Source: a virus. From it: 31,892 bases of DNA. The DNA lies in IMG/VR virus record IMGVR_UViG_3300046683_000089, positions 1 through 31,892 of that record; one strand, written 5' to 3'. Positions 1-31,892 of the stretch are shown here, one piece after another. A program made the position numbers and the translations under genes. How positions within the stretch are numbered: position 1 is the stretch's first letter; each line of letters opens with the position of its first letter. The notes under the pieces were generated by a model. It saw nothing but the letters and a program-made list of their open reading frames with translations, had not been told where the DNA came from and made no database searches.

Positions 1-127
1 ATCAACGAACAGATCACGAGTTTCGAGACCAGCCGCGCCGGCAAGCACGCGCGGATGACGGCGATGATGACCAAGTCGGCCGACGCCGGCGCGACGCTCG
101 ACCAGGCCGAGACGGACGAATACGACG
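1..127. repeat. 127-bp exact terminal repeat, left copy
   Basis: Bases 1-127 are identical to 31766-31892. The repeat lies inside one open reading frame and keeps its phase, so it reads as the overlap of a circular assembly rather than a biological terminal repeat. A length of exactly 127 matches a k-mer size commonly used by de Bruijn graph assemblers. Confidence 0.95.
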
Positions 128-1338
128 GCTTGACCGCTGAACTCAAAGCCATCGACGCGCATCTCGTACGCCTCAAGGCCCTCGAGGCGACGGCTGTGAT
201 GACGAAGGCGACGCCGATCACGGCGGCGACGCCGGAACAAGCCAGTCTTCAGCGCAGCGGCGTGCCGATCATCTCGGTCAAGGCCAACGTCGCGCCGGGC
301 ACCGCGTTCATCCGCTACTGCCAGGCGCTCGCGGTCTCGCGCGGGTCGACGATGCAGGCCGTCGAGTATGCGAAACGCTGGACCGATTCGACGCCGGAAG
401 TCGAACTCGTCCTCAAGGCCGCCGTCGCGGCCGGGACGACGACTGATGCGAGTTGGGCCGGTCCACTCGCCCCGATGAAACCGCTGACCGACGAGTTCCT
501 CGCGCTGCTGCGCCCCGCGACGATTCTCGGCAAGGTGCCCGGGTTCGTACGCGTGCCGTTCAACGTGTCGGTCGCCAGTCAGACCGGCGGCGGCACGTAT
601 CAGTGGGTCGGCCAGGGCGCGCCCAAGCCGGTGGGCAAACTGGCGTTCGCGACCATCACGCTCGGGGTCACCAAGTGCGCCGGGATCATCGTGATCACCG
701 AGGAGCTCGCGCGCACCTCGACGCCGTCGGCCGAGGAGGTCATCCGGCGCGACATGGTGGCCGGGATCGCCGCCTACCTCGATCAGCAATTCATCGACCC
801 GGCGGTGGCCGCGGTCGCGGGCGTCGCGCCCGGCTCGGTGACCAACGGCGTCACCCCCATTACCACGGCTGGCGCCACGCCGGCCAACGCGCGGACCGAC
901 GTCGCGGCGATGGCGAACGCCATGACCGCGCTGAATATCTCGACGGCCGGCGCCGTGCTCGTGCTGTCGGAGACCAACGCGCTCGCGTTCACCAACGCGC
1001 TGAACCCGCTCGGCCAGCCGTTGTTCCCGGCGATGTCGCAGCAGGGCGGGACCATCATGGGCTACCAGGCGATCACCTCGCAGGTCGCCGGCACAACGGT
1101 CGCGTTGATTCAGCCCAACCAGGTGCTCTATGCCGATGACGGCGGGGTGACGATCGACGTCAGCCGTGAAGCGTCGGTGCAGATGGATACGGCGCTCGAC
1201 AACCCGCCGATCGCGACGACGGTGTTGACCTCGCTCTGGCAGAACAACCTCGTCGGGCTCCGCGCGGAACGCTTTATCAATTGGAAAAAAGCGCGCACGG
1301 GGTGCGTCCAGTACACCGTCGCGACCTACTCGGCGTAG
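1..1338 (+). CDS. Major capsid part of a prohead protease-capsid fusion (C-terminal portion, cut by window start)
   Basis: This is the HK97-fold major capsid region, open from base 1 without a start codon because the gene begins at 31208 at the other end of the circle. Bases 1-127 repeat 31766-31892 in the same frame, giving one 631-residue protein (186 codons before the junction, 445 after). The first ~70 residues here are charged and helical, like the delta/scaffold domain of HK97-type capsid proteins; the rest has the composition and Ala/Gly/Thr-rich C-terminal core of the family, with tail-proximal hydrophobic strands. An internal ATG at 31751 could give a separate capsid chain, but its ribosome site is weak. 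A start at base 55 is only an internal Met of the delta region. Capsid assignment rests on fusion to a clear protease and on the neighbouring portal. Confidence 0.88.
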   Translation: MNEQITSFETSRAGKHARMTAMMTKSADAGATLDQAETDEYDGLTAELKAIDAHLVRLKALEATAVMTKATPITAATPEQASLQRSGVPIISVKANVAPGTAFIRYCQALAVSRGSTMQAVEYAKRWTDSTPEVELVLKAAVAAGTTTDASWAGPLAPMKPLTDEFLALLRPATILGKVPGFVRVPFNVSVASQTGGGTYQWVGQGAPKPVGKLAFATITLGVTKCAGIIVITEELARTSTPSAEEVIRRDMVAGIAAYLDQQFIDPAVAAVAGVAPGSVTNGVTPITTAGATPANARTDVAAMANAMTALNISTAGAVLVLSETNALAFTNALNPLGQPLFPAMSQQGGTIMGYQAITSQVAGTTVALIQPNQVLYADDGGVTIDVSREASVQMDTALDNPPIATTVLTSLWQNNLVGLRAERFINWKKARTGCVQYTVATYSA

Positions 1339-1340
1339 GC

Positions 1341-1529
1341 ATGGCTGACGCCCGTATTCCGATGATCGTCCAGCGTGACGGGTACTGGGACGGCCAGTAC
1401 CCGCACGCCGGCGACACCATTCTCGTCGACCCCGACCACGTCGAGGTGCTCACGGTCGCGAAGTTCGCGTTCGTCGTGACGACGGCCCCCGTCGAACGGG
1501 TCGCGAAAGGATCCAAACATGGCCGGTGA
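1341..1529 (+). CDS. Small head-module protein, unknown function (62 aa)
   Basis: The start ATG (1341) comes two bases after the capsid stop, giving MADARIPMIVQRDGYWDGQY. The in-frame reading extends upstream into the capsid gene, but a start there would overlap it needlessly. It is a soluble small protein with no clear motif, ending KGSKHGR, and its stop overlaps the start of the next gene by 11 bases. The position between capsid and portal suggests a small head accessory protein; that is inference from location. Confidence 0.65.
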   Translation: MADARIPMIVQRDGYWDGQYPHAGDTILVDPDHVEVLTVAKFAFVVTTAPVERVAKGSKHGR

Positions 1530-1980
1530 CGCTCGCAACAAGACCGGTGACGCGCGCGCGGCCGGTGAGTCGATCGATATGACGGTGCGCACGTATCACA
1601 CCGAGAACGACCAGGCGCACGCGGAAGGCGAGACGTACGCGGTGACGGACCGCGCCTTGGCCGAAACGCTGCGCGCGATCGGGTTCGTGTCGATCGAGGG
1701 CTGGACGGACACCGGCGGCGGGGGCGCCGCGCCCGTCCTCACGACGCTGACCCCGGCGACCGGCGTTGTCGGTACGGCGGTCACGGTGCAAGTCGCGGGG
1801 ACCGGGTTCGTTGACGGCGATGCCGTCACCTGGAACGGCGCGGCCGTCCCGACCACGTTCGTGTCGGCGACCGAACTCTCGGCGGCGGTCGACGCCGCCG
1901 CCGTCGCGGTCCCGGGCGATGTGCCCGTGACGGTCGGCGCGAGCAACGCGCTGACGTTCGCGGTGACCGCGGCCCGGTAA
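1519..1980 (+). CDS. Head accessory protein with C-terminal IPT/TIG Ig-like domain
   Basis: A 153-residue protein. Residues ~20-62 (HTENDQAHAEGETYAVTDRA then LAETLRAIGF) look like the small phage head proteins in which an 'EGDTYE-vdd-LAEaLiaaGF' pattern recurs. After a Gly-rich hinge, residues ~74-150 form an IPT/TIG immunoglobulin-like domain: LTPATGVVGTAVTVQ, AGTGFVDGDAVTWNG, then FVSATELSAAV. Such Ig-like folds often decorate capsids or tails and can bind weakly to cell-surface carbohydrate. The stop TAA shares its last base with the portal start, indicating translational coupling. A capsid decoration role is inferred. Confidence 0.7.
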   Translation: MAGDARNKTGDARAAGESIDMTVRTYHTENDQAHAEGETYAVTDRALAETLRAIGFVSIEGWTDTGGGGAAPVLTTLTPATGVVGTAVTVQVAGTGFVDGDAVTWNGAAVPTTFVSATELSAAVDAAAVAVPGDVPVTVGASNALTFAVTAAR

Positions 1981-3410
1981 TGGCGAGTATCCGGCTGCGC
2001 TTGTTCGGCCGCGGGCTCGAGCTGACGGCGAAGGCGTTGACGGCGCCGTACAGTCCCGGCGCAGTCACCGGCGGCGGCTGGTATCCGCTCGTCGTCCGCG
2101 AACCGTACGCCGGGGCGTGGCAGGTCAACGTCGAAGGCCGCCGCGATCAGGTCCTGCAGTACGCGCCCGTGTTCGCGTGCGTCACGCTCATTGCCCAGGA
2201 CATCGGCAAACTCACGCTGCGCCTGGTCGAGGAGAACGACGACGACATGTGGGAGGAGACGAGCTCGCCCGCGTTCTCGCCGGTGCTGCGCAAACCGAAC
2301 CGTTACCAGACCACGACCAAATTCGTCGAGCAGTGGATCACGTCGAAACTAATGTGGGGCAACGCCTACATCCTGAAAGAGCGCGATGCGCGCGGCGTCG
2401 TGGTCGCGCTCTACGTGCTCGACCCGTTGCGCGTCACGCCGCTGGTCGCGCCCGATGGCGGCGTGTACTACCAACTGCAGCACGACAACCTGTCGGGCAG
2501 CCTGGCGCTCGCGCGCGAGCCCGCGGACCAGTTCATCCTGCCGGCGAGCGAGATCATCCACGACCGGATGGTGTGCTTGTTTCATCCGCTCGTGGGCATG
2601 TCGCCGATTTATGCGTGCGCGACCGCGGCGCTGCAAGGGCTCGCGATCCAGGCGACCTCGAGCGCGTTCTTTACCAATGGCAGTCGCCCGAGCGGGTTGA
2701 TCACGGCGCCGGCGGGGATGACCCCCGACCAGCTCGCCCAGGCCAAGACCGATTGGGAGACGTTCAACGGGCCCGGCAACGCCGGCCGCGTCGCCGTCAT
2801 CACGGCCGACATCAAGTACACGCAGCTCTCGATGAACGCGGTGGACGCGCAACTGATCCAGCAACTGGGCTGGACCGCCGGCACGATCTGCAGCGTGTTT
2901 CACGTGCCGTCGTTCCTGATTGGTGTCGGCGAGTTGCCGCGCGGCGTGTCGCTCGAGTCGCTGTGGCAGATGTATCACTCGCTCTGTCTGCAGTCGTTGA
3001 TCACGAACTTCGAGAACGCGCTCGACGAGGGCCTCGGCCTGACGCCCGCGACCAGCAGCACGCAGTACGGCACCGAGCTCGACATCGACGATTTGATTTG
3101 GATGGACACGGCGACCAAGACCAAGGCCGCGGCGGATGCGATCGGCGCCGGGGCCATGTCGCCCGACGAAGCGCGCGAGCGGTACTACGGTCTCGGGCCC
3201 GTCGAGGGCGGCGACACGCCGTACATGCAGCAGCAGATGTTCTCGCTCAAGGCGCTCGCGCAGCGCGATGCGAGTGATCCGTTTAGCAAACCGGCACCGG
3301 CGCCGATGGCCGCGCCGCCGTCCACGCCGGCGGCGGACCAGGTGCCGAAGGATCAGGTCGCCGCCAACGTGCGGCATCTGCTCACCAAGGCGCTGGACGT
3401 GGCCGCATGA
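1980..3410 (+). CDS. Portal protein (HK97-like phage portal family)
   Basis: A 476-residue portal subunit, within the usual length range (~400-500). It would form the dodecameric ring at the capsid vertex through which DNA is packaged and ejected. Family features seen: VNVEGRRDQVLQYAPVFACV near residue 45 (the 'v.pvfaCv.lia..ia.lp' region), SKLMWGNAYILKERD (the 'l..GNay' motif), SGLITAPAGMTPDQLAQAK, and FHVPSFLIGVGELP in the 'f.VPp.llG' region. The C-terminus is Pro/Ala-rich. The portal follows the capsid instead of preceding it, so the head genes are permuted compared with the common order terminase-portal-protease-capsid. Confidence 0.93.
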   Translation: MASIRLRLFGRGLELTAKALTAPYSPGAVTGGGWYPLVVREPYAGAWQVNVEGRRDQVLQYAPVFACVTLIAQDIGKLTLRLVEENDDDMWEETSSPAFSPVLRKPNRYQTTTKFVEQWITSKLMWGNAYILKERDARGVVVALYVLDPLRVTPLVAPDGGVYYQLQHDNLSGSLALAREPADQFILPASEIIHDRMVCLFHPLVGMSPIYACATAALQGLAIQATSSAFFTNGSRPSGLITAPAGMTPDQLAQAKTDWETFNGPGNAGRVAVITADIKYTQLSMNAVDAQLIQQLGWTAGTICSVFHVPSFLIGVGELPRGVSLESLWQMYHSLCLQSLITNFENALDEGLGLTPATSSTQYGTELDIDDLIWMDTATKTKAAADAIGAGAMSPDEARERYYGLGPVEGGDTPYMQQQMFSLKALAQRDASDPFSKPAPAPMAAPPSTPAADQVPKDQVAANVRHLLTKALDVAA

Positions 3411-3907
3411 CCCAGGACGAGATCGCGGCCATCGTCGAGGGGATCGCCCCCGTCGTACGCGACTACGTGCAGCGCGCGCTCGGCGAGGTCGCCACACATG
3501 TGCAGGTGCTCGACGTCCAGCTCGCGGGCCTCGTCACCGCCACGACCGAGATCGGCCTGATGCGCGAACGTCTCGCCGTGGTCGAGACGCGCCCGCCAAC
3601 GCCGGGACCGGCCGGCCAGGATGGCGCGCCGGGACCCGCGGGCGCGGATGGCACGCCCGGCCTCGAGTGGTGCGGCGTCTACGTCGACAGCCAACCGTAC
3701 GCGCGCGGCCAGCTCGTGACCTGGGGCGGGTCGACGTGGCATTGCAACGAGCCGACGACCACGAAACCCGGCGAGGGCTCGAAAGCGTGGTCGCTGATGG
3801 TCAAACGTGGGCGCGACGGCAAGGACGGCAAGGACGGCGGGCCCGGCCCCATCGGCCCGGCCGGCAAGGACTGGCAACAGGTCTACGACGACACGAGGCG
3901 GCGGTGA
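3407..3907 (+). CDS. Collagen-like protein with carbohydrate-binding-type module
   Basis: A 166-residue protein whose start overlaps the portal stop (ATGA). Residues ~1-60 are a helical coiled-coil-like segment. Residues ~65-87 contain Gly-X-Y triplets (GPAGQDGAPGPAGADG). Residues ~88-130 resemble a CBM5/12 chitin-binding-type module (WCGVYVDSQPYARGQLVTW then GGSTWHCN), with the usual aromatic spacing. A second Gly-X-Y run (GRDGKDGKDGGPGPIGPAGK) follows. Collagen-like stalks with tip modules are typical of phage fibres. Placement directly after the portal, far from the tail-fibre genes, suggests a head fibre or neck appendage (inference). Confidence 0.75.
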   Translation: MTQDEIAAIVEGIAPVVRDYVQRALGEVATHVQVLDVQLAGLVTATTEIGLMRERLAVVETRPPTPGPAGQDGAPGPAGADGTPGLEWCGVYVDSQPYARGQLVTWGGSTWHCNEPTTTKPGEGSKAWSLMVKRGRDGKDGKDGGPGPIGPAGKDWQQVYDDTRRR

Positions 3908-4236
3908 GCACGTTCGTCACCCTCGACCAGGTCAAGGCGCGGTTACGCATCACGTCGACCGCCGATGACGTCGACGTGCAGGCGATGGCCGACCAGGCCG
4001 AGGCGCACATCGTCGGCTGGTGCAGTACGACGCCGCGATCCAAGGCCGTCGTCGAGACGTGGACCGACGCGACGACGGTGCCGCTCGTCGTCATCGCCGC
4101 CATTCTGGTGCAGACCGGCGAGCTGTATCGGTTCCGCGGCGATGAAGTGGACGGGCCGCCGCGCGAGGCCGGCGAGGAACTCGGCGTCCAGGTCCGCGAA
4201 CTGTTGCGCGCGTATCACGACCCGGGGATCGGATGA
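3904..4236 (+). CDS. Head-tail connector protein (gp6-like adaptor)
   Basis: A 110-residue protein from GTG at 3904, overlapping the previous stop by four bases. It begins STFVTLDQVKARLRI, the 'Lee.K.hLRi...ddd' opening of the gp6-like/Ad1 head-tail connector family. Helical segments follow, with AILVQTGELYRFRGD near the C-terminus (the 'aalllva.lyenRe' helix). It would bind under the portal and extend the DNA channel. It sits in the expected order before the head-closure gene. Confidence 0.8.
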   Translation: MSTFVTLDQVKARLRITSTADDVDVQAMADQAEAHIVGWCSTTPRSKAVVETWTDATTVPLVVIAAILVQTGELYRFRGDEVDGPPREAGEELGVQVRELLRAYHDPGIG

Positions 4237-4586
4237 GCCCGACCGTCACGTCCTACATCTCGAGCGGCCAGCGGCTGCACCAGGGCCTGTTCCAGCGGCC
4301 CGGGCCGCCCGTGCCCGACGGGACCGGCTGGGTCGAGTCGTGGATCGATCTGCCGCCGCCCGCGTTCGCGCGCATCACCCCGGCGTCGCAAGCCTCGCTC
4401 GAGCAGATCACCGCCGGCACCGTACTGTCGATGGCGACGCACATCGTGACCGTGCCGTACCGCGAGGGCCTGTCGACCAAGGCGCGCTTTCTCTACGACG
4501 GGCGCAGTCTGTCGGTCCTCGGCATCTTCGACTACGAAGAGCGGCACGTGCAATTGCACCTCGTGTGTGCGGAGGTGGTCGAGTGA
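4233..4586 (+). CDS. Head-tail joining / head closure protein
   Basis: A 117-residue protein, ATGA-coupled to the connector. The C-terminal half carries the family signature: SMATHIVTVPYREGLSTKAR, FLYDGRSLSVLGIFDYEE, then RHVQLHLVCAEV, matching the pattern 'H.v.iry...l....rv.y.gr.y.I..v.d...r...l.l.c.ev' of Phage_H_T_join/SPP1 gp16-type stoppers. It would cap the connector and hold DNA in the packaged head before the tail joins. Confidence 0.85.
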   Translation: MSPTVTSYISSGQRLHQGLFQRPGPPVPDGTGWVESWIDLPPPAFARITPASQASLEQITAGTVLSMATHIVTVPYREGLSTKARFLYDGRSLSVLGIFDYEERHVQLHLVCAEVVE

Positions 4587-5017
4587 GCGGGCCGGGCGGG
4601 CAGACGGTGTGGTTCAAGTGGGACGGGATCACCGAACTCGTCGACCAGTTCGCGACGCTCGCGCGCGATCTCACCACGGACGCGGCGCCCGAGGTCGAGG
4701 CCGCGGCACAAGCGGCCAAGAGCGCGATCTACGCCGGGTATCCGTCGCGCACGGGCGATCTCAAGAACCACCTGGCGGTCGTGATGCACACGGACGCCAC
4801 GCGCACCGAGGCGGTCGTGATCAATACCTCGCCGCACGCCGCCGTCTTCGAGCGCGGCAGCCAGGCGCGCCATATCGCGATCGGTGCGAACCGCGGGTCG
4901 ATGCCGGCCAATCCGTTGTTCTCCGCGACGATGATCCGCTGGCGCCGCGGCCTGTATACCGGGCCGATCCCGCGCGTGCTCGAGCAGATGGGCCTGACGG
5001 TCAATGGCACTGCTTAA
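4583..5017 (+). CDS. HK97 gp10-like tail completion protein
   Basis: A 144-residue protein from GTG 4583, overlapping the previous stop. The N-terminus GITELVDQFATLARDL followed by a helix, then YPSRTGDLKNHLAVVM and a C-terminal ARHIAIGANRGSMPANPLF segment, match the HK97-gp10/minor tail protein pattern (helix, 'yP..tG.L..s', 'g...hPA.Pf'). It sits in the usual slot between head closure and tail terminator. The role in neck or tail-tip completion is taken from the family. Confidence 0.78.
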   Translation: MSGPGGQTVWFKWDGITELVDQFATLARDLTTDAAPEVEAAAQAAKSAIYAGYPSRTGDLKNHLAVVMHTDATRTEAVVINTSPHAAVFERGSQARHIAIGANRGSMPANPLFSATMIRWRRGLYTGPIPRVLEQMGLTVNGTA

Positions 5018-5441
5018 CGTCGCCACCGTCACGATCGCGGTCCTGCAGGTGCTCCAGGCGGACGCGCCGTTACGCCTGCTGATGCCCGACGGCGTGTTTT
5101 TCGCCGAGGCGCGACCGGGCTCGACGCGGTTCGTGATCGTGTCGCTCGTGTCCTCGGTCGAGGCGCCGATGTTCGGCGGGCCCGCCTACAAGGACACGGT
5201 CTATCTGGTCGAAGCGCGCGCGCTCACCACGGCGGCGTCGAGCACCGACGTCGAGAACGCCTTCGCGCGCATCACGACGTTGCTGACCGATGCCCAACTG
5301 ACGATCACGGACTACGGCGCGATGCTCACGCAATTCGAGGAAGAACTCGAGACGGTCGAAGTCGACGACATCGATCCGTCGATTCGCTGGAACCGCTGCG
5401 GCGGCCATTTGCACGTGATGGTCGCCCCGCTCGTCGGCTAA
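5004..5441 (+). CDS. Tail terminator / minor tail protein
   Basis: A 145-residue protein overlapping the previous gene by 14 bases. Short helices at the N-terminus (LLNVATVTIAVLQVLQADAP) precede VFFAEARPGSTRFVIVSLV and a C-terminal strand pair; this matches DUF3168/gpU-like tail-terminator proteins that stop tube polymerisation and join the head. ENAFARITTLLTDAQL matches the central helix. Position immediately before the tail tube gene supports this. Divergence is substantial, so the call leans on order. Confidence 0.7.
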   Translation: MALLNVATVTIAVLQVLQADAPLRLLMPDGVFFAEARPGSTRFVIVSLVSSVEAPMFGGPAYKDTVYLVEARALTTAASSTDVENAFARITTLLTDAQLTITDYGAMLTQFEEELETVEVDDIDPSIRWNRCGGHLHVMVAPLVG

Positions 5442-5464
5442 CCCACGGCATTCGAGGGACACGT

Positions 5465-5875
5465 ATGGCAGCCATCGATCGTATTCACGGCAAAAGCGGG
5501 AAGATCATGATGGACCCGACCGGGGGCGTGACCACGGTCCTGGTCGCCTCCCTCGACAAGTGGGATCTGGACATGGCGAAAGACCAGGTCAAAGTCACCT
5601 GTTTTGGGGACACGAACCAGGTCTACGTGGTCGGGTTGCCGGACCTGAAGGGCACGTTCGGCGGCATGTACGATCCGGTCGATGGGCTGGTGATCTTCCA
5701 GGTGATTTTCGGCACGGTCGCGCCGACCCTGGAGTTGTACCCGACCAGCCTCGGCGTGACGCCGCCGAAGTTCGCCGGGAAGGGCCTGCTCGACGGCAAG
5801 ATCTCGTGCCCCGCCAATGGCGCGGTGTCCATCAGCGGCGCGTTCGTGGCCTCGGGCCCGTGGACGCATCCGTAA
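5465..5875 (+). CDS. Major tail tube protein
   Basis: A 136-residue protein with start ATG 5465, preceded by GAGGGACACGT, which supplies a ribosome site. The sequence is beta-rich: GKIMMDPTGG, VASLDKWDLDMAKDQVKVTC (a 'W.ld...d..dvT.fgd' motif common in small siphovirus tube proteins), GMYDPVDGLVIFQ, then a strand-rich end with SISGAFVASGPW. Size and order (after terminator, before chaperone and tape measure) fit the tube subunit. Confidence 0.82.
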   Translation: MAAIDRIHGKSGKIMMDPTGGVTTVLVASLDKWDLDMAKDQVKVTCFGDTNQVYVVGLPDLKGTFGGMYDPVDGLVIFQVIFGTVAPTLELYPTSLGVTPPKFAGKGLLDGKISCPANGAVSISGAFVASGPWTHP

Positions 5876-5884
5876 AGGCGCATC

Positions 5885-6157
5885 GTGCTGTCGGGCGACA
5901 TCGGATCGATCAAGTGGGGGCACTACACCGCCGCGGCGATTCACGGCTATACGGTCGCCCCCACCGATAAGACGCTGCGAGTGTGGACGCTGACGGCCAC
6001 CGTCGTCCTGGCCGACGCGTTCAAGATGGCGCAGACGCCGCTCGTCTTCACGGCCAAACATCCGAAAGGCGAGTGGCGGTGGCCCATCACAACCTTGGCG
6101 CGCGACGAGCACCGCCTCACGGCGACGCTCGGGCCGCCGCAATCGGTGGTGCATTAA
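5885..6157 (+). CDS. Tail-module protein of unknown function (90 aa)
   Basis: This small protein starts at GTG 5885, nine bases after the tube stop; GGCGCATC offers only a weak ribosome site. Predicted beta-rich: VWTLTATVVLADAFKMAQTP and FTAKHPKGEWRWPITTL. No family recognised. Its stop is followed directly by the start of the chaperone gene, so it belongs to the tail operon and may be a tube-associated protein. Confidence 0.6.
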   Translation: MLSGDIGSIKWGHYTAAAIHGYTVAPTDKTLRVWTLTATVVLADAFKMAQTPLVFTAKHPKGEWRWPITTLARDEHRLTATLGPPQSVVH

Positions 6158-6529
6158 ATGGGTCGCTGTCGTGTGGTCGTTCCCGAACTCGTGCGGTTGC
6201 CGCTGTCGGGCGGCGATTACCTGGACGTCACGAAGGAACTGAACGCGGGCGAGTGGTATGACATGTTGCTCGCCCAAAGCGAACGGAAACCGTTTGCTAA
6301 GCCCCTCGCCTATCTCGTCGCCTGGTCGCTGACGGGCATCGCCGACGCGCCGATCCCGTACGACCTCGAGATGCCCGAGGAGGTCCGGCGGTCGACCATC
6401 CGATCGCTCGACACCGCGACGATCCGCGAGATCATCGCGGCCCTCGATCGCCACGAGGCCAGCGCCAACGCGGCCCTCGAGGCAAAAAAAAAGACGAGCC
6501 GTTCAGAACTCGCGTCCTCTCAACCATGA
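6158..6529 (+). CDS. Tail assembly chaperone, short (gpG-like) product
   Basis: A 123-residue product read without frameshift. The N-terminal part holds beta strands (VVVPELVRLPLSGGDYLDVT), the middle contains a charged helical region, and the end has a Lys-rich stretch encoded by nine A bases (6484-6492). It sits directly upstream of the tape measure gene, where lambda G/GT-type chaperones lie. This product and its frameshifted extension would coat the tape measure protein during tail assembly. Confidence 0.82.
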   Translation: MGRCRVVVPELVRLPLSGGDYLDVTKELNAGEWYDMLLAQSERKPFAKPLAYLVAWSLTGIADAPIPYDLEMPEEVRRSTIRSLDTATIREIIAALDRHEASANAALEAKKKTSRSELASSQP

Positions 6530-6636
6530 ACATCTGTCGCGCGATGGGCGGGTGGCGGTACGAGTGGGTCGACGCGCTGCCGCGCGCCGTCTATGACGTG
6601 CTCGTCGATCACCTGAACGCGAGCCAGGCCGACTAA
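6158..6636 (+). CDS. Tail assembly chaperone, -1 frameshift (gpGT-like) product
   Basis: A -1 slip on A AAA AAG (6487-6493) joins residues 1-112 to a 47-residue extension: DEPFRTRVLSTMNICRAMGG, then WRYEWVDALPRAVYDVLVDH, ending LNASQAD at 6636. The extension reads as a typical T-domain: 'EPF.tRv' right after the slip and 'Gw...evdaLP..vyd.L..hl' at the end. The same stretch can also start on its own at ATG 6526, which overlaps the upstream TGA. The open extension in phase and the exact heptamer make frameshifting the better reading. Confidence 0.75.
6479..6516 (+). promoter_or_regulatory. Programmed -1 ribosomal frameshift signal
   Basis: The slippery heptamer A AAA AAG (6487-6493) lies in the zero frame as AAA AAG, identical to the efficient E. 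coli dnaX signal. An internal Shine-Dalgarno-like GAGG sits at 6479-6482, just upstream. A possible 6-bp stem with a 2-base bulge (6493-6498 with 6509-6516) lies downstream but abuts the slip site, so its help is doubtful. Confidence 0.75.
6526..6636 (+). CDS. gpT-like chaperone C-terminal reading, possible independent 36-aa ORF
   Basis: ATG 6526 overlaps the TGA of the upstream ORF (ATGA), and the stop TAA overlaps the tape measure start. The 36 residues (MNICRAMGGWRYEWVDALPR...) are the conserved end of phage tail chaperones. It is most likely made as a frameshift extension, but coupled re-initiation is also possible. Confidence 0.5.
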   Translation: MNICRAMGGWRYEWVDALPRAVYDVLVDHLNASQAD

Positions 6637-8630
6637 TGGCGCTCACCGGGACGCTCCTCGCCGACTTCAGCGCCTTCACCAGCGAGGCCGCGAAGGCGAC
6701 CGCCGCCGTCAAGGGGATGGAGACGGGCGCCGACACCGCCGCGGCGAAGCTCTCGAAGATCGGCGAGGGCGTCAACATCAAAAGCGCGATCAGTGACCCG
6801 ATGGGCACGGCGACGACAATGACGACCCAGTTCGCCGAGTCGCTCGGAGGCGTGGGCGTTGCGGCCGTCGGCATCACGGCCAGCGTCGTCGCGCTCGGAA
6901 CGGCGCTGTTCGAGCTGGGATCGTACTCGGCCGAGGTCATCGCGAAGTTCGACGACCTGGCCGACAAGACCGGCATGAGCGTGCCCGCACTCTCGCGGCT
7001 GTCGAACGCGGCGCACGTCATCGGCGCCGACCTCGGCCAACTCACCGATGTCGTGTTCAAGCTCGAACAGCGGATGGGCGAGAACAGCGAGACGTTCCAG
7101 AAGGGCCTGACCGCGATGGGCCTGTCGACCGAGACGCTCAAGGCGGCCGGGCCGGATAAATACCTCGAGCTGGTCACCGCGGGGCTGCAGAGCATCGCGG
7201 ACCCGTCGGCGCGCGCCGCGGCCGGCGTCGAGGTCCTCGGCAAGGGGTACCGCGACGTCGCGCACGCCCTCAACGATCTCGACGACGGGCTGCGGCTCAC
7301 CGCCGACATCGAACCGTTCACGGCGCAGCAGGCCAAGGATGCCGAGGCGTTCGGGTTCCAGGTCAACGCGCTCGTGGAACATTTCAAGGCCCTGGGAATC
7401 GCGATGGGGGCCGAACTGATCCCGGTCCTGTCGACCTTCGTGGGGTGGCTCGAGACGCTGCGCAGCACGTACAACTCGCTGCCCGATGCCGTGAAGACCG
7501 TGATTAGTCCGATGAATCTGCTGACCGCCACGTGGCGCGAAGGCTCCGCGGCGCTCGAGGCGTTCGGGATCAAGGCGACCGCCCTCCCACCGATCGAGAC
7601 CCTGGCCGCACAAACGACCGCCGCGCACGCGGCCACCGTCAAGGAACTCGCGCTCCACGTCCCGACGGCCACCGAGGCGCTCGCCACCCAGAAGGACGTG
7701 CTCAAGGAGCATGAAGCGCAGGTCAAGAAGGACGCCGAGGCGCTGAAGGAATGGCAGAAGGCGACCGACGCGATCAACGCCGCGACGACCGGTTGGCAGA
7801 CCACGCTCGAGACATTGGACGGGACCGTCGTCGAAGCGATCAAGTACTACCTGTCGGCCGGCGTGTCGCAGGGCGACCTGGCGAAGGCGTACGGCGTGAC
7901 CGCGCAGCAAGTCGCCGCGGTCAAGATCGCGCTCGAGGACTACAGCACCGCGCTCACCGCGACCGCGGACCTCGAGAAGGCCGAGGCCGATCAGCGCAAA
8001 GTGATCGACCAGGCGATGTTGAAGGCGACCAACGATCGCATCCTCGCCGAGTTCCAGAAAAAACAGGCGGCCGAGGCCAGCGAGGCCGCCTTCCTGAAGG
8101 CCAACCTGGCCGACGCCCAGGCGCAGGATGCGATCCAGCAGGGGATCACGACGACGACGGCGGCCGCGACCGCGTCGGCGGACGTGATCGGCAATGCCTA
8201 TACGACGCACTTCAAGGCGGCGCAAGGATCGTTCGAGCAGTTCCAGGGTGTCGTGGTCGCCGGCACCGCCGCGATGATCGCGGGGGTGAGCCAGTTTCAC
8301 GACGTCGTGCAAATGCATAAGGACATCACCGACGCCCAATACGCGCGCGGCCAGTTCTTTGTCGACGTCGCGCCCACGCTGCCGACGCGCGACAGCGGCG
8401 GCCCCGTGAGCGCCGGCCAGTCCTACCTGATCGGCGGCGGCAAGGCGCCGGAAATCTTCACGCCGGGCGCCAGCGGGTTCGTCACGCCCGGCGGCGGGGG
8501 CGGCGGGGTCGTGCAACACATCTACGTCACGCAGCCGCTCGGCACGCCCGACGCCATCGCGCGCGCGGTCGCCGACGCGCAGATCAGCCTGATGAAAGGC
8601 CAGGGCGCGCGGTTGCCCTACGGCGGATGA
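6636..8630 (+). CDS. Tail tape measure protein
   Basis: A 664-residue protein, largest of the upstream tail genes, ATG overlapping the previous stop. The N-terminus has the tape-measure opening (LTGTLLADFSAFTSEAAKAT), then a hydrophobic stretch (GGVGVAAVGITASVVALGTA, residues ~70-90), a 'fDdLADKTGMSVPALSRLSN' block and GADLGQLTDVVFKLE; these are usual for phage tail length tape measure proteins. Long Ala/Glu/Lys helices follow (residues ~310-500), and the end is Gly-rich with VSAGQSYLIGGGKAPEIFTP, a common C-terminal motif. At ~0.15 nm per residue this predicts a tail near 100 nm (family rule of thumb). Confidence 0.9.
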   Translation: MALTGTLLADFSAFTSEAAKATAAVKGMETGADTAAAKLSKIGEGVNIKSAISDPMGTATTMTTQFAESLGGVGVAAVGITASVVALGTALFELGSYSAEVIAKFDDLADKTGMSVPALSRLSNAAHVIGADLGQLTDVVFKLEQRMGENSETFQKGLTAMGLSTETLKAAGPDKYLELVTAGLQSIADPSARAAAGVEVLGKGYRDVAHALNDLDDGLRLTADIEPFTAQQAKDAEAFGFQVNALVEHFKALGIAMGAELIPVLSTFVGWLETLRSTYNSLPDAVKTVISPMNLLTATWREGSAALEAFGIKATALPPIETLAAQTTAAHAATVKELALHVPTATEALATQKDVLKEHEAQVKKDAEALKEWQKATDAINAATTGWQTTLETLDGTVVEAIKYYLSAGVSQGDLAKAYGVTAQQVAAVKIALEDYSTALTATADLEKAEADQRKVIDQAMLKATNDRILAEFQKKQAAEASEAAFLKANLADAQAQDAIQQGITTTTAAATASADVIGNAYTTHFKAAQGSFEQFQGVVVAGTAAMIAGVSQFHDVVQMHKDITDAQYARGQFFVDVAPTLPTRDSGGPVSAGQSYLIGGGKAPEIFTPGASGFVTPGGGGGGVVQHIYVTQPLGTPDAIARAVADAQISLMKGQGARLPYGG

Positions 8631-11600
8631 TCCTCACGTACTCCGTGTCGGGGCTCGCGCGCTCGGGCGCCACGCGCTCCGGGTATCCCGTCCTCAAAGG
8701 CGTCCAGGTTCCGCTCTACGCGCTGTCGAATGTCGGCCGCTCGGGCGCCACGCGCTCGAACTACGTCGGCGCGCGGTCGTTCATCAGCGTCGGCGGCATC
8801 CAGCGCGGCTGGGGCCGCCTCGGGGCCGACAGCGGCATCCTCGCCGAGTCGTTGACGCTGTCCGACACGATGAACGCGACCCCGACGACGCTGAACTTCA
8901 CCGCGCGCGGCTGGGTGCCCGTTGAAGGCCAGGACATCATCATCACGCTCGGGTCGATCAACAACCCCAAGCGCGTCTTCGGCGGGACGGTGCTGAGCAC
9001 GCGGCACCGGTACGTCGGCGACAACCCGATCGACGCGAACATGCTCTACGACGTCAACGGCATCGACTACACGTGGGGGCTCGACCGGCGCAAGGTCTCC
9101 GGCGACTACAAGAACGCGAGCGTCGCGGCGATCGCCGCGTCGCTGCTGACGTTCGCGCCCGGCTACACGCTCTGGGTCGATCCCGACATCGGCGCCGAGA
9201 TCCTCGACGAGATCACGTTCACCGAACAGGCGCTCTCGAACGCGCTCTCGCAACTCGTCAAGCGCGTCGGCGGCGATTACCTCTGCGACTACTCGAAGGT
9301 CGTCACGCTGTTCTATGAGAACTCGCAGCTCACGCCGCCGTCGAACGTGAACGCGGTCCACGAGTCGATGCGCGATTTGTCGTTTACGCGCGATCTCTCC
9401 CAGGTGATCACGCGCTGTCTCGGGAATTTCGGCGGGTCGAACGCGCTCGACCAGATTGCGCCCGGCGCGACGCTGTTGCCGGTGGACACAGCCGCGTGGT
9501 ACCTACCGACGGGCGGCACCGTGCTCAGCGGCCAGCAGCGCGTGAACTATAGCGGCCTGGTCGTGGGCGGCGGTGGCTCACTCGTCGGCCCGGGCGCGGC
9601 GCCGTCGGCCGCGATCAATGCGGTCGTAGTGCCCGGCGCGGGCGTGACCGCCGGCCTGCATGACTACGCCGTGACCTACGTGACCGCGAACGGGGAATCG
9701 GTGCCCAGTCCGCGCAGTACCGTCAATGTCGGCGTGATTGCGCCGCCGGCAACGGCCCCGGCTCTCGACACGACGAAACCGCTGCTCGCCGGGACCGGCC
9801 CCGATCCGGGGATGCACGACTACGCGCTCTCGTTCGTGGCGAGTTCGGGCGAGACGACACCCGGGCCACGACTGGCGTTATCATCCGCCAACGTCACCGC
9901 TGCCCCGACAACGGGACCGACCGCGAATGCCGGGGCCATCGGGGCCGGTCCCGATCCGGGCACCCATGACTATGCGGTGGTGTTTCAAACACCATCGGGC
10001 TACACGACCCCGGGACCCATCGGCAGCCAGATCACGGTCGCCACGACGCCGCTTCCAGCCCCGACGGTCGGCCCGACGACGAATCCGGCCACGTCGGGCG
10101 GCAACGTCGATGTCGGCACGCATTGGTACTACGTGACGTTCGCGACCGCGCAAGGTGAAACGACCACCGGGCCAGCGACGAGCGGATCGACGGGCCAAGG
10201 ACCGGGGACGAAAGTACCGAATCCGACGTATGCACCGGGCTGTTCCGCGCAGCCCAATCACGCGGGCAATTCACAACCCATCGGCACGACGGAATACTTC
10301 TGTTATTCCTATGTCACATCGTCCGGTGAGACCCTGTGGTCACCTTACAGTTCTGCGGTGGTCGGCACCTACACCAATACAGGCGGCCCCTGTGCCATCG
10401 ACGTGTCGGTGACGGCATCACCGGATGGACGGGTCACCGGCATTGCGATCTATCACGCCCTCTCTCCGGGGCAGGGCTATGCGTGGATCAAAGAAGTGAC
10501 CCTGCCGAATCAGACACAGACGTACGGCTGCGGTTTTTATGGGGCTAATCCTGTGAATCCGCCCTCATCAAATACCACGCCCGGGACGGACTTCACCCCA
10601 CTCCAAACGATTCCGCTGACCGCGATTCCGACGGGACCAGCGGGCACGACGGCGCGGAAAATTTATCGCACGCCCGTCGGCGGTGGCGTGCAACGACTGT
10701 TGACGACGATCGCCAACAACAGCACGACGACCTACACCGACACGACGGCCGATAGTGCGATGTCCGGGCAGCCGGGGCCACCAGGATCGAACACGGCGTA
10801 CGTGTTGAACGCCGTGCACCTGACCAACATTCCCCGGGGCACCGGGGTCGATGCGTCGACGGTGATCGCCCGCTACCTCTATCGCCGGTCGGGGGGCGCG
10901 GGCCTGCGATCCTGCGGCGTGATCAACGACAATTCGGCGACGACGTTCGACGACACGCTGGCGAATGCGGCCCTCGGGAGTGCGCCCCCCGCCATCAACA
11001 CGGCGTACCTGCAACAACTCCCGTTGACCCTGCCGCTCGGCGGATCGTTCGTCGTGAACCGCAAGCTGTATCGCACGAAGCTCGCGGGCGGATCGACGCT
11101 GTTCCTGGTCGCGACGTTCGACAACGTGCAGGCCACGTACACCGACACGATGGCCGATGCCGGCCTCGGGGCCGCCGCGCCCGCGGTCAACACGGCGACC
11201 GCGGCGCAAGTGAACCTGTCGGCCGTGTCGCTCGGGGCTGCTGCGGTAACCGCCCGGCGGATCTATCGCACCGCGGCCGGCGCGTCCCAACTCCAACTGT
11301 TGACGACGCTCGCCGACAACGCGACGACGACCTACGTCGATGTCCAGGCCGACGCGACGCTCGGCGCGAACGCGCCGACGAGCGATACGTCGACCCTGCA
11401 GCAACCGCAGGGGACGGTGCTGCCCGGCGCCACGACGTTGCCGTGCGCCTCGGTCGCCGCGTTCCTGCCCTCGGGCGGGTGGGCGATCGTCGGCTCGCAG
11501 AACGTGCGCTACACAGCCATCAGCGGGAATGCCTTGCTGGGCATTCCCGCCAGTGGCCCGGGCGCCATCACCGCCACGATCACGTACAACACGACCGTCG

Positions 11601-12091
11601 TCGCCGCCGCCATGCTGACCGGCATTCCGACGACGGGCCTCGGGACCATCACGTACACGATCCTCAAAGGCGACCCCGTCAACATCTTCGTCCAGGTCGA
11701 CGACCTCGACGCCCAGGCCGCCGTGCGCGCACAGCTCCCCGGCAGCGACGGCATCATCGAAGACGAACTCCAGGACGGCCGCCTGTCCTACACCGAAGGG
11801 CGCGCGCGCTGCCAGGCCCGGCTCGACCTGCTCGGCGCCCGCGACAGCAATGGCTTGGTCGGCGCGGTCAGCGTCACGTACCGGTGCCGCGACACCAACA
11901 CGATCGCGGGTGCCACCGTGGCGATCAACGTCGGCCCGCCGATCAATCTCCTCGGCGACTTTCTCATTCAGCGCGTCGGCGTCGCGCAGTTCCACATCCC
12001 GAACCTCAACCCGACGTACACCGTCGAGGCGTCGAGCCTGCGTTTCTCGGCTGAGGAAATGCTGCGACTGCTGCGACAAGGGGCACTCTAA
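8627..12091 (+). CDS. Very long tail hub protein with inserted Ig-like repeat modules
   Basis: A 1154-residue protein, ATGA-coupled to the tape measure. Residues ~1-40 hold a duplicated GLARSGATRSGY / GRSGATRSNY element. Residues ~80-260 resemble siphovirus baseplate hub domains (RGWVPVEGQDIIITLGSINN, NGIDYTWGLDRRKVSGDYKN, ITFTEQALSNALSQLVKRVG). Then come about five fibronectin/Ig-like repeats built on 'HDYAv.y.t..GEt.pgP' (residues ~345-580) and about four repeats built on 'r.iYRT..gg..l.Ll.ti.dN.tTtYtD' (residues ~670-925). The hub-like sequence resumes at DPVNIFVQVDDLDAQAAV and ends in LRFSAEEMLRLLRQG. So an adhesive array is inserted within a hub. The stretch near 10200-10560 looks less GC-rich than its surroundings. 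Confidence 0.85.
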   Translation: MILTYSVSGLARSGATRSGYPVLKGVQVPLYALSNVGRSGATRSNYVGARSFISVGGIQRGWGRLGADSGILAESLTLSDTMNATPTTLNFTARGWVPVEGQDIIITLGSINNPKRVFGGTVLSTRHRYVGDNPIDANMLYDVNGIDYTWGLDRRKVSGDYKNASVAAIAASLLTFAPGYTLWVDPDIGAEILDEITFTEQALSNALSQLVKRVGGDYLCDYSKVVTLFYENSQLTPPSNVNAVHESMRDLSFTRDLSQVITRCLGNFGGSNALDQIAPGATLLPVDTAAWYLPTGGTVLSGQQRVNYSGLVVGGGGSLVGPGAAPSAAINAVVVPGAGVTAGLHDYAVTYVTANGESVPSPRSTVNVGVIAPPATAPALDTTKPLLAGTGPDPGMHDYALSFVASSGETTPGPRLALSSANVTAAPTTGPTANAGAIGAGPDPGTHDYAVVFQTPSGYTTPGPIGSQITVATTPLPAPTVGPTTNPATSGGNVDVGTHWYYVTFATAQGETTTGPATSGSTGQGPGTKVPNPTYAPGCSAQPNHAGNSQPIGTTEYFCYSYVTSSGETLWSPYSSAVVGTYTNTGGPCAIDVSVTASPDGRVTGIAIYHALSPGQGYAWIKEVTLPNQTQTYGCGFYGANPVNPPSSNTTPGTDFTPLQTIPLTAIPTGPAGTTARKIYRTPVGGGVQRLLTTIANNSTTTYTDTTADSAMSGQPGPPGSNTAYVLNAVHLTNIPRGTGVDASTVIARYLYRRSGGAGLRSCGVINDNSATTFDDTLANAALGSAPPAINTAYLQQLPLTLPLGGSFVVNRKLYRTKLAGGSTLFLVATFDNVQATYTDTMADAGLGAAAPAVNTATAAQVNLSAVSLGAAAVTARRIYRTAAGASQLQLLTTLADNATTTYVDVQADATLGANAPTSDTSTLQQPQGTVLPGATTLPCASVAAFLPSGGWAIVGSQNVRYTAISGNALLGIPASGPGAITATITYNTTVVAAAMLTGIPTTGLGTITYTILKGDPVNIFVQVDDLDAQAAVRAQLPGSDGIIEDELQDGRLSYTEGRARCQARLDLLGARDSNGLVGAVSVTYRCRDTNTIAGATVAINVGPPINLLGDFLIQRVGVAQFHIPNLNPTYTVEASSLRFSAEEMLRLLRQGAL
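11523..11550. repeat. Perfect 11-bp inverted repeat inside the tail hub gene
   Basis: GCGGGAATGCC (11523-11533) and GGCATTCCCGC (11540-11550) form a perfect 11-bp stem with a 6-base loop. It encodes part of a common 'SGN.L.GIPASG' tail motif, so the palindrome may be a by-product of coding, or an mRNA hairpin or recombination scar. Confidence 0.7.
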
Positions 12092-13086
12092 TGGCCGTCA
12101 CGATCACGCGTTCCGTCTGGGTAGATGATGACGGCACAGGGCAAACCGGCACCGTGATCAACCAGGCGCTGCACACGACGCTCTACAACGAGATCGACAC
12201 CGCGCTCGCGAAGGTCCCGCAACTCGCGGGCGGGAATACCTTCACGGGGAATCAGACGATCACCGGACTGCTGACGCTCAACGCGCAGGGCGCGCATACC
12301 GTGAACAATTACGCCGTCGGACCCTTGCAAGTCATGCTACGCAACTTCGCCGGCGGCGGGACCAATTCCACGCAAGTCGGGATAGGGAACGACGCCTCGG
12401 CGACGACGCTGACGTTGACCGCCTTTGCCACGACCTTCACGACCGCCGGGATGAATGTCGCGGATGGCGCGACCATCGCCGCGGCCGGCTCGGCCGGGCT
12501 CTCGCTGGGGACCGTGGCCGCCGCGTCGATGCGTTGCTACACGACGAACGCCGAGCGGCTTCGGATTCTGGCGACGGGCGAGGTGTTGATCAATACCGGC
12601 GTGAACGTCGGGGCGGGGCAACTCACGGTCGTGTCGGATCAAGCCCACAGTGGATTCATTGTGCAGAATACCAATCCCGCCAACGGGATGACCTTCGCGG
12701 CGTTTCTCAACAGCACCAACGGCATTGCTGGCGTGATTCTCCAAACCAGCGCGACCACGGTCGCCTTTAACACGTCCTCGGATGCGCGCCTGAAAGACGA
12801 CGGGGGCCGCGCCGAGGATCTCTCCGCGTTGCGCGCCGTCATCGTGCATGACTTCACGTGGAAGGCGGACGGCGTCCGCGACCGGGGCATCTTCGCGCAG
12901 GACGCGCATGCCCTGTATCCGCGCGCCGTCTCGCCGGGCACCGACGACATGACCGACAACGGATCGCTCGCGCGCCCGTGGATGACCGATTACAGCAAAT
13001 TCGTGCCCGACCTGATCGTCGGCTGGCAACAGCACGACGCCGAGATCGCCGAGCTGCGCGCGATGTTCGCCGCGGTGAAAGGATAA
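12091..13086 (+). CDS. Tail fibre / spike with C-terminal intramolecular chaperone (peptidase S74) domain
   Basis: A 331-residue protein. The N-terminus (VTITRSVWVDDDGTGQTGTV then NQALHTTLYNEIDTAL) is an attachment module frequent in phage fibres. The middle is a Thr/Ala/Gly-rich beta repeat region (NTFTGNQTITGLLTLNAQG and similar). The C-terminus has the S74 self-cleaving chaperone signature: SSDARLKDD with Ser230 and Lys235 as the expected Ser-Lys dyad, then GIFAQDAHALYP, and a closing helix QHDAEIAELRAMFAAVK. Such domains trimerise fibres and are then released by autocleavage. Receptor unknown. Confidence 0.87.
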   Translation: MAVTITRSVWVDDDGTGQTGTVINQALHTTLYNEIDTALAKVPQLAGGNTFTGNQTITGLLTLNAQGAHTVNNYAVGPLQVMLRNFAGGGTNSTQVGIGNDASATTLTLTAFATTFTTAGMNVADGATIAAAGSAGLSLGTVAAASMRCYTTNAERLRILATGEVLINTGVNVGAGQLTVVSDQAHSGFIVQNTNPANGMTFAAFLNSTNGIAGVILQTSATTVAFNTSSDARLKDDGGRAEDLSALRAVIVHDFTWKADGVRDRGIFAQDAHALYPRAVSPGTDDMTDNGSLARPWMTDYSKFVPDLIVGWQQHDAEIAELRAMFAAVKG

Positions 13087-13090
13087 CCAG

Positions 13091-13429
13091 ATGCCCAACG
13101 ACGCCTTCTCCCAGCAAGCCCTCGCCGCCGACGCGCGGTTTCACCAACGCCTGCAGAACGCGCTCACCAAGGTCGCCTGGCAGGTGCTCGAGGAAGACGC
13201 CGCGACGCTGCACCATGCCGAACGCGCCGCGTACGCGAACCGCGTGAACACGAACCCGCTGCAGACGGCGCAACAGCTCGCGCCGAGTTTCGTGAACCGC
13301 CCGAACGTCTTCAGCTTCGAGACGTCGTACAGCTTTCCCGCTGGCGGGACGGTGACCACGGCGGGCGATCCGGACCTCGAGGCGCAGCTCATGTCGGACT
13401 GGAACAAGATGGCCGGCGTGACCGGATGA
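13091..13429 (+). CDS. Unknown protein after tail fibre (112 aa)
   Basis: Starts at ATG 13091, five bases after the fibre stop. The N-terminal half is helical (RFHQRLQNALTKVAWQVLEE), and the second half contains FVNRPNVFSFETSYSFPAGG. No transmembrane segment and no lysis enzyme motif. Similar short genes often follow fibres in phages, but I cannot name the family. It is coupled to the next gene by a 4-base overlap. Confidence 0.7.
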   Translation: MPNDAFSQQALAADARFHQRLQNALTKVAWQVLEEDAATLHHAERAAYANRVNTNPLQTAQQLAPSFVNRPNVFSFETSYSFPAGGTVTTAGDPDLEAQLMSDWNKMAGVTG

Positions 13430-13638
13430 CGCGCACGCTCGAGCCGGTCGACTACTGGAAGTTGCGCGCGATCTGCAGCGAGGCGGTGCTGTGCGAGACG
13501 CGCGCGCTCCAGGCGCGCGCCGACCTCGCCACGGCACACAAGAAGCAGAACGCGCAGCTCGTCGCGCTCGGGTTCGACCCGGCCGCGCCCACGTTCACGC
13601 TCGACGACGACACGCTGGCGATCACGTTCCCCGACTAG
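13426..13638 (+). CDS. Unknown small protein (70 aa)
   Basis: ATGA-coupled to the preceding gene. Mostly helical (KLRAICSEAVLCETRALQAR, then KKQNAQLVALGF), ending with a short acidic beta-like segment. No motif recognised. Part of the distal late operon with the membrane protein that follows. Confidence 0.65.
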   Translation: MTRTLEPVDYWKLRAICSEAVLCETRALQARADLATAHKKQNAQLVALGFDPAAPTFTLDDDTLAITFPD

Positions 13639-13646
13639 GAGGCCCC

Positions 13647-13820
13647 ATGCTCGCGCTCATTCTCACGCTCGCGCTCATTGGCGTCGTGGTCTACCTGATC
13701 GAAACGTATCTGCCGATGCCCCAGCCGTTCAAGGTCGCGATCAATGTGATCGTGCTGGTGTGCGTCGTGATCTACCTGGTGCAACTGTTCAACCTGGATA
13801 TTCCGCTACCGCATCGGTAA
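13647..13820 (+). CDS. Small two-helix membrane protein, possible holin
   Basis: A 57-residue protein from ATG 13647 with a strong ribosome site TAGGAGG seven bases upstream. Two hydrophobic helices, LALILTLALIGVVVYLIETY (residues 2-21) and INVIVLVCVVIYLVQLF (residues ~32-48), flank a short 'lPMPqPfK' loop. This pattern recurs in small bacterial and phage membrane proteins of the Thivi_2564 type. The location after the tail genes fits a holin, but no endolysin was recognised nearby, so that role is a guess. Confidence 0.72.
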   Translation: MLALILTLALIGVVVYLIETYLPMPQPFKVAINVIVLVCVVIYLVQLFNLDIPLPHR

Positions 13821-13848
13821 CGGTCGCGTGACAGGAGAGGTCACTGCC

Positions 13849-14010
13849 ATGAGTAAAAAACCCGCGCCCGACCCTGAACCCGACCGTGATCGCGAACGGC
13901 CGAACCCTGAGCCCGACTATCCGCACCGGCCCGGGCCCGACGATCCCCAGCCTGAGCCGCCGATCGCCGAACCGCCGCCGGTCGCACCCGAACCGACGCG
14001 CCTGAACTGA
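13849..14010 (+). CDS. Proline-rich charged small protein (53 aa)
   Basis: ATG 13849 with AGGAGAGG upstream is preferred over the in-frame GTG at 13828. The sequence is almost entirely Pro, Glu, Asp and Arg (PDPEPDRDRERPNPEPDY, then EPPIAEPPPVAPEP) and is predicted disordered. It follows the two-helix membrane protein. Function unknown; a periplasmic or spacer role is only a guess. Confidence 0.55.
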   Translation: MSKKPAPDPEPDRDRERPNPEPDYPHRPGPDDPQPEPPIAEPPPVAPEPTRLN

Positions 14011-14116
14011 CGACGGGCCGGGCGGGCGTGCGCCGTGTTCCAGGCCGCATCGCGGCAGATCAGCCGTGGCGGCGTGGGGTGTTCTCCCGCGCTCGCCCGG
14101 CCCGTCTCAGAATCCC

Positions 14117-14191
14117 ATGATGACGCCGGGCCTGCTGCTCGTGTTCGCGGTGCTGGTGCTGTTGCTGGTCGGCCGCGGCGTGCGGCGCTAG
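14117..14191 (+). CDS. Possible single-helix membrane peptide (24 aa)
   Basis: Double ATG (14117, 14120) followed by TPGLLLVFAVLVLLLVGRGV and a basic end RR. It would be one membrane helix, as in some small lysis peptides. The ribosome site is poor, so its expression is uncertain. It is the last plus-strand reading before the convergent minus-strand operon. Confidence 0.35.
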   Translation: MMTPGLLLVFAVLVLLLVGRGVRR

Positions 14192-14208
14192 GTGTTCCAC
14201 GCGTCGGA

Positions 14209-14230
14209 TGGAAGTCTAGGGTGGAAGTCT
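14209..14230. repeat. Direct repeat TGGAAGTCT in the convergent intergenic gap
   Basis: TGGAAGTCT occurs at 14209-14217 and 14222-14230, between the end of the late operon and the end of the minus-strand operon. A weak CCCC/GGGG stem lies at ~14274-14290. No good U-tract terminator was found in the gap. Confidence 0.45.
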
Positions 14231-14295
14231 CTGTAACAGATAGCAAACAGGGTCGTTAACGTGTGGGCGTCTCCCCTCCTAAGCGGGGGGCCTTG

Positions 14296-15048
14296 CTACC
14301 TAGTGCTGACGAGTCGCCGGGCTTGTTCCATCGCCAAGGAGAAGGCGGCGCCGCGGCCCCAACATTCGGCGGCCGTGCGGGGGAGCAAGGCTGCCTGCAA
14401 CTGGTCGACGAGAATGGGTACCGCCGTGATGCGCTGCGTCACCTCTTCAGGATGCTGCTGGAGCATGGCGGCGACAATCATCAGTAGTTCCCGTGACTTA
14501 CGACTGCCGCGTGTGGCTGCGAGGGCCGCCGCCATCGGCCGTGTATATTCCAAGAGCACCGCGGCGATCACATCGGCGGAGGGTTTGAGATTGCCGCGTA
14601 GCACGAGAATGGCGCGAGCAAGGCTGGCTTCGGTTGGTGAATGCAGGCGCCCAGTCTCTCGAGCGGCGAGGTCGCGCGCCGACTGTGGCACACCGCGATC
14701 GATCACCGCCGCCGTCTCGGGCGGATTCCCGCGACTGATGCGCATGTAGACGTTCGCGCCGGCTTTGATGACGGCCCACAACCGCTTCTGTCCGGTGAGC
14801 ACGTTGTCGGCGGTGTCGAGCATGATGCCTTGATCATGCAAGCGCCACCGGCCGGCCCGCATCGTCTCGGCGTACTCTTCGACTTTGCTCCAGTTGATCG
14901 GGCGATTGTGCGGATTCCGGCGCAGCATGTCCTTGGCGATCTCGGGTGTGATGAGTTCCGTCGTCGTCACGATCAACGGCACGTTGGCATTCACCCGCAG
15001 CGCGTCGGCGCTGTCAAGCGCACGTCGCAGGGCTTTACCTTTCAGCAT
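14296..15048 (-). CDS. ParB-like-domain protein, last gene of repressor operon
   Basis: A 250-residue protein. Residues ~28-120 match the ParB/sulfiredoxin-like fold found in many phage and plasmid proteins: NRPINWSKVEEYAETMRAGR, WRLHDQGIMLDTADNVLTGQ then KRLWAVIKAG, in which TGQKRL replaces the usual DGQHRL, and VIDRGVPQSARDLA. The C-terminal half is helical (LARAILVLRGNLKPSADVIA). These proteins may bind DNA or nucleotide; the exact activity is unknown. It overlaps the upstream gene by 14 bases and so is read with the repressor. The changed GQ(H/K)R motif could affect catalysis. Confidence 0.72.
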   Translation of the reverse strand: MLKGKALRRALDSADALRVNANVPLIVTTTELITPEIAKDMLRRNPHNRPINWSKVEEYAETMRAGRWRLHDQGIMLDTADNVLTGQKRLWAVIKAGANVYMRISRGNPPETAAVIDRGVPQSARDLAARETGRLHSPTEASLARAILVLRGNLKPSADVIAAVLLEYTRPMAAALAATRGSRKSRELLMIVAAMLQQHPEEVTQRITAVPILVDQLQAALLPRTAAECWGRGAAFSLAMEQARRLVSTR

Positions 15049-15424
15049 GGGTGCCCTCCGGTACCTTCAACTCAGCGAGGACGCGAAAACAATCTCGTTC
15101 ACGCGCCAACAACTGCAAGCGCTGTATCAACGACTCGAGTCGTTGGCCGGCGACCAGAAAATCCATCGGTTGACGATGGAAGAGCATCTCGTTGTTCCGT
15201 TTGATGGCGCCTGGTTGTCCCAGTATCGCGAACGGATAGCCTTCCGGCATGACGCGCATGCGATCCCAGAATCCGGCGCCATCCATGAGCGCTTTCGTCA
15301 GTCCTAAGAAATAGAAATCCGGTCGGGGCCGTCTCGAATACGGGCCCCAAAACCCGCCCCTGGCTTTCATGACCCAGGCGGTGTCGTGGCCAGGCGCACG
15401 AAAGACATGATGGCGCGTCGTCAT
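15035..15424 (-). CDS. Unknown protein in repressor operon (129 aa)
   Basis: The start ATG at 15424 overlaps the upstream stop (ATGA); a longer in-frame reading would intrude on that gene. The protein has aromatic-rich VMKARGGFWGPYSRRPRPDF, FLGLTKALMDGAGFWDRMRV and a C-terminal helix (QRLESLIQRLQLLARERD). No family recognised. Because it is co-directional with the repressor it should be expressed in lysogens. Confidence 0.65.
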   Translation of the reverse strand: MTTRHHVFRAPGHDTAWVMKARGGFWGPYSRRPRPDFYFLGLTKALMDGAGFWDRMRVMPEGYPFAILGQPGAIKRNNEMLFHRQPMDFLVAGQRLESLIQRLQLLARERDCFRVLAELKVPEGTHAER

Positions 15425-15789
15425 CGCCGTTCCTCCGCGGGTCCGGCGAGCAATCGCACGTACGCATCGAGGAACCCGACCGCACGGAATTCTTCGAGCT
15501 CGCGACACAGGGCTAAGAAGCGTTCGCCCTGGCGCAGCATGTATTCAGTTTCAGGGGCGGTGAGCAATTTGCGGAGTTCTTGTATATGTGTCGTGACCTG
15601 CCGCATCTCTTCAAGGGACGCCATGCGCGCTTGTCGCAAGCGCTTCGTGTGATCCGCAAGCGCCGGCTCGATCACGTCGATCACATCCGCGAGTTCGTTG
15701 GCGAGCGTTTGCACAACGGCGCGGGCGCTATTGAGCTCTTCGGTCGTGGCGTGGATGGCGCTGGCGAGTTCGGCATCAAGGTCGCTCAT
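15421..15789 (-). CDS. Coiled-coil protein in repressor operon (122 aa)
   Basis: ATG 15789 is chosen because a strong GGAGGAG lies just upstream on this strand; the longer reading to 15876 lacks one and overlaps the upstream gene. It is predicted to be almost wholly alpha-helical, with long heptad-like stretches (ELNSARAVVQTLANELADVI; TKRLRQARMASLEEMRQVTT). No known domain. Likely a structural or partner protein for the adjacent genes. Confidence 0.7.
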   Translation of the reverse strand: MSDLDAELASAIHATTEELNSARAVVQTLANELADVIDVIEPALADHTKRLRQARMASLEEMRQVTTHIQELRKLLTAPETEYMLRQGERFLALCRELEEFRAVGFLDAYVRLLAGPAEERR

Positions 15790-15808
15790 GGGCGAAGCTC
15801 CTCCAGAA

Positions 15809-16075
15809 TCATTTTGCGACCAGCCTGACGTGACGCCTGGCGTCGCATGTGCGGGACGTGGTTTGTGTCGTCCCATCGTTGGGCGGCTGGGGCCCGATCA
15901 GGTTCAGCATGACGCGTTCGACGATGGGGAGACTTTTCGGATTACAGGCGCCGAGCATCGGCGCCAAGGCGATCAAGCGTTGGACAGCTGCCGTGGTGGT
16001 GGGCCGAAGCCGTGCGCGCGCTGGACGTGGTCGGAGCGCAACGGGAAATTTGACAAGGTTGACGGCGTATCGCAT
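15809..16075 (-). CDS. Unknown basic protein in repressor operon (88 aa)
   Basis: Start at 16075 with GAGAGGG about a dozen bases upstream. Fits neatly between its neighbours. Arg/Pro-rich N-terminal half, a central hydrophobic helix (AAVQRLIALAPMLGA) and a polar end. No motif recognised; coding status rests on spacing and ribosome site. Confidence 0.52.
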   Translation of the reverse strand: MRYAVNLVKFPVALRPRPARARLRPTTTAAVQRLIALAPMLGACNPKSLPIVERVMLNLIGPQPPNDGTTQTTSRTCDARRHVRLVAK

Positions 16076-16105
16076 GACGTGCAGTCCCTCTCGATGGGCG
16101 GGCGT

Positions 16106-16639
16106 TCAAGATCTCGTCGCAGACTTTCTTCCTCCCGTCTTTCGGGCCCGGCTGTCTTTTTTCAGTTGTTTCTCGTAGCTCGCCAGGAGATCGAGGACCG
16201 ATTTGCGCAGGGGCGCGTCGAGTTTTTCGATCCGTGCCGCAATGGCCATCAACATGGGGTTGACGCGGCGCGTCACGGGGTCGATCCGTCGACGTTGCTC
16301 GATCACGCGCTGTGCATCGGCGGTCAGTCGCTTGATGACTTGTTGCTCTTCCGTCTGGCTGAGTCGACGTTCCGGCGACACCAAGATCGACGCGTGCGGT
16401 ACTTGGAAGAAGTCCGCGATGCGTCGTAAGGTCTCCTGGTGCACATCGAGTCCACGGGCGGCTTTGCTGATCGTGTTTGCAGGAATGCCCGTCGCTTCGG
16501 CAATGTGGGCCTGTCGAAGTTTGAATTCCTTGAGCCAGTACCGGATGGCTTCGCCCCATGGGTTATCACCTTGCGGCGCCGCCGTCTTGGCCACGGGCGG
16601 AGCATATAGTGCGCCTGCGCCTGGTTCCAATAACGGCAT
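16106..16639 (-). CDS. CI-like repressor with XRE-type helix-turn-helix
   Basis: A 177-residue reading from ATG 16639 (a TTG at 16648 is also possible). Residues ~32-75 form an HTH: YWLKEFKLRQAHIAEATGIP, ANTISKAARGLDVHQETLRR, IADFFQVP. It reads away from the Cro-like gene across an AT-rich gap, the standard lysogeny switch layout. The C-terminal part is helical and basic (AIAARIEKLDAPLRKSVLDL ... KKDSRARKTGGRKS) and has no visible LexA-like Ser/Lys protease domain, so induction by self-cleavage is not supported. Expected to repress the rightward early promoter. Confidence 0.82.
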   Translation of the reverse strand: MPLLEPGAGALYAPPVAKTAAPQGDNPWGEAIRYWLKEFKLRQAHIAEATGIPANTISKAARGLDVHQETLRRIADFFQVPHASILVSPERRLSQTEEQQVIKRLTADAQRVIEQRRRIDPVTRRVNPMLMAIAARIEKLDAPLRKSVLDLLASYEKQLKKDSRARKTGGRKSATRS

Positions 16640-16728
16640 CGTCGTCAATACCTTATATGCCTGAAAGAAAAATTACAATATTAATTGATTCCGTATCAGA
16701 TATCTTGTAGGCTTCGCAGGTATCGAAG
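16640..16728. promoter_or_regulatory. Divergent promoter/operator region of the lysogeny switch
   Basis: This gap is distinctly AT-rich compared with the rest of the genome. It contains the 8-bp palindrome AGATATCT (16698-16705), an inverted CAAT/ATTG pair (16676-16687), GTATC half-sites near 16693 and 16720, and a stem CTTCG/CGAAG (16712-16716, 16724-16728) right before the Cro start that would enclose its AGG ribosome site. Exact -35/-10 boxes are not clear. Confidence 0.65.
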
Positions 16729-17001
16729 ATGACTCGAAAAAATCAGCCATCGGTGGATTTACGGCTCAAGATTGCCCTGCTGGAATCGGGCCGCAGTCAG
16801 CGACGGATCGCGCTCGATACGCGCATTGGTGAGGTCCGCCTGAGTCAGATCGTGCGGCACCGGGGCGCGCCGGCCTCGGAGACGGAACGACAGCGGCTCG
16901 CGAAATACCTGAATCGTCCCGAGGGCGATCTGTTTCCGGTGGAGGAGATCGAGGAGGACGATCCGATCGATCGACTCCCGAACGTCAGGAGACTGCCATG
17001 A
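16729..17001 (+). CDS. Cro-like HTH regulator
   Basis: A 90-residue protein, first rightward gene opposite the repressor. Residues ~10-60 hold an XRE-like HTH (LRLKIALLESGRSQRRIALD, TRIGEVRLSQIVRHRGAPAS, ETERQRLAKYL), with an acidic C-terminal tail (VEEIEEDDPID). It would compete with the repressor for operators. A hairpin covers its ribosome site. Confidence 0.78.
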   Translation: MTRKNQPSVDLRLKIALLESGRSQRRIALDTRIGEVRLSQIVRHRGAPASETERQRLAKYLNRPEGDLFPVEEIEEDDPIDRLPNVRRLP

Positions 17002-17276
17002 CACGCCGAGGGAATGTGCTGGCCTTGACTGAGCGGCGGGACCAGGTCGCGACCGCCGCCGCCGCGGCGTTCGATGACGTGCGGCTGACCGTGGCCGAAG
17101 CGGCGACCGAAGCCAAAGTCAGCGAACATACGATCCGCCGCGCCTATGTGCATGGCCATTTGCACATTCAGCGGTTCGGCATCGGTCAACGATCGTTGCG
17201 CATCAAGCGGAGCGATCTCCTGCAATGGCTCGAGGCCGGTGGCAACACCGCGCCGCGCGCCGGAAAGTCTCGATGA
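16998..17276 (+). CDS. Excisionase-like helix-turn-helix protein
   Basis: A 92-residue protein, ATGA-coupled to the Cro-like gene. Residues ~30-78 match the HTH_17/MerR-type excisionase domain: LTVAEAATEAKVSEHTIRRA, YVHGHLHIQRFGIGQRSLRI, KRSDLLQWLEA. This DNA-binding wing arrangement is usual for Xis/RDF proteins. Its stop overlaps the integrase start, which supports a role in directing integrase toward excision. Confidence 0.78.
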   Translation: MTRRGNVLALTERRDQVATAAAAAFDDVRLTVAEAATEAKVSEHTIRRAYVHGHLHIQRFGIGQRSLRIKRSDLLQWLEAGGNTAPRAGKSR

Positions 17277-18520
17277 GCGTCCGGAAGAAGTGCGGCTGTC
17301 AGTACGCGGATCATCGCTGCGCGCATGCCTGGCTCAGTGAGGTCATGCACGCGGGCGTGCGACGGCGCATCAATATCGATCAATACGCGATCGAGCGGGG
17401 CGCGCGGGAGGCGCACATTGTCGCCAAGCGCGACGCGCTCCAATGGGAGGCGCGGATCAAAATGGACCTGGCGCAGGGACTGGACCCGACGCACCCGCCC
17501 GGCGTGGTGGCAGAATCGGTGGAGAGCATCGCGCGCGCCTTAGAGGATTACGAGGCGGTCGAAGTGCCGAAGCTGCGGGTCCAGGGGCCGCCGCGCAGTG
17601 AGATCCGGACGATCCGCGCGTACTTCGGCGGCCGGGCGCTCCGCGAGCTCGAGCGCGAAGGCGCTGGCCTGGCGTTCATGTCGGCGCTGCGGGAGGGGTG
17701 GCGCCCGCCGCATCCGCGCACCGGGGAGGCGCAGGAACCCCTCGAGGACGGGCGCGGCCCGGCCGGCGTGAATCGCATCATGCAACGCCTGCGGCACTTC
17801 ATCAACTGGTGCCGCTATCAGCAGCCGCAGCGGTTGACGCGGACGCCGTTTCATCGCTACGGGATTCAGATCAAGTTGAGCGAGGAAGTGCAACGGACGC
17901 GGCGCCTGCACGCGGGCGAGGAGGCGGCGCTGCTGGCGGCCTGCGAGGCGATCAACACCCTGGATCACAAGTACGCGGGGCCGGCCATCAAACGACGCAT
18001 TCTCGGCACACTCTGGCTCGGCGCGCGTGGCAGCGAGCTCGATCGTGTCCAGATCGCCGACGTCAACTTCCGCACGTGGGATGTCCTATTGCGCAAGGGC
18101 AAGAGTGCGCCGCGGGCGGTGTGGCTCGACGACCGGAGTCCGTTGCGGGCGCTCCTCGAGCAGCGACGGTTTCTGAAGCCGGGCCAGGCGGTCTTCGGCG
18201 ACGAGGCGGGCGCGGTCTACAACGCGCGCGCGGCCTGGGAAACGGTGCTGCTCCTGGCCCACGACAAGATCACCGTCGCCGGCACGGGCCGGACCTCCGA
18301 CCAGGACGCGATCCACTTCGCCGAGATCGATCTGCACTTTCACGATCTGCGGCGGGAGTGTGCGTCGCGGTGGTGGGAACAGAAGATCGACCTCCTCAAG
18401 ATTTCGCGCTGGTTGGGCCACGCGGATTTTCAGATGACGCAACGCTATCTGCACCTGACCGCCGAGGCCTTCGGCGGCCGGGACATGGAGGAGGCGCTCA
18501 CGGGGAAACGGCGGCTGTGA
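17273..18520 (+). CDS. int: Tyrosine recombinase, phage integrase
   Basis: A 415-residue protein. ATG 17273 overlaps the Xis stop. The catalytic residues are visible: Arg252 in LGARGSELDRV, His357 and Arg360 in HDLRRECASRWW, His383 in WLGHADFQ, and nucleophile Tyr392 in QRYLHL. The N-terminal Cys/His cluster (RKKCGCQYADHRCAHAW) may bind metal or help arm binding; a core-binding domain spans residues ~85-200. The attP core lies about 110 bases after the stop, the usual placement. Mediates site-specific integration at a host tRNA gene. Confidence 0.93.
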   Translation: MSVRKKCGCQYADHRCAHAWLSEVMHAGVRRRINIDQYAIERGAREAHIVAKRDALQWEARIKMDLAQGLDPTHPPGVVAESVESIARALEDYEAVEVPKLRVQGPPRSEIRTIRAYFGGRALRELEREGAGLAFMSALREGWRPPHPRTGEAQEPLEDGRGPAGVNRIMQRLRHFINWCRYQQPQRLTRTPFHRYGIQIKLSEEVQRTRRLHAGEEAALLAACEAINTLDHKYAGPAIKRRILGTLWLGARGSELDRVQIADVNFRTWDVLLRKGKSAPRAVWLDDRSPLRALLEQRRFLKPGQAVFGDEAGAVYNARAAWETVLLLAHDKITVAGTGRTSDQDAIHFAEIDLHFHDLRRECASRWWEQKIDLLKISRWLGHADFQMTQRYLHLTAEAFGGRDMEEALTGKRRL

Positions 18521-18814
18521 TCCGGTTACGCCCAGATTGCGCCTTTTTTGCGCCTAGTTGCAGTTTCGAGGGGTCGCGTGGCGAGCGAGTGAAAGGCGGG
18601 AAGTGATGGCTGATATGGGGTTTATGGGTGGTGGCGAGGGACAGAATCGAACTGTCGACACTACGATTTTCAGTCGAGCAGAAGCCCTTTCCCAGGCTTG
18701 CCCTGAGTCGCCCTTAGGCACTTTTCCTCAGCAAATTTCCAAGACGGCCTCGCGGGGCTACGCGGGGCTAATCCCGGTTTCCGATCCGATTACGCCCACG
18801 ACTTTGAGGCCGCG
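18521..18814. other. Integration region around attP with candidate arm sites
   Basis: The 294-base gap after the integrase holds the tRNA-like core and repeats that look like integrase arm sites: TCCGGTTACGCCCA (18521-18534) recurs as TCCGATTACGCCCA (18785-18798), flanking the core by about 95 and 110 bases; and a perfect tandem CGCGGGGCTA pair lies at 18751-18770. No gene is evident. Confidence 0.65.
18629..18676 (-). other. attP: attP core: 3' half of a tRNA-Phe(GAA) gene
   Basis: On the minus strand this segment reads as the 3' half of a tRNA: anticodon loop CTGAAAA with anticodon GAA, stem TCGTA, variable loop, T-arm GACAG-TTCGATT-CTGTC, acceptor CCTCGCC and ACCA. The matching 5' half is absent (the 5' anticodon stem breaks after three pairs), so it is not a functional tRNA gene. 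Integrating here would rebuild the 3' end of a host tRNA-Phe. Confidence 0.85.
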
Positions 18815-18970
18815 ATGAGCGAACTCGTGCTCATGGCGCTCGCGATGGGGTTCGCGGTCGGTGTGGTCGGTTTGCTTGCGTGGCTGTTCGTGCGCGGCGC
18901 CGAGCAACCCGACCGCGTGTCGAGTCGATGGATCGATAGTCATCTGCGCGATCGGCGGGACGATGCCTAA
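18815..18970 (+). CDS. Small single-pass membrane protein (51 aa)
   Basis: ATG 18815 opens MSELVLMALAMGFAVGVVGL then LAWLFV, one transmembrane helix, followed by a charged tail (SSRWIDSHLRDRRDDA). The first gene after attP and the start of the early operon; its stop overlaps the next gene by eight bases. Function unknown; a host-membrane effector is possible. Confidence 0.6.
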   Translation: MSELVLMALAMGFAVGVVGLLAWLFVRGAEQPDRVSSRWIDSHLRDRRDDA

Positions 18971-19277
18971 CCCGACGCAGACAGACCTCTGGTTCGATGG
19001 GCCGGTCTACGAGCCCGTGCACGACCAGGCGCGCCTGACCGGACAACTGCGCCGCGTGTTCGAGGCGATGGCTGACGCGCGCTGGCGCACGCTCGCCGAG
19101 ATCGAAACGATCACGGGCGATCCGCCGGCGAGCATTTCGGCGCAGCTGCGCCACCTGCGCAAACGCAAGTTCGGATCGTTCATCGTGGACAAACGCGCGC
19201 GCGGCGATCGTGCGATTGGCCTCTGGGAATACCGACTCGTGCTCACTCATCAACTCGCGGAGTTCACCCATGACTGA
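18963..19277 (+). CDS. Winged-helix DNA-binding protein
   Basis: A 104-residue protein. Residues ~25-95 form a winged helix: LTGQLRRVFEAMADARWRTL, AEIETITGDPPASISAQLRH, LRKRKFGSFIVDKR and a closing strand LWEYRLV. This pattern is common in phage early regions and is normally annotated as a DNA-binding wHTH protein. It may regulate the early operon or act with the recombinase gene that it overlaps by eight bases. Confidence 0.7.
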   Translation: MPNPTQTDLWFDGPVYEPVHDQARLTGQLRRVFEAMADARWRTLAEIETITGDPPASISAQLRHLRKRKFGSFIVDKRARGDRAIGLWEYRLVLTHQLAEFTHD

Positions 19278-20238
19278 AGCCCTAACCCTCGCCCAGCAGA
19301 TCGATCCGGCGCTGATCGAGCGCGTGATCATTCACGGCGACTTACGGCAGCTCAATCCCCAGCAGAAGGTGTCGTATTACAACGCCGTGTGTGAGTCGGT
19401 CGGGCTGAACCCGCTGACGCAGCCCTTCCAGTATCTGGTGCTCAGCGGCAGGGAAGTGCTCTATGCGCGGCGAGAAGCGACCGACCAATTGCGCCACCTC
19501 TATAGCGTGAGCGTAAAAATCATGGCGCGGGAAGTGATGGAAGACTGCTACATCGTCACCGCGCAGGCCATCCTGCCCGGCGGGCGCACCGATGAAAGTA
19601 TCGGCGCCGTGCCGATCGCCAGCCTGAAAGGCGAAGGGCGCGCCAACGCCATGATGAAAGCGGAGACCAAGGCGAAACGCCGGGTGACGCTGGCGATTTG
19701 TGGCCTCGGGATGTTGGATGAAACCGAAGTCGAGTCAGTGGTCGAGCAGGCGCGGCCGGACTTTGTGACCGAGGCGACCGCGATTGCGGATCAGTACCAG
19801 GCGCCGGAGGTACGCGCCAGCAAGCCCCTTGCTGGCGGTTCGTCACCGGCGCCGGCGCTGGCTGACGACAACGATGCGCGCGATCAGATCGAAGTACACC
19901 ACTTCACCAGCGAACGGTTAGCCCAGCTCGCGCCTGGCGTGGTGCTGATTACCCACGTGCACTCGGAGAAGACGAGCAATCCCAACGTGACGCGCTACAC
20001 GATCACGCTGGCCGGCGGGCCGAGCTGGCCGCTCGATCAGACGCGCGTGACCACGGTCAACGAACGTCTGGCCGCGCGCGCCGAGGCCGCGTGGCACAGC
20101 GAACAAGCAATCGCGATCACGACCAAGAAAGGCCGGACCGGCTACGACCTTGTGACGATCGAGGACGCGCACGAACGATCGCTCTCACCACCGGACGCGC
20201 TCCCGGATCGCGAGGACCCTGACAGCCCTTTCGGTTGA
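19270..20238 (+). CDS. Probable phage single-strand annealing recombination protein
   Basis: A 322-residue protein. The N-terminal ~170 residues contain LNPQQKVSYYNAVCESVGLN, PLTQPFQYLVLSGREVLYAR, KIMAREVMEDCYIVTAQAIL and ANAMMKAETKAKRRVTLAIC then GLGMLDETEVE. The 'y...vc..lGLnPlt.Pf.yl' opening and the 'A..kAetkAkrRv.l...Gl.mlde.E' block are features of a phage family I associate with RecT/Bet-like annealases. The C-terminal third is variable and ends DREDPDSPFG, an acidic tail with terminal Phe reminiscent of SSB-interacting tails. No partner exonuclease is recognised nearby, which lowers certainty. Confidence 0.55.
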   Translation: MTEALTLAQQIDPALIERVIIHGDLRQLNPQQKVSYYNAVCESVGLNPLTQPFQYLVLSGREVLYARREATDQLRHLYSVSVKIMAREVMEDCYIVTAQAILPGGRTDESIGAVPIASLKGEGRANAMMKAETKAKRRVTLAICGLGMLDETEVESVVEQARPDFVTEATAIADQYQAPEVRASKPLAGGSSPAPALADDNDARDQIEVHHFTSERLAQLAPGVVLITHVHSEKTSNPNVTRYTITLAGGPSWPLDQTRVTTVNERLAARAEAAWHSEQAIAITTKKGRTGYDLVTIEDAHERSLSPPDALPDREDPDSPFG

Positions 20239-20272
20239 GGTGTCGCCATCATCGCTGGTACTGGGCGACACC
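20239..20272. repeat. 9-bp inverted repeat right after the recombinase stop
   Basis: GGTGTCGCC (20239-20247) pairs perfectly with GGCGACACC (20264-20272) around a 16-base loop. It begins at the base after the stop codon. No U-run follows, so it is not a classic terminator; it may be an RNA processing or protein-binding site. Confidence 0.6.
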
Positions 20273-20279
20273 GAGGCTG

Positions 20280-20324
20280 ATGAAATGCCAGCACTGTGGG
20301 TTCGCGTGGAGATCGCAACGGTAG
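20280..20324 (+). CDS. Possible 14-aa CxxC minigene or zinc-ribbon remnant
   Basis: Reads MKCQHCGFAWRSQR and stops just before the methyltransferase ATG (20325). The KCxHCGFxW pattern is a zinc-ribbon opening. It could be the stump of a lost zinc-ribbon gene or a leader peptide. No clear ribosome site. Confidence 0.25.
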   Translation: MKCQHCGFAWRSQR

Positions 20325-21455
20325 ATGTCGGCGTACTACAACGAACACGATCCGTTCGCCGCCGCCTGGCTGCGCGAATTGATCAAGCAAGGGCTGATCG
20401 CTGATGGCGAAGTCGATGAGCGATCAATTGCCCTTGTTCAGCCCGACGACGTGCGAGGCTTCGCCCAGTGTCACTTCTTCGCTGGGATTGGCGGCTGGTC
20501 CTACGCTCTTCGATTGGCCGGATGGCCTGACGGCCGCGCTGTCTGGACGGGGAGTTGTCCCTGTCAGCCATTCTCGGCCGCAGGCGCCCAGGCTGGCGGA
20601 CACGATCCCCGCGACCTTTGGCCTGTCTGGAACCACCTCATCGCGCAGTGCCGTCCTGCAGTCGTCTTTGGTGAACAGGTTGAAGCAGCGATTGGACACG
20701 GATGGCTCGACCGTGTTTGCGATGACTTGGAAGCGGAAGGTTACGCCGTCGGGGCGTGTGGTGTGCCGGCTGGTGGTGTCGGGGCGTTCCACATCAGACA
20801 GCGTCTCTGGTTCGTGGCCCACGCCGCAGGCGGAAGGGGATACGACGGGCGGGGGGCAGGAGAAGAATGCGCTGCACGCGGAGATGGGGATTCTGCGTCC
20901 GAGCGGGGCGGCGCATTCGAGGAACCTTCGGGATTACGTGTTGCTGGCGGCGTGGCCCACACCGAATGCGGGACCACAGAACGATACGGACAGTCAGTGG
21001 CCGGAGCGGCGGGAGCTCCTGAAGGCGCAGCACAAGAACGGGAACGGCTTCGGGCTGACGTTGGGGATGGCGGTGCAACTAGCGACGTGGCGCAGTCCGA
21101 ACGCGGGGGATGCGGAGGGCGGGGTGATGCAGATGACGGCGGCGCACGGGCGCTACAAGCTGCGGGACCAAGCGCCGCTGGCGACATGGGGCACGCCGAA
21201 CTGTATGGATCACTTGCCATCAGGCAACCTCGCCAGCCGGAAGCTGAAAGGCGGCTGTGTCAACCTGAAGGATCAAGTTTTTGGGCTGGAGCCGAGTGGC
21301 TCCCCTGCAGCGACGGCAAAGCGCGGCCAGTTGAACCCGGCACATTCCCGCTGGCTTATGGGGTATCCGCCCGCGTGGGACGCCTGCGCGGGTACGGCAA
21401 TGCCATCGTCCCGCAAGTCGCGGCCGCGTTCATCCGCGCCTATCTCGAGCGATGA
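20325..21455 (+). CDS. C5-cytosine DNA methyltransferase
   Basis: A 376-residue protein with the C5-MTase motifs in order: I FAGIGG (52-57), IV with catalytic Cys80 in SCPCQPFSAAG, a VI-like VVFGEQV (Gln in place of the usual Asn of ENV), VIII-like HIRQRLWFVA (~157-165) and X RLRGYGNAIVPQVA near the end. The region where the target-recognition domain belongs (~166-325) is very Gly/Ala-rich, with four V-A-H-like repeats (V164, V210, V255, M288). Those bases encode, one frame over, a second recognisable protein, which may explain the odd composition. Could protect phage DNA from restriction. Sequence specificity cannot be read. Confidence 0.87.
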   Translation: MSAYYNEHDPFAAAWLRELIKQGLIADGEVDERSIALVQPDDVRGFAQCHFFAGIGGWSYALRLAGWPDGRAVWTGSCPCQPFSAAGAQAGGHDPRDLWPVWNHLIAQCRPAVVFGEQVEAAIGHGWLDRVCDDLEAEGYAVGACGVPAGGVGAFHIRQRLWFVAHAAGGRGYDGRGAGEECAARGDGDSASERGGAFEEPSGLRVAGGVAHTECGTTERYGQSVAGAAGAPEGAAQERERLRADVGDGGATSDVAQSERGGCGGRGDADDGGARALQAAGPSAAGDMGHAELYGSLAIRQPRQPEAERRLCQPEGSSFWAGAEWLPCSDGKARPVEPGTFPLAYGVSARVGRLRGYGNAIVPQVAAAFIRAYLER

Positions 21456-21474
21456 CACGGGCGTGACGCGATGA
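20404..21474 (+). CDS. WPTP-repeat phage protein, overlapping the methyltransferase in the +1 frame
   Basis: A 356-residue reading, ATG 20404 with AAGGG about ten bases upstream. It overlaps the methyltransferase for 1052 bases on the same strand. It has its own recognisable pattern: ALQSSL-like VLQSSLVNRLKQRL, STVFAMTWKRKVTPSGR, four W-x-[TS]-P-[QN] repeats (W138 SWPTPQAEG, W184 AWPTPNAGP, W229 TWRSPNAGD, W262 TWGTPNCMD) and GQLNPAHSRWLMGYPPAWD near the end. I know this pattern from phage genes usually called hypothetical or methyltransferase-associated. Function unknown; possibly a partner or inhibitor acting with the methyltransferase. Stop overlaps the next ATG. Confidence 0.68.
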   Translation: MAKSMSDQLPLFSPTTCEASPSVTSSLGLAAGPTLFDWPDGLTAALSGRGVVPVSHSRPQAPRLADTIPATFGLSGTTSSRSAVLQSSLVNRLKQRLDTDGSTVFAMTWKRKVTPSGRVVCRLVVSGRSTSDSVSGSWPTPQAEGDTTGGGQEKNALHAEMGILRPSGAAHSRNLRDYVLLAAWPTPNAGPQNDTDSQWPERRELLKAQHKNGNGFGLTLGMAVQLATWRSPNAGDAEGGVMQMTAAHGRYKLRDQAPLATWGTPNCMDHLPSGNLASRKLKGGCVNLKDQVFGLEPSGSPAATAKRGQLNPAHSRWLMGYPPAWDACAGTAMPSSRKSRPRSSAPISSDDTGVTR

Positions 21475-21674
21475 CGACCCCGCGTGCGGTAATTGTCGAT
21501 CGCGCCGACCGGGGCGACGGGTTACTCCCCGTGCGGCGCGCGGAGGCGTCGTGCACCGCGTGCGACTGGCACGCGACGATGACCGGCGACACCGACGACG
21601 AGATCACGGAATTTCTGCGGCTGTTGTGGTGGGAGCACGCGACCACCATGCACGCGCGACGGAGGCCCGCATGA
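21471..21674 (+). CDS. Unknown small protein (67 aa)
   Basis: The ATG overlaps the stop of the WPTP protein, indicating coupling and indirectly supporting that frame. Contains a CTACDW pair of cysteines, a short acidic patch (TGDTDDEITEFLRLLWWE) and a basic end. No domain recognised. Confidence 0.6.
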   Translation: MTTPRAVIVDRADRGDGLLPVRRAEASCTACDWHATMTGDTDDEITEFLRLLWWEHATTMHARRRPA

Positions 21675-21847
21675 GTAAACGTCCGACGCAACTCGACAAA
21701 GCGATCCAAGGCCTCGATCACGAGATCGACGCCCTCAGTGTCAAGCTCGCCGCGCTCGTCCACGTCCGCGATTCGTTCGTGGCTCAGCGCCACCAGGCCG
21801 ACCTCGAGGTCGCGCACGCGCCCCAATTGAAGACCGTGGCCAAGTAG
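21671..21847 (+). CDS. Small coiled-coil protein (58 aa)
   Basis: ATG 21671 overlaps the previous stop. One long amphipathic helix (LDKAIQGLDHEIDALSVKLA, then ALVHVRDSFVAQRHQADLE) typical of short phage coiled coils. Function unknown. Confidence 0.6.
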   Translation: MSKRPTQLDKAIQGLDHEIDALSVKLAALVHVRDSFVAQRHQADLEVAHAPQLKTVAK

Positions 21848-21855
21848 GAGGCTGG

Positions 21856-22203
21856 ATGTGGTCGCGCCTCGACGACGAACTGATCGACCACGCCAAAGTG
21901 TTCGCGGCCGGCGAGCTCATCGGGAAGAACGGCCCCGCGATCGCCCTCGGGTTCTATGCGGTGGGCCTGATGTGGGCCAATAAACACTTAACCGACGGAC
22001 ATTTGCCGATCGCTGTCGTGAAGAGCTTCCGTCATGTCACCAATCCGGCCGCCATCGCTGACGCGCTTGTGAAGGCTGGACTGTGGGACAAGAACGGCGG
22101 GAGCGGGTTTCAGATTCACGACTTCGATCACTTCAATCCGTCGGCAGCGAAGGTGAAGAAAAAGCGGCGCGAAGATCGCGCGCGGAAGCAGGCCGAGGCA
22201 TGA
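21856..22203 (+). CDS. Replication-initiator-like protein (N-terminal domain)
   Basis: A 115-residue protein after a TAGGAGG ribosome site. Opens MWSRLDDELIDHAKVFAAGE, then AIALGFYAVGLMWANKHLTD and GHLPIAVVKSFRHVTNPAAI, ADALVKAGLWDKNGG, IHDFDHFNPSAAKVKKKRRE. This is the pattern of phage replication proteins in which a winged helix is followed by a 'Y..yNPsre.V...R' linker. Family members usually continue with a low-complexity Arg/Pro/Ser linker; here the stop comes at 22203 and the linker-like text appears in the next gene, one frame over. Confidence 0.7.
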   Translation: MWSRLDDELIDHAKVFAAGELIGKNGPAIALGFYAVGLMWANKHLTDGHLPIAVVKSFRHVTNPAAIADALVKAGLWDKNGGSGFQIHDFDHFNPSAAKVKKKRREDRARKQAEA

Positions 22204-22700
22204 CGGAACACTCCTTGCTTCAGTCGAAAATTCCGCACGGAATCCGCGTGGAATCCGCGCGGAAAATTCGTTCCCCGCGCGCGCACGCGCGCGTGATCCC
22301 GTACCCGTACCCGTCCCGTACCAGATCCCGTCTCCGCGTACGGTCGTCCCGTCCGCCTTTGTATTACCAATTAGTGCAGCGCGCTGCGCGCGCCATTTCC
22401 CGATTTGTGAACAAAACACAAGCGTCGACGATCGCGCGCGTCGTGCACACGCTGTTAGCGGCGGAACAGTTCGACACGCTGGCCGACCTGACCGACGCGC
22501 TGAAGTGGAAGCTGGCGACCCTGCACATCCGGTGGACCCACGACGACCTGAACGCCGCGTATCGCCTCGTCGTCACCGCGCGGCCGTTGCCTGGCCCCGA
22601 GCTGCCGCGCCGGGTGCGCCACGTCGAACGCGAACCCGACGTGACGATCTCCCGCCACGAGGCGGCAGCGATGCTGCACCGGCTGGGGATCGTCCTATGA
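22200..22700 (+). CDS. Unknown protein, possibly continuing the replication module (166 aa)
   Basis: ATG 22200 overlaps the previous stop. Residues ~1-50 are linker-like (IPHGIRVESARKIRSPRAHA then PYPYPSRTRSRLRV) over a repetitive CCCGTA-rich stretch, as expected for the tail of replication-initiator proteins. Residues ~55-166 are a helical domain: AISRFVNKTQASTIARVVHT, LLAAEQFDTLADLTDALKWK, LHIRWTHDDLNAAYRLVVTA, resembling small phage winged-helix proteins. Either a separate gene translated by coupling, or the two parts arose by frameshift in an ancestral gene. Confidence 0.6.
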   Translation: MTEHSLLQSKIPHGIRVESARKIRSPRAHARVIPYPYPSRTRSRLRVRSSRPPLYYQLVQRAARAISRFVNKTQASTIARVVHTLLAAEQFDTLADLTDALKWKLATLHIRWTHDDLNAAYRLVVTARPLPGPELPRRVRHVEREPDVTISRHEAAAMLHRLGIVL

Positions 22701-22936
22701 GAGCGTGGGCGCGCGCGACACGGCTACGGCACTGCGGCCGGTGTGGGACCGACGTCGCGGTCGGCGCACCCTACCTGTCGATTCGCGTCGGGGCCGGGCG
22801 CGAGCTCGTGCGTTGCGTGACGTGCGAAGGCCCGGCGCCGCCGGATCTGCCGCCCGTGATCGTGACGCGGTCGGTGCACGAGCCCATCAATTTGACGCGG
22901 TTCGGGATCTTACCGATCGACTGGCGGCGACGATGA
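22697..22936 (+). CDS. Zinc-ribbon mini-protein (79 aa)
   Basis: ATG overlaps the previous stop. CGRCGTDVAVGAPYLSIRVG and RCVTCEG give two Cys-x2-Cys knuckles about 26 residues apart, the layout of phage zinc-ribbon proteins that describe 'C..C...i..G..y..v' domains. Likely binds one zinc ion; role in early metabolism unknown. Confidence 0.7.
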   Translation: MRAWARATRLRHCGRCGTDVAVGAPYLSIRVGAGRELVRCVTCEGPAPPDLPPVIVTRSVHEPINLTRFGILPIDWRRR

Positions 22937-23142
22937 CAGACAGCCTCGAGAAAATTCGGCTGAAAGGCAGCGCGAAACGCTACAAGCGTGCGCCCGGGCC
23001 GACGGGTGCCGCGCGGCTCGAACGGCGCGTCCACCGCCTCGCGCTCGACGCCGCGCGCCTCGCCCGCAAACACGACCACGACCAGGGCTATGCGGCGCGC
23101 TTGCTCGAAGTGCTCTCGGTGTTCGTCGCGGAGGAAGGCTGA
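22933..23142 (+). CDS. Unknown basic helical protein (69 aa)
   Basis: ATG 22933 overlaps the preceding stop. Basic N-terminus (KIRLKGSAKRYKRAPGPTG), then helices RRVHRLALDAARLARKH and GYAARLLEVLSVFVAEEG. No family recognised; the composition would suit nucleic acid binding. Confidence 0.6.
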   Translation: MTDSLEKIRLKGSAKRYKRAPGPTGAARLERRVHRLALDAARLARKHDHDQGYAARLLEVLSVFVAEEG

Positions 23143-23143
23143 C

Positions 23144-23338
23144 ATGGCGCCCGTCTACGTGTATGTCTATCTGGAACACCCGACCGCAGGCCCCGACGCG
23201 TATTCGATCGCCGGGGTGCCGGGCCTCACGTACGCGGAAGCGCACGAACTCGCCGACGCGGCGAACGCGATCCTCGCGCGCCGCACAGGCACGCCCGACC
23301 CACACCGCATCGCCTTCACGATGCCGGAGGAAGGCTGA
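23144..23338 (+). CDS. Unknown small protein (64 aa)
   Basis: ATG 23144 follows GAGGAAGG by a good distance. Begins MAPVYVYVYLEHPTAGPDAY and has a helix LTYAEAHELADAANAILARR. It ends in MPEEG, like the EEG end of the previous gene, from a shared GAGGAAGGCTGA that also serves as the ribosome site of the following gene. Function unknown. Confidence 0.58.
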   Translation: MAPVYVYVYLEHPTAGPDAYSIAGVPGLTYAEAHELADAANAILARRTGTPDPHRIAFTMPEEG

Positions 23339-24915
23339 TGGACACCGCCCGTGAACTGTTACACGCCCTCGATCGCGTGCTCGCCGCGCAGGCGGTCGAT
23401 CCCACGCTCGCCGCGCTCACCGGCCACGTGCTCGGCGGGCTCATGGCAGCCAACCCCGACATGGACGAGACGATCGCGATCGACCAGGCGATCCGCATGG
23501 CGCGCGCGACCGTCGCGCAGCTCGCCGGCGCGCCGATCACGCCGCCGCCGGTGGTCGCCGGTCGCACCGTGCTCACGCCGGCGGATTTCACGTATCTCGG
23601 CGCCGCGACGCTCCCGCTCGACACGAACGGCCAGACGCGGTTCGGGTACTCGACCGGCGCGCTCTCCGGCCGTGTCGTCGACGGCGCGATTCACCTGTTC
23701 ATCACGGGCGCACAAGCCGAGACCGGCTGGATGGACCCCGTCTACGAGGTTGCGTGGCACGGCGCGGGCACGCGCTGCACATTCGTCACCAATTGGGGCG
23801 ACATCACGCTGGGGAAGCGCGTCTCGGCGGCCGGCAACGCCGTCCCGCTGCACGGTCTGCTGTGGGACCCCGTGACCGCGTCCCTGCTGTGGACCTACAT
23901 GGACAGCTACAACGTCGGCGGCGCGCACGACCCGTGCCTCGGCGCGTCGCAGCTCACTCCGGGCCACGTGATCGTCTCGGGCCCGTGGCGGCTGACCGAT
24001 CATTGCGCCCGCGTCGGCGGGTATCTCGTGGCCCTGCCGGAGGCGCTCGCGGCGCACCTGGGCGGCGCGCGCTTCGCGGCCGGCGCCCCGATTGGGTCGG
24101 GCAATGCGTCGTCGGCGTGGGGTGCGTTTTGCGCTGCGTTCACGCTGCCGGCCGCCGGCACGCCGGCCGATCCCCTCGCCGATCCGTCGGGCATCACGAT
24201 TCAATCGAAGCACCTGATTTACGCCGACTTCGATCACAAGCAAACGCGCGCCGGCGATGTGGACGACTGCGGGTGGACGCACTACGGCGAAGCGGACAGC
24301 CAGGGCGCGGAACCGCAATTCAACCCGGTGCAGGACGGCACGGGCTGCACCGTCAACGGCGAACTGTGCGGCGTTTCGTACGGCCCGATCAGCACGTTCA
24401 CGTCGATGGATGCGCTCTCGGCGGCGGCGTTCATCGGGGGCGCGCACAAGCACGGGCTCGTGTATGTCGGCCAACTGGCACGGACGATCGCCGCGCAGGC
24501 CGCCGCGTACGGGCCGCTCGGCCGCTGCCATGTGTGGTACGGCCCCGCGCAGGAATACGGCGTCAAGAAAATGTGCGCGCACGGGCAGAACGACACGCGC
24601 TACGCGCCCGAAGCGACCGGCCCGAGTTGCACCACCATGCAGTCGTCGCTGTTCATCTACGACCCGGCCGATCTCGCGTGGGCCGCGCAGGGCCTGTGTT
24701 CGCCGATCCTCCTGCCGCCGACCACCGACGCCGCGGACCTGAGCGCGATCGCGCACGCGGGCACGCCGTTTCCGCAACTCGTGTCCTACGGGTTCTGCAC
24801 GTTCGGCGGCGCGTGGTGGGAACCGGCCAGTCAGACGTTGTTCGTGTCGGAGTGTCACGCCGAATGGCAGGGCGAGTGGCGCCCGGTCGTGCACGCGTTC
24901 CAGGTGGCGTGCTGA
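23338..24915 (+). CDS. Large beta-propeller-like protein, unknown function (525 aa)
   Basis: By far the longest early gene. Residues ~1-70 are helical; from ~80 on the protein is beta-rich with aromatic and Cys-containing strand blocks: FRY-like RFGYSTGALSGRVVDGAIHL, AWHGAGTRCTFVTNWGDITL, LWDPVTASLLWTYMDSYN, SKHLIYADFDHKQTRAGDVD, and a final GGAWWEPASQTLFVSECHAE ... RPVVHAFQV. The last block resembles the closing blade of secreted bacterial propellers ('..yDp..rrLyv.e.......PvvHvf.v'). No signal peptide or catalytic motif seen. Coupled to small genes on both sides. Could be a cargo enzyme-like protein or carbohydrate binder; I do not recognise the family. Confidence 0.75.
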   Translation: MDTARELLHALDRVLAAQAVDPTLAALTGHVLGGLMAANPDMDETIAIDQAIRMARATVAQLAGAPITPPPVVAGRTVLTPADFTYLGAATLPLDTNGQTRFGYSTGALSGRVVDGAIHLFITGAQAETGWMDPVYEVAWHGAGTRCTFVTNWGDITLGKRVSAAGNAVPLHGLLWDPVTASLLWTYMDSYNVGGAHDPCLGASQLTPGHVIVSGPWRLTDHCARVGGYLVALPEALAAHLGGARFAAGAPIGSGNASSAWGAFCAAFTLPAAGTPADPLADPSGITIQSKHLIYADFDHKQTRAGDVDDCGWTHYGEADSQGAEPQFNPVQDGTGCTVNGELCGVSYGPISTFTSMDALSAAAFIGGAHKHGLVYVGQLARTIAAQAAAYGPLGRCHVWYGPAQEYGVKKMCAHGQNDTRYAPEATGPSCTTMQSSLFIYDPADLAWAAQGLCSPILLPPTTDAADLSAIAHAGTPFPQLVSYGFCTFGGAWWEPASQTLFVSECHAEWQGEWRPVVHAFQVAC

Positions 24916-25067
24916 TGGCGCGCGTCTCGATCCGGCTGCGACCCTGCGCGCAGTGCGGCCACCGGCGCGCGCTCACCCTCGTGCTCACGTGTCACCGGAA
25001 TGTCTACGCCTATCGCTGGCTCTGTGTGCGGTGTCGGTCCGGCCGCCGTGACGGAGCGCGCGCATGA
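24915..25067 (+). CDS. Zinc-ribbon mini-protein (50 aa)
   Basis: ATG overlaps the propeller-like gene's stop. RLRPCAQCGHRRALTLVLTC and RWLCVRCRSGRRDG give two Cys-x2-Cys pairs, a compact basic zinc ribbon. Likely nucleic acid or protein binding; function unknown. Confidence 0.62.
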   Translation: MARVSIRLRPCAQCGHRRALTLVLTCHRNVYAYRWLCVRCRSGRRDGARA

Positions 25068-25282
25068 CGCGGCGCCGGCCCGTGGTGCCCGACATCGTGC
25101 GCGACGAAACCGCCACGCTCGCGCCGGGCGACCCCGGATACTGGTTACTGCTGACCGACGACGAAGTCGAAGGCCTGGCGAGTGGTGTCTGTCCGCGCGC
25201 GATCAGTCTCAAGGCATACGAGATGCTTGAATGGAAACGCGAGGCCGCGCGACAGACGGCACGCGCACTCACGGAGGACTAG
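25064..25282 (+). CDS. Unknown small protein ending the early run (72 aa)
   Basis: ATG 25064 overlaps the previous stop. Contains GDPGYWLLLTDDEVEGLASG, then ISLKAYEMLEWKREAARQTA. No recognised domain. It is the last gene before the PEP-CTERM cargo gene, which has its own ribosome site. Confidence 0.58.
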   Translation: MTRRRPVVPDIVRDETATLAPGDPGYWLLLTDDEVEGLASGVCPRAISLKAYEMLEWKREAARQTARALTED

Positions 25283-25339
25283 CATGGTGACCACGCGCGC
25301 GGCTGTCCGTAACGCGAGTCAAAGAGAGTGGGAGTTGAT

Positions 25340-26008
25340 ATGAAACGAGTCTGGGCGAGTCTCCTTCTGGTCCTGAGTGTCTCCCTGCCCGCGTCCGCGG
25401 CCACGATTCTGCAGTTTACGGAGGTGTTGCCGTTCAATACACCGTTCGTGTTCACCGGCAACGGGACCACGACGACGCTGACGGCCTCCAAGGCGGTCGA
25501 TGTGTTCTTCGACCCGTCGTTCTGTCTGGTGGCCGGGTGTGGCGGCGCGACGAATGGGGTCTACGCGCTCGCGCTGAACGCCACCAGTATTGGTCCCGCG
25601 ACCCTCTCCGGTGGCGCGATCACCGAAGCGTTCGCGGGCACGCTCTCGATCACGAACGGGTCGATCGATCTGTTGACGGTGAATTTCACGGACCTGTTGC
25701 AGGGTAGTCTGAACGGGTCCAGCCCGACGCTGCAAGCCAGCCAGCCGCCCGACCTATTCAGTGGGACGTCGAACATCCTCGACCCGCTGAAGCTGGGGAT
25801 TCCTCGTGGGTTCGCGTTCAGCTTCTCCAACCTGACGAATGGCGGGTTGGGCCTGAATGGGACGTCGATTCGCAGCGGCGTCGCCGATGCGACGGGCACG
25901 TTCAGCGCCACGACGGTGCCCGAACCGGCGTCCATGACCTTGCTGGGAACCGGGTTACTCGGATTGGTCGCGTGGGCGCGGCGGAAACGCGAGCACGAGA
26001 TTCACTGA
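25340..26008 (+). CDS. Secreted PEP-CTERM sorting-domain protein
   Basis: A 222-residue protein; ATG 25340 is chosen because GGAG lies seven bases upstream (an in-frame GTG at 25328 is less likely). Signal peptide MKRVWASLLLVLSVSLPASA with an Ala-x-Ala cut site. The mature part is beta-rich (ILQFTEVLPFNTPFVFTGNG, GAITEAFAGTLSITNG). The C-terminus is a textbook PEP-CTERM signal: VPEPAS (~193-198), hydrophobic helix MTLLGTGLLGLVAWA, and basic cluster RRKR. In the host, exosortase would recognise PEP and process the protein at the envelope. The phage encodes no exosortase, so it depends on the host. Probable lysogenic-conversion or entry-modifying cargo (inference). Confidence 0.88.
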   Translation: MKRVWASLLLVLSVSLPASAATILQFTEVLPFNTPFVFTGNGTTTTLTASKAVDVFFDPSFCLVAGCGGATNGVYALALNATSIGPATLSGGAITEAFAGTLSITNGSIDLLTVNFTDLLQGSLNGSSPTLQASQPPDLFSGTSNILDPLKLGIPRGFAFSFSNLTNGGLGLNGTSIRSGVADATGTFSATTVPEPASMTLLGTGLLGLVAWARRKREHEIH

Positions 26009-26271
26009 CGTACCGAGCCGCCACGTTCGCCAAGTCAGTGATAGGGAGCATAGGTGGTGATCTCCTCCTGTGCTCCCGCCTCCAAGGTGGGTCGGAGGAC
26101 GGAGATTCTTCCACGGGACAGCTACGAGCGGAATCCGGCAGGGAAGTCCCGACCCGCCGCCGGCGGAAGTGGTGAGCGCGGTAATCGCGGCATGAGAACG
26201 CCAGGAGTCAGCAGCACCACAGATCAGGCGTGACAGGCCGGAGAGACGGTCACTAACTACGAAAGGCAGAT
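26009..26271 (+). ncRNA. Hairpin-rich non-coding stretch, candidate structured RNA
   Basis: About 260 bases without a credible gene. Perfect 8-bp inverted repeat TCACTGAC/GTCAGTGA (26002-26009, 26034-26041) straddles the upstream stop. It is followed by a long hairpin at 26044-26077 (7 perfect pairs GGGAGCA/TGCTCCC, then more pairs separated by two T-T mismatches and a wobble). Further stems: CCTCC/GGAGG, GGGAC/GTCCC, CGCG/CGCG around GTAAT. No U-tract, so not a simple terminator. Known RNA families were not recognised. Confidence 0.45.
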
Positions 26272-27150
26272 ATGGCCACCTTGAACGTCGCCGTCGTCGA
26301 CCAGGCCGGCGCGCCCGTCGCCGATCAACTCGTCACGATCAACACCTTCAACGCGCTCGATTACGCGCACCCCGGGATCGAGATCAATCCGAACCCGCGC
26401 CGCACCGGGCCCGATGGCCTGGTGAACTTCTACAGCGGCCCGCCGCTCGGTGGCGCCATCATGGTGCAGGCCACCGCGCAGAACGGCACGACCGAGCCCG
26501 TGCACTTCGACGGCACGAGTAACGTGCTCGTCACGGTCACGCTGATTCCGTTCACGACCGCTGCCGCGCCGCCCATCCCTGAACCCGGGCCCGAACCGCT
26601 ACCGCCGTCTGCGGGCGCCGACGCCATCGACCTCTCGGCGGCCATCGTCGCGTCGGGCGATTGTCCGCCGGTCGCGCACCTGCCGATCATCAGTGCCATG
26701 GCGTCGATCTCGCTCACGGAGGCCGACCAGGGGTTCGCGATGAACTTCCCGGGACGCGACACCTGGCCCGGTGTCATCCCGCCCGGCTGGGAGGGCGCGA
26801 TCAACCATACGCTGTGGATTGCCGAACGCATCGGCGGCCAGTGGTACGTGCTGCCCATCAAGGAAGGTTTGCACGATTACCTGACGCTCGGGCCGATCCT
26901 CAACCCGGGACAGATCCCGCAGAACCTCACGTACTTCGCCAGCGCACCGATGTACGGCTATCAACCCAAACCCCGCGAACAGGTCGGGTTCTTCGCGACG
27001 ACTGGGGATACGCGCCGCATGAACCTGCAACCGCCGATCGGCGCTGGTCGCACGAACGTCGTGCTCGTGCCGTTCACGGCCGGCGAGTACACGTTCCCGG
27101 CGAGTGGGACGCGCACGGTCGTGGTCGTCGCATCGACCGGACAGCCATGA
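26272..27150 (+). CDS. Unknown protein with N-terminal Ig-like/carboxypeptidase-regulatory-like domain (292 aa)
   Basis: ATG 26272 with AAAGG about nine bases upstream. Residues ~1-95 look like a carboxypeptidase-regulatory/transthyretin-like beta sandwich (LNVAVVDQAGAPVADQLVTI, TGPDGLVNFYSGPPLGG, VTVTLIPF). A Pro-rich hinge (PPIPEPGPEPLPPS) follows. The C-terminal half has FAMNFPGRDTWPGVIPPGWE, GGQWYVLPIKEGLHDYLTLG and YQPKPREQVGFFATTGD. It stands before the packaging genes. Could be a virion surface or host-wall protein; not recognised. Confidence 0.68.
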   Translation: MATLNVAVVDQAGAPVADQLVTINTFNALDYAHPGIEINPNPRRTGPDGLVNFYSGPPLGGAIMVQATAQNGTTEPVHFDGTSNVLVTVTLIPFTTAAAPPIPEPGPEPLPPSAGADAIDLSAAIVASGDCPPVAHLPIISAMASISLTEADQGFAMNFPGRDTWPGVIPPGWEGAINHTLWIAERIGGQWYVLPIKEGLHDYLTLGPILNPGQIPQNLTYFASAPMYGYQPKPREQVGFFATTGDTRRMNLQPPIGAGRTNVVLVPFTAGEYTFPASGTRTVVVVASTGQP

Positions 27151-27284
27151 CGACCGAAGGCCAGTTCCTCAACCCGCCGAAGTGCCGCACGTGCGGGCAC
27201 ACGATCTGCCCGACGGTGTGGGCGTGTTGCAATCCGCGTTGCCCTAAGAACGCCCCGAAGCCGAAGCGTAAGGTGAAGTCCTGA
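27147..27284 (+). CDS. Zinc-ribbon mini-protein (45 aa)
   Basis: ATG overlaps the previous stop. CRTCGHTICPTVWACCNPRC carries four to six cysteines in Cys-x2-Cys and Cys-C-x3-Cys pairs, followed by a Lys-rich tail (PKPKRKVKS). Its stop shares a base with the HNH start, so it may work with that nuclease. Confidence 0.62.
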   Translation: MTTEGQFLNPPKCRTCGHTICPTVWACCNPRCPKNAPKPKRKVKS

Positions 27285-27580
27285 TGCCGATGGCCCCGCC
27301 GCGCGCGTGCGCCACGTGTGGCCGGCCTGGCTGTACCGTGCACCATGGTGGAACACGCACGCAGCGCACGACGGGCCGACGTCTGCAGGCGTGGCGCTAC
27401 CAGCTCGCCAGGGCGCACCCGTTCTGCGTGCGCTGCCACGTCGAGGTCGCTACCGTGCGTGACCACGTGCTACCCCTGTGGGCTGGTGGACTGGACGTCG
27501 AGACCAACACGCAGGCGCTGTGCGTGGCGTGCCACGACGCCAAGACCAAGGCCGAGTCGCAATGGCGCTATCGCCGGTGA
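27284..27580 (+). CDS. HNH endonuclease next to terminase
   Basis: A 98-residue protein with an HNH fold: CATCGRPGC, zinc Cys pair CVRCHVEVATVRDHVLPLWA (catalytic Asp-His), GGLDVETNTQALCVACHDAK (the N and final H with the second Cys pair), as in phage packaging-associated HNH proteins such as HK97 gp74. These assist terminase in cutting DNA at cos or pac. Position directly before TerL fits. Confidence 0.88.
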   Translation: MPMAPPRACATCGRPGCTVHHGGTRTQRTTGRRLQAWRYQLARAHPFCVRCHVEVATVRDHVLPLWAGGLDVETNTQALCVACHDAKTKAESQWRYRR

Positions 27581-27735
27581 TGCATATGCACCGAGGCTAT
27601 ACATGCCCAAGTCGCCAAGTCCCTAAGTCGTTGATAGACCGCCACTACCGGGGGGTAGGTAATTGATACACCCAGGGGGAGTCGGGAAACCCTCCGGGCC
27701 GGACTTTGTCACGAACTAAACGTGTCTTTGCGAAA
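27581..27735. other. Non-coding gap before terminase, candidate packaging (cos/pac) site
   Basis: Starts with the 10-bp palindrome TGCATATGCA (27581-27590). Then three tandem 8-mers, CCAAGTCG CCAAGTCC CTAAGTCG (27607-27630), and a small stem CTACC-GGGG-GGTAG (27645-27658). Palindromes plus short tandem repeats beside HNH and TerL suit a cleavage or terminase-binding site, but nothing in the sequence fixes the cut. Confidence 0.4.
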
Positions 27736-29544
27736 ATGCGCCTAAAACGCCGCAAGATTGGACGGCCGCGGGTGTCGGATGCCGAGAAGGCGAAGCGGGG
27801 CTATTTGCACCCGGGTCGCCGGCGGTCTCGGCGGCGGTCGCCAGGGCGTCAACAACCGGTCCTGGCGGGGTCAGGACGCGATTACGTGGCGGTCGCGCGC
27901 GAGTACGTGGCCGATGTCCTCAGCGGCCGGCAGACGGCCTGCCAGTGGGTGCGGCGGGCCTGTGAGCGCCACGACCGCGACACGGTGCGTGCGGCGACCG
28001 ATCCGGTCTGGCCGTTCACCTGGTCGGATGCCCACGCGGTCGAGGCGTGCGCCTTTATTGAGCAGCTACCGCACGTCGAGGGCCGGTGGCGCACTGAGAC
28101 GATTCACCTCGAGGCGTGCCAGGTGTTTTTCGTGTGTGCACTGTTCGGGTGGCGCCAGCGCGCCAACCTCATGCAGCGGCGCTTTACGCTCGTATATTTC
28201 GAGGTCGGGCGCAAGGCGGCCAAGTCGACGCTGATGGCGGCGATCGCGCTCTTCCACTTGCTGAAGGAGCAGGAAGTCGGCGCCTCGGTCGTCTGTGGCG
28301 CGACGACGGGCAGCCAAGCGCGGATCGTGTTCGTGATCGCCGCCAAGATGGTGCAACGGTCACCCTTGCTCCGGCAGCTCGGCGCGCGGGCCTTCACCAA
28401 CGCCATCATCACGGCGGACGGATCGATCAAGCCCGTCAATGCCAAGGCGTCGACTCAGGACGGGCTGAACCCGAGCTGCATCGTGCTCGACGAGTCGCAC
28501 GCGCAAAAATTTGGCTTGCACGACGTGCTCAAGAGCGCGCAGGGCGCGCGCGCGAACCCGCTGATGCTCTGCCCGACGACGGCCGGGTATGACCTGCTCT
28601 CGGTCGGCTACGCGTTGCGGACGACGCTGACCAAGGTGCTGCAGCAGGTGTTCGAGGCGGATCACTTCCTCGGGATCATTTACACGCTCGACGACGCCGA
28701 CGACTGGCGCGACGCGCGCGTCTGGGTCAAGGCCAACCCGATGCTCGGCGTGACGCCGACGCTCGAGTGGGTGACGTCCTACTGCCACGACGCGCAGCAG
28801 ACGCCCGGGCTCGAGGGGGAGTTCCGCGTCAAGATCTGCTCGCAATGGTTGCAGTCGGCGCGGACCTGGCTGTCGATGACGGACTGGGACGCGTGCGCCG
28901 AGCCGTCGTTGCGCCTCGAGGCCTTCGCCGGCGCCAAGTGCTGGATGGGCGTCGACCTGGCGCGCCGCGAGGATATTGCGGCGGTCGCGTTGCTCTTCGA
29001 GCGCGCGGACGTGCTCTATGCGTTTGTGAAGTTCTATCTGCCGCGGGACGTCGTCGCGTCGCGGGCGCGCACGGTGCCGGAGTATCTCGCCTGGGCGAAG
29101 AGCGGGATTCTCGAGCTGACCGACGGCGATTTCATCGACCAGCGGCGGATCGAGCAGGACATCCGCGACTGGTGCCGGGTGTTTCAGGTCGCGGCGGTGC
29201 GCTTCGATCAGTGGGATTCGCCGATTATGGTCTCGAACCTCCATGACGCCGGCATCCCGGCGGCCATCCTCACGAAGGACCGCAAGAGTCTGACCGCGCC
29301 GGCGCGCGAGCTCGAGGCACGGCTGCGACGGCGCCGGTTTCGGCACGACGGCAACTCGTGTCTCAAATGGATGGCGAGCAACACCGTGGTCACGCGCGGC
29401 CAGGACGACAGCTTGTGGCCGCGGAAAGAGCACGAAGACTCGCCGAACAAGATCGACGGCATCGACGCGATCCTGCAGGGATTGGCGCCGCTGGTGACAC
29501 CGGGCGCGGCGCCGCCGAGCTATTCGATGGTTGTATTCGGTTAA
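27736..29544 (+). CDS. terL: Terminase large subunit (ATPase and nuclease)
   Basis: A 602-residue protein from ATG 27736 (an in-frame TTG at 27706 would add ten residues; neither has a good ribosome site). Walker A is EVGRKAAKST (156-165), the deviant form of this family, and Walker B IVLDESH (Asp252, Glu253). Nuclease-domain acids: Asp407 in MGVDLARRED, Asp491 in VRFDQWDSP, Asp574/577 in KIDGIDAIL. Family-typical opening RDYVAVAREYVADVLSG is preceded by ~45 extra basic residues with a GRPR motif. Packages phage DNA into proheads through the portal. No small subunit was recognised. Confidence 0.93.
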   Translation: MRLKRRKIGRPRVSDAEKAKRGYLHPGRRRSRRRSPGRQQPVLAGSGRDYVAVAREYVADVLSGRQTACQWVRRACERHDRDTVRAATDPVWPFTWSDAHAVEACAFIEQLPHVEGRWRTETIHLEACQVFFVCALFGWRQRANLMQRRFTLVYFEVGRKAAKSTLMAAIALFHLLKEQEVGASVVCGATTGSQARIVFVIAAKMVQRSPLLRQLGARAFTNAIITADGSIKPVNAKASTQDGLNPSCIVLDESHAQKFGLHDVLKSAQGARANPLMLCPTTAGYDLLSVGYALRTTLTKVLQQVFEADHFLGIIYTLDDADDWRDARVWVKANPMLGVTPTLEWVTSYCHDAQQTPGLEGEFRVKICSQWLQSARTWLSMTDWDACAEPSLRLEAFAGAKCWMGVDLARREDIAAVALLFERADVLYAFVKFYLPRDVVASRARTVPEYLAWAKSGILELTDGDFIDQRRIEQDIRDWCRVFQVAAVRFDQWDSPIMVSNLHDAGIPAAILTKDRKSLTAPARELEARLRRRRFRHDGNSCLKWMASNTVVTRGQDDSLWPRKEHEDSPNKIDGIDAILQGLAPLVTPGAAPPSYSMVVFG

Positions 29545-29561
29545 CCAACAAAGGAGGGCAG

Positions 29562-30293
29562 ATGGCTAGGGCGAAGGAGACACCCCAAGACACCTCGACG
29601 ACGAAAACACGGGCCTTACCACCGTTATGGACGCACTACCGCGTGACGTGGACCTTTCTCACGCGCCTCTGTGCATCGGTGCCGGCCGATCCCGACATGA
29701 TCCGCAAATGGATCGAGACCCGGGAACCGCGTGTCAAGCCGGCGGGCGCGCTGTCGATCGAAGAGATCAACGAGGAAGTGCTCGCGAGCATCGAACGCGG
29801 CGAAGGCGAACCGGATCAGAGTTACTCCATGCTCGTGTTTCAACGGCACGCGGGTGGGCTCGTCGAGCGGTACGGCACGGTCAAAGCCCACGCGAAGGAC
29901 TGCGCGCGGATCTTGTCGTCGCAGTACATCGGGAAAATTGAAGGCGAGAAAGCCTTCAGCTCGCGCATTACCAACGGCCTGTACCCCGATGCGGCGCAGT
30001 ACTGGATTCCGATCTGCCGCGAGAACGGCGACCCGGTGCGCCAGGCGGACGGGGCCTTCGACAAGGCGATTCACGTCTACGTGCACGGCCGCGGGCAGAT
30101 GAACGCCTTGAAGCGGTTCGAGTACATCGAGCCGCCTTCGCAGATGACGTTCACCGTGAAAGTGCTGGGCCGGTCCGTGTCGGAAACCGATTTACATCAC
30201 TTGTTTGAGTATGGAGGGGTGCATGGCTACGCAGGCGAAAGAGGCGACGGCGAAGGGCGCTACAGCTACACCATTGAACGAGTCGAAGCTTAG
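29562..30293 (+). CDS. Unknown conserved-looking phage protein (243 aa)
   Basis: ATG 29562 follows AAAGGAGG, one of the best ribosome sites in the window; the frame upstream is a shadow of TerL. Segments: YRVTWTFLTRLCASVPADPD, MIRKWIETREPRVKPAGALS, EEINEEVLASIERGEGEPDQ, and an end FEYGGVHGYAGERGDGEGRY. No enzyme motif recognised. Lies between terminase and the repeat array, so packaging or capsid roles are possible. Confidence 0.75.
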   Translation: MARAKETPQDTSTTKTRALPPLWTHYRVTWTFLTRLCASVPADPDMIRKWIETREPRVKPAGALSIEEINEEVLASIERGEGEPDQSYSMLVFQRHAGGLVERYGTVKAHAKDCARILSSQYIGKIEGEKAFSSRITNGLYPDAAQYWIPICRENGDPVRQADGAFDKAIHVYVHGRGQMNALKRFEYIEPPSQMTFTVKVLGRSVSETDLHHLFEYGGVHGYAGERGDGEGRYSYTIERVEA

Positions 30294-30591
30294 ACCGAAC
30301 GCGCCCAAAGTGCGGACGGCGACGGCCATCGTCGAGAAGCATGAACAGATCCTCGATGCGCTCGAGCGCGAGACGATCACCGGAAAAATTGCGGAGCAGA
30401 TGGGCCAGCAGCTCAAGGGGATCACGGGGATAGCCAGGTTGGAGATGCAGTTCTGGAACACCGTGATCAAGTTCGGGCGCAAGGCGCCCGTCCCGCGGTC
30501 GGCGCTGATGCGGAGCGTACTCGGCTTGCCGGAAGCGATCTCGCCGACCGATGGTGAGGCGGTGCGGTCGATGTTGCCCGACGCGAGGTGA
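30223..30591 (+). CDS. Unknown protein before the repeat array (122 aa)
   Basis: ATG 30223 with GGAGGGG upstream is preferred over the in-frame start at 30205. Overlaps the upstream gene by 71 bases. Alternating Ala/Thr/Lys N-terminus, then helices TATAIVEKHEQILDALERET and IARLEMQFWNTVIKFGRKAP. The TGA stop is the first three bases of the first repeat box. A small-terminase role is conceivable from position, but no HTH is visible. Confidence 0.65.
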   Translation: MATQAKEATAKGATATPLNESKLRPNAPKVRTATAIVEKHEQILDALERETITGKIAEQMGQQLKGITGIARLEMQFWNTVIKFGRKAPVPRSALMRSVLGLPEAISPTDGEAVRSMLPDAR

Positions 30592-30962
30592 CGCCGAGCA
30601 CTGCAGTGTAGTGTCCTGGCTTGTCCTGCGCTGTGGTGGTGTGTCGTGAAGTGCCGTCGAGTTGTGCCGTGATGTGCCTTGTCGTGCGATGCCGTGCCCT
30701 GAGCTGAAGTGACGTGAAATGACGCCGAGTGGTGAGCTGTCGTGCAGTGAGCTGGCGTGGCTGTGAAGTGGCCTGGCGTGACGTCGAGGTTTGTCGTGTT
30801 CCGATTTGTGGTGGTGTGTCGTGTCGTGTTCTGACGTCGAGGTGTGATCTGGGCTGGTCTGACGGGGCCGTGTTGTGGTGTGACGTGACGTCGAGCAGTG
30901 GTGTGGCGTGTCGTGGTGTGGTCGGATGTGCCGTGGGGTGGCGTGACGTCGAGACCTGACAG
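30589..30962 (+). repeat. Pentamer array: six units of (TGNNN)n bounded by seven TGACGTCGAG-like boxes
   Basis: Boxes start at 30589 (TGACGCCGAG), 30652 (TGCCGTCGAG), 30720 (TGACGCCGAG), 30779, 30832, 30886 and 30944 (all TGACGTCGAG); spacings 63, 68, 59, 53, 54, 58. After each box come three free bases, then a run of pentamers nearly all beginning TG (mostly GTGNN phase), 8-11 per unit. The few exceptions are CGATT, GGATG and one-base slips in units 3 and 5. The pattern is strongly G/T-rich on the plus strand and not a multiple of three, so it is non-coding; the long minus-strand readings across it are open only because CNNCA repeats rarely form stops. Confidence 0.9.
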
Positions 30963-30968
30963 GTGCCG

Positions 30969-31151
30969 ATGAACAAACCTCCAGACGATCCGCCGGGGAA
31001 ACGGGGGCGCCCGCGCGTGGCGGAAGCGGGCTCCTCCGTTTCGACGTGGGTGAAACAGAGCGAGCATGATGCCCTGATTCGCCTTGCGGAACAACGCGAG
31101 ACGACCGTGTCCTCGCTCGTCCGCCAGTTGTTAAAACTGCGTATCCCTTAA
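30969..31151 (+). CDS. Ribbon-helix-helix DNA-binding protein with AT-hook-like motif
   Basis: A 60-residue protein from ATG 30969 (GTG 30963 also in frame). KRGRPRV (~11-17) is an AT-hook-like core. Residues ~23-58 form a ribbon-helix-helix: strand SSVSTWVKQSEHDALIRLAE, then QRETTVSSLVRQLLKLRI, as in CopG/Arc-type proteins, which dimerise and bind repeated operators through the strand pair. It begins directly after the seventh repeat box, so the array is its natural candidate target (inference). Confidence 0.82.
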   Translation: MNKPPDDPPGKRGRPRVAEAGSSVSTWVKQSEHDALIRLAEQRETTVSSLVRQLLKLRIP

Positions 31152-31176
31152 TTCTTCTACGAAACAAATCGGCCGA

Positions 31177-31202
31177 CCCGCTGAGCGCCGTACGCTCGCG
31201 GG
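31177..31202. repeat. Imperfect inverted repeat upstream of the protease-capsid gene
   Basis: CCCGC/GCGGG and AGCG/CGCT (31177-31202) form a nine-pair stem with a small internal loop and a CCGTA tip, ending six bases before the start codon, where the ribosome site would be expected. It could restrain translation or mark a processing site. Confidence 0.5.
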
Positions 31203-31207
31203 CATCC

Positions 31208-31892
31208 ATGCTGAACCGCGCGTACGCCGTGCTCGAAGTTCGGTCGGTGAACGACACGACCCGGGTGATCGGCGGCATTGCATCGACGCCCGAACCCGAT
31301 CGCATGGGCGACGTGGTCGAACCGGCCGGTATTTCATTCCTGAATCCAGTGCCGCTGTTGCTCCATCACAACATGGAGAAACCGGTCGGGACCGTCACGT
31401 TCCAGCCCCCGACGGCCGATGGCCTGGTCTTCGAGGCCACGCTCCCGACCATCAACGAGCCTGGCGCCGTGCGCGATCGCGTCGAGGAAGCCTGGCAGAG
31501 CATCAAGGCCGGCCTCTTCGCGGGCGTCTCGATCGGGTTCCTGTCTCGCGAAAAAGCGTTTAACAAAGCGACCAACGGGTTCCGCTTTCTCAAAACCGAA
31601 ATTTACGAACTGTCGCTGGTCACCGTGCCGGCCAACGGCCGCACAACGATCGCGATGATCAAATCGCTCGACCTGGCCGCGCCTGGCCGTCATCCGTCCC
31701 GCGACAGGGACACGCTCCCAATTGTGCGCGTCGACAAGGACGCGCGCCCCATGGAACAGAAAACCATCAACGAACAGATCACGAGTTTCGAGACCAGCCG
31801 CGCCGGCAAGCACGCGCGGATGACGGCGATGATGACCAAGTCGGCCGACGCCGGCGCGACGCTCGACCAGGCCGAGACGGACGAATACGACG
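31208..31892 (+). CDS. HK97-family prohead protease, N-terminal part of protease-capsid fusion (continues at base 1)
   Basis: Peptidase U35/S78-type maturation protease that would trim capsid delta domains and itself during prohead maturation. The start ATG at 31208 gives MLNRAYAVLEVRSVNDTTRV. The catalytic His lies in LLLHHNMEKPVG (His54 most likely) and the nucleophile Ser in GVSIGF (Ser108), both in family-typical context. The frame has no stop up to the window end and, through the 127-base repeat, runs into the capsid at base 128. A Pro/Arg/Asp-rich linker (about residues 160-181) separates the two parts and is a likely cleavage zone. Protease-capsid fusions are known in some phages but are less common than separate genes. 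A small stem-loop (31177-31202) lies just upstream. Confidence 0.9.
   Translation, partial: MLNRAYAVLEVRSVNDTTRVIGGIASTPEPDRMGDVVEPAGISFLNPVPLLLHHNMEKPVGTVTFQPPTADGLVFEATLPTINEPGAVRDRVEEAWQSIKAGLFAGVSIGFLSREKAFNKATNGFRFLKTEIYELSLVTVPANGRTTIAMIKSLDLAAPGRHPSRDRDTLPIVRVDKDARPMEQKTINEQITSFETSRAGKHARMTAMMTKSADAGATLDQAETDEYD
31766..31892. repeat. 127-bp exact terminal repeat, right copy
   Basis: Right-hand copy of bases 1-127. Removing it leaves a circle of 31,765 bp and restores the intact protease-capsid gene. Confidence 0.95.

What the first reader, a model, noticed from the sequence alone, without database searches (positions are those of the whole stretch)
20325..21474. Two recognisable proteins encoded in overlapping frames: C5 methyltransferase and WPTP-repeat protein
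Over 1052 bases both frames make sense. Frame one has C5-MTase motifs; frame two has a separate phage-family pattern (TWKRKVTPSGR, four W-x-[TS]-P repeats, LMGYPPAW). The four repeats are shared: each TGG-CCC-ACA-CCG-type codon run read one base earlier gives V-A-H in the MTase. So the repeats at W138/W184/W229/W262 coincide with V164/V210/V255/M288. The MTase target-recognition region is Gly/Ala-rich, as if constrained by the other frame. ATGA coupling of the WPTP stop to the next gene supports expression. I recall the WPTP family but not whether the overlap is documented.
Basis: partly seen in the sequence, partly recalled or inferred. Interest (0 to 1): 0.82.

Follow-up and report, generated by a model that had tools for sequence, protein, structure and literature searches.

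The report
DNA methyltransferase halves in overlapping frames
One 1-kb stretch of phage DNA is read in two overlapping frames, and the two proteins appear to be the two halves of a single DNA-methylating enzyme (one carries the chemistry, the other a swappable set of parts that choose which DNA sequences are marked), an arrangement kept in hundreds of phages and prophages.

Summary
Observation confirmed. ORF alpha (20325-21455) is a C5-cytosine methyltransferase; ORF beta (20404-21474, +1 frame, 1,052-nt overlap) is the WPTP protein. The same +1 overlap is present in about 410 of 412 fetched loci, from Proteobacteria prophages to Lactobacillus phage Lc-Nu. The proteins are not unrelated neighbours. 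Between-relative divergence shows that the selected frame switches along the gene: alpha over motifs I-VIII and X; beta over a helix/hairpin, the WPTP modules and an LNPAHSRWLMGYPPAW block that matches motif IX. Alpha's middle is unconstrained in sequence (w about 1) and predicted disordered, yet it is kept free of stops (0 seen, 467 expected). Natural variants identify beta: in L441, L446 and L451 alpha ends after motif VIII and beta carries modules, IX and X; in L479 and L534 one ordinary ORF holds I-VIII, three WPTP modules, IX and X. So beta is most likely the target-recognition plus motif-IX half of a split methyltransferase, nested in the catalytic half. Module strings differ almost everywhere (165 in 173 loci) and never repeat a type, as expected for multispecific target recognition. 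Closest precedents: M.EcoHK31I and the multispecific Bacillus-phage methyltransferases. Expression, activity and the module-to-target link remain untested.

The parts
20325..21455 (+). ORF alpha, C5-cytosine DNA methyltransferase catalytic subunit (376 aa)
   Evidence: phrog_363 2.7e-78, PF00145 profile positions 66-161 only; AlphaFold2 model matches M.HhaI, Z 16.4
20334..20813 (+). alpha motifs I-VIII (FFAGIGGW 20475-20498; PCQPFS about 20559-20576; GEQV 20670-20681; RQRLWF 20796-20813)
   Evidence: alpha-frame constraint, w 0.16-0.30; pLDDT above 90 over almost all of residues 1-170; aligned to HhaI 77-175
20832..21269 (+). alpha linker (aa 170-315): Gly/Ala/Arg-rich, not constrained in the alpha frame, predicted disordered, but kept stop-free
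   Evidence: w alpha about 1.0; pLDDT 32-51; 0 stops vs 467 expected across relatives
21390..21413 (+). alpha motif X (GYGNAIVP)
   Evidence: alpha-frame constraint returns here; pLDDT 91-95; G358, N359 and A366 invariant
20404..21474 (+). ORF beta (WPTP protein, 356 aa), +1 frame; alternative ATG at 20416
   Evidence: phrog_1008 1.6e-22; same +1 overlap in 284/285 and 126/127 fetched loci
20641..20784 (+). beta conserved helix plus beta-hairpin (LQSSL...TWKRKVTPSGR, aa 80-127)
   Evidence: confident part of the AlphaFold2 model; alpha third-position divergence drops here
20815..20952 (+). beta module 1 (WPTPQAEGD...)
   Evidence: module parsing
20953..21087 (+). beta module 2 (WPTPNAGPQ...), a type found in 15 loci at positions 1-3
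21088..21186 (+). beta module 3 (WRSPNAGDAEGG...); second module in nearest relative L006
21187..21285 (+). beta module 4 (WGTPNCMDHLPSGN...)
21328..21381 (+). beta motif-IX-like block QLNPAHSRWLMGYPPAWD; absent from the alpha frame
   Evidence: beta-frame constraint dominates (alpha pos3 .038-.079 vs pos1 .124-.206); best hhalign match to canonical C5-MTases is motif IX in register, above all 150 shuffles
21471..21674 (+). next ORF (67 aa); its ATG overlaps the beta stop (ATGA)
   Evidence: function not assigned

Best explanation
The locus encodes one split C5-cytosine DNA methyltransferase as two polypeptides from overlapping frames. Alpha supplies the catalytic/AdoMet domain (motifs I-VIII) and, across a disordered linker, motif X. 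Beta starts inside alpha in the +1 frame and supplies what alpha lacks: a small domain made of a conserved helix/hairpin, a string of 1-6 interchangeable WPTP target-recognition modules (four here) and motif IX. The two associate into an active enzyme that most likely methylates the phage's own DNA at several short sequences and so protects it from host restriction. Shown by computation: both frames are maintained, the selected frame switches along the gene, and the same domains occur as one chain or re-split in natural variants. Inferred: beta is translated from its own start, the two chains bind each other, each module reads its own target, and the role is anti-restriction.
For: (1) Same +1 overlap in 284/285 loci and in 126/127 loci of a second subfamily with canonical motif order, including low-GC Lc-Nu, C72C1, Bas48, N15 and Paenibacillus pAP1, where P(open) by recoding is at most 0.008. 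(2) Frame-switching selection in independent pairs: N part w alpha .16-.30; middle w beta .17 with w alpha 1.04; C part both (controls; fine profile). (3) Alpha model: aa 1-170 and 357-376 confident; the linker and the stretch opposite LNPAHSRWLMGYPPAW disordered; M.HhaI Z 16.4 over about 180-190 residues; PF00145 covers only positions 66-161. (4) Beta C-terminus: best match in a canonical C5-MTase profile is motif IX in register, above all 150 shuffles. (5) Natural variants: L441, L446, L451 have alpha ending after VIII and beta = modules+IX+X, with 14-23 alpha-frame stops between VIII and X, against 0 in window-type loci; L479 and L534 are single ORFs I-VIII + 3 modules + IX + X with ordinary single-frame codon variation. 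(6) In 298 distinct loci motif IX lies in the +1 frame and X in the alpha frame in 245. (7) Modules: median 38 aa, 165 strings in 173 loci, same type never twice (0 vs 11.3 expected, P<1/2000); L479 and L534 differ by a swapped third module.
Against: No expression, binding or activity data. The AlphaFold2 model of beta alone is poor (pTM 0.30) and finds no PDB match, and no complex could be predicted. The motif-IX profile match is weak in absolute terms (HHalign probability about 1%). Beta aa 1-75 is barely constrained at amino-acid level, and no single start codon is conserved. Single-chain versions were found in only two related contigs (L479, L534) plus L452, which may carry an indel. The published summary of M.EcoHK31I places its predicted TRD in the large subunit, unlike here.
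Confidence: 0.86

Rival explanations
1. Two functionally unrelated proteins: a complete methyltransferase plus an independent phage WPTP protein that happens to overlap it.
For: Both frames are open and conserved; separate PHROG families.
Against: Alpha lacks a folded TRD and motif IX; beta was not found without alpha in the loci examined (for genome loci); beta's modules and motif-IX block sit between motif VIII and X in single-chain relatives.
Confidence: 0.06
2. One polypeptide made by programmed frameshifting (alpha I-VIII, shift into beta for TRD and IX, possibly back for X) rather than two subunits.
For: Constraint follows exactly that path through the frames; single-chain relatives exist.
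Against: It would need two opposite shifts; the beta frame is kept open through the region upstream of any shift (0 stops vs 271 expected) and the alpha frame through the middle (0 vs 467), which is unnecessary if ribosomes always switch; the AquI-like loci are plainly two ORFs. Slippery sites were not searched for systematically.
Confidence: 0.06
3. The beta frame is spurious, a by-product of GC-rich codon use and alpha conservation.
For: Long antisense and alternative ORFs are common in this GC-rich window.
Against: In the middle region the beta frame, not alpha, is under purifying selection; the overlap persists in low-GC genomes.
Confidence: 0.01
4. Alpha's middle is the real target-recognition domain, as it would be annotated and as stated for M.EcoHK31I, with beta supplying only motif IX.
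For: Published description of M.EcoHK31I (PMC3404938).
Against: w alpha about 1 and pLDDT 32-51 in that region; in single-chain relatives the WPTP modules occupy the TRD place.
Confidence: 0.04

Closest known systems
M.EcoHK31I (YGGCCR), two-polypeptide C5-methyltransferase (Lee, Kam and Shaw 1995; summarised in PMC3404938)
   Same: Large chain with motifs I-VIII and X, small chain with motif IX; by my recollection the small ORF also lies inside the large one in another frame (original paper not held).
   Different: The summary puts its predicted TRD in the large chain; here TRD-like modules lie in the small chain, in variable-number interchangeable arrays. Homology of the small chains could not be tested.
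Multispecific C5-methyltransferases of B. subtilis phages (Behrens 1987, Trautner 1996, seen as references in PMC4081073 and PMC12707154)
   Same: Several short recognition modules in a row between motif VIII and motif IX (module size in those enzymes is from my own knowledge); phage-encoded orphan enzymes.
   Different: Those are single chains in one frame; here the modules are in a second frame and a second polypeptide, with a WPTP signature. Homology of modules not tested.
M.AquI, split C5-methyltransferase
   Same: L441, L446 and L451 have the AquI-type split: I-VIII in one chain, recognition region + IX + X in the other (AquI description from PMC3404938).
   Different: In these loci the second ORF starts deep inside the first, and the window type keeps motif X in the first chain.
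Escherichia phage K1G 'putative C-specific methylase' and 'putative Mte8-like protein'; phrog_363 and phrog_1008
   Same: Same pair of overlapping ORFs, annotated in GenBank.
   Different: There the second ORF is left as a separate protein; phrog_1008 is simply labelled DNA methyltransferase.
Hidden out-of-frame HNH endonuclease in a phage methylase (ShiLan, PMC11855218)
   Same: A second ORF in another frame inside a phage methylase gene.
   Different: That is an invading homing element, not a subunit; a similar HNH insertion is seen in relative L115.

Membership tests
C5-cytosine DNA methyltransferase (PF00145) | Catalytic-domain motifs I, IV, VI-type and VIII | tested here: met
   FFAGIGGW, PCQPFS, GEQV (EQV where the usual motif is ENV), RQRLW; PF00145 1.3e-11; M.HhaI fold, Z 16.4
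C5-cytosine DNA methyltransferase (PF00145) | TRD and motif IX in the same chain as the catalytic domain | tested here: not met
   Alpha 170-315 and 339-356 are disordered and not constrained in the alpha frame; both elements are in beta. Met in relatives L479 and L534
M.EcoHK31I-type two-polypeptide methyltransferase | Large chain has motifs I-VIII and X but not IX | tested here: met
M.EcoHK31I-type two-polypeptide methyltransferase | Small chain carries motif IX | tested here: met
   hhalign best hit is motif IX in register, above all 150 shuffles; natural fusions L479, L534. The profile match alone is weak
M.EcoHK31I-type two-polypeptide methyltransferase | Small ORF nested in the large ORF in another frame (recalled from the 1995 paper, not re-read) | tested here: met
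M.EcoHK31I-type two-polypeptide methyltransferase | TRD in the large chain (as summarised in PMC3404938) | tested here: not met
   hence 'works like', not filed as a member
M.EcoHK31I-type two-polypeptide methyltransferase | Both chains required for methylation | not testable with these tools
   needs co-expression
M.EcoHK31I-type two-polypeptide methyltransferase | Sequence homology of the beta chains | not tested
   EcoHK31I sequence not available in the collections
Multispecific C5-methyltransferases of Bacillus phages | Tandem short recognition modules between motif VIII and IX | tested here: met
   1-6 modules, median 38 aa, in beta; in line in L479 and L534
Multispecific C5-methyltransferases of Bacillus phages | Modules in the same chain as the catalytic domain | tested here: not met
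   (met only in L479, L534)
Multispecific C5-methyltransferases of Bacillus phages | Each module confers a distinct DNA target | not testable with these tools
   Only indirect: no module type is ever repeated within a locus
M.AquI-type split methyltransferase | Motif X in the second chain | tested here: not met
   In the window X is in alpha; met in L441, L446, L451

The most novel reading that the evidence does not exclude
A large class of phage and prophage 'orphan' C5-methyltransferases are two-subunit multispecific enzymes whose target-recognition half is encoded out of frame inside the catalytic half. Phages change or add DNA specificities by swapping WPTP cassettes there, while the catalytic chain only has to read through the same DNA as a disordered linker. 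The region annotated as TRD in these database proteins is then not a TRD.
Probability: 0.62. Interest if true: 0.88.

Novelty: new variant of a known kind. Interest (0 to 1): 0.78.

Why it matters
If true, many phage methyltransferases annotated as single proteins are missing half of the enzyme in databases, and attempts to express them or read their specificity from the annotated protein would fail or mislead. It also gives a clear, broadly conserved case of dual coding in which the frame under selection changes along the gene, with natural single-frame and re-split versions as controls, and a testable cassette system for how phages diversify protection against restriction. Laboratory phages already sequenced (N15, epsilon15, BASEL phages Bas48 and Bas70) carry it, so tests are straightforward.

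Tried and rejected
Spurious frame from GC content: rejected. A conserved beta start codon: GAT at the candidate site in 57% of loci vs 37% background, so no single conserved start. Looking for beta without alpha: none seen in the loci examined; several genome hits at first seemed to lack alpha, but those inspected had it and my pattern had missed it; not every genome hit was inspected. Foldseek of beta alone against PDB: no match with E below 0.001, not informative because the model is poor. Profile search of beta against PDB and Pfam: nothing significant. First hhalign test with a small canonical set landed on motif IX but 2 of 60 shuffles scored higher; the larger set passed. The literature searches found no description of this family as a split enzyme; subscription papers and REBASE could not be consulted. 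Sigma-70 promoter scan found nothing near the locus.

Full report
The observation. The window is an IMG/VR virus record with integrase, portal, major head and tape-measure genes, i.e. probably a temperate tailed phage. ORF alpha at 20325-21455 and ORF beta at 20404-21474 share 1,052 nt, beta being +1 relative to alpha. Alpha is a C5-cytosine methyltransferase by PF00145 and phrog_363; beta belongs to phrog_1008.

Is the second frame real? The same +1 arrangement was found in 284 of 285 loci collected with beta, with alpha, or from bacterial genomes, and in 126 of 127 loci of a second subfamily whose alpha has the ordinary motif order and whose GC goes down to 35%. GenBank phages include N15, epsilon15, BcepC6B, K1G, Bas70, Bas48 and Lactobacillus phage Lc-Nu. 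In 299 sampled genomes of the phylum of a Paraburkholderia locus, 17 carry phrog_1008 matches. Synonymous recoding predicts 271 beta-frame stops in the alpha-constrained part and 467 alpha-frame stops in the beta-constrained part of 190 relatives; none is seen. The loci are related and mostly chosen by similarity, so these totals are not independent tests, but single distant phages such as Lc-Nu, Bas48, N15 and C72C1 give P(open) of at most 0.008 each.

Which frame is selected where. In phylogenetically independent pairs, divergence was counted by codon position and by joint synonymous/non-synonymous class. Over motifs I-VIII alpha is constrained (NN/SN 0.16-0.30) and beta only weakly relative to control genes. 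Over the WPTP modules the pattern inverts: beta NN/NS is 0.17-0.18 and alpha NN/SN about 0.85-1.04 in the two closer identity bins, so alpha's amino acids there are essentially unselected although its frame stays open. At the C-terminus both are constrained, and at finer scale beta dominates over LNPAHSRWLMGYPPAW and alpha over the motif X block GRLRGYGNAIVPQVAAAF. Beta constraint starts around beta aa 75, upstream of TWK...TPSGR.

Structure. AlphaFold2 on alpha gives a confident catalytic domain (1-170) and motif X helix (357-376), and a disordered 170-315 and 339-356, exactly the parts opposite the beta modules and beta's C-terminal block. The model matches M.HhaI at Z 16.4 over about 180-190 of 327 residues. 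Beta alone folds poorly (pTM 0.30), with only the helix/hairpin at 80-130 and short C-terminal helices better than the rest, as expected for part of a composite domain; this is not evidence by itself.

What beta is. Scanned against a canonical C5-methyltransferase profile, beta's C-terminal block finds motif IX in the right register (LNPAHSRWLMGYP against LTPRECARLQGFP), above all 150 column-shuffled controls, though the absolute score is low (an earlier smaller test was inconclusive). The decisive evidence is natural variation in architecture. In 245 of 298 distinct loci motif IX is in the +1 frame and motif X in the alpha frame. In L441, L446 and L451 alpha stops right after motif VIII and beta holds modules, motif IX and motif X; there the alpha frame has 14-23 stops between VIII and X, so it is kept open only where it must reach motif X. 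In L479 and its relative L534 a single ORF contains I-VIII, three WPTP modules, motif IX and motif X, with normal third-position variation throughout and 5 and 8 stops in the other two forward frames of the module region. The WPTP modules therefore occupy the place of the target-recognition domain. L452 is another single-frame case but may carry an indel.

Modules. In 173 parsed loci, 515 modules (median 38 aa, 1-5 per locus in this parse; a cruder motif count reached 6) form 36 types with three or more members and 127 singletons; there are 165 distinct strings, the same type occurs at different positions and with different neighbours, and no locus carries a type twice (0 vs 11.3 expected by shuffling, P below 1/2000). 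The window and its nearest relative L006 share three modules but differ by one module each; L479 and L534 differ by replacement of one. This is what a multispecific recognition array would look like; that each module reads a different DNA target is inference.

How it probably works. Alpha and beta are both translated from one message, beta from an internal start (181 of 191 loci have an ATG/GTG upstream of the constrained part, 126 with a Shine-Dalgarno-like stretch; no single start is conserved). They assemble into one methyltransferase, beta providing DNA recognition and motif IX, and protect phage DNA from several host restriction enzymes. Translation of beta, assembly and function are inferred.

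Comparison. M.EcoHK31I is a two-chain C5-methyltransferase whose small chain carries motif IX and whose large chain carries I-VIII and X (PMC3404938); I recall that its small ORF is nested in the large one, but the original paper was not available. The phage family works like it but differs in where the recognition region lies and in being modular. The multispecific Bacillus-phage enzymes are the closest for the modular region (cited in PMC4081073 and PMC12707154). The literature searches did not find this family described as a split enzyme, but coverage is partial. I therefore rate it a new variant of a known kind.

Noticed in passing
window 20325-20576 (alpha aa 1-84): Alpha appears locally permuted: a YYNExDP...VDERSI segment resembling motifs II-III precedes motif I (FFAGIGGW), and only about 10 residues separate motif I from motif IV. 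HMMER aligns alpha 38-67 to HhaI 3-32 and 77-171 to HhaI 77-175; the model starts with a strand-helix-strand before motif I. The second subfamily (L286, L293) has the ordinary order.
   Followed up: partly
L115:1307-1639: An HNH-type ORF in the third frame sits just after beta's motif-IX block, and alpha's motif X is displaced into the beta frame about 350 nt downstream, like the hidden HNH insertions of PMC11855218. L002 and L019 also have displaced motif X and may carry similar insertions.
   Followed up: partly
L254, L023, L024, L075, L452: Loci with apparent single indels that move both frames together; sequencing errors or decaying copies, and in L452 an intact single-chain enzyme results.
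   Followed up: no
phrog_1008, phrog_31772: PHROG families of the beta frame are labelled DNA methyltransferase although beta has no catalytic motifs; the label probably came from the overlapping gene.
   Followed up: no
window 6633-8519 (-) and 23359-24894 (-): Very long antisense ORFs (628 and 511 aa) opposite plausible coding genes; probably a GC-composition effect.
   Followed up: no
L287 (Citrobacter amalonaticus plasmid) 2501-2914: Unannotated fragment matching only alpha 1-138 next to a tyrosine recombinase; looks like a remnant.
   Followed up: no

Follow-up and report, generated by a model that had tools for sequence, protein, structure and literature searches.

Proteins sorted by the PEP-CTERM/exosortase system of Gram-negative bacteria (PF07589, TIGR02595, PF09721), a large system for surface sorting of which few functions have been tested, carry a signal peptide, a PEP motif, a helix and a basic tail, in that order. 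The phage protein described here has the same parts in the same order, but differs from the described system in that its gene is on a phage that lacks exosortase and its mature domain falls outside the curated PEP-CTERM families. Temperate phages are known to alter the surface of their hosts by means of lipoproteins and glycosyltransferases, and the phage morons for lysogenic conversion or superinfection exclusion include envelope lipoproteins such as Cor and Llp. Like the Cor/Llp-type morons, the gene is optional and single and is situated between conserved genes, and its predicted product is aimed at the host envelope; unlike them, it encodes an exosortase sorting signal instead of a lipobox, and a scan restricted to sigma-70-like promoters found none before the gene in the window. 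We found no description of phage-encoded PEP-CTERM proteins in the openly licensed literature at the level of titles and the starts of abstracts, which is no proof of novelty.

The described family that scored best among the NCBIfam models was the flocculation-associated PepA (NF033554). However, the whole window protein reached 38.1 bits, far under the cut-off of 80 (a relative in record L088 reached 48.9 bits), and its mature domain alone had no match, so we rejected membership of this family. Since the likeness vanishes on removal of the C-terminal signal, it comes mainly from that signal. The mature domain also matches neither XDD4 (NF045504) nor cistern (NF033947), to which the second PEP-CTERM genes of some related phages belong (see below). 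Overexpression of PepA in Aquincola is reported to lower soluble and raise bound exopolysaccharide and to restore flocs (PMC9850573).

The window, by which we mean the whole stretch of 31,892 bases that was analysed, is a soil phage record with a 127-bp direct terminal repeat (1-127 identical to 31766-31892), based on which the record of ~31.8 kb is probably a whole phage genome. In addition to the features in Table 1, it encodes a tape measure protein and a tail fibre. A tRNA-Phe-like sequence (18629-18702, minus strand) lies directly past the integrase gene and is likely the attachment site in a host tRNA-Phe gene.

Table 1. Positions of the PEP-CTERM gene, its parts and its neighbors in the window.
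Feature	Position	Strand	Details
Major head protein	55..1338	+	phrog_617 E 1.4e-76
Portal protein	1980..3410	+	PF04860 E 2.3e-79
Integrase (temperate lifestyle)	17225..18520	+	PF00589 E 1.1e-11; phrog_1 E 5.1e-30
Upstream flanking gene	25064..25282	+	72 aa; homologue kept in sister phage L014
Accessory block (PEP-CTERM gene and flanking non-coding DNA)	25283..26271	+	missing in L014
PEP-CTERM gene P0001	25340..26008	+	222 aa; ATG start
Predicted Sec signal peptide	25340..25399	+	residues 1-20: MKR, hydrophobic stretch, ASA/A; from sequence and hydropathy
Mature domain	25400..25915	+	residues 21-192; predicted beta-rich barrel-like fold
PEP-CTERM sorting signal	25916..25990	+	VPEPAS 193-198, hydrophobic helix 199-213, RRKR 214-217
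Downstream flanking gene	26272..27150	+	292 aa; homologue kept in L014
Terminase large subunit	27706..29544	+	PF20441, PF03354, phrog_9 E 1.4e-130; 1.7 kb downstream of the PEP-CTERM gene

The sequence-only reading had proposed a signal peptide followed by VPEPAS, a hydrophobic helix and RRKR, and had named a PEP-CTERM profile search as the check. Both the order and the domain scores confirmed this proposal: the protein scored 33.5 bits with PF07589 (hmmscan; cut-off 20.7) and 20.2 bits with TIGR02595 (cut-off 16). Searched in all six frames with PF07589, the whole record gave 35.6 bits (E 4.8e-10) across 25913-25984, and the same search of 14 control genomes gave no matches. The signal (residues 193-217 of 222) is at the extreme C-terminus, with five residues beyond RRKR. 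A loose rule (PEP, a hydrophobic stretch and a basic tail) picked out one of the 200 window ORFs of at least 60 aa, namely this gene, and 2 of 25,361 ORFs in 100 codon-shuffled windows. The signal peptide was called by eye and hydropathy, and its cleavage site is conserved as ASA/S in the relatives; an in-frame GTG 12 bases 5' of the ATG is a possible alternative start. Judged from its sequence, by domain cut-offs and signal order, the window protein is a genuine PEP-CTERM protein.

The mature domain matched no family in Pfam, NCBIfam or PHROG, and the window protein had no PHROG similarity at E 0.1 and no match in the PDB by sequence. An earlier model of the window protein was poor (pLDDT 53), and a model of the mature protein (m854970abe2db; mean pLDDT 81.3) predicted a beta-rich barrel-like domain followed by a C-terminal helix. 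Foldseek comparison of the model with the PDB and BFVD gave no match at E 0.001, and the best VIA match, to PloI4 (Z 9.3), was followed by OmpW and by dirigent/allene oxide cyclase barrels, none clearly above unrelated barrels. As these matches are weak and scattered among barrels with no relation to one another, the predicted fold does not indicate a function.

That the gene belongs to the phage and that the phage lacks exosortase had both been claimed from the letters alone, and both claims hold. Exosortase (PF09721) was found in none of eight records, including the apparently complete window, and in none of seven more, the search having taken in 14 of the 17 family records (the window, L002-L006, L011 and L084-L090). 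Since the phage is without exosortase, sorting of the window protein must depend on the host. The first claim can also be extended, in that the gene is accessory cargo that recurs in unrelated phages. Its accessory nature is apparent from L014, the closest other long relative, whose terminase is 89% identical and whose DNA is 73-87% identical in the larger shared blocks. In L014 the homologues of the upstream and downstream flanking genes sit side by side with nothing between them, the next gene starting at L014:598. As these homologues adjoin, the block at 25283-26271 is either an insertion in the window or a loss in L014, and it has the arrangement by which morons are recognized, in which a gene is present where a close relative has the two neighbors directly adjoining.

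The window terminase has 43 relatives among viral contigs, many of them short fragments, such that the absence of a PEP-CTERM gene weighs most for the longer ones. PF07589 was detected in only one of the 43, L002, a second record of the window's own virus. Absence in relatives suggests that the gene may be dispensable for lytic growth.

When viral contigs were scanned, using the protein and alignments as queries, relatives of the window protein turned up in 16 further IMG/VR records (L002-L006, L011, L084-L090, L181, L183, and L184), with identities of about 34-100%. The 17 family records represent at least four kinds of phage: an HK97-type temperate kind (window, L003, and L011), a group of 117-120 kb contigs (L006 and L084-L087), the L088-L090 group, and L183/L184, with L004 standing apart. 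Phage genes were identified in L011 (terminase, head, and portal), L003 (integrase, HNH, and small terminase), L088 (terminase, head-tail adaptor, and major head protein), L183 and L184 (terminase), L006 and L087 (a UvsX-like recombinase and a weak terminase match), L085 (a weak terminase match) and L004 (tail fibre and helicase); the phage nature of L181 is taken from its IMG/VR classification alone. PF07589 scored above its cut-off in every member that reaches the C-terminus, that is, in all 17 except the L005 relative, which is cut by the contig end. The L181 relative has no recognizable signal peptide, which counts against uniform export.

Eleven pairs of family genes had dN/dS values of 0.11-0.35, the distant pairs having high pS (about 0.6), and 20 alignment columns are invariant in ten relatives. 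Based on these comparisons, the family is held under purifying selection in several unrelated phages. In L003 and L005, which share 92-95% DNA identity in these blocks, the PEP-CTERM gene is on opposite sides of the same small neighbor, and some 33 bases from the end of the preceding gene are repeated at the PEP-CTERM gene; this repeat is, as read from the two sequences, the footprint of a local move. A small lipoprotein gene with a lipobox (by eye) is a second envelope-type gene in five of the PEP-CTERM phages (L003:3122-3571, L005:3201-3764, L011:6131-6541, L183:6445-6834, and L184:5685-6095). It occurs in one other record, L049, and was not found in the window; two tested members of its family had no PHROG match. 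Near the PEP-CTERM genes there are also large proteins (window 23338-24915, L004:4370-6445, and L006:14808-15917) that have no Pfam match and, by eye, a repeat-rich, surface-binding look.

Seven of the 14 family records scanned whole had two PEP-CTERM matches, the genes being adjacent in six (L084 and L086-L090) and 6 kb apart in L006. The second gene of L006 belongs to XDD4 (124.9 bits, cut-off 40) and those of L084 and L086 to cistern (111.5 and 117.7 bits, respectively, cut-off 60). For the second genes of L088 and L090 no family besides the sorting domain was above cut-off, and by eye these two partner proteins are unlike each other. The second gene of L084 is missing at the same place in L085. 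In a further phage, L094, the corresponding region before the terminase encodes a single PEP-CTERM protein of an unrelated kind (L094:4032-4823); the terminases of L094 and L088 share 88% identity. Of 339 records found for the L088 terminase group, 80 were retained and 50 examined; PF07589 was present in four of the 50, and two of these four have identical proteins.

The position of the gene is similar in many of these phages, as a terminase gene lies at most 5 kb downstream on the same strand in 13 of the 17 family records (window, L002, L003 [small subunit], L006, L011, L084, L085, L087-L090, L183, and L184); among the other four, the L005 and L181 contigs end, L086 lay outside this check, and L004 has none in the stretch examined. 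The start of the PEP-CTERM gene in L011 shares bases with the upstream stop (ATGA), and the starts in L003 and L005 are ~20 nt past an upstream stop, implying that in these three the gene belongs to phage transcription units. The window gene is in the main strand run near the terminase, away from the integrase and repressor, which would also fit lytic-cycle expression. One terminator-like site, at chance level, lies inside the window gene, and no sigma-54 site met the search rule in 11 upstream regions of family genes. Upstream of the gene in L006 there is, by eye, a TTGACA-type promoter within a near-perfect inverted repeat (L006:7841-8000), which suggests that this gene has a regulated promoter of its own.

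The mature domain was to be sought in other phages and in bacteria, and it was found in the former, in the 16 IMG/VR records, while the bacterial genomes scanned yielded none. A scan of 84,980 species with two short patterns from five sequences, which distant relatives would escape, returned 67 stretches and no relatives. Profile searches found none, among the candidates listed per genome, in 398 Pseudomonadota genomes, 399 genomes of the order of a Herbaspirillum MAG or 384 Omnitrophota genomes, a total of 1,181 that partly overlap (the first two sets share some genomes); the phyla beyond these samples were covered only by the pattern scan. In a sensitivity control the profile (A5) recovered five of five outside relatives at E 4e-17 to 2e-52, plus one of its own members, thereby reaching phage relatives outside it at 34-52% identity. 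It found nothing in the presumed negatives L094 and L014 and gave one weak second match in the L086 record (E 5.8e-4). The window protein had no tblastn match in INPHARED or PLSDB, nor did its C-tail or the XDD4 partner in INPHARED.

The expectation that the protein points to the host group was not supported. Among bacterial genomes, the terminases closest to that of the window share only 36-47% identity with it, too little to assign a host, and exosortase was above cut-off in 7 of the 19 genomes that carry them, distributed over proteobacterial and Omnitrophota records.

We favor, with a probability of roughly 60%, the interpretation that a temperate phage carries the window gene as a moron-type accessory gene, the product of which changes the surface of infected or lysogenic cells. 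Several other explanations were weighed against this. A bulk phage protein might occupy the host exosortase as a decoy, stripping the host surface of its own PEP-CTERM proteins or exopolysaccharide and so aiding dispersal or the adsorption of progeny. This would suit the fact that, of all features, only the sorting signal is present in every one of the phage proteins, the second genes having mature domains that vary from phage to phage. A pure decoy would have no need, however, of a mature domain that is kept by purifying selection and has 20 invariant columns in ten relatives, and we think this explanation unlikely. Similarly doubtful is a role in lysis or egress in the envelope late in infection: the predicted membrane targeting and the nearby terminase in 13 of 17 records are in its favor, but the gene is missing in close relatives that must also lyse (the single PF07589 match among the 43 being the window's own virus), and the protein has no PHROG similarity.

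The bacterial origin of PEP-CTERM proteins otherwise, and the placement of partner genes in the bacterial families XDD4 and cistern, would be expected if the gene were a recently transduced host gene of no use to the phage. This is decidedly improbable given its recurrence in unrelated phages, the purifying selection and the lack of a mature-domain relative in the bacterial genomes examined. Proximity to structural genes, and in L004 a position after the tail-fibre region, might instead indicate a protein displayed on or packed in the virion; we consider this very improbable, as a signal peptide and membrane anchor are wrong for a structural protein of a tailed phage, which is assembled in the cytoplasm. 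Finally, that the locus is an assembly chimera or a mis-binned bacterial contig is scarcely credible, and nothing was found in its favor: L002 covers 25584-31049 at 99.98% over 5,466 bases, the window has a terminal repeat and phage hallmark genes on both sides, and relatives occur in 15 other records, some with terminase, portal and head genes alongside.

If the gene is indeed a surface-modifying moron, its product would be exported by Sec during infection or lysogeny and processed by the host exosortase at the PEP-CTERM signal, after which the mature beta-rich domain may settle in the outer membrane or the exopolysaccharide layer and alter the surface of the infected cell. By analogy with what PepA does for flocs, the likeliest benefit would be that the cell is shielded from further phages and/or that exopolysaccharide is retained (aggregation). 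Exopolysaccharide retention or surface masking would be the likeliest use based on the effect of PepA in Aquincola (PMC9850573). The effects suggested from the letters alone, namely altered receptor access, exclusion of rival phages and changed biofilm traits, may be among the consequences. A broader proposal, to which we give about even odds, is that unrelated phages hijack host exosortase sorting by means of interchangeable one- or two-gene PEP-CTERM cassettes, composed of a phage-specific member and a variable partner, and thereby rebuild the infected-cell surface. If true, such cassettes would make up a class of phage genes for surface modification that the literature searched does not describe. 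If phages repeatedly carry exosortase substrates, then this sorting system bears on phage infection, and the phage products are small, testable substrates for it. Exosortase sorting would, if our interpretation is correct, add a route by which temperate phages alter the surfaces of their hosts, one of relevance to bacterial aggregation in soil and sludge.
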